From contig JAAFKA010000008.1 in assembly GCA_013299115.1 (NCBI GenBank), positions 124,001 through 188,000 on the forward strand: a DNA stretch of 64,000 nt, written 5' to 3'. Under the pieces are notes generated by a model. The model did no database searches, had not been told where the DNA came from, and saw only the letters and a list, made by a program, of their open reading frames with translations. The position numbers and the translations under genes are program-made. Positions within the stretch are counted from its first letter, which is position 1. Every line of letters starts with the position of its first letter. Positions 1 through 64,000 of the stretch are shown here, in pieces. The DNA comes from Cytophagales bacterium (GTDB taxonomy: Bacteria; Bacteroidota; Bacteroidia; Cytophagales; Thermoflexibacteraceae).

Positions 1-510
1 GAAATGCAACGATTTATGAAGGCAGAAACCAAAATTATGGTCGCAACGACTGTGATAGAGGTAGGCGTAAACGTACCCAATGCTTCGGTTATGGTCATAG
101 AAAGTGCCGAAAGGTTTGGTTTGTCGCAACTGCACCAGCTGCGTGGTCGTGTGGGGCGGGGAGCCGAGCAGTCGTATTGTGTGCTGATGACAGGGTTCAA
201 ACTAAGCAAAGACTCCCGCATACGCATAGAAACAATGGTAAAAACAAACAATGGTTTCGAAATTGCCGATATAGACATGAAACTCCGAGGTCCTGGCGAC
301 ATGACAGGCACACAACAAAGTGGGGTATTGGATTTCAAAATTGCAGATTTAGGTACAGACCAAGCCATTTTGCAGGAGGCAAGAAAATGTGCAGCCGAAA
401 TTTTGGAGGAAGACGCCGCCTTAGAAAAGCCTGAAAATCAACCCATTCAGTCGTATTTGGCTAATAGAAAAACCAACAACGGAAAAGTTACGTGGAGTTT
501 GATAAGTTGA
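1..510 (+). CDS. recG: ATP-dependent DNA helicase RecG, C-terminal part (5' end outside window)
   Basis: RecG is a superfamily 2 helicase that remodels stalled forks and branched DNA. Only the last ~169 codons are present and the reading frame is open to the window edge. Visible parts are the end of the second helicase lobe, with VATTVIEVGVNVPNASVMVI followed by the QLHQLRGRVGRG motif VI (arginine finger region), then the RecG-type tail with DMKLRGPGDMTGTQQSG. The end of the protein is normal for the family. It converges on the ABC ATPase gene on the other strand, 33 bases away. Confidence 0.95.
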   Translation, partial: EMQRFMKAETKIMVATTVIEVGVNVPNASVMVIESAERFGLSQLHQLRGRVGRGAEQSYCVLMTGFKLSKDSRIRIETMVKTNNGFEIADIDMKLRGPGDMTGTQQSGVLDFKIADLGTDQAILQEARKCAAEILEEDAALEKPENQPIQSYLANRKTNNGKVTWSLIS

Positions 511-543
511 ATAATTTAGTAGAATAGTAGTCAAACTTCAAAC

Positions 544-1302
544 TTATTTTGCTGCCCTGCCCGAAAACTTACGCATGAGTTTGTTAGTAAACACAAATTC
601 TTGGAGTTCTGGTACTTCTGCGTGCATAATGTTCTCGTTGTTGCCTTCCCAAAGTTTTGACCCTTGATAAATAAACATAATATTTTCGCCAATTTCCATA
701 ATAGAATTCATATCGTGGCTTACCACAATGGTCGTGATATTAAACTCTTTCGTAATTTCTTGTATCAAATTGTCTATACGGATAGAGGTCAAAGGGTCTA
801 AGCCCGAATTGGGTTCATCGCAAAACAAATATTGCGGATTTAGCACAATGGCACGTGCTATGCCGACACGTTTTTTCATACCTCCCGAAATTTCAGAGGG
901 CATTTTTTTGGCTGCTGCCGATAAATCTACTCTTTGCAAGCAAAAATTCACTCGGTCTGCTTTTTCGCTGGCGGGCATATTGGTAAGCATATCCAACGGA
1001 AATCTCACATTTTCCTCTACTGTTTTGGAGTCAAACAAGGCGGAGGCTTGAAAAAGCATACCAATTTCTCGCCGAATCTCTTGCTGAACATGGCGGTTGG
1101 CAGTAACAAAGTTTCTTTCATCAAACAAGATTTCGCCAGAGTCGGGATACATCAACCCCACTATGTTTTTGAGCAATACACTTTTGCCTGTTCCACTTGC
1201 TCCTATAATAAAATTGGTAACTCCTGTGTGGAATACTCCGCTGATTCCTTTCAAAATCTCTCTGCCTTGAAAAGATTTTTTTATGTTTCTTAGCTCTATC
1301 AT
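544..1302 (-). CDS. ABC transporter ATP-binding protein, MlaF/Ttg2A-like
   Basis: 252-residue ATPase. Walker A is GASGTGKS near residue 35, the signature is ISGGMKKRVGIARAI and Walker B is YLFCDEPNSGLDPLTS. The PNSGLDPLTS sequence and overall length fit the MlaF family, which energises phospholipid or lipid transport between the membranes with an MlaE permease and an MlaD-type MCE protein. No permease or MCE gene is beside it: the neighbours are recG and gatC on the other strand, so this is a single-gene unit here. The role in lipid asymmetry is family knowledge; the partner must be elsewhere. Confidence 0.85.
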   Translation of the reverse strand: MIELRNIKKSFQGREILKGISGVFHTGVTNFIIGASGTGKSVLLKNIVGLMYPDSGEILFDERNFVTANRHVQQEIRREIGMLFQASALFDSKTVEENVRFPLDMLTNMPASEKADRVNFCLQRVDLSAAAKKMPSEISGGMKKRVGIARAIVLNPQYLFCDEPNSGLDPLTSIRIDNLIQEITKEFNITTIVVSHDMNSIMEIGENIMFIYQGSKLWEGNNENIMHAEVPELQEFVFTNKLMRKFSGRAAK

Positions 1303-1425
1303 GTTGCAATGATACTGAATTTGATAAAAAATTCATTCATTTTATTGTAAAAATATTATCAGCCAATGACGCACAATTACATTGTTAAAACAAGTTTGTA
1401 AGTTTTAAATTATATTTTTTTTTGC

Positions 1426-1433
1426 TACCTTTG
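1426..1433 (+). promoter_or_regulatory. Bacteroidota-type -7 element before gatC
   Basis: TACCTTTG matches the Bacteroidota -7 consensus TAnnTTTG and lies 20 bases before the gatC start. A good TTTG at the usual distance upstream is not evident (only a T-rich run), so this is a half-supported promoter. Confidence 0.5.
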
Positions 1434-1453
1434 CCATCAAAACATAAATTATT

Positions 1454-1741
1454 ATGAAAATAGATAAAGAACTCCTCCACAAAATAGCTCACTTGGCTCG
1501 TTTGGATTTTAACGAACAAGACGAAACTAAAATGATAGACAGCCTAAACGAAATCCTCGATTGGGTGGAGCAACTAAACGAAGTAGACACCACAGGGGTA
1601 AAAGCCCTTACGCACATGTCCGTAGAGGTTAATGCTCTTAGAGAAGATATTATGTTGCCGCCTTTGCCCCACGAAAAAGGCTTACTCAATGCCCCACGAA
1701 AAGACTCGGACTACTTTAGAGTGCCAAAGGTAATAGAATAA
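1454..1741 (+). CDS. gatC: Asp/Glu-tRNA amidotransferase subunit C
   Basis: 95-residue protein matching GatC, the small subunit that stabilises the GatCAB complex converting misacylated Glu-tRNA(Gln) or Asp-tRNA(Asn) into the correct aminoacyl-tRNA. The N-terminus (LLHKIAHLARLDFNEQDE), the central EILDWVEQLNEVDTTGV and the C-terminal proline-rich strand are all typical. The ATG lies just after a TACCTTTG promoter element. gatA and gatB are not in the window, as is common in this phylum where the three genes are scattered. Confidence 0.92.
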   Translation: MKIDKELLHKIAHLARLDFNEQDETKMIDSLNEILDWVEQLNEVDTTGVKALTHMSVEVNALREDIMLPPLPHEKGLLNAPRKDSDYFRVPKVIE

Positions 1742-1818
1742 TAATTGTTTGTGAGGACACAAATAATGGCAAAAGAATAATAATTGTAGCATAGACTTTA
1801 GTTTGTGCCGCCAAGTAC

Positions 1819-1865
1819 AATTTTTACCTATCGGGTGGCTCTGAGCCACCCGATAGGTAAAAATT
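1819..1865. repeat. Perfect 22-bp inverted repeat between gatC and lepB
   Basis: Two perfectly complementary 22-base arms (1819-1840 and 1844-1865) with a 3-base loop. It ends 32 bases before the lepB ATG, so it could end gatC transcription, fold in the lepB leader, or simply be one of the many palindromic repeats scattered through this genome. Confidence 0.7.
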
Positions 1866-1897
1866 ATTTAATTTCCTATTTCATATCTACCTCCAAG

Positions 1898-3016
1898 ATG
1901 TTAAAATTTTTGCAAAAAAAATCTAAAGATGAAGGTGTTGCTGCTCGCAAACCGCAAAAAAGTCAAGCCAGAGAATGGTTTGATGCGGTAATAGTGGCAG
2001 TGGCTGCTGCGGTGCTGGTGCGGTGGTGTGTGGTAGAGGCTTGCACCATTCCCACGCCTTCGATGGAAAGTACCCTGTTGGTCGGCGATTTTTTGTTTGT
2101 GAGCAAACTCCACTACGGAGCAAGAACTCCGCAAACTCCTTTGCAAATTCCGCTAACCCACCAAAATATTTGGGGAACTAATACGCCATCTTTTGTAAGT
2201 TGGTTGCAACTGCCTACTTATCGGTTGCCTGCTTTTAGCGAGGTCAAACGCAATGATGCTGTTGTGTTTAACTACCCTGGCAAAGATGAGGATTTTTTAC
2301 CTGTCGATTTGCGTACCAATTTTATTAAAAGGTGCGTTGCCTTGCCTGCCGATACCTTAGAAATTGCGGATATGAAAGTGTATGTAAACGGCAAATTGCA
2401 AAACAGCCCTGTGCAGATGCAGTCGGGTTATTATGTATTGGCAAGAGATGTGATTAGCGAATCGGCGTTTCAGTTGGTTGGCATTACCGATTATAGGTCT
2501 GCACCCAACGGCTATTTTATCAACACAACAGCAGAGGCAGCCCGAAACCTCCGCAATGTGCCTTCGGTAGATGACGTGATACCTGTGAAACAGCCCAGAG
2601 GCAAAGGAAACGAAAAAGTTTTTCCTTTTTCAGCCCTCTTTGAATGGAATTTAGACAATTTTGGGGCTGTGGTGGTGCCAGCCAAAGGCATGACCATTAC
2701 GGCAGATGAAAAAAATCTTGCCCTCTACGAGTCTGTTATCTTGCGACACGAAGGCAACACCAACGCCAAGATAGAAAACGGCAAGTTGTATCTCGATAAT
2801 TTGGTTGCAACCAACTATACTTTCAAACAAAATTATTATTTCGTTTTGGGAGATAACCGCCACAATTCAGACGACTCAAGGATTTGGGGCTTTGTTCCTG
2901 AAAATCATATTATAGGTAAAGCCCTGTGGGTGTGGTGGTCTATGAATCCAGAAGGAGGTTTTACCGACTTGCTTGGTCGTATTCGCTGGTCGAGAATAGG
3001 GAAAAGTATAGAGTAA
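1898..3016 (+). CDS. lepB: Signal peptidase I
   Basis: Membrane-bound serine protease that removes signal peptides from exported proteins. I place the start at 1898 (372 residues); upstream in-frame codons would run back through the palindrome. One membrane span lies at about residues 29-47, followed by the catalytic Ser55 in TIPTPSMESTLLVGD, the general-base region FIKRCVALPAD and the conserved VLGDNRHNSDDSRIWGFVP box. It is longer than enterobacterial enzymes because of an insert between the Ser and Lys boxes, as usual in Bacteroidota. The normal family C-terminus (RIRWSRIGKSIE) is followed by further open sequence in the same frame. Confidence 0.95.
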   Translation: MLKFLQKKSKDEGVAARKPQKSQAREWFDAVIVAVAAAVLVRWCVVEACTIPTPSMESTLLVGDFLFVSKLHYGARTPQTPLQIPLTHQNIWGTNTPSFVSWLQLPTYRLPAFSEVKRNDAVVFNYPGKDEDFLPVDLRTNFIKRCVALPADTLEIADMKVYVNGKLQNSPVQMQSGYYVLARDVISESAFQLVGITDYRSAPNGYFINTTAEAARNLRNVPSVDDVIPVKQPRGKGNEKVFPFSALFEWNLDNFGAVVVPAKGMTITADEKNLALYESVILRHEGNTNAKIENGKLYLDNLVATNYTFKQNYYFVLGDNRHNSDDSRIWGFVPENHIIGKALWVWWSMNPEGGFTDLLGRIRWSRIGKSIE

Positions 3017-3301
3017 AAGTTGCAAGCCGCAGCCCTGAAATTGGAAAAGCAGAAGTTAGCAGACCAGCAAGCCCAACGGCAGGCAGCAGCGGAGGCAGCA
3101 AGACAAAAGGCAATAGACAGTTTGGAAATTGAAATTACCGAGTTCTTAGAGGATTTTGAAAACTACGAAGTAGGCAAAGACTACCCATGCAGCCAAGAAC
3201 AGGCAGACGAGTACCACGAGCAAGCCTAAGAACTGATGGCAAAAATAGCAGCCTTGTTTGAGGACGAGGACTATGACGAGGACGAGCAAGACGAGGACTA
3301 A
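3017..3301 (+). pseudogene. In-frame continuation beyond lepB, split by a stop codon
   Basis: After the lepB TAA at 3014-3016 the same frame stays open to a TAA at 3227-3229, then again to a TAA at 3299-3301. The first part encodes an Ala/Gln/Lys-rich, probably coiled-coil stretch and then an acidic segment; the second encodes 23 residues, mostly Asp and Glu. There is no ATG before the first part, only a TTG at 3020. It could be a decayed C-terminal gene or extension, or a small gene starting at TTG. I do not recognise it. Confidence 0.35.
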
Positions 3302-3412
3302 CAGCCCGAAACACTAAGAAAACAGTTATTTATTTGCAAGCAAGTTGCAAGTAGGTAGCTGTTTTTGTGGGGTAGGTAGGAGAGAGGATTAATAAGAGAT
3401 TAAGTACTCACA

Positions 3413-3452
3413 TAAAAAAAGTGCCTTTAAATTACTGTAAAGGCACTTTTTA
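3413..3452. terminator. Bidirectional intrinsic terminator
   Basis: GTGCCTTTA (3421-3429) pairs with TAAAGGCAC (3438-3446), with an A-run before and a T-run after. Read on the minus strand it lies directly after the tRNA/tmRNA-like fragment, the usual place for the terminator of a stable RNA gene. Confidence 0.75.
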
Positions 3453-3461
3453 AAAATTTGT

Positions 3462-3482
3462 GGAGACGGTGGGAGTCGAACA
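3462..3482 (-). other. tRNA/tmRNA 3'-end fragment, probable attachment-site scar
   Basis: On the minus strand the 21 bases read as a T-loop (GTTCGACTCCC) running into an acceptor strand ending CGTCTCCA. The pairing half (GGAGACG) and the rest of a tRNA are absent further upstream on that strand, so this is only the 3' end. Integrases commonly use exactly this part of tRNA or tmRNA genes as att core and leave such a copy at one edge of an island. Accessory genes start directly beside it. Which RNA it comes from cannot be decided here. Confidence 0.55.
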
Positions 3483-3545
3483 CTTGTATATAACTTATTG
3501 ACTACCAACGACTTACAAAAACAAAAAAAATGGTTGCTGTAAATT

Positions 3546-4370
3546 CTACACTAAAAACACACACTTTTTTGCACTTTTTTTATACAAAAAATTGCATTTC
3601 AAAGTTGAATCTGCGAATTCTTCAACTAATTGAAAAACAGTTGTTGAAGATTCCTCTTGTGCCAAATTTAAACGTACAGGATTTATATTTTCCCAAACTT
3701 TGAGTATTCTTTTTGCTCTGTCAATAGCTAATTTTTGCCTCGTTTTACCTTCTCTTTTGTCGTATGATTGCAAGACCTCAAAAACTTCTTTTGTAATCAA
3801 TTTGCTATCTTTATCATAATTTAGTTTAAAATCTGTCAAATAGTTATTAATTTTATCATAATATAAATCTCTATGTAGTGAATTTTCACTACAATTTTCA
3901 AAATGCAAGAGTAACCAAAATTCAAAAGCCTGATTGGAATAAGCTACCTGTATTTTCTCTTTTTTTGCTTTTTTAATAGCAATATCAAAGTTTATAGTTC
4001 TTGATTGGTCGCCTATTTTGGGGTCGTGGTCAAAAACACACCAAACTTGTGTATAAGGGTTTTTATTCGTCTTGGCTAAATCACGCATTTCTTTGGCTTT
4101 CTCCAATATTTTTACAGGGTCTGTACCTTTTGCTTTTATATCTGGTGTTTTTAAATTGCCCGCAATAACTTTAATTGTAGCATTAGTTATTTTAAAGAAG
4201 CTTTTGAGTCCTTCAAAATAACTAATTTCTGTATTTTGCCCTTCGCAAACTATTAAGATGTATTCTTCTAGCCTGCTTTCTGTATTTCTATCCAAACCAA
4301 CATTTGTACGTCTGTTATGTGCTTCTCTATTAGCTTTTTGTTTTTCTTCTTTGTTATTAAGACGAGCCAT
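3546..4370 (-). CDS. RloB-like TOPRIM-type protein (AbiL/RloAB-type defence partner)
   Basis: 274 residues matching the RloB family. An N-terminal basic segment is followed by YILIVCEGQNTEISYFEGL, which fits the glutamate motif of a TOPRIM-like fold, then VWCVFDHDPK, which fits the DxD motif, and SNQAFEFWLLLHFE, a RloB hallmark. TOPRIM-like proteins paired with an AAA ATPase occur in abortive-infection and restriction-linked systems (RloAB, AbiL). It starts 3 bases after the stop of the ATPase gene, so the two are co-transcribed. The nuclease role is inferred from the family, not shown here. Confidence 0.8.
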   Translation of the reverse strand: MARLNNKEEKQKANREAHNRRTNVGLDRNTESRLEEYILIVCEGQNTEISYFEGLKSFFKITNATIKVIAGNLKTPDIKAKGTDPVKILEKAKEMRDLAKTNKNPYTQVWCVFDHDPKIGDQSRTINFDIAIKKAKKEKIQVAYSNQAFEFWLLLHFENCSENSLHRDLYYDKINNYLTDFKLNYDKDSKLITKEVFEVLQSYDKREGKTRQKLAIDRAKRILKVWENINPVRLNLAQEESSTTVFQLVEEFADSTLKCNFLYKKSAKKCVFLV

Positions 4371-4373
4371 AGG

Positions 4374-5666
4374 TTATTGATTAAAAAGTTTATTAAAATC
4401 ACCCAAAAATGGAATAGCACCATAACGACCTTCAATATAATTTTTTTCAAAATTATCATCTTTTCGTACCTTGTCTGTTTTAAAATCTGCCAAAGAATAT
4501 AAAATAGCTGCCCCATAGTGATTTTTTTCTGTAAACCAGATTTGGTCACGTCTAAATAATTCAGCATCAGGGCTTAATAAATTGGTATTGTGTGTATTAA
4601 AAATTAACTGGGCATTTTTAGGATTTGTAATATTAGAATTAAATAATTCCACAATTTTACAAACCAAATTTGGGTGTAAAGTTGCATCTAATTCATCAAT
4701 TACAAAAATATGTCCATTAAGCAAACTATCCAAAATGGGTGCAGATAAGGCAAAATATTTTTCTGTACCAGACGATTCATCATCATTCATTGAAAATTCT
4801 ACTTGTCCAATATACTCTTTAAATTCATTATATTGTTTATGAAACGTAACCACATCTGAATAAATTTTTGTTTCTTTTCCTTCATTATTCTTCAAAATGA
4901 ACTCTTGTACTTGTTTCGGTAATTCTTCTACACCCATTAATTTGGGCTTTAAATCTTGAATACCTAAATCTGCGTCTTTCAAAAAATCAATAATTTTATT
5001 TTTGAAAACCTTATCTTCTAATTTACTTGCGGTATAACCCAGATAATTATTCGGATTTAATCCTTCAATTATTTGCCAATTTTCTGTAATACAATGAAAC
5101 ACTTTTTTTGCGGTTTTTTCATTTTCCACATCAGCTTTTGATAACAATAAGGTATTTTCTTTTACTCTGTCATTATCAATTAGGCTTTTGACTTTAAATT
5201 TCGTTTTGTTGTATTCAAATTTCTGTTCTTCTCTATAAAACAATTCTGTTTCTTTGGGTTTGCCGTTGTTTTGGCGGACATAAAGCCATTCCGAAATAAT
5301 TTTTTCAGTTGTAACTTCAAAACCATAACGATACATTTCATTTTCATACACAAAAATAACTTCAAACATCGAAGGTTCTTTTTCTTTTACTGTACTCAAT
5401 TTGAAAGGGTCAGTATTAATTCTTTTATTACTTTGGTAATTTGCAGAGTTTTCTACAAAGTTTTTCATAAATAACATTCCCTCCACTAACTTACTTTTTC
5501 CGCTTGCATTTGCCCCATAAACTACTGCACTTTTGAGCAAATCATAGCCAAAACCCGAAGAAAAAACATTTTTTTCTTGTAAGGTATCATCTTTTGAAGC
5601 AACCATACTTAATTTAACTTCTTCGGCAAAAGTTTTGTAGTTTTTAACAGAAAATTGAATAAGCAT
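4374..5666 (-). CDS. RloA/AbiLi-like AAA family ATPase
   Basis: 430 residues from the ATG at 5666; this start gives the usual N-terminal strand MLIQFSVKNYKTF, which fits the SMC/ABC-like ATPases of this group. Walker A is VVYGANASGKSKLVEGM, and HIFVIDELDATLHP is Walker B plus D-loop. A serine-rich segment (DDESSGTEKYFAL) precedes Walker B, where an ABC-type signature is expected. It is the upstream member of a two-gene operon with the RloB-like protein and probably acts as its sensor or regulator against phage. Codon use is AT-rich, as in the rest of the accessory block. Confidence 0.8.
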   Translation of the reverse strand: MLIQFSVKNYKTFAEEVKLSMVASKDDTLQEKNVFSSGFGYDLLKSAVVYGANASGKSKLVEGMLFMKNFVENSANYQSNKRINTDPFKLSTVKEKEPSMFEVIFVYENEMYRYGFEVTTEKIISEWLYVRQNNGKPKETELFYREEQKFEYNKTKFKVKSLIDNDRVKENTLLLSKADVENEKTAKKVFHCITENWQIIEGLNPNNYLGYTASKLEDKVFKNKIIDFLKDADLGIQDLKPKLMGVEELPKQVQEFILKNNEGKETKIYSDVVTFHKQYNEFKEYIGQVEFSMNDDESSGTEKYFALSAPILDSLLNGHIFVIDELDATLHPNLVCKIVELFNSNITNPKNAQLIFNTHNTNLLSPDAELFRRDQIWFTEKNHYGAAILYSLADFKTDKVRKDDNFEKNYIEGRYGAIPFLGDFNKLFNQ

Positions 5667-5762
5667 AAATAAGTGTGTTTTTTGAGAAATATTTACAAAT
5701 ATTACATTTATTTTTATTAAATACAATATAATACAAAATAAATCTGTATTTTCTGTAACAAA

Positions 5763-5809
5763 AAATACCTAAGGCAATTCCATTGCGGGTTTAAAATCCT
5801 TAGGTATTA
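5763..5809. terminator. Hairpin between convergent or decayed units
   Basis: ATACCTAAGG and CCTTAGGTAT form a 10-bp stem around a 23-base loop, with flanking A and T runs. It separates the ATPase gene from a fragment of the A2M gene and may serve as a terminator in either direction. Confidence 0.5.
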
Positions 5810-5813
5810 AATT

Positions 5814-5906
5814 TTACTTCCCAACCTCAACCCTTACTCCTCCGAATGACTACTAAATTCGGGAGCATACAACCATTGAATAGAAGTAATGTCGTTAGAA
5901 AAATTG
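5814..5906 (-). pseudogene. Fragment of an A2M gene 3' end (left copy)
   Basis: The minus strand matches the last ~90 bases of the A2M gene that ends at 15089, reading NFSNDITSIQWLYAPEFSSH and then drifting out of frame. A third copy sits at 16190-16267. This is a relic of a former A2M paralogue or of recombination between inverted copies. Confidence 0.75.
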
Positions 5907-5909
5907 GCT

Positions 5910-6524
5910 CTATTTATTTGCTATTGAAACATCTAAAATCCATTGCAAAACTGCTAAAACATTGTGCGGTGCTGCTAAGTTTAGTGGTACAAAATTTGTG
6001 TCTATATAGAGGTTTTTGCCTTCCAATTTCATAAAACACCACGAAAAAGCATTGGTAACACAGCCATAAATTACTTTTTGTGGTTGTCCTTTTCTTTCAT
6101 TAAATAGTTGGGCTGCATACATTTCTGCACCACATTGGGCAAAACCTTTCTCTATTTCGGCGTTTTTTGCTTCGAGCAAGCAAAAAATAGGTGCTGTGAG
6201 TTCCATTTTTTCTACATTCATAGATAACATAAAATCACAAAAACCTAAAAGTTTTAGTTTGCTATCTACATTAAATTCAAAGCCTGAAAAAATTTTGAAT
6301 TTATCGGGATTATGACGGCGGAGTTCTTTTAAAATAGGAACTACAACAAATTCAGATTTTGCCTTTTCGGTGGTAAGGGTTTCTCGGCTTGCTTCTGCTA
6401 AATCGTCTAAAATTTTTTGTGAACTTGCAAAATTTGAAAACTGTCCTAACCAAGCTGTTTGAAAATCATTAATTCCTAAATCTGTTTGTAATTGTTCTAA
6501 TCTCTTAAATTTGTTATACGCCAT
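5910..6524 (-). CDS. Hypothetical protein with PD-(D/E)XK nuclease-like motifs
   Basis: 204 residues; the gene name is not known to me. The arrangement LLGFCDFMLS, then IFCLLEAKN, then FAQCGAEMYAA resembles the D...ExK...QxxxY core of PD-(D/E)XK folds (RecB/Cas4-like), at about residues 94-146. An N-terminal region rich in Glu and Lys contains EKAKSEFVVVPILKELRR, common in such proteins next to their first helix. It may be a nuclease-fold protein without known specificity; catalytic competence is not shown. It stands alone between an A2M fragment and the IS1 relic, so it may have been carried in by rearrangement. Confidence 0.6.
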   Translation of the reverse strand: MAYNKFKRLEQLQTDLGINDFQTAWLGQFSNFASSQKILDDLAEASRETLTTEKAKSEFVVVPILKELRRHNPDKFKIFSGFEFNVDSKLKLLGFCDFMLSMNVEKMELTAPIFCLLEAKNAEIEKGFAQCGAEMYAAQLFNERKGQPQKVIYGCVTNAFSWCFMKLEGKNLYIDTNFVPLNLAAPHNVLAVLQWILDVSIANK

Positions 6525-6629
6525 AATTTTATTCGTTTCGTTTTCACAAAGATAGGGAAATTTATAGATAAAATTGCAAAATTGATATTTTTGTCATCTT
6601 GCAATGCTCCTACGAGGGGATAAACCTAA

Positions 6630-6791
6630 GCACAAAAAAAGACTGCCCAAACCATAGAAATTCCTGCCTCGCTCAAAGCAGACACGATAAGCAAAGTTAC
6701 TTATACCTACAAAGGGAAAACCTACAAACAACAAGCATTTATAGATTTGGTTTATACAAAAGCAGCACAGAAAGATAAATGGTGGTGGTAA
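6630..6791 (+). pseudogene. Fragment of the secreted-protein gene found intact at 15481-16050
   Basis: Translates to 53 residues beginning AQKKTAQTIEIPASLKADTI. It matches mature residues of the 189-residue exported protein on the minus strand at 15481-16050, then ends in the IS1 terminal repeat (...WWW and stop). The signal peptide end and all of the C-terminal part are missing. It appears to have been cut by IS insertion. Confidence 0.75.
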
Positions 6792-7455
6792 AAAATGTAT
6801 GATAATCTAAGTAATTGACAATGAGTTAGTTATCTTTGTAAAACCTTCTAAAACTTTACAAAAATGATACACTGTCCTCATTGTCAAAGCAAAAATATAA
6901 ATAAAAACGGTAAAAAAGCTAATAGCAAGCAAAATTATTTATGCCGTACTTGTGGTAAACAATTTCAAACTGAGTATAAAAATCAAGGCTGTAACCCCGT
7001 TGTTAAAAATTACGTTGAAACATCATTGTGTCGAAATTGTGGAATTACAGACATAAAAAAATATTTAATGGGGGCTGCCATCAGCTGAGTAAACCTTACA
7101 TTTTAAATACTTTGATAAATTATGCAGAAAACTTAGAAATAAAGCCACAAAAACAGCACTATAAAAGTTTACAAATCGACGAATTTTGGACAGACGAATT
7201 TTGGACATATGTTGGTTCTAAAAAGAATAAGAAATGGCTTCTATATGCTTATTGCCCTGAAAAACAAGAAGTTGTGGCTTATGTTTTTGGAGATAGAAGT
7301 GAAAAAACAATTAAAGACTTATATGCAAAATTAGCTGAAAATAATATTAGTGTGGATGAATTTTGTACTGATAATTGGAAAGCTTTTGCGAAAATATTAC
7401 CCAAAAAGAAACATAAAATTGGTAAAAAAACTATCATACTTTTTTTACCACTACC
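6781..7455 (+). mobile_element. IS1-family element, left copy, 3' part deleted
   Basis: Ends are GGTGGTGGTAAAAAATGTAT at 6781 and the matching inverted end TATCATACTTTTTTTACCAC at 7432-7455 (24-base imperfect terminal repeats). Inside are insA- and insB-like frames. At ~675 bp it is shorter than normal IS1 elements, because insB runs into the right end before its last third. No clear target duplication is seen. A second, still shorter relative lies inverted at 17541-17850. Confidence 0.8.
6864..7088 (+). CDS. IS1-type InsA-like zinc-finger/DNA-binding protein
   Basis: 74 residues with the IS1 InsA pattern: CPHCQSKNINKNGKKANSKQ, then YLCRTCGKQFQTEYK, which is a four-Cys zinc ribbon, and a short helical tail with CRNCGI. 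In IS1 elements InsA alone represses, and a -1 shift on an A-rich slippery site makes the InsAB' transposase. An A7 run lies near 7056-7063 at the point where the second frame takes over. Shares its N-terminal ~65 residues with the chimeric ORF at 17321-17767. Confidence 0.75.
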   Translation: MIHCPHCQSKNINKNGKKANSKQNYLCRTCGKQFQTEYKNQGCNPVVKNYVETSLCRNCGITDIKKYLMGAAIS

Positions 7456-7513
7456 AATTCGTAAGGTACAGACAACCATTTGTCTAATAACTCACACCCT
7501 GTATTTCGGTTGA
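7028..7513 (+). pseudogene. IS1-type InsB-like transposase, truncated
   Basis: The second frame of the element. LQIDEFWTYVGSKKNKKWLL carries the first catalytic Asp region and DEFCTDNWKAFAKILPKKKH the second. The protein then passes straight into the terminal repeat (KIGKKTIILFLPLPI), so the last third of the InsB domain, with the catalytic Glu, is missing. A direct repeat inside the core (DEFWTDEFWT) is also seen. The transposase should be inactive unless supplied by another copy. No full-length copy is in this window. Confidence 0.75.
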
Positions 7514-7585
7514 GTGCAAAGGCATCAAGCACATCTTCAATGTCTGATTTTAGTTTGATTGGTGTCGTTTACATATTTTATTGAG
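7456..7585 (-). pseudogene. Short gene relic after the IS1 copy
   Basis: The minus strand reads IKLKSDIEDVLDAFALNRNT followed by GCELLDKWLSVPYE up to the IS end, without a start codon and with a stop just upstream. It looks like the N-terminal part of a protein cut off by the element. I cannot assign it to a family with confidence. Confidence 0.35.
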
Positions 7586-7592
7586 TGATAGA

Positions 7593-7656
7593 CAAAATTA
7601 ACAAATATTACCTCATTTTCAAAAATTTACCCTTTCCTTTTGTGGAATTTCCTATC
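7593..7656 (+). repeat. 64-bp direct repeat, left copy
   Basis: 61 of 64 bases match 8260-8323. The two copies enclose the DUF433/DUF5615 gene pair, and the stop codon of the DUF5615 gene falls on the inner edge of this copy. Confidence 0.8.
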
Positions 7657-8008
7657 AATAAGCAATAATACTTTCTCTATCAAATTTTACTAACTCTGCT
7701 CCTTCCTCAAAAGCTATAATAATCTTGTAGAGATAATTTTCAAAATATTGCAATAATTCTTTATTGCTAATATTGCCAAACTGCAACAATAAAACTTTTG
7801 GAGGTGAGCCTTTTAAGAGATAATTATCCAAAAAATCACTGTCTTTCGTTGCAATAATTCTATTCTCCTCTACGGCAATATGTATTATTTCTGTGTCTTG
7901 CAATAAATGACCGTCTGCAAAAAAAGTTGTGTGAATAGCATCAAACCCTTTTTCTACTAAAAATTTGGCTAACGCAGGGGGCAACTGTGTATCAACAATA
8001 AATTTCAT
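7655..8008 (-). CDS. DUF5615 PIN-like toxin
   Basis: 117 residues from the ATG at 8008; an upstream ATG at 8071 would overlap the partner more than usual. The fold is PIN-like: MKFIVDTQLPPALAKFLVEK with an early acidic residue, HTTFFADG, then the acidic RIIATKDSDFLDNYLLKG motif typical of the DUF5615/Mut7-C group. These proteins are the likely ribonuclease toxins of DUF433-linked pairs. Its start codon overlaps the stop of the DUF433 gene by one base (TAATG), showing translational coupling. Confidence 0.85.
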   Translation of the reverse strand: MKFIVDTQLPPALAKFLVEKGFDAIHTTFFADGHLLQDTEIIHIAVEENRIIATKDSDFLDNYLLKGSPPKVLLLQFGNISNKELLQYFENYLYKIIIAFEEGAELVKFDRESIIAY

Positions 8009-8244
8009 TAGGCAGCTTGTAAAAAAGTAACAGATTTTGTATTCGCTATTTGGGCAGCATAAAGCAAGCAAGCCTGTAAATCTTGCATTTCGAGATAAGG
8101 ATAATCCGCTAAAATTTCGTCAAAAGTCATTCCGCCTGCTAAGAGTTCTAGGACTTGCGAAACCGTAAACCGCATATTTCTAATCGTAGGTTTGCCTTTA
8201 CAAACCGCAGGATTTATTGTAATTCTTTGCAAAAGTAAATTCAT
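8008..8244 (-). CDS. DUF433 antitoxin-like protein
   Basis: 78 residues from the ATG at 8244. The sequence RITINPAVCKGKPTIRNMRF, then VSQVLELLAGGMTFDEILADYPYL, is the classical DUF433 winged-helix signature. Such proteins precede PIN-like DUF5615 genes and are thought to be the DNA-binding antitoxins. It is first in the two-gene unit and so probably represses it. The ORF can be extended to 8271, but the longer N-terminus lies in non-conserved sequence next to the direct repeat. Confidence 0.85.
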   Translation of the reverse strand: MNLLLQRITINPAVCKGKPTIRNMRFTVSQVLELLAGGMTFDEILADYPYLEMQDLQACLLYAAQIANTKSVTFLQAA

Positions 8245-8259
8245 AAAATTTGTTTTAAA

Positions 8260-8323
8260 CAAAATTAGCAATTATTACCTCATTTTCAAAAATTTCCCCT
8301 TTCCTTTTGTGGAATTTCCTATC
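8260..8323 (+). repeat. 64-bp direct repeat, right copy
   Basis: Second copy of the 7593-7656 repeat (3 mismatches). It lies directly upstream of the A2M gene start, so it may carry part of that gene's promoter region; the left copy would then be a duplicate of it. Confidence 0.8.
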
Positions 8324-8354
8324 TTACTGCATCTTTATAGAAAACTGCAACGAT

Positions 8355-11300
8355 ATGAAACGAATATTTTTTTATAACCTATTGCTAATCATCACATTAG
8401 CCCTAAGCACAACGCCATTATTGGCACAGAAAAAAGCCCCCCAACCCCCAAAGGGGGAGCTAAAAAACTCCACCAAAAAAACTTCCAACTCGAAACAAAC
8501 TCCCCCTTCGGGGGGCGGGGGGCTTACTTCGGGGGTAGGGGGGCTTAAAACCAACAACGATATGCTAAACTTCTTTTTAAAAGATTACGACAAACTCTGG
8601 AAAGAGGTCGACAGCCTCGAACAGAAAGGACTTGTAGAAAGTGCCTATAAAAAAGCTGCGGATATTTACGAAAAGGCGAAAAAAGAAAATAACGCCGACC
8701 AATTTGTAAAAGCTGTGATTTTCAAAATGAAATTCTTTGAAAATAAAGAGGAAGATGCCATCGCAAAATTGATTGAAAGCCTTGAAATTGAGGTAGAAAA
8801 GGCAAGTTTTCCTATAAAACCTGTGCTACATTCTATGTTGGCAGAAACGTATTGGTCGTATTATACGCAAAACCGTTGGAAATTTCAAAACCGTACTGTA
8901 ACCGTTGATTTTGTGCAGAAAGATATTCGGACTTGGGATATTGAAAAATTGACGTTGGCAGTGATAAAAAATCATTATTTGGCAATCAATGATGTTGAGA
9001 ATTTAAAGAAAACAGAACTCAATATTTATCGAGAAATTTTGGGTGACGCTAAATATATTACAAAAGAGGAGTTTGCAAAAAGTCGTTTTCGTGAGTTAAG
9101 ACCTACTTTATATGAATTTTTGGCTCATCGTGCAGTAGATTTTTTTGTGAACTCTGAGGCTGGATTGGCAAAACCAACTTTTGCTTATACAATGGCTGAG
9201 CCTGTTTATTTTGCACCTATTACGGACTTTGCAAACTTCAAAATTGAGAGCAAAGACGAAACAAATTTGTTATTGCAAGGTGTGAAAATTTTGCAGGATT
9301 TGGCGAAATTCCGACTTTCAAAAAACTTACCAAGCCCCAAAGACTTACCAAGTCTTAAAGACTTGGTAAGTTTGCCTTTTTCGGAACTCGATGCTCTGTT
9401 AGATTTGGATTTAAAACGTATTGAAATTGTGTATAAAAACTCGGTTTTGCAAAACAAAGACGTGGCATATTTAGCAGCTTTGCAACAGATGAAAAGCAGT
9501 TATTCAAATTCCAAATTAGTTGGAGATGTGGACATAAATATTGCGGAATATTGGAACTCGAAAGCCGAAAGTTATACCAAAGGACAAAGTGAGGAATTTC
9601 GTTTGGGCTATATCAAGGCTATGCAAATTTGTGAGGAAGTGAGCAAAAAATATCCAAGCACTTACGCAAGTTCTAATGCTAACTCCTTGATTATCAAGAT
9701 AAAATCACAAAGTTTTGGCTTGCAAATGGAAGATATTACCGCAGCCAATAAGCCACAATTATTGTTGGTAACTTCTCGCAATATTGGAAAATTATATTTT
9801 AGGGTTGCAAAAATTAGTTCAGAGGATTTGCGAAAACTCAAACAAGACGACTATTACGAAAATCTTAAAAAATATTATTTGCAACAACTCAATCAAGCAA
9901 CCGTAGCAACTTTTGAAAGTTCAGGTGAATTGCTAAAAGATAATGATTTTCATTCACACAGTTTTGAGATTAAAATTCCTGCCTTGCCTTATGGCGAATA
10001 TGTGGTAATTGCTTGCGAAAATGCCAAATTTGATATACGAACTTTGCCAAATTCTTACATCAATTTTCAGGTGTCGGATATGAGTTTTATTAGCCGAAAA
10101 AATAACAAAACAGGCGAAGAAGAATTTTTTGTACTCAATAGATTGACAGGAAAACCTTTGCCAAAAGTGAAGGCATTGCTCGAAAGTAATGAATATAATT
10201 ACAGTTCTCGCAAATATGAATACAAAAATTTGGGCGAAAAAATGACTGATGACAACGGTTTTTTTGCAGTTAGTCCACGAAAAGACGAAAGAAATAACAG
10301 TTTCAGAGTTTCGCTAACCAATACCAAAAATGACAAAGATAAGTTATTAATTGACAATAATTTTTATGTCAATGTGCCTTATCAGCAACCAAATTATACA
10401 GAATATCAAACTTTTTTCTTTACAGATAGGGCAATTTACAGACCTTCGCAGCCTATTTATTTTAAAATTTTGGCAGTTGCAAAAAATGGAAATAACGAAC
10501 CAAGCAGTCGAAAAACAGATATTTTGCCAAACAAAACTGTTACAGTAAAATTGTTAGACGTTAATTATCAAGAAGTTAGCAAATTGGAATTGACAACCAA
10601 CGAATATGGAACAGCATCGGGAAGTTTCATAGCACCTACGGGCAGGCTTACAGGTATGATGTATTTGCAGTGTGATAATGGCAATTCGCAATATAATTTC
10701 AGAGTAGAAGAATACAAAAGACCAAAATTTGAAGTCATTTTCCCCAGTACGTTGGCAATGGTCGAAGACCTTGACAATCGTACCAAACAACTCAAACCCT
10801 ACAAATTAGGCGAAAAAATTACCATCATTGGGCAAGGAAAAGCCTATTCAGGTGCAAATATTGACAATGCAGCAGTCAAATATCGAGTTGTCCGCAAGGC
10901 ACGTTTTCCATATTGGCGTTGGTGGTGGGTTTCTGCACCAAGTTCTCCACAAATGGAAATTGCAAACGGAATTGCAACAACAGATGCACAAGGAAAATTT
11001 GAAGTTATCTTTGATGCTGTGCCAGATTTGACTATTGATAAAGCTACAAATCCTATATTTTCTTACACCGTTTATGCGGACATTACGGACTTAAATGGCG
11101 AAACACAAAGCGGAGAAAAAACCGTTAGTGTGGGTTACAAAGCAATAGAAATTTCGACAAACATACAAGATAAAAACTTGTTAGGTTTCGAAAAACCTAA
11201 CAAGTTTACAGTGAAAAACCTCAACGGAGAACCCGAAAAATTTAGCGGAACTTATACTTTATCGCAACTTGCAACACCAAATCGTATTTTGCGAAATTGC

Positions 11301-14300
11301 TATTGGGCAAGACCAGATAAATTTTATATTGCCCAAGCTGAATTTGAGAAAGATTTTCCAAATGACGTTTTCCAAAATGAAGACAAAATGGAAAATTGGG
11401 CAAAAACACAACTAAAAAATGGCGAAATTAACACAGAGAAACCTGAATTGACAGACTTAAAAACCTTAAAAACAGGTGCTTATTGTCTGAAAATTGAAGG
11501 GAAAGATGTGTTTGGGGAAGTGGTGGAATATGAAAAATATTTTACAGTTTACAACCCACAAGATACAAAACCAAATTTGCCGACAGATTTTGAATTTACA
11601 GCTTTAAAAGCAAGTTGCGAAGTTGGCGAAACTGCAAAAATCTTAGTATCAAGTAGTTATACTGATTTTATGTTGCGTTATGAAATTTGGCAAGGCAGCA
11701 GTTTGTTGTCAAAACAAGAAATTGCGTTGTCAAATTCTCAAAAAGTCATAGAAATTCCTATCATAGAAAGTTATCGTGGCAATATTTCGGTTATTGGCAT
11801 TGCCATTTATAATGGTCGTGAGTACAAATTTCAGCAAAATATTGACGTGCCTTACACCAACAAAGACCTCGATATTAGTTTTGAAACTTTTAGGGACAAA
11901 CTCCAACCTGGGCAACAAGAAGAATGGAAAATTAAAATCAAACCCAAATTAGGTGATAAAATGATGGCAGAAATGGTAGCAACTTTATATGATGCTTCAC
12001 TTGATGTTTTTGCTAAAAATAATTTTATGTTTGATTATTTGAACTATAATTATTTGGCTGCCAACTGGAATGGTTACGGTTTCAAAACTGAAAATGGTAG
12101 TTTTTTAGTCAATTATCCTTCGGGCTATTATTCACCAATTCAACGCTATTACGATAACTTAAATTGGTTTGGTTTTAACTTAAATTCTTGGCAGTATCGT
12201 TATTTTGGGCGTATGCGAAATGAGGGAATGGTGATGAAGATGGCTGCACCAATGAAAAAGGCAAAAAATGGTGGTGGAAAGGAAGATAAAGAAATAGAAC
12301 TAAACGTACAAATGGAAACTGACGATAGTTCTTTAAATGAAGTTGTTGTAACAGCTTTTGGTGTAGAAACTAAGACAGCAACAACAGGGAATGCAGTAAA
12401 ACAACTTCCAAATGAAATTGAAAAAGAAGAAACAGATTTTAGTGATGTGAAAGTCCGCACAAATTTTAATGAAACTGCGTTTTTTGAACCTCATTTGCAG
12501 ACAGATAGCGAAGGCAATATTGTGGTAAAATTCACTGTTCCCGAAGCCTTGACGAAGTGGCAACTATTGGGTTTTGCACATACCAAAGATTTGAAATATG
12601 GTTTTGTGGAAAACAGTTTGGTAACGCAAAAAGATTTGATGCTTGTGCCAAATGCACCGAGATTTTTCAGAGAAAATGACAAAATTGTGTTTAGCACAAA
12701 AATTACGAATTTGTCAGATAAAGACTTAGATACAGAAGTACAACTAAGCGTAAGCCCCAACGAAAGCCCCCTAACCCCCAAAGGGGGGATTACCGCCATT
12801 CCTTTGCAGGTATTTGAGGGTGGCGTTTTAGTTCCCTCCCCTTCGGGGAGGGTTAGGGTGGGGCTGAAAGCAGGACAAAGTAGTTCAGTTTCTTGGTCTT
12901 TTGCCATTCCTGAAAGTGTGCAGGCTTTGACATATAAAATTGTGGCGAAGTCGGGCAGTTTTTCTGATGGCGAAGAAATGACTTTGCCTGTGCTAACCAA
13001 TAGAATGTTGGTAACAGAAACTTTGCCTTTGCCTGTTCGCAGCAAAGAAACTAAACACTTCACTTTCAATAAGTTAGCCGAAAATAAATCGACAACTTTG
13101 CGAAATCATAAATTGACTTTGGAATTTACCTCTAATCCAGCTTGGTATGCTATTCAGGCTCTGCCTTACTTAATGGAATATCCTTATGAATGTGCAGAAC
13201 AGACTTTTAGCCGTTTTTATGCCAATAGCATTGCTTCACACATTGCCAATTCAAGCCCAAAAATCAAAGCCGTTTTTGATAGTTGGAAAAACACGCCAGA
13301 TAGCAAAGCATTGGTTTCAAATTTGGAAAAAAATCAAGAATTGAAAGCCTTGATGCTCGAAGAAACTCCTTGGGTCATACAGGGACAAAATGAAACAGAA
13401 CGTAAAAAACGGGTTGGTTTGCTATTTGATTTGTTGCGTATGGGTTCAGAATTGGACAAGGCAATGACAAAATTAGAGAAAATGCAAGTATCAAATGGTG
13501 GTTTTCCTTGGTTTGACGGTATGCCTGATAGTCGTTGGATAACGCAACACATTGTTTGTGGCATTGGACATTTGAAAAAAATAAAAAGCCCCCTAACCCC
13601 CGAAGGGGGAATAAGCCCCACCCCAGCCCCCAAAGGGGAGGGAGTAAAAACTCCCCCTTCGGGGGCTGGGGGGCTGTCGGCAGGTGAAAGTCGCATTATT
13701 TCCAAAGCTATTCCTTATCTTGATGCAAGAATTAAGGAAGATTACGACAGATTAGTGAAATATTGCAAAGAAAACAAGCTAAAATTGGAGGAACAACGTG
13801 CAGGAACTGATGTTATTCACTACCTCTATACCCGCAGTTTTTTTGTGGAAATGGAAATTGCAAGCAGTTCAAAAGAAGCAGTTAGTTATTATTTGGGACA
13901 AGTTCGCAAGTATTGGTTAGAGAATGGAATTTATATGCAAGGTATGATTGCCTTAGCAGATTTCCGTTTTGAGCAAAATAAAAACCTTATAAGGTTTGAC
14001 AAACCTTATAAGGTTTGCTACAACGACATCATTAACTCCTTGAAAGAGAAGGCATTACATCACGAAGAATTGGGAATGTATTGGAAAGATATGATGAATG
14101 GTTATTATTGGTATCAAGCACCGATTGAAACACAGGCTTTGTTAATTGAGGCTTTTTCGGAAATAAAAAGCCCCCTAACCCCCGAAGGGGGAACAAGCCC
14201 CACCCCAACCCTCCCCAAAGGAGAGGGAGTAAAAACTCCCCCTTCGGGGGCTGGGGGGCTTCACGCTGGGCTTGTTGATGAGATGAAAATTTGGTTATTG

Positions 14301-15089
14301 AAACAAAAGCAAACGCAAGACTGGAAAACTACCAAAGCTACTACGGAGGCTTGTTATGCCTTGTTATTGCAAGGTACGGACTGGTTGGCAGATAGCAAAT
14401 TGGCAGAAGTTACAGTTGGAGGAAGCCCCCTAACCCCCAAGGGGGGGACTGACGTAATTACGTCAAAAACTCCCCCTTTGGGGGGTGGGGGGCTTGACAT
14501 ACAGGCGGAGGCAGGTACAGGTTACTTCAAAACTTCGTGGAGTGGCAGCGAAATTACGCCAGAAATGGGCAAAATTACCGTTACAAATCCTAATAATGTT
14601 GTGGCTTGGGGTGGAATGTATTGGCAATATTTTGAACAATTAGACAAAATTACACCTGCTGAAACTCCATTGAAAATCAACAAACAGTTGTTTTTACAGA
14701 AAAATACGGATAAAGGTTTGGAATTAAGCCCATTAACTGACAAAAATGTGTTAAAAGTTGGTGATTTGGTGAAAGTTCGCATCGAAATTCGTGTGGATAG
14801 GGCAATGGAATATGTGCATTTGAAAGATATGCGTGCAAGTTGTTTTGAGCCTGTGAATGTGTTGTCGGGTTATCGTTATCAAGGTGGTTTGGGTTATTAC
14901 GAAGCCACAAAAGATGCCTCGACAAACTTCTTTATTGGTTGGTTGCCACAAGGTACTTACGTTTTTGAATATCCTTTGCGTGTTACTCACGAAGGCAATT
15001 TCTCAAATGGCATTACCTCTATTCAATGTATGTATGCTCCTGAATTTAGTAGTCATTCGGAAGGGATAAGGGTTGAGGTTGGGAAGTAG
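8355..15089 (+). CDS. Alpha-2-macroglobulin family protein (thioester type) with in-frame palindromic repeats
   Basis: 2244 residues from the ATG at 8355, which gives a clean signal peptide (MKRIFFYNLLLIITLALSTT, cleaved near LLAQ). Bacterial A2Ms are envelope proteins thought to trap foreign proteases. The MG2 motif FFTDRAIYRPSQPIYFK is near residue 690, the A2M core TAFFEPHLQTDSEG near 1380, and the thioester CAEQ at residues 1613-1616 in YPYECAEQTFSRFY. Around 1327-1337 there is LNEVVVTAFGVETKT, which resembles the start of SusC-type plug domains. At least nine palindromic repeats lie in frame (residues ~28-64, 330-340, 799-809, 940-951, 1467-1505, 1744-1773, 1876-1888, 1939-1969, 2024-2047). 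No pbpC-like gene is adjacent. Confidence 0.92.
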   Translation: MKRIFFYNLLLIITLALSTTPLLAQKKAPQPPKGELKNSTKKTSNSKQTPPSGGGGLTSGVGGLKTNNDMLNFFLKDYDKLWKEVDSLEQKGLVESAYKKAADIYEKAKKENNADQFVKAVIFKMKFFENKEEDAIAKLIESLEIEVEKASFPIKPVLHSMLAETYWSYYTQNRWKFQNRTVTVDFVQKDIRTWDIEKLTLAVIKNHYLAINDVENLKKTELNIYREILGDAKYITKEEFAKSRFRELRPTLYEFLAHRAVDFFVNSEAGLAKPTFAYTMAEPVYFAPITDFANFKIESKDETNLLLQGVKILQDLAKFRLSKNLPSPKDLPSLKDLVSLPFSELDALLDLDLKRIEIVYKNSVLQNKDVAYLAALQQMKSSYSNSKLVGDVDINIAEYWNSKAESYTKGQSEEFRLGYIKAMQICEEVSKKYPSTYASSNANSLIIKIKSQSFGLQMEDITAANKPQLLLVTSRNIGKLYFRVAKISSEDLRKLKQDDYYENLKKYYLQQLNQATVATFESSGELLKDNDFHSHSFEIKIPALPYGEYVVIACENAKFDIRTLPNSYINFQVSDMSFISRKNNKTGEEEFFVLNRLTGKPLPKVKALLESNEYNYSSRKYEYKNLGEKMTDDNGFFAVSPRKDERNNSFRVSLTNTKNDKDKLLIDNNFYVNVPYQQPNYTEYQTFFFTDRAIYRPSQPIYFKILAVAKNGNNEPSSRKTDILPNKTVTVKLLDVNYQEVSKLELTTNEYGTASGSFIAPTGRLTGMMYLQCDNGNSQYNFRVEEYKRPKFEVIFPSTLAMVEDLDNRTKQLKPYKLGEKITIIGQGKAYSGANIDNAAVKYRVVRKARFPYWRWWWVSAPSSPQMEIANGIATTDAQGKFEVIFDAVPDLTIDKATNPIFSYTVYADITDLNGETQSGEKTVSVGYKAIEISTNIQDKNLLGFEKPNKFTVKNLNGEPEKFSGTYTLSQLATPNRILRNCYWARPDKFYIAQAEFEKDFPNDVFQNEDKMENWAKTQLKNGEINTEKPELTDLKTLKTGAYCLKIEGKDVFGEVVEYEKYFTVYNPQDTKPNLPTDFEFTALKASCEVGETAKILVSSSYTDFMLRYEIWQGSSLLSKQEIALSNSQKVIEIPIIESYRGNISVIGIAIYNGREYKFQQNIDVPYTNKDLDISFETFRDKLQPGQQEEWKIKIKPKLGDKMMAEMVATLYDASLDVFAKNNFMFDYLNYNYLAANWNGYGFKTENGSFLVNYPSGYYSPIQRYYDNLNWFGFNLNSWQYRYFGRMRNEGMVMKMAAPMKKAKNGGGKEDKEIELNVQMETDDSSLNEVVVTAFGVETKTATTGNAVKQLPNEIEKEETDFSDVKVRTNFNETAFFEPHLQTDSEGNIVVKFTVPEALTKWQLLGFAHTKDLKYGFVENSLVTQKDLMLVPNAPRFFRENDKIVFSTKITNLSDKDLDTEVQLSVSPNESPLTPKGGITAIPLQVFEGGVLVPSPSGRVRVGLKAGQSSSVSWSFAIPESVQALTYKIVAKSGSFSDGEEMTLPVLTNRMLVTETLPLPVRSKETKHFTFNKLAENKSTTLRNHKLTLEFTSNPAWYAIQALPYLMEYPYECAEQTFSRFYANSIASHIANSSPKIKAVFDSWKNTPDSKALVSNLEKNQELKALMLEETPWVIQGQNETERKKRVGLLFDLLRMGSELDKAMTKLEKMQVSNGGFPWFDGMPDSRWITQHIVCGIGHLKKIKSPLTPEGGISPTPAPKGEGVKTPPSGAGGLSAGESRIISKAIPYLDARIKEDYDRLVKYCKENKLKLEEQRAGTDVIHYLYTRSFFVEMEIASSSKEAVSYYLGQVRKYWLENGIYMQGMIALADFRFEQNKNLIRFDKPYKVCYNDIINSLKEKALHHEELGMYWKDMMNGYYWYQAPIETQALLIEAFSEIKSPLTPEGGTSPTPTLPKGEGVKTPPSGAGGLHAGLVDEMKIWLLKQKQTQDWKTTKATTEACYALLLQGTDWLADSKLAEVTVGGSPLTPKGGTDVITSKTPPLGGGGLDIQAEAGTGYFKTSWSGSEITPEMGKITVTNPNNVVAWGGMYWQYFEQLDKITPAETPLKINKQLFLQKNTDKGLELSPLTDKNVLKVGDLVKVRIEIRVDRAMEYVHLKDMRASCFEPVNVLSGYRYQGGLGYYEATKDASTNFFIGWLPQGTYVFEYPLRVTHEGNFSNGITSIQCMYAPEFSSHSEGIRVEVGK
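8435..8546 (+). repeat. GC-rich palindromic repeat inside A2M, copy 1
   Basis: C-run/G-run inverted segments (CCCCCCAACCCCCAAAGGGG ... CCCCCTTCGGGGGGCGGGGG) in an otherwise AT-rich gene. Translated as KAPQPPKGELKN ... TPPSGGGGLTSGVGGLK right after the signal peptide, in a frame different from the later copies. Confidence 0.8.
9322..9371 (+). repeat. AT-type palindrome inside A2M
   Basis: ACTTACCAAGTCTT (9343-9356) is the exact reverse complement of AAGACTTGGTAAGT further on, with a degenerate extra arm before it. Translated as LPSPKDLPSLKDLVSLP. Confidence 0.7.
10748..10782 (+). repeat. 35-bp repeat (TACGTTGGCAATGG family) inside A2M
   Basis: Differs by one base from the intergenic copies at 63728-63762 and, inverted, 63775-63809. 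Translated in frame as TLAMVEDLDNR. Confidence 0.75.
11174..11207 (+). repeat. Palindrome inside A2M (AACTTGTTAGGTTT type)
   Basis: AAACTTGTTAGGTTT and AAACCTAACAAGTTT are exact reverse complements around a short loop. Translated as KNLLGFEKPNKFT between two beta-sandwich segments. Confidence 0.7.
12751..12870 (+). repeat. GC-rich palindromic repeat inside A2M, copy 2
   Basis: Composite of CCCCCTAACCCCCAAAGGGG and CCCTCCCCTTCGGGGAGGG arms. Translated as SPLTPKGG ... VPSPSGRVRVGLKAG between two A2M beta-sheet segments. Confidence 0.8.
13586..13675 (+). repeat. GC-rich palindromic repeat inside A2M, copy 3
   Basis: About 90 bases, nearly identical to 14169-14261. Translated as SPLTPEGGISPTPAPKGEGV, then KTPPSGAGGL. 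Sits in the helical thioester domain between predicted helices. Confidence 0.85.
13980..14017 (+). repeat. AAACCTTATAAGGTTT tandem palindrome inside A2M
   Basis: Two copies of a self-complementary AAACCTTATAAGGTTT-type unit separated by 3 bases; translated as KNLIRFDKPYKVCYN. The same type of sequence forms the hairpin after the gene at 15100-15138. Confidence 0.75.
14169..14261 (+). repeat. GC-rich palindromic repeat inside A2M, copy 4
   Basis: Translated as SPLTPEGGTSPTPTLPKGEG, then VKTPPSGAGGL. Nearly the same as copy 3, which suggests recent spread or gene conversion within the gene. Confidence 0.85.
14424..14496 (+). repeat. GC-rich palindromic repeat inside A2M, copy 5
   Basis: CCCCCTAACCCCCAAGGGGG and CCCCCTTTGGGGGGTGGGGG arms around a GACGTAATTACGTC palindrome. 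Translated as SPLTPKGGTDVITSKTPPLG, then GGGL. Confidence 0.85.
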
Positions 15090-15099
15090 AAAGTTTGTG

Positions 15100-15138
15100 A
15101 AAACCTTACAAGGTTTTAAAAACCTTGTAAGGTTTTTT
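15100..15138. terminator. Hairpin after A2M, shared with the small gene on the other strand
   Basis: AAACCTTACAAGGTTTT and AAAACCTTGTAAGGTTTTTT form a strong stem with a T-run, directly after the A2M stop and touching the stop of the 53-codon gene on the minus strand. Probably ends both. Confidence 0.8.
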
Positions 15139-15298
15139 ATGTTAAAAAACCATTTTCTTGTAAATAAATTTTGAGTGAATTATTGAATACTATGGCTGTT
15201 TGCAATAGATTTTCTGCAAGTTCTTTGTCTATTGTTGTATAAATATCATATTTGATAAAATTTTCGGCTTTATCGTGAAGCAATTTTATTTCCTCCAT
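15137..15298 (-). CDS. Small hypothetical protein, 53 residues
   Basis: Begins MEEIKLLHDKAENFIKYDIY and ends NNSLKIYLQENGFLT. A purine-rich AAAGGAGGGC stands 8-17 bases before the ATG, an unusually good ribosome site for this phylum. Helical, soluble, charged; there is no signal peptide. It resembles small helical partner or antitoxin proteins in size only, and I do not recognise a family. It sits alone between the A2M gene and the secreted-protein gene, and its stop lies in the shared hairpin. Confidence 0.5.
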   Translation of the reverse strand: MEEIKLLHDKAENFIKYDIYTTIDKELAENLLQTAIVFNNSLKIYLQENGFLT

Positions 15299-15440
15299 AG
15301 TTCTATGCCCTCCTTTTTTATATTAAGGTACAAAGGTGCTTTTTTAGTTTCAAATAACTGTAAAGAAGTAGGAATAAGGCTAATTACGTAGTTATTTTCT
15401 AAAATTATTTATAAATTTTACAAAAAACCTAAAAAAGTAA

Positions 15441-15470
15441 AAGTAACATTTCTTTAAGAAATGTTACTTT
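15441..15470 (-). terminator. Intrinsic terminator of the secreted-protein gene
   Basis: AAGTAACATTTCTT and AAGAAATGTTACTT form a 14-bp stem with no loop beyond the TTAA turn, placed 10 bases after the stop of the gene at 15481-16050 and followed by A-runs (T-runs on the transcribed strand). Confidence 0.75.
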
Positions 15471-15480
15471 TTGCTATCTT

Positions 15481-16050
15481 TTACCTCCTAATCTTAGCCT
15501 TACACTTTTCATACATCACCTTTACTTTTGCATCTTTAAGCAAAGTAGGATATTTATCTACAAATTCCACATATTTTTGTTCCGAACCAACTACTTTATT
15601 ATCTACGTCTTTGGAAAGTTGGGTAAGAGTTGTTTGTAGCTCAGGAATTACAAATTTTTCCAAAAATTTTGTTGATGCTTCTGCTTTCTTTGTTACTTCT
15701 TCTGCTTCTTTGTGTTTTGCATTTAATTCATCTAAACCATCTTCTAAACCTGCAAATGCCTTGTCTTCTACGGCACTTTCTATTTTCTCTACTACATTTG
15801 TTTCTTTTTTTGCTTTCAAAAAATCAATCATTGCCTTATATTCTTTATCTTCTTTTACGCCTTTTGTATAAACCAAATCTATAAATGCTTGTTGTTTGTA
15901 GGTTTTTCCTTTGTAGGTATAAGTAACTTTGCTTATCGTGTCTGCTTTGAGTGAGGCAGGAATGGTAATGGTTTGGGCAGTCTTTTTTTGTGCTTGGGCA
16001 ACAAAACTACCGCAAACTAAAACGAGAAATAGACAGAATAAAGTTTTCAT
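15481..16050 (-). CDS. Exported hypothetical protein, Lys/Glu-rich
   Basis: 189 residues from the ATG at 16050, chosen because it gives a clear signal peptide (MKTLFCLFLVLVCGSFVAQA, cut near AQA). The mature part starts with a short beta segment (TITIPASLKADTISKVTYTY, then KGKTYKQQAF) and continues as a long Lys/Glu/Ala-rich helix ending CKAKIRR. I do not recognise the family. A piece of a paralogue lies at 6630-6791, so the locus has been duplicated and partly lost together with the A2M 3' end. Confidence 0.7.
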   Translation of the reverse strand: MKTLFCLFLVLVCGSFVAQAQKKTAQTITIPASLKADTISKVTYTYKGKTYKQQAFIDLVYTKGVKEDKEYKAMIDFLKAKKETNVVEKIESAVEDKAFAGLEDGLDELNAKHKEAEEVTKKAEASTKFLEKFVIPELQTTLTQLSKDVDNKVVGSEQKYVEFVDKYPTLLKDAKVKVMYEKCKAKIRR

Positions 16051-16189
16051 AATTGTATAGTATTTTTGGATTAAAATGTGTTTTTGATGAGTAGCAAAGT
16101 TAAACATAAAAATTAAATATGTAGGGTATTGCAATGAAAAAATAGAGTTATCCCTCGTAAGAGTTATATTTTTGGAAGTGAAAGCTTGT

Positions 16190-16267
16190 ATTACCTCTAT
16201 TCAATGTATATATGCTCCTGAATTTAGTAGTCATTCGGAGGGGATTAGGGTTGAGGTTGGGAAGTAA
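16190..16267 (+). pseudogene. Fragment of an A2M gene 3' end (right copy)
   Basis: 78 bases matching the last 78 of the A2M gene (15012-15089), still in frame: ITSIQCIYAPEFSSHSEGIR followed by VEVGK and a stop. No upstream coding part remains. Same relationship as the inverted fragment at 5814-5906. Confidence 0.8.
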
Positions 16268-16294
16268 AATTTGTTAGTAAACTTTGCAAAATAT

Positions 16295-16325
16295 TTTGAA
16301 AAATTATCAATTTAAAGTATCTTTG
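16295..16325 (+). promoter_or_regulatory. Promoter of a candidate small RNA
   Basis: TTTG at 16295-16298 and TATCTTTG at 16318-16325, exactly 19 bases apart, a full match to the Bacteroidota vegetative promoter. Transcription should start near 16332. Confidence 0.7.
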
Positions 16326-16331
16326 CATAGA

Positions 16332-16444
16332 GTTACAAAGACGTTTTAGACGTGAGAGGAGGGATTTAGAGAAATTTAAAGGCACTTACTCGTTGTATCC
16401 AAAGTCCAATAGCTTGTTTTACAGGTTATTGGACTTTATTTTTT
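16332..16444 (+). ncRNA. Candidate small RNA (~110 nt)
   Basis: Begins just after a consensus promoter and ends in a strong intrinsic terminator: AAAGTCCAATA (16401-16411) pairs with TATTGGACTTT (16427-16437) followed by a T-run. There is no ORF with a start codon in it. Internal pairing is possible between TACAA near the 5' end and TTGTA at 16394-16398, with a small ACGT/ACGT hairpin between. It faces the 3' end of the barnase-like toxin gene at close range. It could be a free sRNA, a leader with a decayed gene, or an antisense regulator of the toxin mRNA end. No known RNA family is recognised. Confidence 0.5.
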
Positions 16445-16470
16445 GAGTATCCACATACTGTCCAGTGAAA

Positions 16471-16881
16471 TTACTTTGTTTTTAGGGCGTATTTCCTCAA
16501 TAATAATATGTTTGTGTGTTTCTTTTTCTCGTGTTTTATCACTTCACGCCCAAGTCTATTCAAACCATCAAGTTTACTTTTATTTGTTTCTGCCAATAGC
16601 GTAGGCAAATTTTCTATATCTTTTTTTGTAACAGCTATTTGTCCTCTTGTGGCTTCTGTTTTTGGATTTCCGTGATTTTTGAAAATATGCTTAATGCTAT
16701 AACTATCCACCATACGTTTAAAACCTGATAAATCTTTTCCTGTTTGTTGTTTAAGATTTTCTATTTGTTCGTTAGGCAATTCTCCTAAATCTACAAAACC
16801 ACGCTTATTTTCTGTATCATTCAACGTAAAATCTACTAATTCACTAAGATTATTGAGTTGTATATCATTCTTTTTTATCAT
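16471..16881 (-). CDS. Barnase/EndoU/ColicinE5-RelE-like (PBECR-type) toxin, C-terminus frameshifted
   Basis: 136 residues. The core IKHIFKNHGNPKTEATRGQI, then AVTKKDIENLPTLL, matches the phage-associated barnase-EndoU-colicin-RelE-like nuclease group, with the His of KNHG as likely catalytic residue. In this family the C-terminus reads like YxxEEIRxxxxxI. Here that segment (HIIIEEIRPKNKVISLDSMW) exists in another frame, ending near 16437, and the annotated frame instead ends LLLRKYALKTK. So an indel between about 16500 and 16530 has scrambled the last strand, and the toxin may be weak or dead. Follows its putative antitoxin by 2 bases. Confidence 0.7.
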   Translation of the reverse strand: MIKKNDIQLNNLSELVDFTLNDTENKRGFVDLGELPNEQIENLKQQTGKDLSGFKRMVDSYSIKHIFKNHGNPKTEATRGQIAVTKKDIENLPTLLAETNKSKLDGLNRLGREVIKHEKKKHTNILLLRKYALKTK

Positions 16882-16883
16882 AG

Positions 16884-17132
16884 CTATTCATATTTTGGAT
16901 AAAGTTCCTCATAATTTTCAAATTCATTTTCTAAATGCAATGTTTCTGTATGGCTAAGTTGTGCAGTTTCTTGTTGCAGAAAATCTACCCAAAGTTCTTG
17001 CTCAAACTGTTCGGGGAAAAGGTTTTTCTTACGCACAAATAGAATAAAAGCAGCTATTTCTTTTAAACTTTCTGTCGATAAACCTTGTAAGTTTTGCCAA
17101 ATTACTTGTTCTAAATTTAGTGTAGTTGTCAT
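16884..17132 (-). CDS. Putative antitoxin (DUF2281-like helical protein)
   Basis: 82 residues. The N-terminal part, VIWQNLQGLSTESLKEIAAF and then ILFVRKKNLF, resembles small helical antitoxins with a 'LPEEKLEEVLDFIEFLK'-like helix; the remainder is acidic and ends YEELYPKYE. It is first in a two-gene unit with the barnase-like protein, the usual order for type II pairs. The family assignment is tentative; the position is the main argument. Confidence 0.55.
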   Translation of the reverse strand: MTTTLNLEQVIWQNLQGLSTESLKEIAAFILFVRKKNLFPEQFEQELWVDFLQQETAQLSHTETLHLENEFENYEELYPKYE

Positions 17133-17214
17133 TTATGCTACGTTTTACACAAAGTTACTAAATTATTTGTTTTTTACTTTCAATAAAATGATAATTTTTG
17201 CTAAGTCTTTGATT

Positions 17215-17540
17215 TGTTGGTCATTACATCCCAAACCTCTTTAAGTTCTGTTATAATTTGAGTAATATTTTGTGCTGCTATTGGTTCGTGAAATTTAGGA
17301 TTTTCCAAAGAATGTCGATGCTAGCCATTTATTGTATCTTTATCTCTTGCCCACTTTCTTTCGTTATCTACAATAAGACTTAAACTAAATTTTAGCCACT
17401 CTGCTCTGTAATAGACTTTCACATAGCAAGCATATTGCAAATTTATACGCCCATCAAACACACTTTCCTCAACAGATACATCGATATTTTCAACAAAATC
17501 TAAGTTGTTAATTTCTGCTCTTAGTTGGTTTTCAAATTCT
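17215..17540 (-). pseudogene. TumE/DUF6516-like gene relic
   Basis: The sequence after the IS1 end reads EFENQLRAEINNLDFVENID ... GRINLQYACYVKVYYRAEWL, passes a TAG at 17321-17323 and continues in the same frame as HRHSLENPKFHEPIAAQNIT to a stop near 17215. The composition and the W-x-R-H-type break fit DUF6516/TumE toxin-like proteins, where a Trp (TGG) would be expected at the TAG. The N-terminus has been replaced by the IS. The family call is tentative. Confidence 0.45.
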
Positions 17541-17767
17541 GGTAGTGGTAAAAAATGTATGATAGTTTTTTCTTTTATGTCTGTAATTCCACAATTTCGA
17601 CACAATGATGTTTCAACGTAATTTTTAACAACGGGGTTACAGCCTTGATTTTTATACTCAGTTTGAAATTGTTTACCACAAGTACGGCATAAATAATTTT
17701 GCTTGCTATTAGCTTTTTTACCGTTTTTATTTATATTTTTGCTTTGACAATGAGGACAGTGTATCAT
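17321..17767 (-). pseudogene. Chimeric ORF: InsA N-terminus fused through an IS end to a TumE-like relic
   Basis: 148-codon ORF. Residues 1-65 equal the InsA-like protein of the left copy (MIHCPHCQSKNINKNGKKAN ... CGITDIK). Residues ~66-76 (EKTIIHFLPLPEF) are the translated terminal repeat, and the rest is host gene sequence. The insB part is completely deleted at the A-rich shift site. Expression would use the IS leader; a functional product is unlikely but a zinc-ribbon fusion cannot be excluded. Confidence 0.6.
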
Positions 17768-17850
17768 TTTTGTAAAGTTTTAGAAGGTTTTACAAAGATA
17801 ACTAACTCATTGTCAATTACTTAGATTATCATACATTTTTTACCACTACC
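17541..17850 (-). mobile_element. IS1-derived 310-bp element, internally deleted
   Basis: Bounded by perfect 24-base terminal repeats (GGTAGTGGTAAAAAATGTAT... at 17541 and its complement ending at 17850). Holds the leader and insA up to the shift site, then jumps to the right end. The complementarity extends 7 bases beyond the ends (AAATTCT / AGAATTT). It resembles a MITE made from the left element and lies inverted relative to it. Confidence 0.8.
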
Positions 17851-18112
17851 AAGAATTTATTGCAATTCAAAACAAAGCCCACACAATAAAATAATAACCG
17901 TTGAAGGAAGAAAATACCAAATTGCTGAGATTTCTGTATAGTAGTTTAAAAAAGATTAAGTTTTGTCATATTTTATCTCTATATTTGTTTAGGTTTTTTA
18001 GCAGACGGGGCTGTTCTCACGATTTTCATACAACATGAGGTTTTGCAACACCAAGTTACACAAAAAGCCCATTTAAACAATATTAATCGTTGCAACAAAG
18101 CCATAAATAGTT

Positions 18113-18988
18113 ATGATGAAAGAGCTTTTTTATAAACTTCGCAAATACGAATTGCGGATACGCAAAGCTGTTAATTCGCAGATGCAGGGAGATTTTCATT
18201 CGGTTTTTAAAGGGTCGGGGCTTGAATTTGATGATGTGCGTGCCTACCAATACGGTGATGATGTGCGAAGTATAGACTGGAACGTAAGTGCAAAAGGCGA
18301 CGAAACTTTTGTGAAAACTTTTAAAGAGGAAAAAGAGCAAAATCTGTTTTTTATCCTCGATGTGAGTGCCTCGCAATATATAGGGGTAGCTAATCAGCAA
18401 AAAATAGATATTGGTTGTGAAATTTGTGGTGTTTTGACTATTTCTGCCCTCAAAGAAGGTAGTTCTGTCGGTATGCTCTGCTTTTCTGACCGCAGAGAGA
18501 AGTATGTGAAACCCAACAAAGGTATCAAACATGCCATCGGGTTGATTGGTATGATGACCAAATTAGAACCGCAATCTCTGAAAACCAGCCTAAACAAAGC
18601 TATTAATTTGGCTTTGAATATTATCAAACGCAAAAGTATTATTGTAGTAGTTTCGGATTTTGTAGATGACAATTACGAAAAAGAACTCAAAGCTCTTGCC
18701 AAAAAGCACGACCTGATTGTTATTCACTTGGCAGACCAACGAGAAACTAGTTTGCCTGCTTTGGGCATTGTGCCTTTGTTTGACAAAGAAAGCAACCAAA
18801 CTATTTGGATAAATTCTTCGTCTTTAGCTTTTCGCACCCGACTCTTGGGACAATTTGCAACCAAACAGCAAAATTTAGAAAAATTATGCGCACAACATGG
18901 AGCAAGTTACTTATTTGTGCAAACAGACGAAGATTATGTGCCTAAGTTGGTAAAACTGTTTAGAATACGAAATAGAACAAGAAGGTAG
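18113..18988 (+). CDS. DUF58 domain protein
   Basis: 291 residues. The DUF58 core is clear: GSGLEFDDVRAYQYGDDVRS followed by IDWNVSAKGDETFVKTFKEE, then a vWA-like FFILDVSASQYIG with the DxSxS metal site. DUF58 proteins in Bacteroidota are found with MoxR ATPases and BatA/BatD aerotolerance-type genes; here no moxR is adjacent within the window, so it stands apart. Probably cytosolic. The preceding 250 bases hold only IS debris and AT-rich sequence. Confidence 0.85.
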   Translation: MMKELFYKLRKYELRIRKAVNSQMQGDFHSVFKGSGLEFDDVRAYQYGDDVRSIDWNVSAKGDETFVKTFKEEKEQNLFFILDVSASQYIGVANQQKIDIGCEICGVLTISALKEGSSVGMLCFSDRREKYVKPNKGIKHAIGLIGMMTKLEPQSLKTSLNKAINLALNIIKRKSIIVVVSDFVDDNYEKELKALAKKHDLIVIHLADQRETSLPALGIVPLFDKESNQTIWINSSSLAFRTRLLGQFATKQQNLEKLCAQHGASYLFVQTDEDYVPKLVKLFRIRNRTRR

Positions 18989-19030
18989 AAAATAAAACAA
19001 GAAATATGAAATTAATTATAACCAAACTAA

Positions 19031-19462
19031 TTGAGCATTTTGTCCATCTACGGTTTTCCAAAATCAGAAAGGCTATGCAGCCTTAAAACTATTCAGGAAC
19101 TTTTTAATCCACCAAAAGGGAAAAAAACTACCTCAGTTTTTTTGTTTCCCTTCAAAATTGTAGCTTTGTATGAAAATCAACCAACAGTGGAATCTATTAC
19201 CAAAACCGAAACCGGGGCATTAATTTATCCTAAAATTTTGATTTCTGTTCCAAAGAAAAATTTTAAACACGCAGTACAACGCAACCAAATTAAACGACAA
19301 ATAAGAGAAATTTATCGGACGACCAAGCATGAGGTATTTCATAGCACACCAACAGGCAATTTACCTTCGTCCATAGCTTTTATTTTTATAGCTAAAGAGT
19401 TACAGCCCTTTGAACTGATGAAAAAAAAATTACAAAAGAGTCTGAAACAACTCCTTAAATAA
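19031..19462 (+). CDS. rnpA: Ribonuclease P protein component
   Basis: 143 residues. The RNR-like signature ISVPKKNFKHAVQRNQIKRQ and IREIYR identifies RnpA, which binds RNase P RNA and aids 5' processing of tRNAs. The frame has no ATG: a stop (TAA, 19028-19030) stands directly before TTG at 19031, with another TTG at 19040, so a TTG start is forced. The family N-terminus (FPKSERLCSLKTIQELF) is complete. rpmH is not next to it, unlike in many bacteria; the usual dnaA-rpmH-rnpA order is broken, as often in this phylum. Confidence 0.92.
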   Translation: MSILSIYGFPKSERLCSLKTIQELFNPPKGKKTTSVFLFPFKIVALYENQPTVESITKTETGALIYPKILISVPKKNFKHAVQRNQIKRQIREIYRTTKHEVFHSTPTGNLPSSIAFIFIAKELQPFELMKKKLQKSLKQLLK

Positions 19463-19479
19463 TAAGACTAAATAAATTT

Positions 19480-19530
19480 GGTTGTCCAACAATTTTTGTG
19501 GAAACGTAATCTTATTGTTTCGTAGTTGCC
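19480..19530 (+). repeat. Partial copy of the 34983-35095 palindromic repeat
   Basis: GGTTGTCCAACAATTTTTGT followed by GGAAACGTAA resembles one arm of the ~110-bp palindrome before yfhO. A further trace is at 59389-59413. Confidence 0.45.
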
Positions 19531-19563
19531 AATCAAGTAATTACAGAAATGAATAATCGAGTA

Positions 19564-19893
19564 TCAAGGTTTCAATTTCTCATTATTTGCGTGCCTTTCG
19601 GCATCTCTTTTGGTTTTCTTGTCTATATTTTTTTTCAAGGCTTCGGTCAAATCTATGCCTGTTTGGTTGGCAAGGGCAATGAGGACAAACAAAACATCTG
19701 CCATTTCGTCTGCCAAGTCCACTTCTTTGTCGGAGGCTTTGAAAGACTGGTCTCCGTATTTTCGTGCCATAATGCGGGCTACTTCGCCCACTTCTTCGGT
19801 CAAAATTGCCATGTTGGTCAATTCGCTGTAATAACGGACACCTGTGGTGCGTATCCATTCATCTACGGTCTGCTGTGCTTCGGTTAAGGTCAT
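19564..19893 (-). CDS. MazG-like nucleotide pyrophosphohydrolase
   Basis: 109 residues. The all-alpha NTP pyrophosphatase motif is complete: EEVGEVARIMARKYGD followed by DLADEMADVLFVLIALANQT, giving the ExxE and ExxD magnesium ligands. Such short MazG-like enzymes hydrolyse dNTPs or damaged nucleotides to monophosphates. It converges with rnpA; the 100-base gap carries part of a longer palindromic repeat. Confidence 0.9.
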   Translation of the reverse strand: MTLTEAQQTVDEWIRTTGVRYYSELTNMAILTEEVGEVARIMARKYGDQSFKASDKEVDLADEMADVLFVLIALANQTGIDLTEALKKNIDKKTKRDAERHANNEKLKP

Positions 19894-19976
19894 TGGATTT
19901 TTGTTTTTGAAAAATGTAAAGGTAAAAATTAATATATTTTTATGAAAATTCTGATTTCGTAGATTAAAATTTGTAT

Positions 19977-20036
19977 TTATTTTGCAACAGTTTCATAAAC
20001 AGAACCTATCACATCTCCAATAATTGCACCTATCAT
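19977..20036 (-). pseudogene. Remnant of an ADP-ribosylglycohydrolase gene
   Basis: The minus strand encodes MIGAIIGDVIGSVYETVAK and a stop. MIGAIIGDxxGSVYE is the typical start of bacterial ADP-ribosylglycohydrolases (DraG fold), whose Asp/Glu metal sites lie further on. Everything after 19 residues is gone, and unrelated sequence follows. Confidence 0.5.
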
Positions 20037-20074
20037 TTTGAGATATAGAATTTATCGTTTTACGCAGTTTTCCT

Positions 20075-20575
20075 TTACTTCCCAATCCACCCCACATTTT
20101 CAAACAAAGTTTTGCAATCTTGATAAAACTGTTGGCTGTCAAAAGCTACTTTTTTCATACCTCGCAAGGTTGGAATTTGCAAAATACCAGCTAAATAGGC
20201 TTCGGCTTGCATAGTCAAGGCTTCGGATTCGTTGGCTTTCTCGAATTGGTGGTAATCGAGGTGCAGGTTATTTTCAATTACTTCGTCTTTTTTATAAAAT
20301 CCTTTTTTCCATATTTTTTCGGGGGGCTTATTGTTTGGCAATTCAATAATAAAAAGGAAAAAATAAGTTTGCACTTCCTTTGAATAATTGCTAATTTTTA
20401 GATTATGATTTAACAAATTACGAATTTGAAGTAATTGCATTTTGGAATAGACCTCGTGCCAACAAACAGCAGTGAGGTCAAAATTTAGCATAGGAGTTTC
20501 ACTAACAAGTTTTTTCTTGTTTTGAGCCGTATTAATTGCATAGGTATTTAAAATATCGAGAGAAGTTGTGATCAT
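20075..20575 (-). CDS. Putative immunity protein, cassette copy 1
   Basis: 166 residues, no signal peptide. The last ~65 residues (HLDYHQFEKANESEALTMQA ... FENVGW) are almost identical in all three copies of this gene (20075, 21137, 21941), while the first ~95 residues share only a pattern (AVCWHE, KISNY, a YFFLF/F-rich strand, W-KGF). This contrast of a variable N-half and a constant C-half resembles immunity proteins that track a changing toxin. It follows the toxin-like gene by 13 bases. Function is inferred from arrangement, not from a known family. Confidence 0.6.
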   Translation of the reverse strand: MITTSLDILNTYAINTAQNKKKLVSETPMLNFDLTAVCWHEVYSKMQLLQIRNLLNHNLKISNYSKEVQTYFFLFIIELPNNKPPEKIWKKGFYKKDEVIENNLHLDYHQFEKANESEALTMQAEAYLAGILQIPTLRGMKKVAFDSQQFYQDCKTLFENVGWIGK

Positions 20576-20588
20576 AATTTTGATTTAA

Positions 20589-21128
20589 TTAGTGGTCATA
20601 AGGATTTGCAGGTGGTCTTCCTAATCTTTTTTCGGCACTTCGTTTTAAATTTTCGGGTAGTAGCGGATATATTACTATTTTTTTACGTTCCTCTACCAAA
20701 CATTGTTGCAAATTTCCTTTAAACTCCACAAGATACACCAAGTTTTTAAACGTACTCTTAGGATAACGCATTTCTTTGCCGTTTATTGTTACACCATATC
20801 TCCAAACTTCATTTTGATAAAGCCATATTGCAGTTGTATCTTTACAAGTAAAACAAGGATAATAACCTGATTCTAAGGCTATTAAAACATATTGCTCTGC
20901 ATTTTGAAGTTTTAAGGTGTCTTTATGCAATTTTTCTAACCTTTTTTCGGTTAGTTGCACCTTACCATTTTCATCTATTTTTGTAAACTTTTCAAATTCA
21001 CTAACTCCTGCATACACAAGCACACACACGCAAGCCACCAAAAACCAAACAAAAGTAGTTTCTTTTTTGGGGTTTGGATTGTGTTGTTTTGAGTTTTTCG
21101 GTTTTGGTAAACTTGCAATTTCGTACAT
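20589..21128 (-). CDS. Putative membrane-anchored toxin, cassette copy 1 (full length)
   Basis: 179 residues from the ATG at 21128 (a longer frame to 21155 overlaps the preceding gene). A basic N-terminus is followed by a single membrane span (FVWFLVACVCVLVYAG), which suggests the C-part lies outside the cytoplasm. The C-part has a PCFTC pair, VWRYGVTINGKEMRY, a second Cys in LQQCLVEERKKI and the tail YPLLPEN ... RPPANPYDH. WRYG(x)T ... RY with a later Glu is reminiscent of GIY-YIG nucleases. This is the only intact member of the three. Confidence 0.6.
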   Translation of the reverse strand: MYEIASLPKPKNSKQHNPNPKKETTFVWFLVACVCVLVYAGVSEFEKFTKIDENGKVQLTEKRLEKLHKDTLKLQNAEQYVLIALESGYYPCFTCKDTTAIWLYQNEVWRYGVTINGKEMRYPKSTFKNLVYLVEFKGNLQQCLVEERKKIVIYPLLPENLKRSAEKRLGRPPANPYDH

Positions 21129-21136
21129 AAAAATAA

Positions 21137-21628
21137 TTATTTTTTTGCAATCCACCCCACATTTTCAAACAAAGTTTTGCAATCTTGATAAAACTGTTGG
21201 TTATCAAAAGCTACCTTTTTCATTCCTCGCAAGGTTGGAATTTGCAAAATACCAGCTAAATAGGCTTCGGCTTGCATAGTCAGGGCTTCGGATTCGTTGG
21301 CTTTTTCGAATTGGTGGTAATCGAGGTGCAGGTTATTATACAAGGTGTTTTTTTTGATAGAAAAACCTTTCTGCCAACGGTTGTCGTGCAGATGATTGTC
21401 TGGTTGTACGATAATAAAAATGAAAAAATATCTTGTAACAAGTTGATTATCAATATAATTGCTAATTTTTATATTAGCTGCTATCGTATCTTCTATTTGC
21501 ACACATTTCAGTTTTGCACCCAATTCGTGCCAACATACTGCCGAAATGATAAAATTACGAGGTTTATCACCTAATTGATAGGTTGCTTTTTCTGCGTTTG
21601 GGTAAGGTTTTATTATTTGCGTTATCAT
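21137..21628 (-). CDS. Putative immunity protein, cassette copy 2
   Basis: 163 residues from the ATG at 21628 (MITQIIKPYPNAEKATYQLG); the longer open frame upstream overlaps the deleted toxin gene in another frame and is not coding. It carries AVCWHE, NIKISNY, a YFFIFII strand and the conserved C-half ending FENVGWIAKK. The first half differs from copies 1 and 3 at most positions. It lies 13 bases after the truncated toxin copy 2 and 8 bases before toxin copy 1. Confidence 0.6.
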   Translation of the reverse strand: MITQIIKPYPNAEKATYQLGDKPRNFIISAVCWHELGAKLKCVQIEDTIAANIKISNYIDNQLVTRYFFIFIIVQPDNHLHDNRWQKGFSIKKNTLYNNLHLDYHQFEKANESEALTMQAEAYLAGILQIPTLRGMKKVAFDNQQFYQDCKTLFENVGWIAKK

Positions 21629-21641
21629 CTTGTTTGTTTTT

Positions 21642-21932
21642 TTAATGGTCGTAAGGATTTCCTGGTGGTCGGGCAATTCTCTGTTGCAAGGGTCTTGCCT
21701 CATTTTCGGGCAATAAAGGATAATTGATAATTTTTTTACGTTCCAATCTTTGCGGTGTAAGTTGCCAATTACCATTTTTGTCCACCTCCACCACGTCTGT
21801 ATAACGCAGCCCCGCATACACAAGCACACACACGCAAGCCACCAAAAACCAAACAACAGTAGTTGCTTTTTTGGGGTTTGGATTGTGTTGTTTTGAGTTT
21901 TTCGGTTTTGGTAAACTTGCAATTTCGTACAT
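21642..21932 (-). pseudogene. Putative toxin, cassette copy 2, internal deletion
   Basis: 96 residues from the ATG at 21932. The membrane span (TTVVWFLVACVCVLVYAG) and the tail (ERKKIINYPLLPEN ... RPPGNPYDH) are intact, but the ~75 residues between QRLE and ERKK are missing without loss of frame. This removes the Cys pair and the WxYGxT...RY segment, the part most likely to be catalytic. The paired immunity-like gene is intact, so this is a silenced toxin with a kept partner. Confidence 0.65.
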
Positions 21933-21940
21933 AAAAATAG

Positions 21941-22420
21941 TTATTTTTTTGCAATCCACCCCACATTTTCAAACAAAGTTTTGCAATCTTGATAGAACTG
22001 TTGGTTATCAAAAGCTACTTTTTTCATACCTCGCAAGGTTGGAATTTGCAAAATACCAGCTAAATAGGCTTCGGCTTGCATAGTCAAGGCTTCGGATTCG
22101 GTAGCTTTCTCGAATTGGTGGTAGTCAAGTTGAGCAGTATTGTATAAAATATGCTCTTTTTTAGAAAAATATTTATGCCCTGCACTTTCATAATGACTGG
22201 CTACGTGAATAACAAAAGCATAGCAAGTGATGGTTGCTGTATAATTTTTGAGTTTTAAGGTATCTAATAAAATGGTTTCAATAGTTCTGTTAATCATTTT
22301 TGCACTTACGGTGTGCCAAGCAATAGAGCCAACGACAAAATTAGGGCAAACAATATTTTCTGTTTGTTTCTCTATATTTTGTAGTTGCAACTCGTTTTTG
22401 TCCAATATTGTTGTTTCCAT
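21941..22420 (-). CDS. Putative immunity protein, cassette copy 3
   Basis: 159 residues starting METTILDKNELQLQNIEKQT. Variable first half (SIAWHTVSAK, KLKNYTATITCYAFVIH), then the same constant half as copies 1 and 2 (QLDYHQFEKATESEALTMQA ... GWIAKK). It starts 8 bases after toxin copy 3 and ends 8 bases before toxin copy 2, so all six genes are closely packed and probably one transcript. Confidence 0.6.
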   Translation of the reverse strand: METTILDKNELQLQNIEKQTENIVCPNFVVGSIAWHTVSAKMINRTIETILLDTLKLKNYTATITCYAFVIHVASHYESAGHKYFSKKEHILYNTAQLDYHQFEKATESEALTMQAEAYLAGILQIPTLRGMKKVAFDNQQFYQDCKTLFENVGWIAKK

Positions 22421-22428
22421 AAGTTTTT

Positions 22429-22878
22429 TTAGTGGTTAAAAGGATTTCCCGGCGGACTTGCCAACCGCAAGGTTAAGGCTCTTGCCTGATTTTCGGGTAA
22501 TAAAGGATAATTTGCTATTTTTTTACGTTCCTCCAACATACATTGTTGCACGCTGCCCCTAAATTGTTCTTGCACTTCAAAGTCTTTGAGTTCTTTTTTC
22601 GTATATCTTGTGTAAATGCTATTGATAGTATAACCATACTTCCAAATTTCCCCTGCTTTCAAAAAAATATGACTTGTATCAGCACAAGATAGACAAGGAT
22701 ACCATTGACTCTTGCTTGCTAACAGGGCATACTGGATAGCATTTTCCAACTTTATTGTGTCTTCGTGCAGTTTCTCCATTCGCTGCGGTGTAAGTTGCCA
22801 ATTCCTGTTTTTGTCCACCTCCACCACGTCTGTATAACGCAGCCCCGCATATACAAGCACACACACGCAAGCCACCAA
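22429..22878 (-). CDS. Putative membrane-anchored toxin, cassette copy 3 (frameshift near N-terminus)
   Basis: Domain part complete: PCLSCADTSHIFLKAGEIWK, YGYTINSIYTRY, QQCMLEERKKI, then NYPLLPEN and PPGNPFNH. The membrane span FVWFLVACVCVLVYAG is in this frame but no ATG precedes it. The matching ATG at 22958 (MYVKEPKQRFTDSKREK) is in another frame and hits TAA at 22905-22907, next to an A-run. One lost base in that run would explain it. So the gene is either frameshifted or begins at the TTG at 22878, within the span. Confidence 0.55.
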   Translation of the reverse strand: MVACVCVLVYAGLRYTDVVEVDKNRNWQLTPQRMEKLHEDTIKLENAIQYALLASKSQWYPCLSCADTSHIFLKAGEIWKYGYTINSIYTRYTKKELKDFEVQEQFRGSVQQCMLEERKKIANYPLLPENQARALTLRLASPPGNPFNH

Positions 22879-22980
22879 AAACCAAACAAAAGTAGTTGGA
22901 GAGTTTACTTTTCTCTTTTTGAGTCTGTAAATCTTTGTTTTGGCTCTTTAACGTACATCAGATAAAATTAATTATTTTTA

Positions 22981-23027
22981 TACGTTGTCAATGGCTTAGG
23001 CAGCCCGTCCAGACCTTGACAATCGTA
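22981..23027 (+). repeat. TACGTTGGCAATGG-family repeat, diverged copy
   Basis: TACGTTGTCAATGG ... AGACCTTGACAATCGTA with an enlarged centre. It lies before the toxin/immunity array and can fold through TTGTCAA/TTGACAA and TATACG/CGTATA arms. Confidence 0.65.
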
Positions 23028-23073
23028 TAAAAATAATGACAAACATTCGCCTGAATGCGAATATACTGAAATT

Positions 23074-23835
23074 TTATTTACTCCAACTCAAAGTCAAACT
23101 AATGGTAGTAGTTCCGTTGGTTTTGGTAACTCTGGTTGGGTAAGCATTTGCTCCTGTGGTATAATCTGACATTTTAAATAACACGTTGCCCATTGGCTCT
23201 TTTACTGTGCCATCGTCATCTGCCACATTAACCGAAAATTGGTTGTCAAACCCTCTTAACTCCACTGTAATTGGTGCATTATTGGGGTCCACCAGCGTAT
23301 GTTCCAAAGGAAAAGCACCAGGAATACGGTCTATGTATTGCAAAGGATTGGGCTGTGTATAAACAGCAGTGGTGGCGGGCAAAGGACCTGTCATGGTGAT
23401 AAAAATGTCGGGGTAGCCCACGCCAGAATCCCAAAATGTGCCATCGGGTTTTAGGTTAGGTACTTTGTCTATGCTTATTTTGCTCACAAAAACTTTGCTA
23501 ATAGGCACATCTACAAACACTTCTTGCTCGGCTTGGGTGCTGCCTCCTTTGCCTGTGGCTACCAACGTAACTTTGAAAGTCCCCGATTTGGTATAAGTAT
23601 ATTTAGGGTTGGCTTCGGTAGAAGTGGCACTGCCATCGCCAAAATTCCAACTGTACGTATCTGCATTGAGTGACCTATTGGTGAAAGTAACCTCTACGGG
23701 TGGCAATTTGTCTGGTTTGGAATAAGCAAAGGAAAACAAGGCAAAAGGTTTGGGCTGCGGTGGTGTGGACTTTTCGGCACAAGCAGCCAACAGCCCAACA
23801 AAGCAAACCACAAGCAGACTTTTTGCAAAAGTCAT
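23074..23835 (-). CDS. PKD-domain lipoprotein
   Basis: 253 residues from the ATG at 23835, which gives a lipoprotein signal (MTFAKSLLVVCFVGLLAACA, acylated Cys in LLAAC). A PKD fold follows with VEVTFTNRSLNADTYSWNFG and DGSATSTEANPKYTYTKSGT. The rest is beta-rich and not recognised. Probably surface or outer-membrane associated, as usual for PKD lipoproteins here. The frame remains open to 23919 through a palindromic repeat, so the original start may have been pushed upstream by a repeat insertion. Confidence 0.75.
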   Translation of the reverse strand: MTFAKSLLVVCFVGLLAACAEKSTPPQPKPFALFSFAYSKPDKLPPVEVTFTNRSLNADTYSWNFGDGSATSTEANPKYTYTKSGTFKVTLVATGKGGSTQAEQEVFVDVPISKVFVSKISIDKVPNLKPDGTFWDSGVGYPDIFITMTGPLPATTAVYTQPNPLQYIDRIPGAFPLEHTLVDPNNAPITVELRGFDNQFSVNVADDDGTVKEPMGNVLFKMSDYTTGANAYPTRVTKTNGTTTISLTLSWSK

Positions 23836-23846
23836 ACAAACGCCAT

Positions 23847-23875
23847 TTATCAGACACGTTAAAGGTGTCTGATAA
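23847..23875 (+). repeat. YLSDTSKVSDK-type palindrome at the lipoprotein 5' end
   Basis: TTATCAGACACG ... AGGTGTCTGATAA, same family as the three coding copies at 24933-25102. It lies in or just before the signal peptide codons of the PKD lipoprotein gene. Confidence 0.7.
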
Positions 23876-24041
23876 TTATTTTTAGAACTTACTAATTGCA
23901 AATATTTTTTTGATTTCATGTCTATGATAAATTTGTTTCCGCAAAATTACAAAAAAAAATTTCACACCAAGCAACCTTTCTTTGCAACTTTACATCTTAG
24001 TATCAAAATAGTTTATTCAACTTAATTTTTAATTTCTATCC

Positions 24042-24590
24042 TTGTTCGGTTTTAAGAAAATATATAGCGAAGCAGACCTCATCAACGACTGCATGGCGGG
24101 CAAAAAAGCTGCACAACAGGCTTTGTACGACCGTTATAGCCCGAAGATGTTTGGCATTTGTTTTCGATATATGCAAGACCAAATGGAGGCAGAAGAAGTA
24201 ATGATTGGTGGTTTTTTGAAAGTTTTTGCCAATTTAGAAAGGTTTAGGCAAGATGGCAGTTTTGAGGGCTGGATACGGCGAATAATGGTAAACGAAGCCT
24301 TGACTGCCCTCCGCAAACGCAAATTGTCGTGGATAGAACCCTTAGAAAATGCACGTCATCAGGGTTCTTACTCTGATAGTGATTTGCAATTTGAGGCGGA
24401 GGAATTGCTGCAAATGATAGAAAAATTGCCAACAGGCTACCGCACTGTTTTTAACTTGTATGCCATAGAAGGCTATAGCCACAAGGAAATTGCAGACTTG
24501 CTCGATATTACAGAAAGTACCTCGAAGTCGCAACTAAACAGGGCAAGAAATTTATTGAAAGAACAATTAGCAGTTGAGCTTTTAAACTGA
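24042..24590 (+). CDS. ECF-type RNA polymerase sigma factor
   Basis: 182 residues. Region 2 is RYSPKMFGICFRYMQDQMEA and EEVMIGGFLKVFANLERF; region 4 is EKLPTGYRTVFNLYAIEGYS followed by HKEIADLLDITESTSKSQLN, a sigma-70 HTH. Such ECF sigma factors drive envelope-related genes and are held by a membrane partner. The frame has no ATG upstream of the conserved part; TTG at 24042 follows a stop at 24030-24032. The next gene, a single-span protein, starts 6 bases after its stop and probably is the anti-sigma partner. Confidence 0.9.
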   Translation: MFGFKKIYSEADLINDCMAGKKAAQQALYDRYSPKMFGICFRYMQDQMEAEEVMIGGFLKVFANLERFRQDGSFEGWIRRIMVNEALTALRKRKLSWIEPLENARHQGSYSDSDLQFEAEELLQMIEKLPTGYRTVFNLYAIEGYSHKEIADLLDITESTSKSQLNRARNLLKEQLAVELLN

Positions 24591-24596
24591 AATATT

Positions 24597-25469
24597 ATGC
24601 AAGACCACGAAATAGATAAAATGTTCCGCAAGCAGTTGGAGGGTTACGCAAAACAACCTTCGCCAGAGGCTTGGGATAAATTGGAAGCAGCCTTGCACCC
24701 ACGCAAACGGCGTTTGGTGGTGGCGTGGCGAATGGCAGCAGGGGTGGCATTGTTTGCAGGCTTGTTGGGCATAGGCAGGTGGTATTTGGCAACTCCCACA
24801 ACTAATGACATCATTGCAAACAAACAAGTATTGCCTATTGCTAAACCAACAGATTCGACTGAAAAATTGTTTTTGCCCGCCACACAAGCACAAGCAAAAC
24901 AGTTGGTTGCCACTACAAATAATGCAAAATATTTATCAGACACCTCTAAGGTGTCGGATAATGCAAAATATTTATCAGACACCTCCAAGGTGTCGGATAA
25001 ATGGGATTTTAAATCTGGGGAGGGAATTGCCAAAAACGAAAAAGCAGGCAAAAAAACTATCCAAAGAGTATATTTATCAGACACCTCTAAGGTGTCTGAT
25101 AAATGGGGCTTAGCAAAGGTAGAGCAAAATCAAACTGTTGAGATTGAAAATATTGCTCAAAATAAACAAGTTGTTCAGTTGCCAATAGAGCCAACAAATG
25201 AACAAAATGTGCAAAATAAGCAAGAAAACGCAACCATTGTGGCAAAAAATGCAACGGCAACGGAAGAGGAAAGCAACGCAATAGAAGTAGTGGTAAAAGT
25301 TGATAATTTGCCAACTACCACACAAACAGAGGAAGTAGCACCCAAAAAACGCAAATTCTTTGGTAGAATTTTGAATAAACTCAAAGAAGGCGAGGCTTTG
25401 ACCCTGAAAGATGTAGGGGTAAACACCGCCAAGTTGCCTAAGTTTTTGCAAAGAGAAAACAGTGATTAG
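24597..25469 (+). CDS. Single-span membrane protein, putative anti-sigma factor, with coding palindromes
   Basis: 290 residues. N-terminal cytosolic part (MQDHEIDKMFRKQLEGYAKQ, PSPEAWDKLEAAL) resembles Bacteroidota anti-sigma-like proteins; one span lies at about residues 45-63 (MAAGVALFAGLLGIGRWYL). The outer part is low-complexity and contains the peptide YLSDTSKVSD three times, each coded by a palindromic repeat. Ends with a basic KKRKFFGRILNKLKEG. Six bases after the sigma gene, so co-transcribed. No cupin or zinc-finger anti-sigma domain is visible, which keeps the role tentative. Confidence 0.6.
   Translation: MQDHEIDKMFRKQLEGYAKQPSPEAWDKLEAALHPRKRRLVVAWRMAAGVALFAGLLGIGRWYLATPTTNDIIANKQVLPIAKPTDSTEKLFLPATQAQAKQLVATTNNAKYLSDTSKVSDNAKYLSDTSKVSDKWDFKSGEGIAKNEKAGKKTIQRVYLSDTSKVSDKWGLAKVEQNQTVEIENIAQNKQVVQLPIEPTNEQNVQNKQENATIVAKNATATEEESNAIEVVVKVDNLPTTTQTEEVAPKKRKFFGRILNKLKEGEALTLKDVGVNTAKLPKFLQRENSD
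24933..25102 (+). repeat. Three in-frame copies of the YLSDTSKVSD palindrome
   Basis: Copies at 24933-24961, 24972-25000 and 25074-25102. Each is TTATCAGACACCTC...AAGGTGTC(G/T)GATAA and is translated in the same frame. Other copies are intergenic at 42919-42949 and, diverged, 59427-59452. Confidence 0.85.
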
Positions 25470-25620
25470 TTAGTAAGTTAGTAAGTTAGTAAGTTTTTAG
25501 TTAGTACGTTTTGTAATTAACTAAATGAAAATCAACTAATTATAAACTTATTAATTTGCCAACTTACTAACTAAAAACTTACTAATTTACTAACTTACCA
25601 ATTTACTAACTTAATAAAAA
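25470..25620. repeat. AT-rich inverted repeat region (GTTAGTAAGTTA type)
   Basis: Tandem TTAGTAAG units on one side (25470-25500) and TTACTAAC units on the other (25563-25612) can form a long imperfect hairpin between the putative anti-sigma gene and the beta-barrel gene. May attenuate or end the upstream transcript. Confidence 0.55.
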
Positions 25621-25622
25621 TC

Positions 25623-26657
25623 ATGAAAAACAAAATTTTAAGTTTCGTTTTACTAGTTGGCTTGTTTGTGATGCAAACAGCCGATGCTCGCCACAAGTTT
25701 TTGGGCGAGGAGCAGCCGACTGCCATAGTCCGCACTGCCGACAGCATTATTATCAATTTCGGTAAAAAAGGAAGTCGAATTGCCATTTATGTAGCCGATG
25801 CCAAAGACAAAGAGAAATTGAAAGACTTGGATTTGAATGCGTTGTTGGCAAAAATTCAAGACAAATTGGCAACTATAGACGACAAAAACACCGAAACCAC
25901 CATTACCGAAGGCGACATGACCCTCAAAGTTTATAAACAATCTAATGCGGAGGGAACAGAAAACCAAAAAGTGATAGTTACGGACACCACCAAACGCAGA
26001 AATATTAATATCAAATGGGGCTGGGACAAAGAAAAAAACAGTGGCAAAAAGAATAAACGAATGGTGCGGAGTTATTTGGACTTCGATTTGGGTCTGAATA
26101 CTTTGCTGGGTAATCCGAATACGCAATTAACAGAATTGTCGCCTATTGGGTCGAGATATGTAGCCATTGGTTTTGGTGTGCGTATTCGGTTGAGTGAAAG
26201 CAAACCTTTGCGACTTAACACAGGCTTGGAGTTTGCGTGGAATAACTTGATGTTTGAAAACAACAACGTGAGGATAGACAGAAATGATACGCAAGTGTTG
26301 TTTTCGCCAAGTTTTGCACCACAAAGTAAGTCGAAGTTGGTAGTTGCCAACCTCAATGTACCTCTTACGTTTAGCTACCGTTTTCCAAACACACCGTTTG
26401 GCGTTGCGTTGGGAGGTTATGTAGGCTATCGGATAGACAGTTACAATGCGTATGTAGAGAGTGGAAAAGACAAAGAACAATATCACAATTCGTTTTTTCT
26501 CAATGCTGTGCGTTATGGCGTGAGAGGAGCAGTAGATTTCAAATACGCCACGTTGTTTTGCAACTACGACCTTAGCCCACTTTTTCAATCAAACAAAGGC
26601 ATAGCCGATATGCAGGTGGTAAGTTTTGGGGTGAAAATCTTGGCGGGAAGTTTGTAG
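25623..26657 (+). CDS. Outer-membrane beta-barrel protein (PorT-like)
   Basis: 344 residues. Signal peptide MKNKILSFVLLVGLFVMQTA, cut near ADA. The middle has a short acidic-basic linker (KKNKRMVRSY), then alternating strands such as YLDFDLGLNTLLG, LRLNTGLEFAWNNLM, VANLNVPLTFSYRFPN and GVALGGYVGYRIDSY, ending in VVSFGVKILAGSL, typical of an 8-stranded porin-like barrel (outer membrane protein beta-barrel family). Third gene of the sigma/partner cluster and so a likely regulon member, though separated by a repeat of 150 bases. Confidence 0.75.
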   Translation: MKNKILSFVLLVGLFVMQTADARHKFLGEEQPTAIVRTADSIIINFGKKGSRIAIYVADAKDKEKLKDLDLNALLAKIQDKLATIDDKNTETTITEGDMTLKVYKQSNAEGTENQKVIVTDTTKRRNINIKWGWDKEKNSGKKNKRMVRSYLDFDLGLNTLLGNPNTQLTELSPIGSRYVAIGFGVRIRLSESKPLRLNTGLEFAWNNLMFENNNVRIDRNDTQVLFSPSFAPQSKSKLVVANLNVPLTFSYRFPNTPFGVALGGYVGYRIDSYNAYVESGKDKEQYHNSFFLNAVRYGVRGAVDFKYATLFCNYDLSPLFQSNKGIADMQVVSFGVKILAGSL

Positions 26658-26666
26658 GCAGGAAAC

Positions 26667-26727
26667 AGCTATCAGTTATCAGTGAAAAAAGTAACTGTTT
26701 ACTGATAGCTGATAGCTGATAACTGTT
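26667..26727. repeat. CAGCTATCAGTTATCAGT inverted repeat
   Basis: CAGCTATCAGTTATCAGT and ACTGATAGCTGATAGCTG arms around AGTAACTGTTT. Lies between the barrel gene and the TonB receptor gene; possible terminator. Confidence 0.6.
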
Positions 26728-26759
26728 TACTGTTCAAAGTAAATTATTTGATACAAAAA

Positions 26760-26790
26760 TTTGGTTTTTTGACTAAAAAAAGTAGCTTTG
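26760..26790 (+). promoter_or_regulatory. Promoter of the TonB receptor gene
   Basis: TTTG (26760-26763), 19 bases, TAGCTTTG (26783-26790): a full match to the Bacteroidota consensus. The ATG is 28 bases after it. Confidence 0.75.
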
Positions 26791-26817
26791 TCTGTAAAGT
26801 GTAAACCTACGAGTAAA

Positions 26818-29223
26818 ATGAAAACACTCTTACGACTAACTATAATTTGTTTAATACTCTTATCTTTTTTGCCAATTTTTGCTCAACAAAATGATTCTGT
26901 TTTTACTGCCAACGTGCAAGAAGTGCTGAATATAGAACGAAGAAAAACTTTAAAAGATGAACTCAATATTCAGATAACCTCTGCCTCCAAAAAAGCCGAA
27001 AGTTTATTGGAAGCTCCTGCCTCTATGCTGGTTATCACAGCCGAAGACATCAGACGAAGAGGCTACACAGATTTGGAACAAGTTTTTCACGACCTGCCTG
27101 GGTTCGACGTGTCGCGTGGCAATGGCAACGACTATGCTACTATTTTTCAGCGTGGCTACCGTTCAAACAACATAGACCGTATGCTGATGCTGGTCGACGG
27201 GCTGGAGGAAAATGACCTCTGGCGGGGCAATATTTGGCTTTCTCGCCAATATTCATTGAGCAATGTGGAGAGAATTGAAATTATCTACGGAGCAGCCTCC
27301 ACTATTTATGGTGCAAATGCTTTTGCAGGAACTATCAACATCATTACCAAAAATAATATTTTCAAAAGTGGCAAAAAAATTGGCGTTACAGGTTCTCTCA
27401 ATTATGGCTCTTGGAACACAGCCTTAGCCGACTTGACAGTGGCTGGTCGTTATAAAAGTGCGGTACTTACCGTTACAGGCAGATATTTTAAATCTAACGA
27501 AATGGATTTTTCTAAATTTGCAGACTACGACTTCAATTTAGAGCAAGGTGATGTTTGGAAATATGACCTCAATTATTATAAAACTTTAATGACTGTTCCC
27601 AACAGCAGCAGTGATTTTAAAAACCTCTCTGATGCCTTGCAACGCAACCCTGCGTTGAGCCAACTCTACACCATCAGTGCAGACCGCCAAAGTATAGTAC
27701 CTACTGATTTGGCTGCTCAACGAGCAAAAGATTTGGACAAAAACCTCACAGATAGTGTATTGAAACTTCCCAATGCTACGCTAAACCCCGACTATGCCGA
27801 AGATTGGCTGGTCTATGCCAAATTGAAAATTGACGATTTTACCTTTGGTGTGCAAACGTGGAGGCGAAATGAAGGGCAAAATGGCTGGTATGCAGAAAAT
27901 AAAATGGTGCCACTGCCCCAAGCCACGCCTTGGGTGCCTGCTTTCTCTTCTTTTTATGCCAACTACAACAAAAAAATAAACAATGTCCTCACTTTTAGTT
28001 TGCTCAATAATTATCGTATCCACGAGTTAGAAGACGAAAGAGTTTACAATATGCGTAACTATCTCCGCAAATCTTTTCGTTTGCGAGATTTGGTCAATAA
28101 TCGCAAACCTTTTTTAGAATACAGAGGATTTTATGTTATTTCCAAACAATTTAGGTCAGAAGGCAAATTATTGTACCAGCCTTCTCCAAAATTTAGTTTG
28201 ATAACAGGCTTAGAGTGGCGAAATAGTATGATACAGGGAGATTATGTAATTGGCTCAGGCGAATATGCCAGCGAAACAGGCACAGTCAATACAAGTTTTC
28301 CAGAAGGCAATCATTTTAACGGACAAAATTATGCTTTCTATGCACAAGGAAAGTACGAAATCCTGAAAAATTTGCTCTTTACCTTCGGTGGCAGGTTAGA
28401 CCACAACCGCATACGCACCACAGGCGGATTTGGCTGGGCTTTCAATCCTCGCATAGCATTGGTTTATAATAACGAAAAGTGGACTTTCAAAGCCATTTAT
28501 GCAGAGGCTTTTAAAGATGCAGACTTTTGGCAACGCTATTCGACTACGACCACCACCCGAAGACTAAACAATCCAAGTTTAGAACCTGAAAAAGTGCGAA
28601 ACATAGACCTCAACATAGGCTGGCACCCCACAGAAAACTTGTATGTAAGTGCCACAGGTTATTATGCCCATTATAGCGGGGCAGTTGGGCTGGCAGTTGT
28701 CCCCTTTCAAGGTGGCACAACTACCCAAAATCAAGCCGTTGGCGAGTATGTGATGACAGGTTTGCAAGCCACAGCTACTTACAAGCTGAGTAAAAACTAC
28801 TTTTTCAATGCCAACTACACCTATTGCAACCCCCAAAATACCAAAGATTTGGAAGGAAAAGATGCCAACCTTCGCATTGGCGATATTGCAAGCCACCGCC
28901 TGAATGTAGAGGCTAATGGAGAATTTTTTAGCAAACTTAATGTCAATTTGCGACTCAATTATGTAGGCAACAGACAAACAGGAGCAGGCACTACCATTGC
29001 TACCAATCCTCTGACCAATATAGATGCTTATACTACACTGCACACCACGATTGGCTATTCCAATTTTTTGGTAAAAGGATTGTCTTTGCAATTTACGGTG
29101 CAAAATATTTTGGACAACCTCTATTATCACCCTGGTCTGCGAACTGCCGATGGCATAGAATACACAGCCCGTGTGCCACAACCTCCCCGAAATTTTATGG
29201 CAAGGGCTTTGTTTGATTTTTAA
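26818..29223 (+). CDS. TonB-dependent outer-membrane receptor
   Basis: 801 residues from the ATG at 26818, giving the signal peptide MKTLLRLTIICLILLSFLPI (cut near FAQ). The plug starts with LNIQITSASKKAESLLEAPA and SMLVITAEDIRRRGYTDLEQ, then LPGFDVSRGNG and IERIEIIYGAASTIYGANAF-like residues. The barrel runs to a terminal ...FMARALFDF. The ITSASKKxESxxEAPAS type is common in Bacteroidota receptors without a carboxypeptidase-like N-domain. Ligand unknown; no lipoprotein partner adjacent, so it is not a SusCD pair. Confidence 0.88.
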   Translation: MKTLLRLTIICLILLSFLPIFAQQNDSVFTANVQEVLNIERRKTLKDELNIQITSASKKAESLLEAPASMLVITAEDIRRRGYTDLEQVFHDLPGFDVSRGNGNDYATIFQRGYRSNNIDRMLMLVDGLEENDLWRGNIWLSRQYSLSNVERIEIIYGAASTIYGANAFAGTINIITKNNIFKSGKKIGVTGSLNYGSWNTALADLTVAGRYKSAVLTVTGRYFKSNEMDFSKFADYDFNLEQGDVWKYDLNYYKTLMTVPNSSSDFKNLSDALQRNPALSQLYTISADRQSIVPTDLAAQRAKDLDKNLTDSVLKLPNATLNPDYAEDWLVYAKLKIDDFTFGVQTWRRNEGQNGWYAENKMVPLPQATPWVPAFSSFYANYNKKINNVLTFSLLNNYRIHELEDERVYNMRNYLRKSFRLRDLVNNRKPFLEYRGFYVISKQFRSEGKLLYQPSPKFSLITGLEWRNSMIQGDYVIGSGEYASETGTVNTSFPEGNHFNGQNYAFYAQGKYEILKNLLFTFGGRLDHNRIRTTGGFGWAFNPRIALVYNNEKWTFKAIYAEAFKDADFWQRYSTTTTTRRLNNPSLEPEKVRNIDLNIGWHPTENLYVSATGYYAHYSGAVGLAVVPFQGGTTTQNQAVGEYVMTGLQATATYKLSKNYFFNANYTYCNPQNTKDLEGKDANLRIGDIASHRLNVEANGEFFSKLNVNLRLNYVGNRQTGAGTTIATNPLTNIDAYTTLHTTIGYSNFLVKGLSLQFTVQNILDNLYYHPGLRTADGIEYTARVPQPPRNFMARALFDF

Positions 29224-29236
29224 AACTTGGCTTTGA

Positions 29237-29363
29237 CTAATTAGAGGTTATTACGATAATTTTTGTATAGAAAAATAACTTTTTGATTTTCAACTAATTG
29301 ACCCTGCAGTTGGAGGCAACCCCGCCAAAGGGTACGGTACAAATCGTAATAACCTCTAATTAG
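29237..29363 (+). mobile_element. MITE-like palindromic element, copy 1
   Basis: 127 bases with ends CTAATTAGAGGTTATTACGA and its complement. The centre contains CCTGCAGTTGGAGGCAACCC and CGCCAAAGGGTACGGTACAA. An inverted copy of the same ~120 bases lies at 59024-59145; 37665-37704 is a short derivative with only the ends. No ORF. Confidence 0.75.
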
Positions 29364-29392
29364 CTGTTTGGTAAGGTTTAGGAAATTTTTAC

Positions 29393-30613
29393 TTACAGTT
29401 CCTCGCCCACCTTCACTTTTGTTGCATTATAAGCTGGCAAATAAGACGAAAACAGGGTAATGCAAACTACTACGCAACAGATAGCTGCAAAATCTGTCCA
29501 AAATAATTGAATAGGATAAGCATCTACAATGGCGGAGGTAATGCCCAATTTCACAAAGCCAAATTGTTGCTGGGCAAAGCAAATGCCGTAGCCCAAACTC
29601 AAGCCCAACAATGCCCCTGTACCTGCAATGATGCCCCCAATGAAAAGGAAAACTTGCCGAATAGTTTGTCGAGTTGCCCCCAAAGCAAATAAAATGGCTA
29701 TGTCTTTTCGTTTTTCTATTGCCAACATTGCCAGAGAAAAAAAGATATTGAAAGAGGAAATAGCCAAAATGAACACAAAAGCAAGGAAAACTAACAATCT
29801 TTCTATTTTGATAGCACGCAAAATGCTTACTTGCTGTTCCTCTCTGTTTCTAACAACAAAGTTTTTACCAAATAATTGCTGTAAATTTTGCTGCACTTCC
29901 AAAATTTTACCTTGCTCGGTTTTTATTTCTAAGGCAGTTCGTTGTTGGTCGTATTGCATGAGTTCAGCAGCAAAAGCCAACGGCACAAGCACATTGTTTT
30001 GGTCGAACTGCTGCTCTAGCGAAACAGCCCCTGAAGCCAAAATAGGCAACTTTTTGAAAGCCTTGTCGGGGTCTAAGGAAATGCCTTTTTGCCTTTTCGG
30101 ATACCAACAAAACAAAGGCTTCAAAGCATCGCCAATTTCTACCGAAAGTTGGTTAAATACGCCAATACCCAAGAGCATATAAGCCCTGTTGTCTTTTTCG
30201 GTTGTAAATTCTCCTGTTACCAATCTGCTTTCCAAGTCGTATTGACTGTTGAAATTGGAACTTACACCTTTGATAGTTACCACAGCCTGTACTTCGCCAT
30301 ATCGGAGCAGGGCGTTGTCTTCTATCACTTCTGTAATTGCCTGAATATCAGGTATAGTTGCCAATATTTTTTGCAAAGAATCTGTATAGATAAAAGTTTT
30401 TCCTTTGGTTGCTGTTAGCTGAATCTCAGGATAAAACACATTGTATTGTGCCATAGTCAAAGCCTCCATGCCGTTGAAACCACCCATAACCACCACCAAA
30501 GCAGCCGTAACCACAGCCACACTGCCCATAGCTATCAACGAGAGGAGGTGAATAATATTTTTCTTTTTCTTAGAAAAAAAATATTTCTTGGCAATAAAAA
30601 AAGGTGTTTGCAT
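29393..30613 (-). CDS. Lipoprotein-releasing system permease (LolE/LolC-like, FtsX family)
   Basis: 406 residues from the ATG at 30613 (MQTPFFIAKKYFFSKKKKNI), four spans: one after the basic N-terminus (IIHLLSLIAMGSVAVVTAAL) and three near the end within the FtsX domain (LLVFLAFVFILAISSFNIFF; IFLFIGGIIAGTGALLGLSL; CVVVCITLFSSYLPAYNAT). The periplasmic MacB-like domain lies between. With an ATPase (LolD) such proteins extract lipoproteins from the inner membrane. lolD is not adjacent, a common situation in this phylum. Confidence 0.85.
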   Translation of the reverse strand: MQTPFFIAKKYFFSKKKKNIIHLLSLIAMGSVAVVTAALVVVMGGFNGMEALTMAQYNVFYPEIQLTATKGKTFIYTDSLQKILATIPDIQAITEVIEDNALLRYGEVQAVVTIKGVSSNFNSQYDLESRLVTGEFTTEKDNRAYMLLGIGVFNQLSVEIGDALKPLFCWYPKRQKGISLDPDKAFKKLPILASGAVSLEQQFDQNNVLVPLAFAAELMQYDQQRTALEIKTEQGKILEVQQNLQQLFGKNFVVRNREEQQVSILRAIKIERLLVFLAFVFILAISSFNIFFSLAMLAIEKRKDIAILFALGATRQTIRQVFLFIGGIIAGTGALLGLSLGYGICFAQQQFGFVKLGITSAIVDAYPIQLFWTDFAAICCVVVCITLFSSYLPAYNATKVKVGEEL

Positions 30614-30671
30614 TTGCAATTTTATGATAAAAACCCCAAAAATTCTATAAGTTTTCAAAAAAAGAAAAAAG

Positions 30672-30706
30672 AGTTATTGGCAGGGTCTATCGACTACTGC
30701 TGAGGC
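30672..30706 (+). repeat. Partial GGCAGGGTCTATCGACC repeat
   Basis: GGCAGGGTCTATCGACTACT followed by GCTGAGGCT: a mutated single copy of the unit of the tandem array at 32698-33154. Confidence 0.7.
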
Positions 30707-30714
30707 TTTACTTT

Positions 30715-30996
30715 TCACAGCTTATCCTTTAATTTTTGCAAGTCTGCCTCTTGTGCAGTTATAAAAGCCGAAATTTCTTCTCTGGTCTTGTGTTTGCTGT
30801 CCGAAAAATCGGCAATATCGACTTGCAAAATTCTTAGCAATTCTAAAAATTTTGTCAAAGATAAATCTGATTTGCAGTTTTCATACTTGCTGTATTGCAC
30901 CTGCGTAATACCTAACTGGGTAGCTACCTCTGCCTGACTCATGCCCAACTCCTTACGGGCTTGTACGAGTTTATCAACTATTTCTTGTGCTGTCAT
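30715..30996 (-). CDS. XRE-family HTH regulator
   Basis: 93 residues from the ATG at 30996 (an upstream ATG at 31026 adds a hydrophobic stretch not seen in the family). HTH_3 fold: LVQARKELGMSQAEVATQLG, ITQVQYSKYENCKSDLSLTK, then a short helical tail (ISAFITAQEADLQKLKDKL). Likely binds DNA as a dimer; targets unknown. No toxin gene is adjacent. Divergent from the PAS kinase gene across a ~460-base AT-rich gap. Confidence 0.85.
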   Translation of the reverse strand: MTAQEIVDKLVQARKELGMSQAEVATQLGITQVQYSKYENCKSDLSLTKFLELLRILQVDIADFSDSKHKTREEISAFITAQEADLQKLKDKL

Positions 30997-31026
30997 GGTG
31001 GCACATAAAAGTAAAAAGATTTCCAA

Positions 31027-31458
31027 TGAAAATATAATTTATAGTTTTAAGCAAAGAAGTTAAATTTTTTGTAAATATAATTTTAAACTTTCTCTTTACA
31101 ACTATTAGGTTTATTATTAAATTTGAAAAATATTTTAATAACTTTAAGTTATTTGTTTTTTGTTATAAGTTTATAAAATATAAAAATATAACTAATTGAT
31201 TATTAGTTAATTATATTCAAAAAATTATAAAGCTAATTGATTCTAATTCTATTTTAATTTTGTTTTAATTCTATTTTAACTCTTGTCGTTTGCTTTTGAC
31301 TTTTTATCGTCAAAAGTGCTTAACTGAACGAATAAAGAAAAACAGATTTTGTATGTGGCGTACATTTGTTTATTCAAAAACAAAAAGTATTAAACAAAGC
31401 CTTTTATTTTTTGGTATTTTGTTTAATAATTGTTTCATAAAGTTTAAAATATTGTTTT
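31027..31458. other. AT-rich intergenic region
   Basis: No gene, strong hairpin or known repeat seen. It is strongly AT-rich with several TTTTAATT runs and separates two divergently transcribed genes, so promoters of both must lie here. Confidence 0.5.
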
Positions 31459-32664
31459 ATGGAAAAAATTGTACAAGATTTGGAGTTGCAACTTCAACAT
31501 TATATTTCGGAGTTGCGAGTTTCTAATGAAGAACTAAATATGCTCAACGAGGAGTTTCAGGCTTCCAACGAGGAGTTGAGTATGCTCAATGAGGAGTTAC
31601 ATACCAAAAACAATAGGTTAGAAGAACTATCTTTATTGGCTACGCATAGCCATGAGTTAGTATTAATGACTGACCAGTACCAACGGATTTTGTGGGTAAA
31701 CAGTGCCTTCGAAAGACTAACCGAATATACTTTGGAAGAGGTGCGAGGTAAAAAACCTAATTTGTTGCAAGGCAAAGACACTGACCCTCGCCATATGCAA
31801 GCCATGCGTGAAGGAATTAGAAGTCTAAAACCTTTTTCGCAAGAAATATTGAATTATAGCAAATCGGGCAAGCCTTATTGGTTGTTGGTAAGTATTACAC
31901 CTATTTTTAATCCAGAGGGTAAACTAATAAAGTTTATAGCTGTGGAGTTGGAAATTACCCGCCAAAAGGAAAACCAGTTGCAGTTGGCTTACCAAAACGA
32001 ATCTTTAAAACAGTTTTCTTATATTGTTTCGCACAATTTGCGGTCTAATGCTGCCAATATTATGGGGTTGCTTTCTTTGGTGGACATCAATCAAATTGGA
32101 GATACCGAAACTTTGGGCTATTTGGCTATGCTCAACGAGCAAGCCCAGCAGTTAGACCATACCATAAGAGAACTAAACGAAGTGCTGATGCTCAGGGGCG
32201 AAGTAGCTACGCAGATGGCGGTTTTTCAGTGGCAGGAGTTGATAGAAACGGCTTTGATAGATTTTCAGTTGCTTGTCCAAGCGTTGCAGATAGAGATAAA
32301 GGTGCAAATAGACAGCCCAACCGTAAAAGGTGTGAAAGCCTATCTCAAAAGTATGTTGTATAATTTGATAAGCAATGCAATAAAATACAGACAACCACAA
32401 AAAGTTTTGCAAATAGAAATTAAAACGTATAACTTATTGAATTTGAGCTATTTATCTATCAAGGACAATGGCATAGGCGTAGATGTAGGCACCAACAAAA
32501 ATTATATTTTTGGTATGTATAAAAGAGTAAGTTCTCACATAGAGGGCAGAGGGGTAGGCTTGTTTATTACCAAAGCCCAAATAGAGGCAATGGGAGGCAG
32601 AATAGATGTAGAGGGCAAATTGGGCGAAGGGACAGAGTTTGTGGTGTGTTTGCCTAAAAAGTAG
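31459..32664 (+). CDS. PAS (LOV-like) sensor histidine kinase, soluble
   Basis: 401 residues. N-terminal coiled coil (SNEELNMLNEEFQASNEELS, residues 1-55), then a PAS domain (about 57-168) of LOV-like sequence. Where light-sensing LOV domains have GxNCRFLQG, this has GKKPNLLQG, so the flavin-binding Cys is replaced by Pro and a photoreceptor role is unlikely. DHp domain with His192 (YIVSHNLRSNAAN), then HATPase boxes LISNAIKYR, DNGIGVD, IFGMYKR and EGRGVGLFI. No membrane span and no receiver gene nearby. Confidence 0.88.
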   Translation: MEKIVQDLELQLQHYISELRVSNEELNMLNEEFQASNEELSMLNEELHTKNNRLEELSLLATHSHELVLMTDQYQRILWVNSAFERLTEYTLEEVRGKKPNLLQGKDTDPRHMQAMREGIRSLKPFSQEILNYSKSGKPYWLLVSITPIFNPEGKLIKFIAVELEITRQKENQLQLAYQNESLKQFSYIVSHNLRSNAANIMGLLSLVDINQIGDTETLGYLAMLNEQAQQLDHTIRELNEVLMLRGEVATQMAVFQWQELIETALIDFQLLVQALQIEIKVQIDSPTVKGVKAYLKSMLYNLISNAIKYRQPQKVLQIEIKTYNLLNLSYLSIKDNGIGVDVGTNKNYIFGMYKRVSSHIEGRGVGLFITKAQIEAMGGRIDVEGKLGEGTEFVVCLPKK

Positions 32665-32697
32665 AGCAATTTCAAAAACTTTGGCAGGGTAGTAAAA

Positions 32698-33154
32698 CCT
32701 CGGCAGTGGTCGATAGACCCTGCCGATGGTTTCTTCGTCCTCCGTTCAACCATCGGCAGGGTCTATCGACCACTGCCGAGGTTTCACTTCATTTCTACCT
32801 CCTCCGTTCAACCATCGGCAGGGTCTATCGACCACTGCCGAGGTTTCACTTCATTTCTACCTCCTCCGTTCAACCATCGGCAGGGTCTATCGACCACTGC
32901 CGAGGTTTTCACTTCATTTCTACCTCCTCCGTTCAACCATCGGCAGGGTCTATTGACCACTGCCGAGGTTTCACTTCATTTCTACCTCCCGCCGTTCAAC
33001 CATCGGCAGGGTCTATCGACCACTGCCGAGGTTTCACTTCATTTCTACCTCCTCCGTTCAACCATCGGCAGGGTCTATCGACCACTGCCGAGGTTTCACT
33101 TCATTTCTACCTCCTCCGTTCAACCATCGGCAGGGTCTATCGACCACTGCCGAG
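32698..33154 (+). repeat. 62-bp tandem repeat array, seven direct copies plus one inverted
   Basis: Direct copies begin at 32750, 32812, 32874, 32937, 33000, 33062 and 33124 (period 62-63). An inverted partial copy is at 32698-32729. Each unit holds the hairpin TCGGCAGGGTC / GACCACTGCCGA and then a constant TTTCACTTCATTTCTACCTC spacer. Units differ by at most a base or two. Lies between convergent genes. Confidence 0.9.
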
Positions 33155-33165
33155 ATTTCACTACG

Positions 33166-34875
33166 CTATTTATTCAACCTACTATGGTGATAACTATACG
33201 AAAAATAGATAATCAAGCCCGCCGCCAGCCAAATGCCAAAACCCAACCAATTATAAAAACCTAATGTAGTCATTAGGTATAAATTAGCAAGCAAACCCAA
33301 AACAGGAATTAGCGAAAGTTGTTTTTCTATGGCTTGATAAGTTACTAACAAGGCAGCTACCCAAAAGAAAAACAAGGGAATTTTGTCTTTGAAAGTATCC
33401 CAAGATTCATAGGCAAAGAAATTGGTAATTATTTTGCTATCGTAAGCATACAACCCAAAAATGACACTCAATAAAAACAAAGGCACTATAAATCGGGAGT
33501 TGATATAAGGCACTTTGAATCTGCCTTCTCTTGCCAAATTTTTCATACTGGCTGTGTTTTGCATCACCAATACGCCACCACACACTGCCATAAACGCAAA
33601 CAAAGTGCCTATACTGGTGAGGTCTGTTACCAAAGTTAAGTTGGCAAACAAAGCAGGCACACCCACCACAAAACCTGTAACGATAGTAGAAAAAGCAGGA
33701 GTTTTATATTTGGGGTGAATTTGGGCAAATTTTTTGGGTAACAGTCCATCGCGGCTCATGGTCATCCAGATTCTCGGTTGCCCCATTTGGAACACCAACA
33801 GCACACTTGCCATGGCAATTACGGCACTGAAAGCAATAATTCCCTCTATAAAAGTTAAGCCTACTCTACCAAAAACATAAGCCAATGGGTCGCCAACGGC
33901 TAATTCTGTATAGCTGACCATACCTGTCAAGATGAGAGAAATGAAAATATACAAAACAGTGCAAATGGCTAAGGAGGCAAACATAGCAATAGGCAAATCT
34001 TTTTTCGGGTTTTTGCACTCCTCAGCAGTGGTAGAAATGGCATCGAAACCTATGTAAGCAAAAAATACAGCAGATACACCTTTTAGCACGCCAGTAATTC
34101 CGTTGGGGGCAAAAGGACTCCAATTTTGGGGCTGCACATAAAAAGCACCAATGGCAATAACCAAAGCTATAACCACTAACTTAAACAAGACCAATAAATT
34201 GCTTGCCGTTTTCGATTCTTTGATACCAATATAGACCAAGTACGTAATGGCAATAACTATCATCAGGGCAGGAAAATCTAAAATCAACCGCAAATTGCCG
34301 AACAAAACAGGAGCTTGTTGCCACGCCTCATAACCTTCTATTTGTTTGGTCGTCAGTTGGGCAAGGGTTTGTCCGTTTGCCAGCAGTTTGCTTACTTCGG
34401 CGTAGGTATCGGAGGCAGAGAAAAAGTCGGTGCAGAGCCACGCAGGGAGGCTGATTTGCACCCCTCGCAGCAGCGTGGTAAAGTAATCACTCCAAGAAAT
34501 GGCTACTACTATGTTGCCAACGGCATATTCCATAATCAAATCCCAACCAATAATCCAAGCCACCAACTCGCCAAAGGTGGTGTAAGAGTAGGTGTAAGCA
34601 CTGCCCGACACAGGCACAATAGACGCAAATTCGGCATAACACATAGCCGAAAAACCGCAGGCTATTGCCGTAAATACAAACAAAAACATGACCGCAGCCC
34701 CGCCATCTGCACTTGCTTTGCCTATGGTGCTAAAAATTCCTGCCCCTATAATGGCAGCAATGCCAAACGAAGTAAGGTCTATCACAGATAAGTTTTTGGC
34801 TAAACTATGCTCGTGTTCACTGCTTTCCATGGCAGCGGTGAGGCTTTTGCGTCTAAATAAAGATTTGATAGTCAT
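33166..34875 (-). CDS. Amino acid permease (APC superfamily, cationic amino acid transporter type)
   Basis: 569 residues, about 14 membrane spans. Typical APC start: LTSFGIAAIIGAGIFSTIGK and then GPAxxxSF-like AAVMFLFVFTAIACGFSAMC; EFASIVPVSGSAYTYSYTTF and WIIGWDLIMEYAVGNIVVA are typical of the CAT/YhdG branch, as are YIGFDAISTTAEECKNPKKD and LPIAMF. Likely H+-coupled uptake of amino acids into the cytoplasm. The last codons run into the sequence just after the tandem repeat array. Single gene; divergent from yfhO. Confidence 0.88.
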   Translation of the reverse strand: MTIKSLFRRKSLTAAMESSEHEHSLAKNLSVIDLTSFGIAAIIGAGIFSTIGKASADGGAAVMFLFVFTAIACGFSAMCYAEFASIVPVSGSAYTYSYTTFGELVAWIIGWDLIMEYAVGNIVVAISWSDYFTTLLRGVQISLPAWLCTDFFSASDTYAEVSKLLANGQTLAQLTTKQIEGYEAWQQAPVLFGNLRLILDFPALMIVIAITYLVYIGIKESKTASNLLVLFKLVVIALVIAIGAFYVQPQNWSPFAPNGITGVLKGVSAVFFAYIGFDAISTTAEECKNPKKDLPIAMFASLAICTVLYIFISLILTGMVSYTELAVGDPLAYVFGRVGLTFIEGIIAFSAVIAMASVLLVFQMGQPRIWMTMSRDGLLPKKFAQIHPKYKTPAFSTIVTGFVVGVPALFANLTLVTDLTSIGTLFAFMAVCGGVLVMQNTASMKNLAREGRFKVPYINSRFIVPLFLLSVIFGLYAYDSKIITNFFAYESWDTFKDKIPLFFFWVAALLVTYQAIEKQLSLIPVLGLLANLYLMTTLGFYNWLGFGIWLAAGLIIYFSYSYHHSRLNK

Positions 34876-34982
34876 TCGGTTTCTATTTTGGTATGGTTTG
34901 CAAAGTAATACTAAGAAATGACATTTTTCTGAAAGATGTTAGTGTTTACAAATAATTTTTTTACTTTCGCAACAAAATATAC

Positions 34983-35095
34983 TTGTCCGAAAATTTTTTT
35001 GGAATGGAAACAATGTAGGCTTATGATTTATCAAATGCTTTGCCTGAAACTTTGATAAATCAAAGACCTATGTTTCCACAAAAATTGTCGGACAA
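34983..35095. repeat. ~110-bp long imperfect palindrome
   Basis: Arms include TTGTCCGA ... TCGGACAA, GGAAACA ... TGTTTCC and GATTTATCAAA ... TTTGATAAATC around TGCTTTGCCTGAAAC. Partial relatives at 19480-19530 and 59389-59413. It lies just before yfhO; MITE-like or a transcript-end hairpin. Confidence 0.65.
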
Positions 35096-35122
35096 CTCAA
35101 AATATTTATAGCTACTCTTGAT

Positions 35123-37597
35123 ATGAAATTTCGTATAGCCTCTGTATTGCCTCATTTGGTTTGCATCTTCGTCATCTATGCAATTACAATTATCTATTTC
35201 AAGCCTGAGTTTTTTGAAGGCAAACTGTTAGTAAAGTCCGATATTGTCCACTACGAAGGTGGGGCAAAAGAAACGCAAGACTATAATTATAATCCCAAAA
35301 ATACCGAGCATACTATGTGGACAGGTAGTATGTTTAGTGGTATGCCTGTGTATCTATTGCACACTGTATTTTATGACCAGCCTTTGGTATGGATAGACCA
35401 TACTTTTAAAGGCATATTTTTTAACGATGGCGATGCCAAAAACTTGTTTATTTTGCTCTTGGGTATGTATGCAGGTTTGCTTTGTTTTGGTATTTCGCCT
35501 TATTTGGCTTTGATTGGGGCTATTTCCTTTGCCCTGAGTACCTATAATTTGGTCATTATCTATGCAGGACACCTTACAAAAGTTTGGGCTATTGCTTATT
35601 CTCCTTTGGTCTTGGGTGGTGCTTTTTTGGTACTTCGCCAAACAGCCCTGCACAAAAAATTGTTGGGTTTTGGAATTTTTGCTTTGAGTTTGACTTTGGA
35701 GTTGAGAGCAAGCCACATGCAAATTTCTTATTATTTGGCTTTTATTTGTATTTTTCTCATTATCAGTGAGTTGTATAGTGCTTATGCAAGCAAACAATTC
35801 AAACCTTTTGTGCAGTCGGTTGCTCTGTTGGCAGTAGGCGGGGCATTGGCAGTTGGCACATTTGCAGGCAGGTTATTGGTAACTTCCGAATACAGCAAAT
35901 ATTCGACCAGAGGCAAGGCAGAATTGAGCAGCAATGCAGACGAAAAAGGCACAACAGCCGAAAAACAAGACGGATTAAGCAAAGAATACGCCTTCGGGTG
36001 GAGTCAGGGCAAAGCCGAAACTTTGACTTTGTTAATTCCTAACCTCTATGGTGGGGCAAGTGGCGAAACTATCAAACAAGGCACATCTGAAAGCAAAAAA
36101 TTGGCGGAGTTGGCAGGGCAGGAGCTGCGTGATGATGTGCAGTTGCCAACGTATTGGGGTGAGCAGCCCTTCACCTCCGCACCTGTGTATGCGGGGGCAG
36201 TGGTTTGTTTTTTGTTTGTGTTGGGTCTGTTGTTCTTAGAAAACAAGCAAAAGTATTGGTTTTTGGCAGGTTTTTTACTCATGTGTATGTTTGCATGGGG
36301 TAGCAATTTGGCGTGGTTTAACTATACCTTATTCGATTATTTCCCCGCCTTCAATAAATTCAGGTCAGTTTCTATGGCGTTGAGTTTGGCAGTGATGCTG
36401 ATGGCAATGGGCGGCGTGGTAGCCTTAGACCAAATTTTAGACCAAAAATTTAGTGCCGATGCCCAGAAAAAACTATTCCTTGCCTTTGGCATTACAGGAG
36501 GTTTTGCTCTGTTTTTGTGGCTGATGGGAACAGCTTTTTTCAGCTTTTCCTCACCCAAAGATGAGCAATACAAGCAAATGATAGAAATTATTATCAACTA
36601 CCGCAAATATATGTTCAAGGCAGATGCTTTGCGGACAGCCTTTTTCATTCTCTTGGCAACGGCAGCTATTTGGTTGGTGTGGAAAGAAAAAATAAGCAAA
36701 ATCGTTGCCTTAGCCCTTATTGGTATCGTCAGCACCATAGATTTGTGGGGTGTGGGCAAAAGATATGTTAGCGAAGACCAATTTCAGGCGAATGTAGCCA
36801 AAACTTTACACCAACCTACACCCGCCGACAATTTGATTTTGCAAGACAAAGATTTGAGTTACAGGGTGCTGAACTTCCAAAATCCGTTTAATGATGCCGA
36901 AACTTCTTACTTTCACAAGTCGGTTGGAGGTTATTTTGCAGCCAAATTACGCCGCTACCAAGAGTTGTATGAAAGGCAAATAGAAAAACAAATGCAAAAA
37001 GTGGGAGCAGACCTCAAAACAGCACCACAATTTGAGAACTACCACATCTTGAATATGCTCAATGCAAGGTATTTCAAATTTGGTGATGAAACCAATGCGG
37101 TACTCAAAAACCCTGCTGCGTTGGGCAATGCGTGGTTTGTGAGTAGCCTGAAAACAGTAAACAGTGCAGACGAAGAAATGGCAGCCCTCGACCAGCTCAA
37201 CACCAAAACTACGGCTGTTGTCGATGGGTCTAAGTTTAAGGTAAGCAGCCAACAATTTGCCTTAGACAGCACAGCCTCTGCCCGCATGACAGGCTACACG
37301 CCAAGAGAGGTAAATTATGAAACCAACAACGCACAAAAAGGCTTTTTGGTGTTTTCAGAAATCTACTACCCCGAAGGTTGGGAAATAACCTTAGACAACC
37401 AACCCGCCGAAATGGTGAGGGTAAACTACGTTTTGCGAGCAATGGAAATTCCTGCGGGCAAACACACTGTAAAAATGGTTTTTAACCCTTCTTCTTACCG
37501 CACAGGTAGCTTGATAACGCAAATTTCTGCTATCTTGGTTGGGTTGCTTTTCTTGGCATCAGTAGTTTGGGCAGTGAAAAAAGAGGTTGAGGCTTAG
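35123..37597 (+). CDS. YfhO family membrane protein
   Basis: 824 residues, with ~12 spans in the N-terminal two thirds. Start MKFRIASVLPHLVCIFVIYA, then extracytosolic YFEGKLLVKSDIVHYEGGAK-like loops and FRSVSMALSLAVMLMAMGGV. The C-terminal ~170 residues are a soluble beta-rich domain (FSEIYYPEGWEITLDNQPAE) followed by a last span. YfhO-type proteins are GT-C-like membrane proteins implicated in glycosylation of wall polymers or lipoproteins in Firmicutes; the role in Bacteroidota is unknown. Single gene between repeats. Confidence 0.85.
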   Translation: MKFRIASVLPHLVCIFVIYAITIIYFKPEFFEGKLLVKSDIVHYEGGAKETQDYNYNPKNTEHTMWTGSMFSGMPVYLLHTVFYDQPLVWIDHTFKGIFFNDGDAKNLFILLLGMYAGLLCFGISPYLALIGAISFALSTYNLVIIYAGHLTKVWAIAYSPLVLGGAFLVLRQTALHKKLLGFGIFALSLTLELRASHMQISYYLAFICIFLIISELYSAYASKQFKPFVQSVALLAVGGALAVGTFAGRLLVTSEYSKYSTRGKAELSSNADEKGTTAEKQDGLSKEYAFGWSQGKAETLTLLIPNLYGGASGETIKQGTSESKKLAELAGQELRDDVQLPTYWGEQPFTSAPVYAGAVVCFLFVLGLLFLENKQKYWFLAGFLLMCMFAWGSNLAWFNYTLFDYFPAFNKFRSVSMALSLAVMLMAMGGVVALDQILDQKFSADAQKKLFLAFGITGGFALFLWLMGTAFFSFSSPKDEQYKQMIEIIINYRKYMFKADALRTAFFILLATAAIWLVWKEKISKIVALALIGIVSTIDLWGVGKRYVSEDQFQANVAKTLHQPTPADNLILQDKDLSYRVLNFQNPFNDAETSYFHKSVGGYFAAKLRRYQELYERQIEKQMQKVGADLKTAPQFENYHILNMLNARYFKFGDETNAVLKNPAALGNAWFVSSLKTVNSADEEMAALDQLNTKTTAVVDGSKFKVSSQQFALDSTASARMTGYTPREVNYETNNAQKGFLVFSEIYYPEGWEITLDNQPAEMVRVNYVLRAMEIPAGKHTVKMVFNPSSYRTGSLITQISAILVGLLFLASVVWAVKKEVEA

Positions 37598-37621
37598 TTG
37601 TAAAATATTTAGTTGGCAGCA

Positions 37622-37658
37622 AAAAACCTCGCAAGGTGCTAAAAATCTTGTGAGGCTT
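37622..37658 (+). terminator. Hairpin after yfhO
   Basis: CCTCGCAAG ... CTTGTGAGG, imperfect 9-bp stem around GTGCTAAAAAT, ~25 bases after the yfhO stop. Lacks a long T-run, so it may be a repeat rather than a classic terminator. Confidence 0.45.
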
Positions 37659-37664
37659 AGCTAT

Positions 37665-37704
37665 ATTAGAGGTTATTACGGTACAAATCGTAATAACCTC
37701 TATT
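37665..37704 (+). repeat. Short derivative of the AGAGGTTATTACGA element
   Basis: Contains both ends of the elements at 29237 and 59024 (ATTAGAGGTTATTACG and CGTAATAACCTCTATT) with the centre deleted. Confidence 0.75.
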
Positions 37705-37784
37705 GTAGCTATTGTTTTTCAACCCCTTTACAAATTGTTTTCCTTACTTTTGCAAATCCAATAGCTTTTTTTTACCTTTCGGCA

Positions 37785-40700
37785 ATGCAAAATTTCACAG
37801 ACGTTTTTATCTCTTATGGCAGGAAACAGTCCAAATTCTTTGCCACCCAACTCTATAATCAGTTGTTGGCAAACGGCTATACGGCTTGGTTTGACCAAAA
37901 CGATATTCCGTTGGGTGTGGACTACCAAAACCAGATAGATGACGGCATAGAAAAAGCTCACAATTTTTTGTTTATTATTTCTCCACACTCCGTAGTTTCG
38001 CCTTATTGCCGTTTGGAAGTGGAGTTGGCTTACAAACACCGTAAACGGATTATCCCTATTTTGCACGTAGAGGGGTTTGAGTTTGAGAAATTGCACCCCA
38101 TTATTGGCAAAATTAATTGGATTTATTTGCGTGAAACTTTGCCCCAAGATAGCATAGATTGGCATCAAGCCCAACCCGCAGACGACTTCGAGAAGGGTTT
38201 TGCAGGTTTGCTCAACTTGCTTACAACCCAACAAGATTATGTAGCCCAACATACCGCACTGCTTTACCACGCTTTGGCTTGGGAAAGAAACCAACAGACT
38301 ACTCACAATCTTTTGGTGGGCAACGACAGATTAGCTGCCGAACAGTGGCTTTTAACCGAATTTAAACCACCCGCCCAGCCCCCTTGCGAACCTTCGGATT
38401 TGCACGCCGAATTTATTTGCGAAAGTAAGAAAAACGCAAATAACCTCATGACTGATGTTTTTATTTGTGCAGCCGACAAAGAAAATGTGATTGCAACCAC
38501 CACAGAAGACAGCTATGGCAACATAAATGAGGAGGATTTGAAACAGGCAATCAAAAAAATGCTCGAAAAGTCTTGCATTACCACGTGGGTACATCACAAA
38601 GATATTCAAAAAGGCGAGGACACCGAAAAAGCAATTTTGCAAGGCATAGAACAGGCAGATAATTTTTTGTTTTTTATTTCCAATGCTTCCCTTGCTTCGC
38701 AGCGTTGTTTGAAGGAATTGGAATATGCTGCATTGTGGAAAAAACGCATCATTCCTTTGCTTATAGAAAAAGTGGAGGAGGAGAAATTTCCAAAAGAAAT
38801 AAAAGGTTTGCACTACATCAATTTTATAGACAATATAGAAAGAAAATTGATTAGGCAGGAAATGTCTGATTTTCAGAAAGATATAAACGAATTGTTGCAC
38901 GAAATTCAAACAGACGAAACCTATCACAACCAACACAAAGTATTTTTGACCCAAGCCCTCAAATGGCAACGCAACCACAAAAATAATGCGTTTTTGTTGA
39001 GAGGTTACAACTTGCAAAATGCTCAAACTTTTTTGGCATCGGGCAAAAACCGCACACAACACCAACCGACAAGGTTGCACAAAATTCTTATCTCTGAAAG
39101 TGCAGCCAAAATAGGGCAGTTGAGCAGCGAAGTGTTTATTTCCTATTCTCGAACCGATGGAGATTTTGCCCGCCAACTCAACAATGAATTGCAGAGCATA
39201 GGCAAAACCACATGGTTCGACCAAGAAAGCATAGCCACAGGTGCTAATTTTCAGAAAGAAATCTACAAAGGCATAGAAAATTCAGACAATTTTTTGTTTA
39301 TCATTTCAGACAAAGCTCTTGCCTCGCCTTTTTGCAGAGATGAAGTGGAGTATGCAGTCAGTTTGAACAAAAGATTTGTTACAGTCCTCATACCCGAAGG
39401 GCTGCACAACCCCGAATTATTGGCAGCTTACCCCGATTTGGCAAAAATTCAATGGATTGATTTTTGCAAAAAAGACTTCGAAAAAGCATTTTTTGAATTG
39501 ATAAACACCCTCAATACCGACAGGGAGTATATTCACAACCACACCAAATATTCGCAACGGGCTACGGATTGGCAGGACAGACAAAGAAGTCCCGATTTGC
39601 TCTTGCAAGGTGAATTTTTGCTACTTGCCAAAACGTGGATAGAAGAAGCCGAAAAATTGCGAAAAAAACCCTTGCCACCCGAAAATGTGAAGGACTACAT
39701 TGTGGCAAGTGAAAGAGCATGGCAAAGTCGGTTGCAAAAAGAGGAGGAGCAACGCAACCGAGAGGCACTATTAGAACAGGAAAAAATAGAGGCTTTGCAA
39801 AAAACCATAGCCTTGCAACAGAGGTCTGCCCGCAGGCAACGCTGGTTTTTGTTGGCTGCTCTGTTGCTTACAGGCGTGGCGGTGGCGGGCTATGTGCAGG
39901 CTTACTTTTCGCAAAAGCAAATGGAAAAGCAAAGCATAGAGTTAGCAAAGCAAAGCAACTATGCACACGAACAGGCAGTTTTGGCAGCACAAGAGCAAAA
40001 AGAAGCCAAAATTAATGCAGACAGAGCCGAATTGGAAAGGAAAAAAGCCCAACACGCATTTTATGAACTCCAAACCCAAAGTCAAGCTACTGAAAAACAA
40101 CGCCACTTGGCTCTACACAACTTAGAAAAAGCAAAGGAAAATGAGGAGGCAGCCAAACGCAATTTGCTCTTAGCCGAAAAAGCCCAGCAAGAGGCATTGA
40201 AAAATTTGGAAATTGCAAAAGTGAGTGAAACCAAAGCAAACGAAGCCTTAGAAAAACGCAACAAATTGATAAATTTCTTCGGTTTTGGGGCAGAAAACAG
40301 GGCTTGGGCATACAGAGATGGCAAGTTTGCAATCATAGACAAAGATGGGAATAAATTTACAGATTTTGTTTTTGGCGAGCCTACGCCTTTTCAGAATGGT
40401 GTGGCACAGGCAGAATTGGACAACGATTTTGCAATAGTCAATGCCAATGGCGATACTTTAACGGCAGGTTATGAGTTTTTTGTGCATACGAATAATGATT
40501 TGATTTATACCAAAAAAAATAACCAATACGGCTTTATCAATGCCGATGGCAAGTTGGTAAACAATTCTATTTGGTTTGACAATGTATGGCAACCCAGCAT
40601 AGACAATCAAGTCGGTTGGATACGAAAAAATGGCTTGTGGGGACTGATGAGTACATCGGGCAATTTGCTAATTAACCCCCAATTTGACGAAAAAACGGAC

Positions 40701-42332
40701 TTCTCCAATCAATTAGCAAGGGTAAGAAAAGAGCAAAAATGGGGTTTGCTGAACAACGAAGGCGTAATTGTAGTGCCACCAACGTATGATTCGGTAGCTA
40801 TTTTGCAAAACTCTTATTCACGTTTGCAAAGAAATGCAAAAGTAGGACTTGCAGACCCAAAAGGCAACTTGACTTTGCCCTTGATTTACAACGAAATTAT
40901 AGAATTAGATGCCAACTTGCTCATGGTGGCAGACTCCAACAACCGTTGGGCTTTGTTTCCCAAAACAGGTTTGCCGCTTACGCCCAAGCCTTATTTGGTT
41001 TTGGAAAAAAGTGGCAAAAAAGGAATTTTACAGGCAAAAAATGAGCAAGGTTGGGGCTTGATAGACCTCAAAGGCAGGGAATTAATCACGCCACAGTTCG
41101 ACAATATAGAAACTTTCGATGCTCACGACTGGGCAGTGGTAAGCAAACAAGGCAACTATGGCGTGCTAAATGGCAAAGGAGATTGGATAATTCCTGCTGA
41201 TTATCAGGCTATTACAATTTTGCCAAATTTGGTATTGGCAGCCAAAAAAGAAAACCGTTGGGGTTTGCTCGACTCAAAAGGCAAAGTTTTATTGCCTTTG
41301 ACTTACGACAAAATAGAACCTACTGAAACTGCCGAAATAGTCCGTTTGGTACAGGCAAACAAAATAGGCTTGTTCAACGTGCAAAGCAAAACCTTGTTGC
41401 CTGCGGACTATGACGAAATTTTGCCCTTTAAACCCAACCTTGCCTTTGTTCGCAAAGAAGGCAAATGGGGAGTTATCAACAAACTACTCAAAGTATTGGC
41501 AGGCACAAATTTCGACCAGATTTACGACTTTTCAGGGGGTTTGGCACGTTGCAAACGCAACAACAAATTCAGCTACCTCGATGGCAATGGCAAACTGATT
41601 TTACCCCTCAACTTAGAAGATGCCTTCGATGCTTTTGAAGGGTTGGCTGCGGTTAAGAGTGAAGGCAGATGGGGCTTTATCAACGACAAAGGCAAATTTA
41701 TTATCAAACCGCAATTCGACAAGGTCTATGCTTTTTCTGAAGGATTGGCGGGGGTGCAACTCAACGGCAAATGGGGTTTTTTGAGCCACCAAACGCAAAC
41801 AGTGGTCATACAACCGCAATTTGATGATGTAGGCAGCTTGCAAAACGGCATAGCCACTGTAACACAAAACGAATTGTGGGGCTATGTGGACAGCAAAGGC
41901 AGCATAATTGTAGCCCCGCAGTTTGAGTGGGCAGACAATTTTGAGAAAGAAAGTCAGGTAGCACAGGTGCAAAAAAACGGCAAAATAGGTTTTGTCAATC
42001 GCAAAGGCGAAATTGTCATTGCCCCGCAGTTTGAAAACGTGAGCAAATTTACCAACGGCTTTGCCTTTGTCCGCCGTTTCAACAAAGTTGGTATTTTGTC
42101 GCAAACAGGGCAGTTGGTAGCTTCGCCAAAATATGACGAAATCAAACCATTCAGGCAAGGATTGGCTGCGGTGCGGATAGACGAAAAATGGGGTTACATC
42201 AACGCCACAGGGCTGTTAGTCATACCTGCTTTGTTCGACTCTGCCGACTCTTTTTTCAACGACAAAGCAAAAGTAAGCCGTTACGGAGAGTTTTTTTATA
42301 TCAATGCAGAGGGGAAAATGGCGATGAGGTAA
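37785..42332 (+). CDS. Three-TIR, single-span, coiled-coil, WG-repeat protein
   Basis: 1515 residues from the ATG at 37785. Three TIR modules: TIR1 ~4-145 (TDVFISYGRKQSKFF, SPYCRLEVELA with Glu78), a diverged TIR2 ~222-375 (DVFICAADKEN, SQRCLKELEYA with Glu311), and TIR3 ~448-575 (EVFISYSRTDGDFA, SPFCRDEVEYA with Glu520). These Glu positions fit the catalytic Glu of NAD-cleaving bacterial TIRs. Each module is followed by a similar helical linker (HxxxLxxALxW ... LLxG ... W/F). A basic segment (SARRQRW) precedes one span (~687-706), a coiled coil follows (~707-805) and then WG repeats (GxWGxI/L.xxGxxxxxPxFD) fill ~815-1515. The positive-inside rule puts TIRs in the cytoplasm and WG repeats outside. 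TIR proteins of this build usually end in WD40 repeats; WG repeats are unusual. Confidence 0.88.
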   Translation: MQNFTDVFISYGRKQSKFFATQLYNQLLANGYTAWFDQNDIPLGVDYQNQIDDGIEKAHNFLFIISPHSVVSPYCRLEVELAYKHRKRIIPILHVEGFEFEKLHPIIGKINWIYLRETLPQDSIDWHQAQPADDFEKGFAGLLNLLTTQQDYVAQHTALLYHALAWERNQQTTHNLLVGNDRLAAEQWLLTEFKPPAQPPCEPSDLHAEFICESKKNANNLMTDVFICAADKENVIATTTEDSYGNINEEDLKQAIKKMLEKSCITTWVHHKDIQKGEDTEKAILQGIEQADNFLFFISNASLASQRCLKELEYAALWKKRIIPLLIEKVEEEKFPKEIKGLHYINFIDNIERKLIRQEMSDFQKDINELLHEIQTDETYHNQHKVFLTQALKWQRNHKNNAFLLRGYNLQNAQTFLASGKNRTQHQPTRLHKILISESAAKIGQLSSEVFISYSRTDGDFARQLNNELQSIGKTTWFDQESIATGANFQKEIYKGIENSDNFLFIISDKALASPFCRDEVEYAVSLNKRFVTVLIPEGLHNPELLAAYPDLAKIQWIDFCKKDFEKAFFELINTLNTDREYIHNHTKYSQRATDWQDRQRSPDLLLQGEFLLLAKTWIEEAEKLRKKPLPPENVKDYIVASERAWQSRLQKEEEQRNREALLEQEKIEALQKTIALQQRSARRQRWFLLAALLLTGVAVAGYVQAYFSQKQMEKQSIELAKQSNYAHEQAVLAAQEQKEAKINADRAELERKKAQHAFYELQTQSQATEKQRHLALHNLEKAKENEEAAKRNLLLAEKAQQEALKNLEIAKVSETKANEALEKRNKLINFFGFGAENRAWAYRDGKFAIIDKDGNKFTDFVFGEPTPFQNGVAQAELDNDFAIVNANGDTLTAGYEFFVHTNNDLIYTKKNNQYGFINADGKLVNNSIWFDNVWQPSIDNQVGWIRKNGLWGLMSTSGNLLINPQFDEKTDFSNQLARVRKEQKWGLLNNEGVIVVPPTYDSVAILQNSYSRLQRNAKVGLADPKGNLTLPLIYNEIIELDANLLMVADSNNRWALFPKTGLPLTPKPYLVLEKSGKKGILQAKNEQGWGLIDLKGRELITPQFDNIETFDAHDWAVVSKQGNYGVLNGKGDWIIPADYQAITILPNLVLAAKKENRWGLLDSKGKVLLPLTYDKIEPTETAEIVRLVQANKIGLFNVQSKTLLPADYDEILPFKPNLAFVRKEGKWGVINKLLKVLAGTNFDQIYDFSGGLARCKRNNKFSYLDGNGKLILPLNLEDAFDAFEGLAAVKSEGRWGFINDKGKFIIKPQFDKVYAFSEGLAGVQLNGKWGFLSHQTQTVVIQPQFDDVGSLQNGIATVTQNELWGYVDSKGSIIVAPQFEWADNFEKESQVAQVQKNGKIGFVNRKGEIVIAPQFENVSKFTNGFAFVRRFNKVGILSQTGQLVASPKYDEIKPFRQGLAAVRIDEKWGYINATGLLVIPALFDSADSFFNDKAKVSRYGEFFYINAEGKMAMR

Positions 42333-42403
42333 AAAGTGCCTTTGTTGTTCTCTATTAGGTCTTGTTTCAAGGGCTTTTTGTGTAATTTTACGTTGCTAAA
42401 CCA

Positions 42404-42820
42404 ATGATTATCATGTTTTGTCAAGAAATTCAACTGCGAGTTCGTTATGCAGATACTGACCAAATGGGCTATGCCTATTATGGCAATTATGCTATGTATT
42501 ATGAAGTGGCTCGTACAGAAGTATTTAGAAGTTTGGGCTTGCCTTACAAAGAAACCGAAGCTATGGGGTTTCTGATGCCTGTTTTAGAAAACCATTCTTA
42601 CTATCATGCACCTGCCTATTATGACGATTTGCTTACCATTAAAGTAATGATAAAAGAAGTTCCAATGGTAAAAATTCGATTCCATTATGAGTTTTACAAC
42701 CCCGCTAAGGAATTGATACACACAGGCGACACCTTATTAGTTTTTTTACGCAGTGATACACGAAAGCCTTGTAGGATACCGCCTGCTTTTTTGGAAAAAA
42801 TAAAACCCTATTTTGAGTAA
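42404..42820 (+). CDS. Hotdog-fold acyl-CoA thioesterase (YbgC/FadM-like)
   Basis: 138 residues. ELQLRVRYADTDQMGYAYYG-like N-terminus with the Asp (YADTDQMG) that acts in 4HBT-type thioesterases, then NYAMYYEVARTEVFRSLGLP. Likely cleaves short acyl-CoA or acyl-ACP thioesters in the cytosol. The start could also be 42413 (MFCQEI), which fits family N-termini slightly better. Only 71 bases after the TIR-WG gene but with its own AT-rich leader. Confidence 0.85.
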   Translation: MIIMFCQEIQLRVRYADTDQMGYAYYGNYAMYYEVARTEVFRSLGLPYKETEAMGFLMPVLENHSYYHAPAYYDDLLTIKVMIKEVPMVKIRFHYEFYNPAKELIHTGDTLLVFLRSDTRKPCRIPPAFLEKIKPYFE

Positions 42821-42918
42821 AACTTTTTGCTGAGTGCAGCTTAGAAAATTATTAAAGGTTAAGTAGTTAGACTTAAATAATCGACAGTGTTTTAGTGTTT
42901 ATGTATCTGATTATCAGA

Positions 42919-42949
42919 ATTATCCGACACCTCAAAGGTGTCGGATAAT
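42919..42949 (+). repeat. YLSDTSKVSDK-type palindrome, intergenic
   Basis: ATTATCCGACACCTC ... AAGGTGTCGGATAAT. Same family as the coding copies at 24933-25102; here between the thioesterase and dihydroorotase genes. Confidence 0.8.
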
Positions 42950-43025
42950 TGGGTTTAACCACTTAAGCCTAATGAAATGCAACAGTTTTTTCCTTGTAAG
43001 GGTTTAATTCAATAATCAAATAACG

Positions 43026-44363
43026 ATGAAAACTTTACTCCTCAATACCCAACTTATCAACGAAGGCAGTATCAAAACTGCTGATGTGCTGATAGTAGGC
43101 GAAAGAATAGAAAAAATTGGTAGCAATTTGGCTGCCGAATCTGCGGATAAGGTAATAGATGCCAAAGGGCAATACCTCATGGCGGGGGTCATAGACGACC
43201 AAGTGCATTTTCGTGAACCAGGACTTACGCACAAGGCTACCATTTATTCGGAGGCGAGGGCTGCGGTGGCAGGTGGCACTACTACTTTTATGGAAATGCC
43301 CAATACAGTACCCAATGCCTTGACTCAACAGTTGTTGCAAGACAAATACGAAATAGCTGCACGCACTTCGCTAGCAAATTATTCGTTTTTTATGGGAGTT
43401 TCCAATGACAATTTGGAGGAGGTGCTGCGAACTAACCCCGCCAATGTCTGCGGTTTGAAAATTTTTATGGGGTCTTCCACAGGCAATATGTTGGTGGATA
43501 GTTTGCAAACTTTGGAAAATGTGTTTAGCAAAAGTAATTTGCTCATTGCTACGCACTGCGAAGACGAAAGCACTATTCGGAAAAATGCAGAATTATACAA
43601 ACAACTCTACGGAGATAAATTGCCTGCTTATTTGCACCCCATCATCAGAAACGAAGCTGCTTGCTTGCAATCTTCCTCGATGGCGGTGCAGTTGGCAAAA
43701 AAACATGGCACAAGGTTGCACGTCTTGCACATTACAACGGAGGAGGAAACGCAACTTTTCAGCAACCAAACACCGCTGAAAGACAAGAAAATAACTTCCG
43801 AAGTTTGCGTACATCATTTGTGGTTCGACAGTGCAGACTACCACCGTTTAGGCTCGCAAATCAAATGCAACCCCGCCATAAAAGAGGCAAGGCACAAACC
43901 AAAAATTTTGGAGGCTCTGCTCGATGATAGAATAGACATCATAGCCACCGACCACGCCCCACACACTTGGGAAGAAAAACAACAGCCTTATTGGACTTCG
44001 CCTTCGGGTTTGCCTTTGGTGCAGCATGGTTTGTTGTTGTTGTTGGAGTTTTATAGACAAGGCAAAATTAGTTTGGAAAAAATAGCCGAAAAAATGTGCC
44101 ATGCTCCTGCGGTCTGTTTCCAAATCAAAGAAAGAGGTTTTGTAAGAGAAGGTTATTTTGCAGATTTGGTGCTGTTTGACCCTAAACAAACGACAATGGT
44201 AGAAAAGAAAAATTTGTTGTATCAATGTGGTTGGTCGCCATTGGAGGGCTATACTTTCCAAAATGCTGTTACGCATACCTTTGTTTCTGGGCATTTGGCT
44301 TACGAAAATGGCAGATTGCACGAAAACCAAAAAGGGCAACGGATTTTGTTTGAGAGGGGGTAA
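43026..44363 (+). CDS. pyrC: Dihydroorotase
   Basis: 445 residues. Converts carbamoyl-aspartate to dihydroorotate in pyrimidine synthesis. Amidohydrolase features: GVIDDQVHFREPGLTHKATI, GLKIFMGSSTGNML with the carbamylated Lys, THCEDE, LHVLHITTEEE and IATDHAPHTWEEK. The first metal motif reads QVH where many class I enzymes have HVH; I believe this variant is usual for Bacteroidota dihydroorotases. It stands alone, not in a pyr operon. An allantoinase or hydantoinase role is less likely from the motifs. Confidence 0.88.
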   Translation: MKTLLLNTQLINEGSIKTADVLIVGERIEKIGSNLAAESADKVIDAKGQYLMAGVIDDQVHFREPGLTHKATIYSEARAAVAGGTTTFMEMPNTVPNALTQQLLQDKYEIAARTSLANYSFFMGVSNDNLEEVLRTNPANVCGLKIFMGSSTGNMLVDSLQTLENVFSKSNLLIATHCEDESTIRKNAELYKQLYGDKLPAYLHPIIRNEAACLQSSSMAVQLAKKHGTRLHVLHITTEEETQLFSNQTPLKDKKITSEVCVHHLWFDSADYHRLGSQIKCNPAIKEARHKPKILEALLDDRIDIIATDHAPHTWEEKQQPYWTSPSGLPLVQHGLLLLLEFYRQGKISLEKIAEKMCHAPAVCFQIKERGFVREGYFADLVLFDPKQTTMVEKKNLLYQCGWSPLEGYTFQNAVTHTFVSGHLAYENGRLHENQKGQRILFERG

Positions 44364-44419
44364 ATTTATTAGATTATCTGAAAAGTCTAATAAGTAATTT
44401 GCTTGATTTGCTTCTATTT

Positions 44420-44453
44420 TTTGCAAACAATCCAAAATAAAAAACTAACTTTG
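44420..44453 (+). promoter_or_regulatory. Possible promoter upstream of the carbamoyltransferase gene
   Basis: TTTG (44420-44423) and TAACTTTG (44446-44453) with a 22-base gap, slightly longer than ideal. The gene starts 210 bases later, after a hairpin, so a long leader would result. Confidence 0.4.
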
Positions 44454-44528
44454 CGACCAAATTTAGAATGTAGCATTAGACTTCTAGACTGTGTATTTTT
44501 GATAATGATATTTTAAATTTGTATTTAT

Positions 44529-44594
44529 TTTGTCATTCTGAGCGTAGTGAAGAATCTTAACCAGATTCTTCGCTACGCTCAGAATGACAAAACA
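44529..44594. repeat. GTCATTCTGAGCGTAG-type palindrome
   Basis: TTGTCATTCTGAGCGTAGTG ... AAGAATC pairs with GATTCTTCGCTACGCTCAGA ... ATGACAA, 27-base arms with one or two mismatches. This kind of palindrome is widespread in many bacterial genomes. Confidence 0.8.
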
Positions 44595-44663
44595 CAAAAT
44601 ATTAATGTTAGTATCTAATTGTAGTGTGGTTTTAGTCCACACCTAACTATTTTTTTTCACAAA

Positions 44664-46391
44664 ATGTATATTCTTGGATTAAATGCCTATCATGGCGACT
44701 CTTCTGCTTGTATCTATAAAAATGGCGAACTCATTGCTGCCACAGAAGAAGAAAGATTTAGACGTATCAAACATTGGGCTGGTTTTCCAACCGAAGCTAT
44801 AAAGTTTTGCTTGAAAGAGGCTAATATTTCTATCAAAGAGATAGACCACATTGCTATTTCCAAAGACCCCAAAGCCAATTTAGACAAAAAGCTGTTTTTT
44901 ATGGCAAAAAAATTTGTCAATTTTGGCAATTTGTTGGATAGATTATCTAATGCCCAAAAAATAATGGGCTTGAAAGAGGAATTAGAAAAAGCATTTGGTG
45001 TGCCAAAAAACCAAATCAAGGCAGAAATTCACAACGTAGAGCATCACCGCAGCCATTTGGCAAGTGCTTTTTTTGCCTCCGATTTTGAGGAGGCAGCCCT
45101 GTTTTCTATTGATGGATTGGGAGATTTCAAATCTGCCATGACAGGCACAGGCAAAGGTAACAAAATTACAGTCTTAGAAGGGGTCTATTATCCGCACTCT
45201 TTGGGCGAATTTTATACTACTTTCACCCAATTTTTGGGCTTTCACCACTACGGAGATGAGTACAAAATCATGGGACTTGCCCCCTACGGACAACCAACTT
45301 ACTACGAACAGTTAAAAGATGTGGTAAGCTGGCAAGATGGCTTGTTTAAGGTTAATACCAAATATTTTAAAGACCTGAACGAAAGAAGTCCGATGACGTG
45401 GACAGACGGTATTCCGCATATAGATTTGCTTTATACCAATTATTTGGTTGAAAAATTTGGGCAACCTCGCCAAAAAGATGAGCCTCTCACGCAGGCACAC
45501 AAAGATTTGGCTACTTCGGTGCAAAAAATGTGTGAGGAAACTATTTTTTATATGCTCAATGACTTGCACAAAAAAACAGGCTTAGACAACCTTTGTTTGG
45601 CAGGTGGCGTGGGGCAAAACTCGGTGGCAAATGGCAAAATCTTGAACCGAACTCCGTTTAAAAAACTATACATTCCTCCCGCAGCCCATGACGCAGGCAC
45701 GTCTATTGGGGCAGCTTTGTATGTCTATAACCAAACTCTGGGCAAGCCCCGTTTGCCAAAAATGGAGCATGGCTATTTGGGTTATCAGGCAACAAACGAA
45801 GAAATTGAAACTTATTTGCAGTCGCAAAATATTGATTACCAACGGTTTGACAACCAACAAGCATTGTTTGAAAAAGTGAGCAACTGCTTAGTCCATGCAG
45901 GGGTGGTGGGTTGGTATCAGGGCAGGGCAGAGTTTGGACCTCGTGCCTTAGGGCATCGGTCTATTTTGGCAGACCCTCGCCGCGTTGATGCCAAAGAACT
46001 GCTCAATGCTAAAATCAAACGCAGAGAAAGTTTCCGACCTTTTGCTCCTTCTATTCTCAAAGAATTTGTGCCACAATACTTTGAAAACGTGGACGATGTG
46101 CCTTTTATGGAAAAAGTTTTTTTGATTAAGCCCGAAAAACGTGCAGAAATTCCTGCTGTAACCCATGCCGATGGCACAGGTAGGTTGCAAACAGTAGATA
46201 AAAACGTGGAGCCAAAATATTATGGTTTGATTGAGGCTTTTTACAAAAAAACCAATACGCCAATTCTACTCAACACTTCTTTCAATGAAAATGAGCCTAT
46301 TGTCAATTTGCCTGCCGAAGCCTTAGCCTGCTTTTTGCGGACAAAAATGGATATGTTGGTTTTGGGAGATTGTGTGGTAGAGAGAAAATAA
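44664..46391 (+). CDS. Carbamoyltransferase (NodU/CmcH/TobZ family)
   Basis: 575 residues. N-terminal Kae1/ASKHA-like domain: MYILGLNAYHGDSSACIYKN, VEHHRSHLASAFFASDFEEA, LFSIDGLGDF. C-terminal YrdC-like domain: WYQGRAEFGPRALGHRSILA, then PRRVDAKELLNAKIKRRESF and RPFAPS. Carbamoylates a hydroxyl group of a sugar or secondary metabolite using carbamoyl phosphate. The substrate cannot be told from the sequence; no polysaccharide cluster is next to it, although an epimerase and a glycosyltransferase lie further along. Confidence 0.9.
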   Translation: MYILGLNAYHGDSSACIYKNGELIAATEEERFRRIKHWAGFPTEAIKFCLKEANISIKEIDHIAISKDPKANLDKKLFFMAKKFVNFGNLLDRLSNAQKIMGLKEELEKAFGVPKNQIKAEIHNVEHHRSHLASAFFASDFEEAALFSIDGLGDFKSAMTGTGKGNKITVLEGVYYPHSLGEFYTTFTQFLGFHHYGDEYKIMGLAPYGQPTYYEQLKDVVSWQDGLFKVNTKYFKDLNERSPMTWTDGIPHIDLLYTNYLVEKFGQPRQKDEPLTQAHKDLATSVQKMCEETIFYMLNDLHKKTGLDNLCLAGGVGQNSVANGKILNRTPFKKLYIPPAAHDAGTSIGAALYVYNQTLGKPRLPKMEHGYLGYQATNEEIETYLQSQNIDYQRFDNQQALFEKVSNCLVHAGVVGWYQGRAEFGPRALGHRSILADPRRVDAKELLNAKIKRRESFRPFAPSILKEFVPQYFENVDDVPFMEKVFLIKPEKRAEIPAVTHADGTGRLQTVDKNVEPKYYGLIEAFYKKTNTPILLNTSFNENEPIVNLPAEALACFLRTKMDMLVLGDCVVERK

Positions 46392-46466
46392 GTTTGCAGA
46401 ATCCTACTCAAAAAAATAATTTCTTTTTTCCTAACTACTTGTTAGCTATAATCATTTTTTTGTATA

Positions 46467-46474
46467 TATTTGCA
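46467..46474 (+). promoter_or_regulatory. -7 element before the 30-residue ribosomal protein gene
   Basis: TATATTTG matches TAnnTTTG; the ATG follows at 46510. The -33 region is T-rich (CTTGTTAG) without an exact TTTG. Confidence 0.5.
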
Positions 46475-46509
46475 AAATTTTTTATTCACAATTTAAACAT
46501 CATAAAGCT

Positions 46510-46602
46510 ATGCCTTGCGGAAAGAAAAGAAAAAGACACAAAATAGCTACGCACAAGCGTAAGAAAAGATTGAGGAAAAACAGACACAAAAAGAAAAAAT
46601 AA
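46510..46602 (+). CDS. AURKAIP1/COX24-domain small basic protein (mS38/bS22-like)
   Basis: 30 residues, MPCGKKRKRHKIATHKRKKR followed by LRKNRHKKKK: half the residues are Lys or Arg. This is the very small protein conserved in Bacteroidota and annotated as AURKAIP1/COX24 domain, related to mitochondrial mS38 and actinobacterial bS22, so probably a ribosomal small-subunit protein. It has its own promoter element and lies 130 bases before the RNase G gene. Confidence 0.85.
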   Translation: MPCGKKRKRHKIATHKRKKRLRKNRHKKKK

Positions 46603-46625
46603 GTAGCCTGTTCTCTCATCTCGTT

Positions 46626-46645
46626 AAGTTGCCTTCGGGCAACTT
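46626..46645 (+). terminator. Hairpin between the small basic protein gene and rng
   Basis: AAGTTGCC TTCG GGCAACTT: perfect 8-bp stem with a stable TTCG loop, followed by TCTCCC rather than a T-run. May end or attenuate transcription, or stabilise the mRNA end. Confidence 0.55.
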
Positions 46646-46732
46646 TCTCCCATAAAGAATTGTTTTCAATCACAATTACTTTTTGTTTTATAAGCATACC
46701 AAGTTCTTTGAAATTAAAAATCTTTTACAACC

Positions 46733-48289
46733 TTGAGCAGCGAATTAATTATCAATTCAGTTCAAAGTGGAGACCGTATAGCTCTTTTAAGGGAAAAGCA
46801 GTTAGTAGAGTATCACATCGAGAGTAGCAGCGACAGTTTTCACGTAGGCGACATCTATCTCGGTATTGTGCATAGGATTCACAACAACCTGAATGCAGCT
46901 TTTATTGACCTCGGTCATGACAAAGACGCATTTTTGCACTACTTAGACTTAGGTCCTAACGTAAAATCGCAAATCAAATTTAGCCGAGCCATACAAGCCA
47001 AAAAAGCAAATTTTGCCAATAAACTTAACGGCATCAAACCTGATGCTCCCATAGACAAGTTTGGCAAGATGAGTGACGTAATGAAAGGCAACCAGCAAGT
47101 GCTGGTACAGATAGTAAAAGAACCAATAGGGACGAAAGGGCATCGTTTATCGTGTGAACTTTCATTACCTGGTCGCTATATTGTATTAGTGCCTTTTGGC
47201 GATGGCGTAAACGTATCGAAAAAAATTACCGACAATGCAGAACGCAAAAGATTGCAACGATTAGTGGCATCTATCAGACCAGAGAATTTTGGTATTATTG
47301 TGCGGACTGTAGCCGAAGGAAAAGATGTGGCTGAACTCGACAGAGACCTCAACGAACTACTCGACAAGTGGCAAGCTGGCATGGAAAGACTCCAAACTGC
47401 CAAGCCCAAAGATAAAATTATAGGCGAAATGAACCGTGCTACGTCTATGCTGCGAGATATGTTGAACGAAAGTTTTGACAATATTGTGGTAGATGACAAA
47501 GAAATGTTCGACGAAATTCGCACTTTTATCCACACCATTGCCCCCGAAAAAGAAAAAATTGTAAAGTTACACAGCGGAAAATCCAAAATCTTTGAACAAT
47601 ACGGAATAGAAAAACAACTCAAAATGTTGTTCGGACAGACCGTAAGCCTCCCCACAGGTGGCTACATTATCATAGAACACACCGAAGCCCTGCACGTGAT
47701 AGACGTGAACAGTGGCAACAAATCAAGTACTGATGACGACCAAGAAACGACGGCTTTCAACGTAAATATGGAGGCTGCTGCCGAAGTAGCTCGCCAACTG
47801 CGGTTGAGAGATATGGGTGGCATCATTGTGATTGATTTCATTGACCTCAAAAATCCGCAGCTCAAACAGCAGTTGTATGACCACATGCGGAAGGAAATGA
47901 AACCAGATAGGTCGAAGTTTACGGTCTTGCCCCTTACCAAATTCGGTTTGATGCAGATAACAAGGCAACGAGTTAGACCAGAAATGAACATTGTTACCCA
48001 AGAAAAATGCCCGACTTGCAACGGAACTGGCAAAATATCTGCCTCTATTTCGGTTACAGACCACATAGAAAGCAAGTTGGAACATATCTTGACCAAACAA
48101 AATGATTCGGGAATTACCTTGATTACACACCCGTACCTCCACGCCTATTTTACTTCGGGCTGGATTTCAAAACGTATGCGATGGTATCTGCAATACCACA
48201 AGTGGATAAAAATATTGCCCGACTCTTCACTTGCCATCACAGAGTTTTACTTCAAAAATAAACAAGACCAACTCATAGAGTTGGAGTAA
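46733..48289 (+). CDS. rng: Ribonuclease E/G
   Basis: 518 residues, the usual length for the short RNase G form without a degradosome tail. S1-like N-terminal part (VGDIYLGIVHRIHNNLNAAF), 5' sensor/RNase H-like part and DNase I-like catalytic core with HVIDVNSGNK and GGIIVIDFIDLKNPQ holding the metal Asp residues, then the Zn-link CPTCNGTG. Cleaves single-stranded AU-rich RNA for rRNA processing and mRNA decay. The start is TTG at 46733: a TAA at 46715-46717 precedes it and no ATG lies between, and MSSELIINSVQSGD is the normal family start. Confidence 0.92.
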   Translation: MSSELIINSVQSGDRIALLREKQLVEYHIESSSDSFHVGDIYLGIVHRIHNNLNAAFIDLGHDKDAFLHYLDLGPNVKSQIKFSRAIQAKKANFANKLNGIKPDAPIDKFGKMSDVMKGNQQVLVQIVKEPIGTKGHRLSCELSLPGRYIVLVPFGDGVNVSKKITDNAERKRLQRLVASIRPENFGIIVRTVAEGKDVAELDRDLNELLDKWQAGMERLQTAKPKDKIIGEMNRATSMLRDMLNESFDNIVVDDKEMFDEIRTFIHTIAPEKEKIVKLHSGKSKIFEQYGIEKQLKMLFGQTVSLPTGGYIIIEHTEALHVIDVNSGNKSSTDDDQETTAFNVNMEAAAEVARQLRLRDMGGIIVIDFIDLKNPQLKQQLYDHMRKEMKPDRSKFTVLPLTKFGLMQITRQRVRPEMNIVTQEKCPTCNGTGKISASISVTDHIESKLEHILTKQNDSGITLITHPYLHAYFTSGWISKRMRWYLQYHKWIKILPDSSLAITEFYFKNKQDQLIELE

Positions 48290-48310
48290 AATAAATAAAC
48301 AACAAATGCA

Positions 48311-48347
48311 ACGCCTACTAATCAATAGATTGGTAGGCGTTTTTTTG
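48311..48347. terminator. Terminator between rng and the TonB receptor gene
   Basis: ACGCCTACTAATC AATAG ATTGGTAGGCGT, ~12-bp stem with one mismatch, then TTTTTTT. Ends rng; the opposite strand may end the convergent receptor gene. Confidence 0.8.
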
Positions 48348-48367
48348 TGATTGGTCAATAAACATAT

Positions 48368-50764
48368 CTATTTTATTGACAATGGCACTTTAATTTTCAG
48401 CATCACATTAGTCCCCAACTCATCGGCAAAGTAACGAAAACGGTTGAGGTAATCTCGATAAGTCGTATTCAGAGCATTGCGAATTTCTATGTGCAACTGC
48501 ACAGGTTGCTTGCCTATTTGCAAGGTGCTACCTGCCTCCACGTGCAGGAGTAGATAACCTTCGGGCGGCGTGGCATAATCCGAATTTTCTGGCACACGCC
48601 ACTGTTTTGCCACGTTTACCACTTGCAAACCTACAAAATTGCTTGCAAAAGTTTTGGAAGTTGGCAAATCATATTGCAAACCATTTTCAAACCTGTCGGG
48701 TGGCATCAAAATCAGATAATTGTCTATGGCTTGATTGTAGGCACGCAACAGCGAAATTTTAGGCAAATATTTTAGTCGGGGCAAAATTTGCCACTGCCCA
48801 CTCAAATCTATTCCTCTGATAACAACATCGGCTTGCCTATACCTAAACGTGGGAAAAGCCCCGCGAATACTCAACGTAGGTGGCTGTTCGGGATTGAGGT
48901 AAATGTAATTGCTAATCAAATTGTTGTAAATGTTGGCTTGCAAATTCAATTTTGAGGAAGTGTATTGCAAGTTCAGAGCAAAATTATAAGCTGTTTCGTT
49001 TTTCAAATTCCTGTCGCCAATCTCAAACGAAGCCGAGCCATGATGCACGCCATTGCTAAACAATTCGTTCACATTTGGAGGTCGCCACGCCATGGCAGCA
49101 TAAAAACCAGCGTTGAAATGGTTGTTTAGTGTATATTTTGCCCCTGCCGAAGTCGAAAAATTGGTAAAATTGAAAGTAGGAAATTCGTAGTCCTGCGGTT
49201 GGCGGTTGTTTGTCAAATCCACTTCCAAATACTTCCAATCGTAACGCAAACCCCCTTCTATCAGCCATTTGCCTCTTTCCCAATGTTCTATCCAAAACAC
49301 ACCTGCTTGGTAATTTCTGAAAAAAGGAATGAAATAACGACCTGAAAACGTATTGTTTTGTGCCATCAGTTGCAAACCTGCCGTACCATAAAAATTCTTT
49401 TTTGGTTTGTGTTCCCAAACCAATTCGCTGCTGTGCGTCGTGATTTTAAACGCCATTTGGGGTTGTTCGGCAGCTTCGGGGCTTGTACCCAACGGCAAGT
49501 GAGCATCATATTCTCCTCTGTAATTGAATTGGCGGGCATAAGTCAAAGTAAATTTGCCGACTTTTGCCAACTCCCAATAACTTTTGACCTTAAATAATTC
49601 GTGTTCTATGCGTTGGTAGGGTCTGCCAATGGTGTAACTAAAATCTCCTTTGTTTGCTTCATCGGGTTGTCCTTTGGCAATTATATTGTTCAGGTCTGTC
49701 AAATTGCCAAAATGAGAACCCGAAAAAATACCCAAAGACGTATTAAATTGGCTGTAAAATACTTCAACCCCTACTTTTTCTCTCAACCAGCCCAAATGAT
49801 AAGAAAAATTTTGCTCTGTCAAGCCTGTATTTCGCAAGTAGTACGTGGGCGTATTGACTGTACCCGACTGTTTATACGTGCCTTGCAAACGCCAATACAG
49901 CTGATTGGTTATTTTTTTCCAAAAGGGTAGGGTAGTGGAGGAGGGCGAAGTAGCCCTGCCAAAATGACCTTCTACAATGCCCGAAGTGGTAAATTGTCTG
50001 CCATTGGAAAAACCTACCAAATTTAACTCTCCTCCTAATTTGGCGTTTTTTAGCAAAGATTTTGGTGTTACCAACACCACACCACCTATAGCATCTGCAC
50101 CATACCGCACAGAGCCTGCCCCCTTAATCACTGCCAACTCCGAAGCCACAAAGGGGTCTATTTCAGGTGCGTGTTCTGCTCCCCATTGTTGCCCTTCCTG
50201 CCTTACGCCGTTGTTCATCACCAACACTCGGTTGCTATGCAAGCCCTGAATGACAGGTTTGCTGATGCTACTTCCTGTATTCAGACTGTTTACGCCCACT
50301 ATTTTTTTGAGTGCCTCGCCCAAATTTAGCCCTCTGGTGGCATCTAATTCCTTGTCGGTCAGGCTTTGTGAACTTTGCACTTGCAAATCGGTGGCTACTG
50401 TTTTGGTGGCTTGTACCTCTACAGCTTGTAAGGTTTTGGTGGTTTCTTCCAAATAAACAGCTAAATTGGCATTGGTGGTTTTCACCACTATTTTTTGCGA
50501 ATAGGCTTGACACGAAAGGTGAGAACAAGTCAAGGTATAAGTCCCTTCGCAGAGGGAAGTAAACAAAAAATTGCCTTTTTCGTCTGTTGTTGTGCCTTTT
50601 TGCAGTTCTTCTATCCAAATAGTAGCCCCAACTAAGGAATTGTTATTGTTTTTGCACACCACTCTACCCGCCAACTCCTGCCGACAATCTTGGGCAAAGG
50701 CTGCTGAAAAACACCCAAAACTCAAGCACCAAAACAGGGCAATAAAAGTTAATTTTGTTGTCAT
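48368..50764 (-). CDS. TonB-dependent receptor with carboxypeptidase-like N-domain
   Basis: 798 residues. Signal peptide (MTTKLTFIALFWCLSFGCFS, cut near AFAQ), carboxypeptidase-D regulatory-like domain ~28-110 (LAGRVVCKNNNNSLVGATIW), plug (AVEVQATKTVATDLQVQSSQ; KPVIQGLHSNRVLVMNNGVR; YGADAIGGVVLVTP) and a barrel ending ELGTNVMLKIKVPLSIK. The GLHSNRVLVMNNGVRQEGQQ segment is typical of ZnuD-like receptors, so a metal or its chelate is a possible ligand. Single gene. Confidence 0.87.
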   Translation of the reverse strand: MTTKLTFIALFWCLSFGCFSAAFAQDCRQELAGRVVCKNNNNSLVGATIWIEELQKGTTTDEKGNFLFTSLCEGTYTLTCSHLSCQAYSQKIVVKTTNANLAVYLEETTKTLQAVEVQATKTVATDLQVQSSQSLTDKELDATRGLNLGEALKKIVGVNSLNTGSSISKPVIQGLHSNRVLVMNNGVRQEGQQWGAEHAPEIDPFVASELAVIKGAGSVRYGADAIGGVVLVTPKSLLKNAKLGGELNLVGFSNGRQFTTSGIVEGHFGRATSPSSTTLPFWKKITNQLYWRLQGTYKQSGTVNTPTYYLRNTGLTEQNFSYHLGWLREKVGVEVFYSQFNTSLGIFSGSHFGNLTDLNNIIAKGQPDEANKGDFSYTIGRPYQRIEHELFKVKSYWELAKVGKFTLTYARQFNYRGEYDAHLPLGTSPEAAEQPQMAFKITTHSSELVWEHKPKKNFYGTAGLQLMAQNNTFSGRYFIPFFRNYQAGVFWIEHWERGKWLIEGGLRYDWKYLEVDLTNNRQPQDYEFPTFNFTNFSTSAGAKYTLNNHFNAGFYAAMAWRPPNVNELFSNGVHHGSASFEIGDRNLKNETAYNFALNLQYTSSKLNLQANIYNNLISNYIYLNPEQPPTLSIRGAFPTFRYRQADVVIRGIDLSGQWQILPRLKYLPKISLLRAYNQAIDNYLILMPPDRFENGLQYDLPTSKTFASNFVGLQVVNVAKQWRVPENSDYATPPEGYLLLHVEAGSTLQIGKQPVQLHIEIRNALNTTYRDYLNRFRYFADELGTNVMLKIKVPLSIK

Positions 50765-50831
50765 AGGGCTGCAAAGTTAAGGAAATGCAACTAAATTGCA
50801 AGGTAGTTGTGGGTTAAAACCCTTCGTTTTT

Positions 50832-52085
50832 TTATTCCATTACCACTACTGGGCGTTGTCTTAGCGGTATTCGGTAGGCTGCAAAAATCCCAAATCCTAA
50901 CTTAAAAGCATCTTCCGTATTGCCATAACCTGGTATTTCATTGGCAACCAAAGCCCCCTGCCCCACAAAAGATTTAAAAGGTTCGTAAGGAGGAAAGTCA
51001 TCAACTCCTTCAAATACAAAGTTTCTTTGCAATAATGTTTCATTTCCCTGCACACCTATCAAAAACATAAGCCTAATGGTGTAGCCCATAAAAAAATTAC
51101 GCCAAATATTGACTCGCAAACCTGTATTGAGTTCAAACCAGTTGGCAGTTAGCCCTGATTGTTTTAAAAAACCAGCAGGAGGTGGATAAGGCAGTTCTTT
51201 TAGCTGTATCCCCCATAAAGAGTCAGCAATAATGGTACACTCGAGGCTATGCTTGAAAAACGACTGCCCATAACGAAAGCCAATGGTCATTGCCTCATTG
51301 TTAAAATACCTTCGCATAAAATTGTATTCTAAACCTACTCTAAAATAAGTGCCTGTGTTGGTGTACCTAAATCCATTGACAACTTTACGACTTGGCGTGG
51401 CACTTGTTGTAGTATTTATGTTTTGGGTGCTTGGTTTTACCCTGTTAATGTCTGAATAACCCGCATCAAGAGTTACAAAATACTTATTATCGCCAAAACT
51501 CATGTCTGCCATGAGGTCTATGTTGATGTTATCGCCAAAAAAGCTGTATTGTGCTGCTCCTTGTGGCACACCTGCGGTGGGCGTGGCATTGACCACACCC
51601 GAAGCACTGAATAGCCCTCGCAAGCCGTAGGAAAAATCATAACCTATCCGAATGGCATCGGGAATATAAAAAGGCTTTTTGGTGGTGTCGGTCAATACTG
51701 CCTTGCGTGCAGAGTCTTGCAAAATCATTCTTTTTTGCTCTTTTTCTCTGCTTTTTTTGATTTGGTTCAAACTATCCAAACTTTTGCGGAGAACAAGCAT
51801 TTGTCGACTTAGGCTGTCTGAAAGCTGGTTACTTGTTTGGCTTTTGGGCTTAAAACTCAAAAAAGGAAACTTTTTGATGGTGCGAATGACAAAAAAAGGA
51901 AACTTTTTTCGTTTTTTTTCTTGTGTAGATGCAGTTGTGGTTTGCAAGGCACTTAGCTCGGTTGTATCTGTTGGGACTTGCAAAGAATCTTGGGTTTGGG
52001 CTATGGCAAAAAAATTGACAACAAACAAACAAATAAATAAGACAGTGCGAAGCAACATTTTTTGTAAAACGACGGCAAATTTCAT
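50832..52085 (-). CDS. Outer-membrane protein, beta-barrel (possibly DUF6048)
   Basis: 417 residues from the ATG at 52085; 52058 (MLLRTVLFICLFVVNFFAIA) is an equally good start and gives the signal peptide directly. A basic linker (KKRKKFPFF, KSREKEQKRM) precedes a barrel: IRIGYDFSYGLRGLF, FVTLDAGYSDINRVKPST, FRYTNTGTYFRVGLEYNFMR, FFMGYTIRLMFLIGVQGNE. It resembles the DUF6048 group of Bacteroidota, but I am not certain. The 52100-52170 region upstream is a strong palindrome. Confidence 0.6.
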   Translation of the reverse strand: MKFAVVLQKMLLRTVLFICLFVVNFFAIAQTQDSLQVPTDTTELSALQTTTASTQEKKRKKFPFFVIRTIKKFPFLSFKPKSQTSNQLSDSLSRQMLVLRKSLDSLNQIKKSREKEQKRMILQDSARKAVLTDTTKKPFYIPDAIRIGYDFSYGLRGLFSASGVVNATPTAGVPQGAAQYSFFGDNINIDLMADMSFGDNKYFVTLDAGYSDINRVKPSTQNINTTTSATPSRKVVNGFRYTNTGTYFRVGLEYNFMRRYFNNEAMTIGFRYGQSFFKHSLECTIIADSLWGIQLKELPYPPPAGFLKQSGLTANWFELNTGLRVNIWRNFFMGYTIRLMFLIGVQGNETLLQRNFVFEGVDDFPPYEPFKSFVGQGALVANEIPGYGNTEDAFKLGFGIFAAYRIPLRQRPVVVME

Positions 52086-52107
52086 GACAAGTTTTATTTT
52101 GGTGGTT

Positions 52108-52173
52108 GCAAAAAAGGTGTTGCCAAAGATGACATCTTTGCGAAAGATGTCATCTTTGGCAACACCTTTTTTG
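52108..52173. repeat. Near-perfect long palindrome upstream of the barrel gene
   Basis: AAAAAAGGTGTTGCCAAAGA ... TGACATCTTTGCGAAAGATGTCA ... AACACCTTTTTT: ~30-bp arms with almost no loop. In the barrel gene's direction it lies just before the start and could block or shape its leader; in the other direction it is far from any stop. Confidence 0.8.
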
Positions 52174-52357
52174 CATAACTTCCTTCTTTTGGCTGCAAAG
52201 ATACAAGTTTGTTGCAAATGGCAAGGTTAAAATTTGCTAAATCTTGGAATCAATTTTGAAATGAAATTTGGCAGAATTTTAAGATAAAAATTAGTAATTC
52301 TTCAATTATTTTGCAAAATTTACAAGCAGAAACTTATACTTTACAATTAGCTAATTC

Positions 52358-53425
52358 ATGTCCAAACATATTTTAATCACAGGAGGCTGCGGTTTTGTTG
52401 GTTCTTCTTTGGCATTGGCTTTCAAAGCAAAATACCCAACCTACACCATCACAGCCTTAGACAATTTGAAGAGGCGAGGTTCTGAGCTGAATATCAGTAG
52501 GTTACGAGAGGCTGGTGTAGAGTTTATCCATGGCGATATTCGCAACAAAGAAGATTTAGAAGGCATAAAACCCATAAGCACTTTAATAGAAGCCGCCGCC
52601 GAACCTTCGGTTTTGGCGGGCTTAGACAGCAGCACCGCCTATTTAGTCCACACCAACCTCAATGGCACCATTAACTGTTTGGATTTGGCTCTCCGCCACA
52701 AAGCCGACTTTATTTTCCTCTCTACGAGTCGAGTCTACCCTATTCACCATTTGGAAAGTGCTAATTTTTATGAAACAGCCACCCGATTTGAGTTAAATGC
52801 CGAGCAAACTTTGCAAGGCTTTTCTCAGCGTGGTGTAGCCGAAAACTTCCTGATGGATAAAGCAAGGTCTTTGTACGGAGCCACCAAATATGCTTCCGAG
52901 CTTATGATTCAGGAATACAATGAAATGTTGGGCTTGCGAACTGTAATTAATCGTTGTGGTGTATTGACAGGAGCTTACCAAATGGGCAAAATAGACCAAG
53001 GCGTAGTAGTTTTGTGGGCTGCTAAACACTTTTGGAAACAAAAATTAGGGTATTTTGGCTATGGTGGCGAAGGAAAACAAGTGCGTGATATGTTGCATAC
53101 TTCCGATTTATTTACTTTGGTAGATTGGCAATTACACAATTTAAATTCCGTAAATGGCGAAGTTTTTAATGTGGGTGGCGGGAGAGAAATCAGTGCTTCG
53201 TTGCAAGAAATGACAGCTATTTGTCAGGAACTAACAGGCAACAGCATAGAAATAGCCAAGCAAACCGCAAACAGAGTGGCTGATATACGCATTTATTTGA
53301 CTGATAACCAAAAAATTACGACCAAAACAGGCTGGAAACCTCAAAAAACAGTTTATCAAATTTTTGAAGAAATTTTTGCATGGATTAGCAAAGACGAGAA
53401 AATATTAAAAAGCATTTTGGGTTAG
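52358..53425 (+). CDS. NAD-dependent sugar epimerase (CDP-paratose/tyvelose 2-epimerase-like)
   Basis: 355 residues, extended SDR. Rossmann motif ITGGCGFVGSSLA at the N-terminus, the catalytic YxxxK as YGATKYASE and the Ser in FLSTSRVYP. The SRVYPI, RCGVLTGAYQMGKIDQGVVV and GGGREISASLQEM segments are typical of the CDP-tyvelose 2-epimerase-like (RfbE) branch rather than GalE. Likely makes a nucleotide sugar for surface polysaccharide; the exact sugar is not certain. Single gene. Confidence 0.85.
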   Translation: MSKHILITGGCGFVGSSLALAFKAKYPTYTITALDNLKRRGSELNISRLREAGVEFIHGDIRNKEDLEGIKPISTLIEAAAEPSVLAGLDSSTAYLVHTNLNGTINCLDLALRHKADFIFLSTSRVYPIHHLESANFYETATRFELNAEQTLQGFSQRGVAENFLMDKARSLYGATKYASELMIQEYNEMLGLRTVINRCGVLTGAYQMGKIDQGVVVLWAAKHFWKQKLGYFGYGGEGKQVRDMLHTSDLFTLVDWQLHNLNSVNGEVFNVGGGREISASLQEMTAICQELTGNSIEIAKQTANRVADIRIYLTDNQKITTKTGWKPQKTVYQIFEEIFAWISKDEKILKSILG

Positions 53426-53499
53426 CAGCTATAACATGCACTTTTTTGGCGAGTTTCTGTTCAAATCACAAAATGTATATTATCTTTGAATGGTGCTAA

Positions 53500-54762
53500 T
53501 TATTTCAATAACTCCGTTTTTGGTATCAAAATAATAAAAGGTCTGCCCCAGTTCGGCGTTATTTTTTGGTTGCCTGCAATAACCAAAACTTTGCCGTCTT
53601 GCGACTCTGCCACTCCTCTTGCAATGTAGTTGGTGTTGGCAAGGTTTATGTTTTTATGGTTGCCGTTTTCGTTGAGTGCATAAATCAAAATACCTTCTCT
53701 TACAGGGTTGCCACTTCCCCCAATCAATAAATTTTTTTGCTCTGTGGTGGTGTATAAGAGAACTTTTTTCTCTCCATCAAATTGTGGATTGAGTTCTTGG
53801 GCTAAGGCTCGCATACTATTGCTGTTATTGGAAGTAGGCAGCAAATTATAAGAAGGGGCAAAGTAGGAACTTTCACCACTACTTGCGTTTTTGGCTGCAA
53901 ACACCACTGCCAATTTACCTTGTGCCTGATTGAGGGCATTCATAGCCCAAATGGTGCTATCTCGATAATAAACTTCGGAGTTTCCTGCGGAAAGCAACGC
54001 CATTTCCTCATTATTGACAGGAATATTGTGATAAAATGTATTGTTGTTGTGCCCCACAAAAAGAAAAGATTCATACCGCTGCAAAGCATCTGCACCAGGA
54101 CTCAGCCCTGTAAAGGCACGACTACTAAAAGACTTGATACTGTCGTTGGAGTCGGCGGCTCTGCTCAAAAATACAATGTGTCCATCGCTAACTTGTTGAT
54201 TGGCTGCTGCCAAACTCAAAAAGGCATAGCTTGTATTGTCGAAGTGGCGCGTAATTTTGGCAATAAAGCCGCAATCCCTGCCGTTGCTTTCGCACCGCAC
54301 ATTGCGGAGTTCTTTGGTAGTCAAGGTTGGTGCTTCTTTTGCTGTTGCCGAAAAAGTTACTAAAAAATAATCAAAGGTAGCTTGCCCTGTAAACCTATTC
54401 CAAACTAAAACAAACTCGTCTTCTTTGTTAGTAGTCAATACATTGCTCAAAAAACCTGTGCTTGCTCCCCTAATATTTTCATAACTTTTTTCCCACAGCA
54501 CATCGCCTTTTGCATCTATTTTTAACAAATATAAAGCTGCACTTCGGCTAAATTTAGTGTTGATACTATTGCCAATAACACCAATCAATAAATAGCCATT
54601 ATCTTTAGTCTTTTTTATATCCTCTATAAATACACTGGTGGCAGAAGATTCAGAGTTGTTGAGATAGACTCTTACCAGAGAAGGATTGATAATTTCTTCG
54701 GCTGTGGTGCCACAACCAGCTACCAACCAGCCCAGCAACAAACAAGACAAAAGTTTATACAT
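53500..54762 (-). CDS. Lipoprotein, beta-propeller-like, function unknown
   Basis: 420 residues with a lipoprotein signal (MYKLLSCLLLGWLVAGCGTT, acylated Cys after LVAG). The rest alternates short strands of the type DNGYLLIGVIGNS, GDVLWEKSYEN, KEDEFVLVWNRF and ends DGKVLVIAGNQKITPNWGRP, as in Bacteroidota proteins with repeated 'W-D...G.LI.G' blades. Probably outer-membrane anchored. No specific function can be read. A 43-residue membrane protein gene precedes it by 17 bases. Confidence 0.65.
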   Translation of the reverse strand: MYKLLSCLLLGWLVAGCGTTAEEIINPSLVRVYLNNSESSATSVFIEDIKKTKDNGYLLIGVIGNSINTKFSRSAALYLLKIDAKGDVLWEKSYENIRGASTGFLSNVLTTNKEDEFVLVWNRFTGQATFDYFLVTFSATAKEAPTLTTKELRNVRCESNGRDCGFIAKITRHFDNTSYAFLSLAAANQQVSDGHIVFLSRAADSNDSIKSFSSRAFTGLSPGADALQRYESFLFVGHNNNTFYHNIPVNNEEMALLSAGNSEVYYRDSTIWAMNALNQAQGKLAVVFAAKNASSGESSYFAPSYNLLPTSNNSNSMRALAQELNPQFDGEKKVLLYTTTEQKNLLIGGSGNPVREGILIYALNENGNHKNINLANTNYIARGVAESQDGKVLVIAGNQKITPNWGRPFIILIPKTELLK

Positions 54763-54779
54763 ATAGGTAGTTGTGATTT

Positions 54780-54911
54780 TTAAATAGCAAGGTATTTAGT
54801 AAACAACATGAACAAAAGATAAATTGAGGCAAAAAGGAAAAAAACTAATACCAGGCTTACTGCACATACACTCAATAGTCTGGTGTATTTTTTGAGTAAA
54901 TAAGTTACCAT
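54780..54911 (-). CDS. Small membrane protein, 43 residues
   Basis: Begins MVTYLLKKYTRLLSVCAVSL and ends VLVFFLFASIYLLFMLFTKY LAI; basic N-terminus then a hydrophobic stretch long enough for one span. Ends 17 bases before the lipoprotein gene start, same strand. No family recognised; small single-span proteins of this kind are often left unannotated. The codon pattern is plausible but not strong. Confidence 0.4.
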   Translation of the reverse strand: MVTYLLKKYTRLLSVCAVSLVLVFFLFASIYLLFMLFTKYLAI

Positions 54912-55265
54912 AATTTTAATTTGATTAGTTGAATTTGTTGATGATTGTCAAAACATGTTTGAATGGTGTTTGTTATAAAGATAAATAGTTTTTTTACACT
55001 TTTTGTTTCTTAAAAGAGTATAATTTTATTCCAAAATAGACAAAACAACTATTTTCACTGCAAAACCCCAATAAAATCAAACCATTGATAGTGTCTTGCT
55101 GTAGCAATTTAGTATTTCCAACGAGTTGTTTGCCTGCTCTATAATGGGGTGCGTAAAATCCATAGCTCTGTAATTTGCAGAAAGGTATAAATTTTTTCTC
55201 CTAATTCACACCATTTTACCCAATTTTTGCGTAAGTTTAAACCAATAAACAAATTCAGGCAAAAA
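54912..55265. other. Intergenic region without gene
   Basis: AT-rich, no conserved ORF or repeat seen. It must contain promoters for the divergent small membrane protein/lipoprotein unit and for the beta-helix protein gene; the open frame at 55139-55339 on the minus strand lacks coding character. Confidence 0.5.
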
Positions 55266-58200
55266 ATGAAAAAAATAATTTTTATAGTTTGGACTTTGCT
55301 GGTCGGCTGCTTTACGCTGCACCAAGTCCATGCCACCATTTACTATGTCCGCACCACAGGCTTTACTTCCAATGACGGACTAAGCTGGGCAAAGGCTACC
55401 TCCATTCAAAAAGCCTTAGCCGTTGCAGCAGCAGGCGACACCATTTTGATAGCCAAAGGTACGTACAAACCAGACACCTTAGGTACGAATAAAAACCTTA
55501 GTTTTACCCTCAAAGATAGAATGGTTTTGCTCGGTGGCTATGCAGATACAGGAAACCCCGCCATTGGTAGCAGAAACCCTACTACTAATCTCACAGTTTT
55601 AAGCGGAGATTTGAACAACAACGATGCTTGTGTTACCATGTCATCGGGTGGTTCTGTTGCTACTTATACAGACAACAGTTTGCACGTAGTAACCATTCCT
55701 GCCGCTGCCACCACAGGTGTTTATATACAAGGTTTTACTATTTCGGGTGGTGCTGCCACCAGTGCAGTCCCCGACAATCAAGGAGCAGGAATTTTGGTTG
55801 TAAATGGTGCAAGGCAAGTCCGCATCAGAGATTGTATCATCACTTGCAATTATGCTAACAGCGACGGGGCAGGCATAGCCCACCAGTCGGGTACGAACAG
55901 CCGTTTGTGGTTGCAAGACTGCACAGTAACCCAAAACCGCAGCAACACAGGCGATGGCGGCGGTGTAATGGTAAAAGCAGACAGTGCCACCATCACAGGC
56001 AGCACCATCAGCACCAATAGAGGTTCTTCGGGTGGCGGACTTGCAGCCAAAATTATCAATGCTGCAAATTGTGTCTATTCTCTTACAAATAACACTTTTG
56101 AGAGCAATATAAGTACCTTAGCAGGTGGGGCAATTAATATAGTAAATGGAGCAAATTTGGGCTACATTATAGACGGAAATAATTTTGTTGCCAATACAGC
56201 CCTAAATGGCGGAGCAATAGGCTTTTCTGGAACAACCACAGGCGTTGTAACTTATATTCAGTCCAATAAATTTGTAGGAAACATAGCTTCTTTGCAAGGT
56301 GGCGGGGCTATTTTTATCAGCAACGTAAGCCTCGATGCCAACGGAACAGCCCAAAGCACCATTCTCAACAACGTATTTAGTGGCAACCAAGCATCGGCAA
56401 ACAGTGGCACCAATGGCAACGGTGGGGCTATCATTATTCAGGGCTTGACAGCCACCCAAAAAGCCCCTGTGATTGCCAACAATACTTTTAGTAGAAATGT
56501 GGCAAATGGCAACAATGCTGGCGTTGGTGGCGGTGCTCTGTTCGTTGGTATCAACAATTCTACAGTAGATTTCACAGTTTTCAACAATATTTTTTGGAAC
56601 AACACCAATACAGGAAACAGAGGAAATAATTTATTTGTAACAATTCCCATGACTTCCCCAAGTTTTAAATATGCCCATTCTATTATCAATGCTGCTGAAG
56701 CAACTTGCACAGGAGGCTGCCAAGACACAGGCGTGGCTGCGTTGATAGGCAAAGACCCCAAATTTTATGATGATGATGGAGCAGACAACGTAGTGGGTAC
56801 TCTCGATGACGACCTCCGTTTGCAATACGACAATACAGTTGCTATGCCTTTTCTCTACAACTATGCTTTTGACCAAGGTGTTTATACGTACAACGGATTT
56901 ACGACTCTCAATGTAGATTATTTGGGTTTTGACCGTACTTGCTTGCCCGAAGTAGGTGCTTACGAATACACACACTATTGGAAAGGTGGCACAACGGATT
57001 GGAATGTGGGTGCAAATTGGAGCAACAAGTGCGGAAACGTAGTGCCTACCAACAAAATGAATATTTTTATAGGTACAAACGACCAAAGCACCACCAACGC
57101 CACAGGAGGAATTACAGGTACAACTACCCCAACTACGCCTATTTTAGACGTTACGAACCATGTAGGTTTTTCTTTCTATGTAAACAACAACGTGCTAATG
57201 CAAGCAAACACCTTGATTACTTTGCAAGGAAATTTTAGGGTTGGTGGCAATGGTGTATTCAACAACAGTGCATCGGCTTATGCAGGCAAAGTGCTGATGA
57301 AACCAACCGATTGCAGCTATGCACAAGTAATTTCGAATGGCAATCAATGTAATTTCAATCATTTGCAAATAGACAATGCTGCCAACGTAACCAAAACAGG
57401 CAACAACGTAAACGTAAAAACAGTGGTGGAAATGACCAACGGCAATTTAGATGTGAATGGTGGTTTTACTTTGCTCTCCACTGCCACAGGTACGGCTATG
57501 GTTGCCAACGACCCCGCAGCAGGTGTTTCGCCAACTACTCGCAGAATAACAGGCACTGTTACGGCACAACGCCACGTAACAGGACACCCCACAGGGTTTA
57601 CAGGCGTGGGCTATCATTATTTTGCCTCTCCTGTTGCTGCTGCCCCCATTTCTCAATTCAATTCGGTGATGAGTGTGGTCGTAGGTGGTGCTTATTATTG
57701 GTACAACCCCGCTTACACCTTAGCCAATTTCCCTAATTTCTTTTTCTACCAAGAGGGCAACAACACAGACGATGGCACCAACACAAGTGGTTTTGAAGGT
57801 GGACAAAGCATGGGAGGTTGGAGAAGTTTTGCAAACACAGGCGTAAACATGGGCATAGGCACAGGCTATTGCGTACACATACAACAAGGCTTGACCCCTA
57901 CTTTTAGAGGTACACTGAACAACGGCACTTATACAACCGCAATTACCAAAACAGGTGCTGCCCCTTTTTCGGGCTGGAATTTGGTAGGCAATCCTTACCC
58001 TTCGCCCTTAGATTGGGATTTGGTTAGTGCAGCCAATTCAGGTGTATTAGAAGCCACTTTGTATAGACGTATCCCCAAAGGCACACTCAATATTGTTACG
58101 TTTAGTAAATATACAGCAGGTTTGGGCTTGTCAGAAGTGGGTGGTGGCACAGTCGGCGGGGCTTTTGTGGCAGATGGCACAGCCAATGTGGACAAAAACA

Positions 58201-59015
58201 TAGCACTGGGGCAAGGCTTTTTTGTGGTGGCAAAAGGCAACGGCAATGTAACAGTAAACAACACCATGCGACCCACAGTAGCCACACAAACACAGCCCCT
58301 GTTTTTGCGGACAGAAGGCAACGAAAAACCAATGGCTATTAAATTGCGTTTTCAAAACAGCCAATACTATGACGAAATAGCCATTCACAGCAAAGAAGGA
58401 GCAACTGTAAACTTCGACGGCGACGGCGATGCTCGCAAAGGAATACCCAATGGCGGACAAATGCCCGATATGTATATGCTCACTGCCGACAAAGTACAGG
58501 TGGCTATCAACGGCTTGCCCTTAGAAAATTGGCAAAAAGGTGTGGCTTTGGTGGTGCAGCCCAAAACAGCAGGAAAATATGAAATCAAACTGCAAACCCA
58601 GCAAAATATGCCCGCAGGAACTACCTTGTGGATTTGGGATAAAGAACTGAATACCAAACAGTTGCTAACCGAAAAACAAAGCTATGCCTGCAATCTCGAA
58701 GCCAAAACTTACGCCAGCCGTTTCGAGGTTTGGATAGATTTGCCAATAGACCAAAAGCTAAACAATACGCTAACTATCTATCCAAATCCTGTTGAAAATG
58801 CAGAACAAGCTACTTTGCGTTTCCTCAGCAACAACCAAGCAACGCTGAAAGTTTCGGTTTATGACCTCACAGGCAGGTTGGTAAAAACCCAAACTGTTGA
58901 AAAGCAACGCAATGCCTTTGAAACTTCGTTTTCTACCAAAGAACTTCCTGCGGGGGTGTATGTGGTGGAGGTCAATGATGGAGCAAACAGTTATACAACG
59001 AAGTTGGTGAAGTAG
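55266..59015 (+). CDS. Secreted beta-helix protein with type IX secretion sorting domain
   Basis: 1249 residues from the ATG at 55266, which gives the signal peptide MKKIIFIVWTLLVGCFTLHQ (cut near HA); the longer frame from 55227 adds an unsuited N-terminus. Residues ~25-460 form right-handed parallel beta-helix coils (IYYVRTTGFTSNDGLSWAKA; GAGILVVNGARQVRIRDCII; GGGVMVKADSATITGSTIST). The middle has SDGNW-like beta modules, and the last ~80 residues are a Por/T9SS type A sorting domain (LTIYPNPVENAEQATLRFLS ... AGVYVVEVNDG ... TTKLVK). Exported and probably attached to the cell surface. Beta-helix parts may bind or cut polysaccharide; no catalytic residues are assigned. Confidence 0.88.
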   Translation: MKKIIFIVWTLLVGCFTLHQVHATIYYVRTTGFTSNDGLSWAKATSIQKALAVAAAGDTILIAKGTYKPDTLGTNKNLSFTLKDRMVLLGGYADTGNPAIGSRNPTTNLTVLSGDLNNNDACVTMSSGGSVATYTDNSLHVVTIPAAATTGVYIQGFTISGGAATSAVPDNQGAGILVVNGARQVRIRDCIITCNYANSDGAGIAHQSGTNSRLWLQDCTVTQNRSNTGDGGGVMVKADSATITGSTISTNRGSSGGGLAAKIINAANCVYSLTNNTFESNISTLAGGAINIVNGANLGYIIDGNNFVANTALNGGAIGFSGTTTGVVTYIQSNKFVGNIASLQGGGAIFISNVSLDANGTAQSTILNNVFSGNQASANSGTNGNGGAIIIQGLTATQKAPVIANNTFSRNVANGNNAGVGGGALFVGINNSTVDFTVFNNIFWNNTNTGNRGNNLFVTIPMTSPSFKYAHSIINAAEATCTGGCQDTGVAALIGKDPKFYDDDGADNVVGTLDDDLRLQYDNTVAMPFLYNYAFDQGVYTYNGFTTLNVDYLGFDRTCLPEVGAYEYTHYWKGGTTDWNVGANWSNKCGNVVPTNKMNIFIGTNDQSTTNATGGITGTTTPTTPILDVTNHVGFSFYVNNNVLMQANTLITLQGNFRVGGNGVFNNSASAYAGKVLMKPTDCSYAQVISNGNQCNFNHLQIDNAANVTKTGNNVNVKTVVEMTNGNLDVNGGFTLLSTATGTAMVANDPAAGVSPTTRRITGTVTAQRHVTGHPTGFTGVGYHYFASPVAAAPISQFNSVMSVVVGGAYYWYNPAYTLANFPNFFFYQEGNNTDDGTNTSGFEGGQSMGGWRSFANTGVNMGIGTGYCVHIQQGLTPTFRGTLNNGTYTTAITKTGAAPFSGWNLVGNPYPSPLDWDLVSAANSGVLEATLYRRIPKGTLNIVTFSKYTAGLGLSEVGGGTVGGAFVADGTANVDKNIALGQGFFVVAKGNGNVTVNNTMRPTVATQTQPLFLRTEGNEKPMAIKLRFQNSQYYDEIAIHSKEGATVNFDGDGDARKGIPNGGQMPDMYMLTADKVQVAINGLPLENWQKGVALVVQPKTAGKYEIKLQTQQNMPAGTTLWIWDKELNTKQLLTEKQSYACNLEAKTYASRFEVWIDLPIDQKLNNTLTIYPNPVENAEQATLRFLSNNQATLKVSVYDLTGRLVKTQTVEKQRNAFETSFSTKELPAGVYVVEVNDGANSYTTKLVK

Positions 59016-59023
59016 TCAAAAAA

Positions 59024-59145
59024 ATTAGAGGTTATTACGATTTGTACTGTACCCTTTGGCGGGGATTGCCTCCAACTGCAAGGTCAATTAACTGAAAATC
59101 AACAAGTTAATTTTCTATACAAAAATTATCGTAATAACCTCTATT
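59024..59145 (-). mobile_element. MITE-like palindromic element, copy 2
   Basis: Inverted, about 120-base relative of 29237-29363, with the same ends (AGAGGTTATTACGA) and centre (CAGTTGGAGGCAATCCCCGC in the copy-1 direction). Starts 8 bases after the stop of the beta-helix gene. Confidence 0.75.
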
Positions 59146-59388
59146 ATAGAGCATTTTTTCCAACTTTGCCTTGTTTTTTTCAACATTTTTACGTTAAACA
59201 AAGGTATAACGATTGGAATGGGATTTTATCTAAAAGATTGATAGGAAATAAGGCGAAATGTTTGCCCGATTTTTGTTTAAAGATTACTTTAGCCATAACA
59301 ATAGCTATGGCTAAAACCCAAACAAATTTACTAAAAGAAACCCTAAAATACAAAAAAAGGCAGAAAGACTTTTCGGACAGCCTCTACG

Positions 59389-59452
59389 TTTTTACAAAAA
59401 TTGTCAGACAACCAGATAAGCATTTTTTAGACACCTTTGAGGTGTCCGACAA
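59389..59452 (+). repeat. Traces of two palindromic families
   Basis: ACAAAAATTGTCAGACAACC (59396-59415 region) resembles an arm of the 34983 repeat, and TTAGACACCTTTGAGGTGTC ... CGACAA (59427-59452) is a diverged YLSDTSKVSDK-type palindrome. They lie between the beta-helix gene and the ribosomal protein operon end. Confidence 0.5.
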
Positions 59453-59466
59453 ATTTATTGTTATTT

Positions 59467-59811
59467 TTATTTTACTTTTTGAACAACGGCAGCAAAAGCA
59501 GCGGGGTGATTCATTGCCAAATCAGCCAATACTTTGCGGTTGAGAACTACTCCCTTTGCGTGGATTTTTCCAATCAACTGAGAGTAAGACATACCGTGTT
59601 CTCTTGCAGCAGCATTGATACGCACAATCCAAAGTCCGCGATAATCACGTTTCTTCATCTTGCGGTGTTCATACGCATACAATAGACCTTTTTCTACTGT
59701 ATTTTTGGCTACTGTCCATACATTTTTTCTACGACCAAAGTAGCCTTTAGCTCTTGCTAAAACTTTTTTTCTTCTTGCCCTTGACGCAACGGCGTTTACT
59801 GAACGTGGCAT
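59467..59811 (-). CDS. rplT: 50S ribosomal protein L20
   Basis: 114 residues, full match: [60 protein letters not shown]. Early-binding 23S rRNA protein. Last gene of infC-rpmI-rplT; the 158-base gap to rpmI holds no other gene. In many bacteria this operon is autoregulated by L20 or L20-leader RNA; no such structure could be confirmed here. Confidence 0.97.
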
Positions 59812-59969
59812 AATAATTTTGTTTTGACTAACGGAGTTCTACTATTGCAAGAAGCTTTGTTACCGTCAATCGGGTGGAACCATTGTTTTTATTTTAAGTT
59901 AAGAGGTACACCAATTTTTTTGGCGATTTTTACTAACCTACTTAACAGCAAGCAAAAGAAGTGTGAGGA

Positions 59970-60164
59970 CTAAGCCAACAACATTTCTTTTACTCTTGGG
60001 GTGTCTGCCTTACAAACTAATGTAGGGCCTCCCAGGCGACGTTTACGGCTTTTTGCTTTTTTAGTCAAGATGTGATTTTTAAACGCACTTTTACGTTTAA
60101 TCTTGCCTGTGCCAGTAACCTGAAAACGTTTTTTCGCACTTGATTTGGTTTTTACCTTTGGCAT
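59970..60164 (-). CDS. rpmI: 50S ribosomal protein L35
   Basis: 64 residues: [51 protein letters not shown]. Typical bL35. Between infC (132 bases upstream, gap with a tandem repeat) and rplT. Confidence 0.96.
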
Positions 60165-60220
60165 TGATTTTAATGAATTAATTATATGAATTGAATACAG
60201 AAAGTTGCAAAACTTATAAA

Positions 60221-60276
60221 AGAACTTGCAGGCTAAAGCCTACGTTACAGAACTCGCAGGCTAAAGCCTACGTTAC
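60221..60276 (+). repeat. 28-bp tandem repeat between infC and rpmI
   Basis: Two units, AGAACTTGCAGGCTAAAGCC TACGTTAC and AGAACTCGCAGGCTAAAGCC TACGTTAC, each with the palindrome AGGCTAAAGCCT. Placed within a ribosomal protein operon, so it is transcribed. Confidence 0.75.
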
Positions 60277-60296
60277 AATTATAAGGTTACAACAGA

Positions 60297-60914
60297 CTAT
60301 TTTTTGATGCCTGAGCTTTTTGGCGAAAGCAATAAGCTCATGCGTTTTCCTTCTAATTTGGGTAGTTGGTCCACTTTGGCTATTTCCTCTAAGGCTTGAG
60401 CAAAACGCAACAACAAGACTTCGCCCCTTTCTTTAAACACAATGGTACGACCCACAAACTGCACATAAGCCTTCACTTTGTTGCCTTCTTTCAAAAAGGT
60501 TTGGGCGTGTTTGAGTTTAAATTCGAAGTCGTGTTCGTCTGTATTCGGTCCAAAACGGATTTCTTTCAGCACAACTTTTTGGGCATTTGCCTTTATTTCT
60601 TTTTGCTTTTTCTTTTGCTCGTACTTAAACTTAGAATAATCTACTGCCCTGCAAATGGGTGGTGTAGCCTTGTCAGAAATTTCTACCAAGTCCAAGCCTA
60701 AGGCTTGTGCCATTTCTAAGGCTTTTTTGGTAGGATAGATTCCTTGTTCTACATTATCTCCGACTAACCTTACTTCTGGCACTTTTATCTTTTCGTTGAT
60801 ACGGTGCAAGTCTTCTTGCTGCTGCCTGTGGCGAGGATTAAATTCGCGGCGTTGAAATGGCGGCGGAGTATCTTTCTCCTTATTAACAGGAGGATTTACA
60901 GGAGGATTATTCAT
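60297..60914 (-). CDS. infC: Translation initiation factor IF-3
   Basis: 205 residues. Bacteroidota-type basic, Pro-rich N-terminal extension ([20 protein letters not shown]), then the IF3-N domain ([50 protein letters not shown]) and IF3-C ([40 protein letters not shown]). Controls start-codon choice and subunit joining. First gene of the operon. infC starts at ATG here, unlike the rare codons in enterobacteria. Confidence 0.96.
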
Positions 60915-61078
60915 GTAAGCTATTTAGGTGAAACAAATGAATCTGCTTGTAAATGAGTAGATTAGCTTTTAGTTTTTCTCAATTACAATAATAGTTGCAA
61001 AGCTACTAATTATTGTTGGTAAAATAAAAAAAAATCAATATTTTTATTTTCTACAAATCTACTACATTTGTATTGAGC

Positions 61079-61139
61079 TATGCACACGCTAAAGCGTATG
61101 CTACAATTATCTCATGCACACGCTAAAGCGTATGCTATA
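61079..61139 (+). repeat. CACACGCTAAAGCGTATGC tandem repeat before the glycosyltransferase
   Basis: Two units of TGCACACGCTAAAGCGTATG CTA with the palindrome ACGCTAAAGCGT. The second unit runs into the ATG at 61139. Related to the AGGCTAAAGCCT unit at 60221. Confidence 0.7.
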
Positions 61140-61150
61140 TGTATGCTGTT

Positions 61151-62404
61151 ATGAACATTTTGGTTACAACTTTTTGGTCTTTCAAAGATGCTTTGGTGCA
61201 AACTTATACCTTGCCCTACCTCAAAATTATGCACAAGCACTTGCCCAAAGGCAGCAAAATTTATTTGCTCACCATAGAACAGCCTCGTTTTGCTATAAAA
61301 CCCGAAGAAGTAGCCCAAATAGAACAAGAGTTGGCTGCTTTTGGGATAGTTTCTGTGCGTTTTCCTTACTTTAATTATGGCTTGTTGTCTTTGCTAAACT
61401 GGGCAAGAATTGTACTGTATTTGTTATTTTTGGTTTTGGTGCAAAACATTCAGGTTATTCATTCTTTTTGCACCACTTCGGGCATGGCGGGCTATTTACT
61501 TTCTCTACTTACAGGGCGTAAATACCTGATAGACAGCTATGAACCTCATGCAGAGGCTTCGGTAGAAAATGGAGATTGGCAACGCAACAGTTTTAGGTTT
61601 AAGCTCTTGTTTGCTATGGAAAAATACAGTTCCAAACACGCAACTTACATTATTTCGGCTACGGAAGGTATGCGGTACTATGCCAAAGAAAAATATGGTG
61701 TTACGTTTGACAAATTTTATGTAAAGCCTGCTTGCGTAAACCTCCAAAATTTTTCTTGGGAAAATCGCAAAAATCCAGACTTGCTCAAAAAATTTGGCTT
61801 TGAGGACAAAATCGTATGTGTGTATGCGGGCAAGTTGGGTGGAATTTATTTAGACAAAGAAGTCTTTGAGCTTTTTAAGGTTGCACACAATTTTTGGGGA
61901 GATAAGTTGCGTATTTTGCTACTCACCGCCCACACCCCACAAGAAATAGCCCTCAAAGCCAAAGCCGTAGGGTTGTCTGCCGATATTTTTCAGGTTTGCT
62001 TTGTCAATCACAAAGAAATAGCCAATTACATGGGTTTGGCAGACTTTGGTATTACGCCTGTGAAACCTATTCCTACCAAAAGATACTGCACACCTATCAA
62101 AGATGGTGAATATTGGGCTTTGGGTTTGCCTATTGTCATTACGCACAATATTTCTGACGACTCCGAAATAGTAGAAAAACACCAAATTGGGGCTGTTTTG
62201 CAAGAATTTAATGAAACTGATTACTTGCGTTGTGTGCAAACGATTGACCAATTATTGGTGGCAAATACAACAGAAAATTTATACAAAAAAGTGCGTGCCG
62301 TAGCCGAGCAATACCGAAGTTATGAAATTGCCGAAAAAATATATAAGGAAATTTATGGGGGTAGTGCAACAGTTACAACATTCAAGAACCAACATTTTTT
62401 TTAA
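61151..62404 (+). CDS. Glycosyltransferase, GT4-like
   Basis: 417 residues from the ATG at 61151 (MNILVTTFWSFKDALVQTYT); the ATG at 61139 lies in the repeat. Rossmann-type N-domain with IHSFCTTSGMAGYLLSLLTG and IDSYEPHAEASVENGDWQRN; C-domain with KIVCVYAGKLGGIYLDKEVF, DFGITPVKPIPTKRYCTPIK and DGEYWALGLPIVITHNISDD, the KxxEYwALGlPvi element of family 4. Probably transfers a sugar in surface polysaccharide or glycolipid synthesis; donor unknown. Single gene. Confidence 0.8.
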   Translation: MNILVTTFWSFKDALVQTYTLPYLKIMHKHLPKGSKIYLLTIEQPRFAIKPEEVAQIEQELAAFGIVSVRFPYFNYGLLSLLNWARIVLYLLFLVLVQNIQVIHSFCTTSGMAGYLLSLLTGRKYLIDSYEPHAEASVENGDWQRNSFRFKLLFAMEKYSSKHATYIISATEGMRYYAKEKYGVTFDKFYVKPACVNLQNFSWENRKNPDLLKKFGFEDKIVCVYAGKLGGIYLDKEVFELFKVAHNFWGDKLRILLLTAHTPQEIALKAKAVGLSADIFQVCFVNHKEIANYMGLADFGITPVKPIPTKRYCTPIKDGEYWALGLPIVITHNISDDSEIVEKHQIGAVLQEFNETDYLRCVQTIDQLLVANTTENLYKKVRAVAEQYRSYEIAEKIYKEIYGGSATVTTFKNQHFF

Positions 62405-62417
62405 AAATGTTAGTTCT
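62385..62417. terminator. Terminator overlapping the glycosyltransferase stop
   Basis: AGAACCAACATTTTT and AAAAATGTTAGTTCT, 14-15 bp with one mismatch and a T/A-rich loop. It overlaps the stop codon region at 62402-62404 and sits between convergent genes. Confidence 0.7.
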
Positions 62418-62450
62418 AATAGCTAATTCACAACAGAGAACGTACAAGTC

Positions 62451-63665
62451 TTACATTGCTGCTTTTTCGTTAAAAAACAACTCTATTCTACCCAATGCCG
62501 AATCTAAATCTTCCAAATTTGGCAAAAACACAATGCGGAAATGGTCAGGTTGTTTCCAATTAAAACCTGTGCCATGAACTACCAGCACTTTTTGTTGTTT
62601 TAGCAACTCCAACACCATTTGCTGGTCGTCTTTTACCTTAAATTTGGCAGTGTCTATTTTCGGGAACATATAAAATGCTCCTTTGGGTTTGGTGCAACTG
62701 ATGCCCTCAATGGAATTTAGTTTTTCGTAGCAATAATCACGTTGTTTGCGGAGTCTTCCGTTGGGCAGCACCAATTCGTTGATACTTTGGTAGCCTCCCA
62801 AAGCTGTTTGAATACCTAACTGTGCCATCACATTGCTACACAACCGCATACTCGACAGCACATTCAGCCCATCGATATAAGATTGTGCTTTCGATTTGTC
62901 GCCACTCAAAATAAGCCAACCAGCCCGAAAACCTGCTGCTCGGTAGTTTTTTGATAAACCGCCAAAGGTCAGAAACAAGGTTTCATCGGCAACGGAGGCA
63001 GTGGAAAAATGAGCCACGTCATCATAGAGAATTTTATCGTAAATTTCGTCAGAAAAAACCATTAATTTGTGTTTGCAAGCCAACGCCACAAACCGTTGCA
63101 ACAAATCCGAAGAATAGACTGCACCTGTTGGGTTGTTGGGGTTGATAATCACAATTCCCTTTGTTTTGGGCGTAATTTTTCGTTCTATGTCCTCCAAATC
63201 AGGATACCAGTCCGATTGTTCGTCGCAGAGATAATGCACCGCCTTGCCACCCGATAAATTGACAGCCGAAGTCCAGAGAGGATAGTCAGGCGAAGGCACA
63301 AGAATTTCGTCACCATCGTTGAGCAAAGCCTGCAAAGACAACAAAATGAGTTCACTTACGCCATTGCCAATATAAATGTCGTCTATTGTTACGTTGCGAA
63401 TAGATTTTGATTGCGAATAGTGCATGACAGCCTTGCGAGCAGCAAACAAACCCTTTGAGTCGCAGTAGCCCTGTGCGGTGCGGATATTGGAAATGATGTC
63501 TTCCACGATTTCGTCAGGCGTATCGAAACCAAAAGGGGCAGGATTGCCAATGTTGAGTTTCGTGATTTTTGCCCCTTGTTTCTCCAATAATTGAGCTTGC
63601 TCAAAAATAGGTCCTCTGATGTCGTAGTTTACACTTTGTAGTTTGTTGCTTTTTTGGAATAGCAT
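62451..63665 (-). CDS. alaA: Alanine-type aminotransferase (AlaA-like)
   Basis: 404 residues, PLP fold type I. The N-terminus follows enterobacterial AlaA closely: SNKLQSVNYDIRGPIFEQAQ, NIGNPAPFGFDTPDEIVEDI, AQGYCDSKGLFAARKAVMHY. IINPNNPTGAVYSSDLL and FSDEIYDKILYDD carry the Asn and Asp PLP contacts, and FGGLSKNYRAAGFRAGW has the Schiff-base Lys. Probably glutamate-pyruvate transamination making alanine. Confidence 0.9.
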   Translation of the reverse strand: MLFQKSNKLQSVNYDIRGPIFEQAQLLEKQGAKITKLNIGNPAPFGFDTPDEIVEDIISNIRTAQGYCDSKGLFAARKAVMHYSQSKSIRNVTIDDIYIGNGVSELILLSLQALLNDGDEILVPSPDYPLWTSAVNLSGGKAVHYLCDEQSDWYPDLEDIERKITPKTKGIVIINPNNPTGAVYSSDLLQRFVALACKHKLMVFSDEIYDKILYDDVAHFSTASVADETLFLTFGGLSKNYRAAGFRAGWLILSGDKSKAQSYIDGLNVLSSMRLCSNVMAQLGIQTALGGYQSINELVLPNGRLRKQRDYCYEKLNSIEGISCTKPKGAFYMFPKIDTAKFKVKDDQQMVLELLKQQKVLVVHGTGFNWKQPDHFRIVFLPNLEDLDSALGRIELFFNEKAAM

Positions 63666-63716
63666 AGAAATTAATTATGAATGATGAATGTTGAATTTTT
63701 GTGATTATTTAGCATC

Positions 63717-63813
63717 ACGTTTTTTATACGTTGGCAATGGTCGCAGACCTTGACAATCGTATAAAAAGTACAGTACGATTGTCAAGGTCTGCGACCATTG
63801 CCAACGTACCTAA
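63717..63813. repeat. Inverted pair of the 35-bp TACGTTGGCAATGG repeat
   Basis: Arms 63728-63762 and 63775-63809 are perfect reverse complements with a 12-base centre. The same 35 bases occur with one mismatch inside the A2M coding sequence at 10748-10782. Confidence 0.85.
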
Positions 63814-63911
63814 ATAGTTACAAACTTTTAATGTTGGACTTGTCAAAAAACAAAATTAGTCTTTTTCTAAAATAAATTGATTGGAGGTTTTATTTTTACC
63901 AAATTATTTAT

Positions 63912-63919
63912 TACCTTTG
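63912..63919 (+). promoter_or_regulatory. -7 element near the window end
   Basis: TACCTTTG; no clear TTTG at the right distance upstream. It is followed by GCTTTAGCCTGTG ... CAGACTAAAGTCTATGC repeats, with no gene start before the window ends. Confidence 0.35.
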
Positions 63920-64000
63920 TGTAAATATAGTATATGCTTTAGCCTGTGTTGCGAAAATGCACAGACTAAAGTCTATGCTACAATGCAAGTACATCTAATG

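Follow-up and report, generated by a model that had tools for sequence, protein, structure and literature searches.

In-frame palindromes in an alpha-2-macroglobulin gene of a Cytophagales bacterium and their possible relation to hairpin-framed DUF559 nucleases

The alpha-2-macroglobulin (A2M) gene of a Cytophagales bacterium (the source genome, G000) contains five C-run/G-run (C/G) palindromic clusters and two or three unrelated palindromes, every one of them in frame. The C/G palindromes are probably nuclease-less copies of a family of in-frame, unspliced, homing-like elements that would be mobile, and whose full form would consist of the same kind of arms around a DUF559 domain of ∼110 aa, in frame with a host enzyme. 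Behind this reading stand insertion relative to orthologues, a coding location with a phase bias, arms around a DUF559 domain, the in-frame position of that domain, and shared insertion sites. To our knowledge, the origin of coding palindromes has been open since their description in Rickettsia, and a candidate enzyme makes this origin testable.

The window analyzed here is a stretch of 64,000 nucleotides, and its A2M gene runs on the plus strand from an ATG at 8355 (the more likely start) or a TTG at 8307 to the stop at 15089 without interruption. The product, 2,244 aa counted from ATG 8355, matches the Pfam families A2M, MG2, A2M_BRD, and bMG10 (Table 1). An earlier note on this DNA had described several palindromes within one open reading frame without frame loss, and this is borne out by the five C/G clusters and the further palindromes in a frame that is open from 8355 to 15089. 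Judged by single-strand folding z, the palindromes of the gene exceed chance, with elements 3, 4, and 5 being the three best C/G elements and the TACGTTGG palindrome (−1.9) being weak. The same note had counted four unrelated families, which reduce to two solid classes, C/G-run and AAACYT..AAGRTTT-like, and one weak case; its statement that copies 3 and 4 are nearly identical holds, with 96-98% identity across the shared blocks of the 13586 and 14168 elements. Element 1 lies directly 3' of the signal peptide and translates as APQPPKGE...TPPSGGGGL. A Rfam search of the window at gathering thresholds gave no match, and an RNA family identity for the repeats was dropped on this ground. Near-perfect palindromes of other families are present in predicted genes of the window at 1817-1867, 24970-25002, 25072-25104, 37665-37704, and 52107-52175, and a second copy of the last 25 A2M residues lies at 16190-16264, about 1.1 kb downstream of the gene, with 96% identity.

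Table 1. Features of the A2M gene (window coordinates) and host enzymes with an embedded DUF559 domain (by genome).
Feature	Position or genome	Strand	Basis and remarks
Host gene, bacterial alpha-2-macroglobulin	8355..15089	+	ORF and Pfam
C/G element 1	8434..8546	+	arms 8434-8459, 8500-8525, 8527-8546; folding z −2.1
Palindrome of different family, ACTTACCAAG / AAACTTACCAAG type	9323..9373	+	∼19-aa insertion; folding z −7.7
Imperfect palindrome TACGTTGG	10752..10796	+	13-aa insertion; weak as repeat, folding z −1.9 (10752-10793)
Palindrome AAACTTGTTAGGTTT	11174..11207	+	no net length change vs orthologues
C/G element 2	12764..12865	+	arm 12764-12787 and second-type C/G hairpin 12833-12865; folding z −2.0
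C/G element 3	13586..13676	+	folding z −4.7; low-confidence stretch of model
Palindrome AAACCTTATAAGGTTT (AAACCTTATAAGG element)	13982..14016	+	11-aa insertion; folding z −7.6
C/G element 4	14168..14261	+	clean 30-aa insertion; folding z −4.2; low-confidence stretch of model
C/G element 5	14423..14495	+	canonical 73-nt form, TGACGTAATTACGTCA centre; folding z −6.1
LeuRS with embedded DUF559	G035, G009, G046, G031, G015, G110, G158		host domain scan
MutS with embedded DUF559	G001		host domain scan
MetH with embedded DUF559	G046, G289, G000, G035		host domain scan; G035 by B12 and activation domains
HsdR with embedded DUF559	G071, G187, G319, G315		host domain scan
Type IIG, ISP or N4 methylases with DUF559	G025, G016		host domain scan

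The A2M protein was aligned with 28 orthologue rows, 25-26 of which cover the individual insertion stretches. All 26 covering rows lack three of the inserted peptides, namely 30 aa in element 4, 12 aa around the 12764 arm of element 2, and the 13-aa TACGTTGG insertion. In the other insertion stretches, no more than 3 to 7 of 25-26 rows are filled per column, for the most part with unrelated residues; the maximum is 7 of 25 rows for element 1 (aa 46-64) and 4 of 25 for the insertion of the 9323 palindrome. Since the orthologues are without them, the palindrome peptides of A2M are insertions; the same peptides at the same places, as expected of old protein sequence, were not seen in the 28 rows. 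That every palindrome is an insertion, as had been proposed, applies to most of them, but the copy at 11174 replaces sequence instead of adding to it, and the TACGTTGG type, although its 13 aa are missing from the orthologues, is weak as a palindrome. It is hardly credible that the peptides are old functional linkers shared by descent: the strong preference for one phase and the likeness of the peptides in different hosts speak for such linkers, but the peptides are absent from the A2M and methylmalonyl-CoA mutase (MCM) orthologues and from 8 of 10 DUF559-free LeuRS rows, and their DNA is palindromic and common to unrelated proteins. This reading, already contradicted by the orthologue alignments, was rejected. 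In the loop near A2M aa 1490, differing peptides are found in G009 and G011, of the same family, where they are encoded by palindromic DNA, and in G001, of the same genus, whose insert was judged from the peptide alone. No A2M orthologue with a nuclease was seen among the 28 rows.

An AlphaFold model of the C-terminal 805 aa of A2M (aa 1440-2244; 22 aligned sequences, mean pLDDT 72) contains eight stretches with pLDDT below 50, four of which are largely C/G elements (fragment residues 31-57, 309-333, 501-528, and 591-608). The AAACCTTATAAGG element is predicted to lie in a turn joining two helices (fragment residues 435-449), and the model assigns strand to a portion of element 2 and to the opening residues of element 5. 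According to this model, the palindrome inserts would occupy mainly loops or low-confidence stretches, in agreement with the earlier proposal that the elements are readable in a suitable frame and land where surface loops tolerate them. As an explanation, tolerance appears incomplete, as the link to DUF559 described below suggests a mechanism beyond it.

The canonical short copy, established from paired copies in the genome, comprises 73 nt, namely a AAGCCCCCTAACCCCCGAAGGGGGAA arm, then TGACGTnnnnACGTCA, then the mirrored arm, with a TGACGT..ACGTCA centre between the two C/G hairpin arms; inner modules belonging to a second C/G type are present in some copies. Upon folding, the arms pair with each other and the CGTC letters lie inside the self-pairing central palindrome. 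The canonical element on the sense strand of the gene translates as xSPLTPEGGTDVITSKTPPSGxGGL, and the consensus is free of stops in this preferred phase, the other two phases containing TAA or TGA. For the 149 arms located in frames of 300 aa or more, the preferred phase accounts for 122, the second for 25, and the third for 2, and the T-centred arm lies on the strand of the gene in 45 cases and on the opposite strand, with TAA centres, in 8; p-values on such arm counts overstate significance, since the two arms of one element are not independent.

Matches to the arm AAGCCCCCTAACCCCC with at most one mismatch number 96 in the genome, compared to 7 for a reversed-pattern control. All 96 are covered by the window and the stretches around every match, and 86 of them are coding and 10 intergenic according to a codon-score gene caller, not annotation, some small calls of which are possibly false. 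An excess of copies within genes was not found (86/96 coding compared to 87% for random positions, p 0.54). Since coding copies are expected to be purged in two of three frames, the argument rests on survival and not on excess. A looser pattern yielded 184 arms (161 coding, 19 intergenic, and 4 at edges), and 142 other palindromes were divided into 89 intergenic, 44 coding, and 9 at edges. The stretches around every arm match hold 105 C/G clusters, 90 of which lie wholly within 57 genes. Domain scans, which covered 27 of these 57 host genes, identified MetH, LeuRS, UvrA, SMC, IcmF, a ValRS-like enzyme, acetyl-CoA synthetase, MCM, several Eco57I/ISP enzymes, a pyruvate carboxylase-type biotin-dependent carboxylase, an AcrB-type pump, R-M enzymes, and type IIG restriction enzymes. 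The A2M gene is one of 57 hosts and long, but neither special nor unique: a 1,104-aa Sortilin/BNR-repeat gene (L037:10330-13641, contig G000:C34) exceeds it with seven C/G clusters.

The copy in MCM has an empty site in a same-genus genome at 94-95% protein identity. In the MCM and UvrA comparisons, the junctions are too diverged for a target duplication to be recognized at the DNA level. In the same-genus genome, 13 of 16 arms are coding, all 13 in the same phase, and in G041, which belongs to another family, 19 of 54 arms are coding and 29 intergenic. Three adjoining small lipoprotein-like genes (L078:4992-5555, 6129-6683, and 7309-7893, contig G000:C23) have a C/G arm within or beside the signal peptide (MKNLLKKIRFSPPLGGGGLLLGLLLAYALNSCSLF). 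At L042:4849-8394 (contig G000:C56), a single open frame encodes an RloB-like domain (aa 23-222) followed from aa 241 by a ValRS-like tRNA synthetase, either as a true fusion or as a joined gene pair.

The genome contains three Y1_Tnp (RAYT) genes, and a palindrome type flanking one of them (ACCTATCGGGTGGCT) is also intragenic, in 7 of 9 cases in the stretches examined, which is in line with C/G palindromes being REP-like elements mobilized by RAYT and inserted into genes by chance. RAYT-associated REPs, however, are marked by a RAYT gene flanked by the repeat, and when the flanks of all three genes were inspected, C/G arms were absent (0/3 loci), other palindromes flanking or adjoining each of them. 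Mobilization by RAYT is improbable and was rejected for the C/G elements. One of the three genes (L001, contig G000:C35) is accompanied by an array of CCCTACGTTTCACGTAGGG-type palindromes, and another (L003, contig G000:C11) has TTACCTATCGGGTGGCT palindromes on both sides, this being the type with 7 of 9 intragenic copies.

Comparison of MetH of the source genome with its same-genus orthologue showed a match that breaks at query 241/406, and an NCBIfam scan placed a DUF559 domain (Vsr-like PD-(D/E)XK) at this break, in frame. This domain, the only DUF559 in a search of the whole genome, is flanked by C/G arms of the palindrome family dispersed in the same genome. At the 3' end, the domain continues as TTGACACAATAACGTCAAAAGCCCCC, a sequence almost matching the centre plus right arm of the 73-nt form. 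DUF559 is present in 22 of 59 relatives' genomes (the source genome counted) and in 126 of 296 genomes of the phylum; among the matches listed for the phylum, at least 150, frames of 600 aa or more hold 35, frames of 300-599 aa hold 8, and shorter ones hold 107. Of 59 DUF559 loci, the 58 with sufficient flanking sequence were tested, the threshold being the 99th percentile in a set of 2,000 random windows. Inverted repeats between both flanks, mainly C/G-run hairpins, were above this threshold at 33 of 58 loci (15 of 25 embedded loci, 18 of 32 standalone loci, and 0 of 1 between) compared to ∼1% of random windows, and were not found above it at the other 25. An ATG lies at most 60 codons upstream of DUF559 in 12 of 24 embedded loci, a count that may include host methionines. 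Seven of the 8 genomes with the pattern of CCTCACCCC-type arms have DUF559, some of the counted arms being those of the DUF559 elements themselves and the G001 controls being high; G041, whose copies are mostly non-coding, has 43 arm matches and zero DUF559.

In the predicted structure of a 560-aa MetH piece, the DUF559 block reaches pLDDT ∼83-95 and the palindrome-encoded joints to it stay below 50 (214-276 and 394-402). A Foldseek search with this piece returned MetH structures first and then 3hrl (39% identity, TM 0.88 by target), which is likewise the nearest solved chain by sequence (E 2e-20); the DUF559 domain, about 110 aa long, also matched the homing endonuclease I-Bth0305I (3r3p; prob 1.00, TM 0.75 by target, E 0.007). 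On the basis of these models, the embedded domain is predicted to have the PD-(D/E)XK fold of the I-Bth0305I type. Nucleases of this type are tied to self-splicing introns or inteins, or are free-standing, whereas here the same fold is found, unspliced and in frame, as a loop domain between palindromes. A Hint splicing domain around the nuclease, as in an intein, was not found in the host scans, which gave no Hint/intein family; in some of these scans the cut-off was E 1e-25 or 1e-8, and weak matches could escape. The tree of the domain has poor resolution: the nucleases in HsdR group in one clade spanning families, those in MetH of G000, G046, and G289 in another although that of G000 occupies a different MetH site, and the LeuRS nucleases do not cluster (6 changes compared to a shuffled mean of 6.8).

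Embedded DUF559 domains are flanked by short palindrome peptides, and the hosts identified in scans with a match cut-off of E 1e-25 or 1e-8 include several conserved enzymes (Table 1). In G040, DUF559 is a C-terminal extension behind a PurQ-like domain; at the cut-off used, loci L236, L237, and L239 matched the DUF559 family only, and L256 gave no match. An HsdR gene of G315 (L257:175-3315) has a GIY-YIG domain and a DUF559 domain, so two nuclease kinds may share one host.

Two sites in LeuRS and two in MetH carry the nuclease in some genomes and a palindrome alone in others. LeuRS was compared in 18 rows, one locus per genome, with G019 numbering. At position 297, four genomes have DUF559 and another four a palindromic peptide, the copy of G009 being visible from the 3' side only because the contig ends there; the insert of 14 aa in G014 at this site is of another kind. 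At position ∼532, DUF559 is present in two genomes and a palindrome in G000. Both sites are clean in G019, G003, G012, G020, G002, G006, G004, and G013. The DNA of the short inserts folds strongly in G000, G046, and G031 (z −11 to −6) and more weakly in G001 (z −3.3); at the second site, the G110 and G158 inserts show weak folding (z −2.8 and −2.1). The first MetH site holds DUF559 in G000, palindromes in G001, G006, and G011 (z −9.6, −6.3, and −10.0), and a hardly palindromic insert in G004 (z −2.6), and the second holds DUF559 with C/G arms in G046 and a 73-nt palindrome in G000. No site common to nuclease and short copies was found in the type IIG enzymes.

Coding palindromes and DUF559 genes could also be independent and often adjoin because both persist in the few permissive loops. 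Loops are the sole tolerant places in any case, the short copies of G000 and G025 share two loops of a type IIG enzyme where the nuclease is absent, and G041 has arms and no DUF559. This is, however, difficult to reconcile with the inverted repeats on both sides of the domain, which occur at standalone genes as well, and with the position of the single DUF559 of the source genome between arms of a family dispersed in that same genome, and we regard independence as rather unlikely. Counted against a link to the nuclease are the arms of G041 without DUF559, the 25 unflanked loci, the unshared type IIG sites, the unclustered LeuRS nucleases, the A2M orthologues, none of which was seen to carry a nuclease, and the single nuclease beside the many coding copies of the source genome.

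According to the favoured reading of a homing-like family, the element would insert in frame into protein-coding genes and be translated without splicing. DUF559 would cut empty alleles or target loops, and repair after cutting would copy the element in. Short copies may move in trans or persist after loss of the nuclease, and purifying selection would retain only in-frame copies in loops. With ∼90 coding copies in the source genome for a single nuclease, this reading has to assume spread in trans. We give even weight to the broader proposal that one class of mobile elements homes into conserved enzymes, many of them essential, and remains in them unspliced, with a hairpin-framed Vsr-like nuclease as a loop domain of LeuRS, MetH, MutS, or HsdR, and that its nuclease-less copies are the coding palindromes of this genome and perhaps unexplained ones in other bacteria. 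If so, DUF559, a domain of unknown function, would gain a role, essential enzymes would carry unspliced nuclease domains, and the loops of the hosts would be a readable history of invasion by selfish elements.

In literature without preprints and most subscription papers, DUF559 was not found to be reported inside coding palindromes, nor as an in-frame part of LeuRS or MetH. In the part of Di Nocera 2013 (PMC3733652) used here, Rickettsia palindromic elements (RPEs) and intragenic REPs are described in frame in unrelated ORFs, often as dimers encoding 20-30 aa. The C/G palindromes resemble them in lying in frame within unrelated proteins, with UvrA as a host in both. Most REPs are intergenic (PMC3733652), whereas 161 of 184 arms are coding here and arms surround a nuclease domain. 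The CGTC-tagged REPs, given in the same part of that article as having no dedicated transposase, consist of an unpaired CGTC tag, an 8-9 bp stem, a 4-5 nt loop, and a short tail (PMC3733652); the C/G element differs in that CGTC sits in the self-pairing centre and the arms pair together. Yeast mitochondrial GC clusters are mobile, palindromic, GC-rich elements of 30-80 bp in an AT-rich genome, with ∼120 per genome, some of them within the VAR1/rps3 protein gene and rRNA genes (excerpts of PMC4464245). They are similar to the C/G elements as short GC-rich palindromes, some in a protein gene, but are mostly non-coding, belong to a different organelle system, and have no DUF559 in those excerpts. 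The VsrA of Caulobacter has a DUF559 domain, is a PD-(D/E)XK Vsr-like endonuclease and predicted mismatch-repair enzyme, and is not described as part of a mobile element in the portion of the report drawn on here (PMC12907096). The DNA damage response of a methylase mutant requires VsrA (PMC12907096, same portion), and it follows that a DUF559 domain can act on DNA in cells.

What the first reader, a model, noticed from the sequence alone, without database searches (positions are those of the whole stretch)
37785..42332. Transmembrane protein with three TIR modules and a long WG-repeat domain
Seen: three TIR-like modules, each with its own helical linker, then a basic stretch, one hydrophobic span, a coiled coil and ~700 residues of WG repeats. 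Known: bacterial TIR domains often cleave NAD in antiphage responses and are usually coupled to a sensor; large TIR proteins mostly end in WD40, TPR or NACHT parts. Inferred: the positive-inside rule places the WG part in the periplasm, so this could be an envelope sensor that switches on cytosolic TIR NADases. The middle TIR has lost the FISYS start and may be regulatory. I do not know this build as a described system.
Basis: partly seen in the sequence, partly recalled or inferred. Interest (0 to 1): 0.78.

Follow-up and report, generated by a model that had tools for sequence, protein, structure and literature searches.

The report
Triple-TIR membrane receptor, WG-repeat sensor
This bacterial gene belongs to a so far unnamed family of membrane proteins that keep three immune-type TIR domains inside the cell and swap the sensor part outside it, which makes them look like a bacterial counterpart of Toll-like receptors.

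Summary
Window 37785-42332 (+) encodes 1515 residues: three TIR modules, each with a helical linker, one membrane span (687-705), a coiled coil and about 13 WG repeats. It is one of seven paralogues in its genome and of about 70 relatives collected here from Cytophagales and cyanobacteria. All share a fixed TIR1-TIR2-TIR3-TM block; each TIR matches best its positional counterpart. The part behind the membrane differs: WD40 mostly, also TPR, WG, WG+FGE-sulfatase, DM9, LRR, dCache, CHASE2, multi-span or short. The closest paralogue (66% in the block) carries TPRs instead of WG. The Glu at the known NADase position is invariant in TIR1 and TIR3 (68/68) and mostly kept in TIR2 (60/68). NADase activity, ligand and antiphage role are untested, and the immediate flanks show no defence genes. 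Best reading: an outside-in receptor whose ectodomain controls cytosolic TIR assembly and NAD cleavage. I found no paper in the held library that describes this build.

The parts
37785..42332 (+). whole gene, 1515 aa
37794..38225 (+). TIR1 (residues 4-147), catalytic-position Glu78 at 38016-38018
   Evidence: Glu invariant in 68/68
38226..38438 (+). helical linker 1 (148-218)
   Evidence: in this genome the linker occurs only in the seven triple-TIR proteins
38439..38834 (+). TIR2 (219-350), degenerate start FICAA, Glu311 at 38715-38717, R307 instead of an aromatic
38835..39122 (+). helical linker 2 (351-446)
39123..39524 (+). TIR3 (447-580), Glu520 at 39342-39344
   Evidence: Glu invariant in 68/68
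39525..39719 (+). helical linker 3 (581-645)
39720..39842 (+). long helix with basic end RSARRQRW before the membrane (646-686)
39843..39899 (+). single transmembrane span (687-705)
   Evidence: a span at the same place in the relatives examined, truncated ones apart
39900..40268 (+). charged coiled-coil region (706-828)
   Evidence: 706-719 and 802-828 modelled as helix, the rest read from sequence
40296..42329 (+). WG-repeat ectodomain (838-1515), all-beta, propeller-like blades

Best explanation
It is a single-pass inner-membrane receptor. The WG part lies in the periplasm and binds an unknown ligand or envelope state. Binding changes the packing of the long helix and coiled coil through the membrane (inferred). 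The three TIRs then assemble with those of neighbouring receptors; because TIR active sites are built between two TIRs, the covalent trio supplies TIR1 and TIR3 as enzyme and TIR2 mainly as a structural partner (inferred). The result would be NAD cleavage or a nucleotide signal in the cytosol (inferred from the catalytic Glu). Anatomy is shown and topology is well supported; ligand, switching and enzyme activity are not shown.
For: TIR folds and active-site Glu. Fixed order T1-T2-T3 in 68 proteins of the set, with positional orthology. One TM after linker 3. Positive-inside 68/70, mean 5.7 K+R against 2.7. Extracytoplasmic C-termini in relatives: dCache, CHASE2 E 6e-56 on a Kovacikia plasmid. 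Exported WG proteins, two of them encoded next to a triple-TIR gene (L067, about 20 bp downstream; L064, divergent neighbour). Variable C-terminus on a conserved block, 14 changes of type on the tree; in all 14 pairs of close relatives the C-terminus has diverged more than the TIR block, though for L052/L172 by only about 1 point. A nucleoside-deoxyribosyltransferase-like domain (DRHyd class) is next to or fused to some members, pointing to nucleotide signalling.
Against: No enzyme data; the Glu is conserved in more than 70% of all TIRs, also non-enzymatic ones (PMC7075850). WD40 and TPR, the commonest alternative and the nearest one, are often cytosolic in other proteins. The WG model has pTM 0.52 and only weak matches to solved propellers. 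The placing of the three TIRs as an active assembly could not be examined.
Confidence: 0.55

Rival explanations
1. The TIRs act as assembly scaffolds without NADase activity, recruiting other TIR or nucleotide-signalling proteins, as in TLR-MyD88 signalling.
For: TIR2 is degenerate in several members; DRHyd-like partners next to some members; Glu alone does not prove activity.
Against: Glu invariant in TIR1 and TIR3 in 68/68 and aromatic residue at -4 mostly kept; TIR3 is close to NADase TIRs such as Cat1, SPARTA, SARM1, AbTIR, though non-enzymatic TIRs match about as well.
Confidence: 0.2
2. The C-terminal part is cytosolic: the hydrophobic span is a peripheral anchor and the WG/WD40/TPR part senses cytosolic phage or host molecules, like STAND-WD40 systems.
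For: WD40 and TPR parts occur in cytosolic bacterial conflict systems (PMC8195603, PMC7159879).
Against: Positive-inside in 68/70; dCache and CHASE2 C-termini; signal-peptide-like N-termini on stand-alone WG proteins.
Confidence: 0.1
3. It is an envelope-stress or environmental receptor with a housekeeping role, not a defence gene; NAD-derived signalling tunes physiology. (This can be true together with the best explanation; it differs in purpose.)
For: Flanked by ordinary genes with no PADLOC match on either side; five of the seven members have a same-type counterpart in a congener; dCache and CHASE2 bind small molecules.
Against: Patchy distribution: 19 of 241 genomes of the order, 1 of 395 (its own) in a phylum-wide sample; presence on Kovacikia and Bernardetia plasmids; many characterised bacterial TIR effectors are defensive.
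Confidence: 0.3

Closest known systems
Toll-like receptors
   Same: single-pass receptor with outside sensor and cytosolic TIR
   Different: reverse order (TIR at the N-terminus), three TIRs in series, WG/WD40/TPR sensors instead of LRR; no sequence sign of direct descent
SARM1, AbTIR, Cat1 and SPARTA TIR NADases
   Same: TIR fold and catalytic Glu
   Different: no membrane span in these, and one TIR per chain; here three TIRs are joined and tied to a membrane span
Thoeris ThsB and type III ThcB4
   Same: TIR sequence similarity (85 bits to the ThcB4 model)
   Different: far below the 220-bit cut-off, no defence partner found among the two flanking genes tested
Bacterial conflict systems with constant core and variable C-terminal sensor (VMAP, iSTAND, EACC; PMC7159879, PMC8195603)
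   Same: same design principle: fixed core, exchangeable sensor, including FGE-type and CHASE2 parts
   Different: no NTPase in this protein; three TIRs and one membrane span as the constant part
Bacteroidetes hybrid two-component sensors such as BT4663
   Same: large beta-propeller periplasmic sensor of a membrane receptor (weak structural likeness)
   Different: output is TIR, not histidine kinase

Membership tests
TIR superfamily | TIR fold/profile in each module | tested here: met
   Pfam TIR_2 three stretches; own-genome hits 92, 68 and 103 bits for TIR1, TIR2, TIR3; AF2 and VIA Z 15-20 for TIR1 and TIR3
TIR NADases | catalytic Glu at the conserved position | tested here: met
   E78 and E520 invariant 68/68, E311 60/68
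TIR NADases | NAD hydrolysis | not testable with these tools
   needs an enzyme assay
WG-repeat proteins (PF14903) | profile over curated cut-off | tested here: met
   385.8 bits against 25.6
Thoeris type III ThcB4 (NF058526) | score over the curated cut-off | tested here: not met
   85.1 against 220 bits
Retron-TIR (NF042941) | score over the curated cut-off | tested here: not met
   45 against 600 bits
Known anti-phage systems in PADLOC | partner genes at the flanks | tested here: inconclusive
   no match for the two immediate neighbours 35123-37597 and 42404-42820; wider flanks not scanned
Toll-like receptors | N-terminal LRR ectodomain, C-terminal single TIR | tested here: not met
   order is reversed, three TIRs, no LRR in this protein
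Triple-TIR-TM family (defined here) | T1-T2-T3 in order, specific linker, TM after linker 3 | tested here: met

The most novel reading that the evidence does not exclude
An undescribed class of bacterial outside-in TIR receptors, in which a covalent TIR1-TIR2-TIR3 chain is a pre-built segment of a TIR filament held inactive at the membrane, and the periplasmic sensor is exchanged in evolution (WG, WD40, TPR, LRR, dCache, CHASE2, DM9, FGE). One relative carries about nine TIR modules before the same membrane end, as if the segment had been lengthened.
Probability: 0.4. Interest if true: 0.85.

Novelty: new variant of a known kind. Interest (0 to 1): 0.64.

Why it matters
Described bacterial TIR systems mostly sense in the cytosol. 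A family that reads a signal outside the membrane and answers with TIR enzymes inside would be a bacterial analogue of Toll-like receptor signalling, would show an early-warning route at the envelope, and gives ready natural experiments: seven receptors in one genome with the same output and different sensors. The three fixed TIRs also offer a test of whether TIR active sites are assembled in cis.

Tried and rejected
Insertion or mobility at this site: the upstream neighbour is found in all genomes of the taxonomic family searched, but no other neighbour of the window matched in the flanks read, so no empty site could be shown. Phage or viral origin: no match in phages and none confirmed in viral contigs. 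Known WG structure by sequence: no significant match in PDB. Tolypothrix plasmid hit: first taken as triple-TIR, but only 196 residues of it match, so I read it as a single TIR module and left it out of the counts. WG fold: propeller-like matches are weak (Z up to 10.5, rmsd around 10), so 'propeller' is only a likeness. The phylum-wide count scored only two candidates per genome, so it is a lower bound. Signal-peptide calls rest on a simple hydrophobicity rule that also passes 100 of 285 other ORFs. Literature: no paper held joins TIR domains with WG repeats or names three TIR domains in bacteria; the library lacks most subscription journals.

Full report
What is there. The ORF at 37785-42332 (+) codes for 1515 residues. 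Pfam gives three TIR_2 stretches (E 5e-74) and 13 WG repeats (E 3e-118), nothing else over cut-off but two other TIR models. A model of residues 1-720 built on 35 relatives has pLDDT 89.7 and pTM 0.80; each of the three modules shows the TIR order of strands and helices followed by a helical linker, and the last linker runs into one long helix through the membrane span. TIR3 and TIR1 align to solved TIRs with Z 15 to 20 (TRR-2, SPARTA, SARM1, MyD88, AbTIR). TIR2 was not listed there, but it is matched by sequence (68 bits) and modelled alike.

It is a family. A search of 59 relatives finds the block again at about 35-57% identity. In the window's own genome the linker occurs 18 times at E 0.01 or better and only in seven proteins, all with TIR modules. 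The order T1-T2-T3 is kept in 68 proteins of the collected set, each module closest to its counterpart in the other proteins rather than to its neighbours. A survey of 241 genomes of the order finds the block in 19; a phylum sample of 395 finds only the window's own genome at a strict threshold with two candidates scored per genome. Named relatives are Flexithrix dorotheae, Bernardetia (plasmid), and cyanobacteria: UBA11370, Crocosphaera, Kovacikia (plasmid). Genome G559, same order as the window, has a contig of the same length as the Flexithrix record, so the window most likely comes from Cytophagales (inference). The annotated plasmid records call these genes only 'TIR domain-containing protein'.

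The sensor part changes. C-termini are WD40 (most), TPR, WG, WG+FGE-sulfatase (two), DM9, LRR, dCache, CHASE2, WD40 with hemopexin repeats, multi-span or short unknown. Some members were labelled by likeness to a scanned relative, not scanned themselves. On a tree of the block (67 rows, quick method) C-terminal type needs 14 changes; it is clustered, so types are inherited for long but do switch. The window protein and paralogue L066 are sisters with full SH-aLRT support and 66% identical in the block, yet one carries WG and the other TPR; similarity fades in the coiled coil before residue 840. In 14 of 14 pairs of close relatives the C-terminus is less conserved than the TIR block, in one of them by only about one point; this fits either diversifying selection or weaker constraint.

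Topology. K+R exceed on the TIR side of the span in 68 of 70 members and never on the other side. CHASE2 is an extracellular sensor domain (PMC8195603); dCache likewise from general knowledge, though the dCache hits are below Pfam's cut-off. Of 19 stand-alone WG proteins with a visible start, 18 have signal-peptide-like N-termini by my reading of the scores, against 100 of 285 other ORFs under the same crude rule. Two such exported WG genes lie beside triple-TIR genes: about 20 bp downstream of a WD40 member in the same genome (L067) and divergent from a short member (L064). Fusion in one case and neighbourhood in others suggests a working link, but two cases are few.

Catalysis. The Glu known to be needed in TIR NADases is E78, E311, E520. 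Over 68 relatives it is invariant in TIR1 and TIR3 and kept in 60 in TIR2. The residue four before it, aromatic in NADase TIRs such as SARM1 (general knowledge), is mostly aromatic in TIR1 and TIR3 and more variable in TIR2; in this protein TIR2 has R307. So TIR1 and TIR3 look competent and TIR2 looks weakened in this protein. The Glu occurs in most TIRs, so it does not prove activity (PMC7075850).

Surroundings. Upstream (+) lies a large membrane protein and downstream a small thioesterase-like protein, then dihydroorotase and a carbamoyltransferase by eye; neither immediate neighbour has a PADLOC match. The site shows no synteny in the relatives read. Elsewhere, DRHyd-like genes precede some members, and in L154 the domain is fused in front of TIR1, which fits nucleotide-based signalling.

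The ectodomain model (801-1515) is all-beta with pLDDT 83.5 but pTM 0.52. Foldseek lists propeller proteins including the periplasmic part of BT4663, but VIA-align gives Z up to 10.5 with rmsd around 10. I read this as propeller-like blades in an uncertain overall arrangement, filling the same slot as WD40 propellers in other members.

Judgement. The more interesting finding is the family: a conserved triple-TIR membrane output with exchangeable sensors. I did not find it described in the held literature, which is incomplete.

Noticed in passing
L079 4359-12326 (G005): A 2656-residue relative with about nine TIR modules (roughly T1-T2-T1-T1-T2-T1-T2-T3 after a degenerate first one), ending in the same T3-TM-WD40 end.
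   Followed up: partly
window 32730-33162: Seven near-identical 62-bp tandem copies between a histidine-kinase-like gene and a permease-like gene.
   Followed up: no
L067 3830-5029; L064 283-4770: Exported WG-repeat genes directly beside triple-TIR genes.
   Followed up: partly
L053 7481-7924, L081 2613-3023, L158 2357-2785 (upstream); L154 (fused): Nucleoside 2-deoxyribosyltransferase-like proteins next to or fused to triple-TIR proteins; Pfam confirmed for L053 and L154 only.
   Followed up: partly
L052, L172: Members ending in WG repeats plus an FGE-sulfatase domain, a fold that retroelements diversify in other conflict systems (PMC10907252); no retroelement looked for here.
   Followed up: no
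L159 1377-2549, L162 6155-7318: Unknown gene with a signal-peptide-like start overlapping the end of a triple-TIR-WD40 gene; no Pfam match for the L159 copy.
   Followed up: no
L148 5769-10616 (G559): Triple-TIR protein with WD40 and then hemopexin repeats.
   Followed up: no
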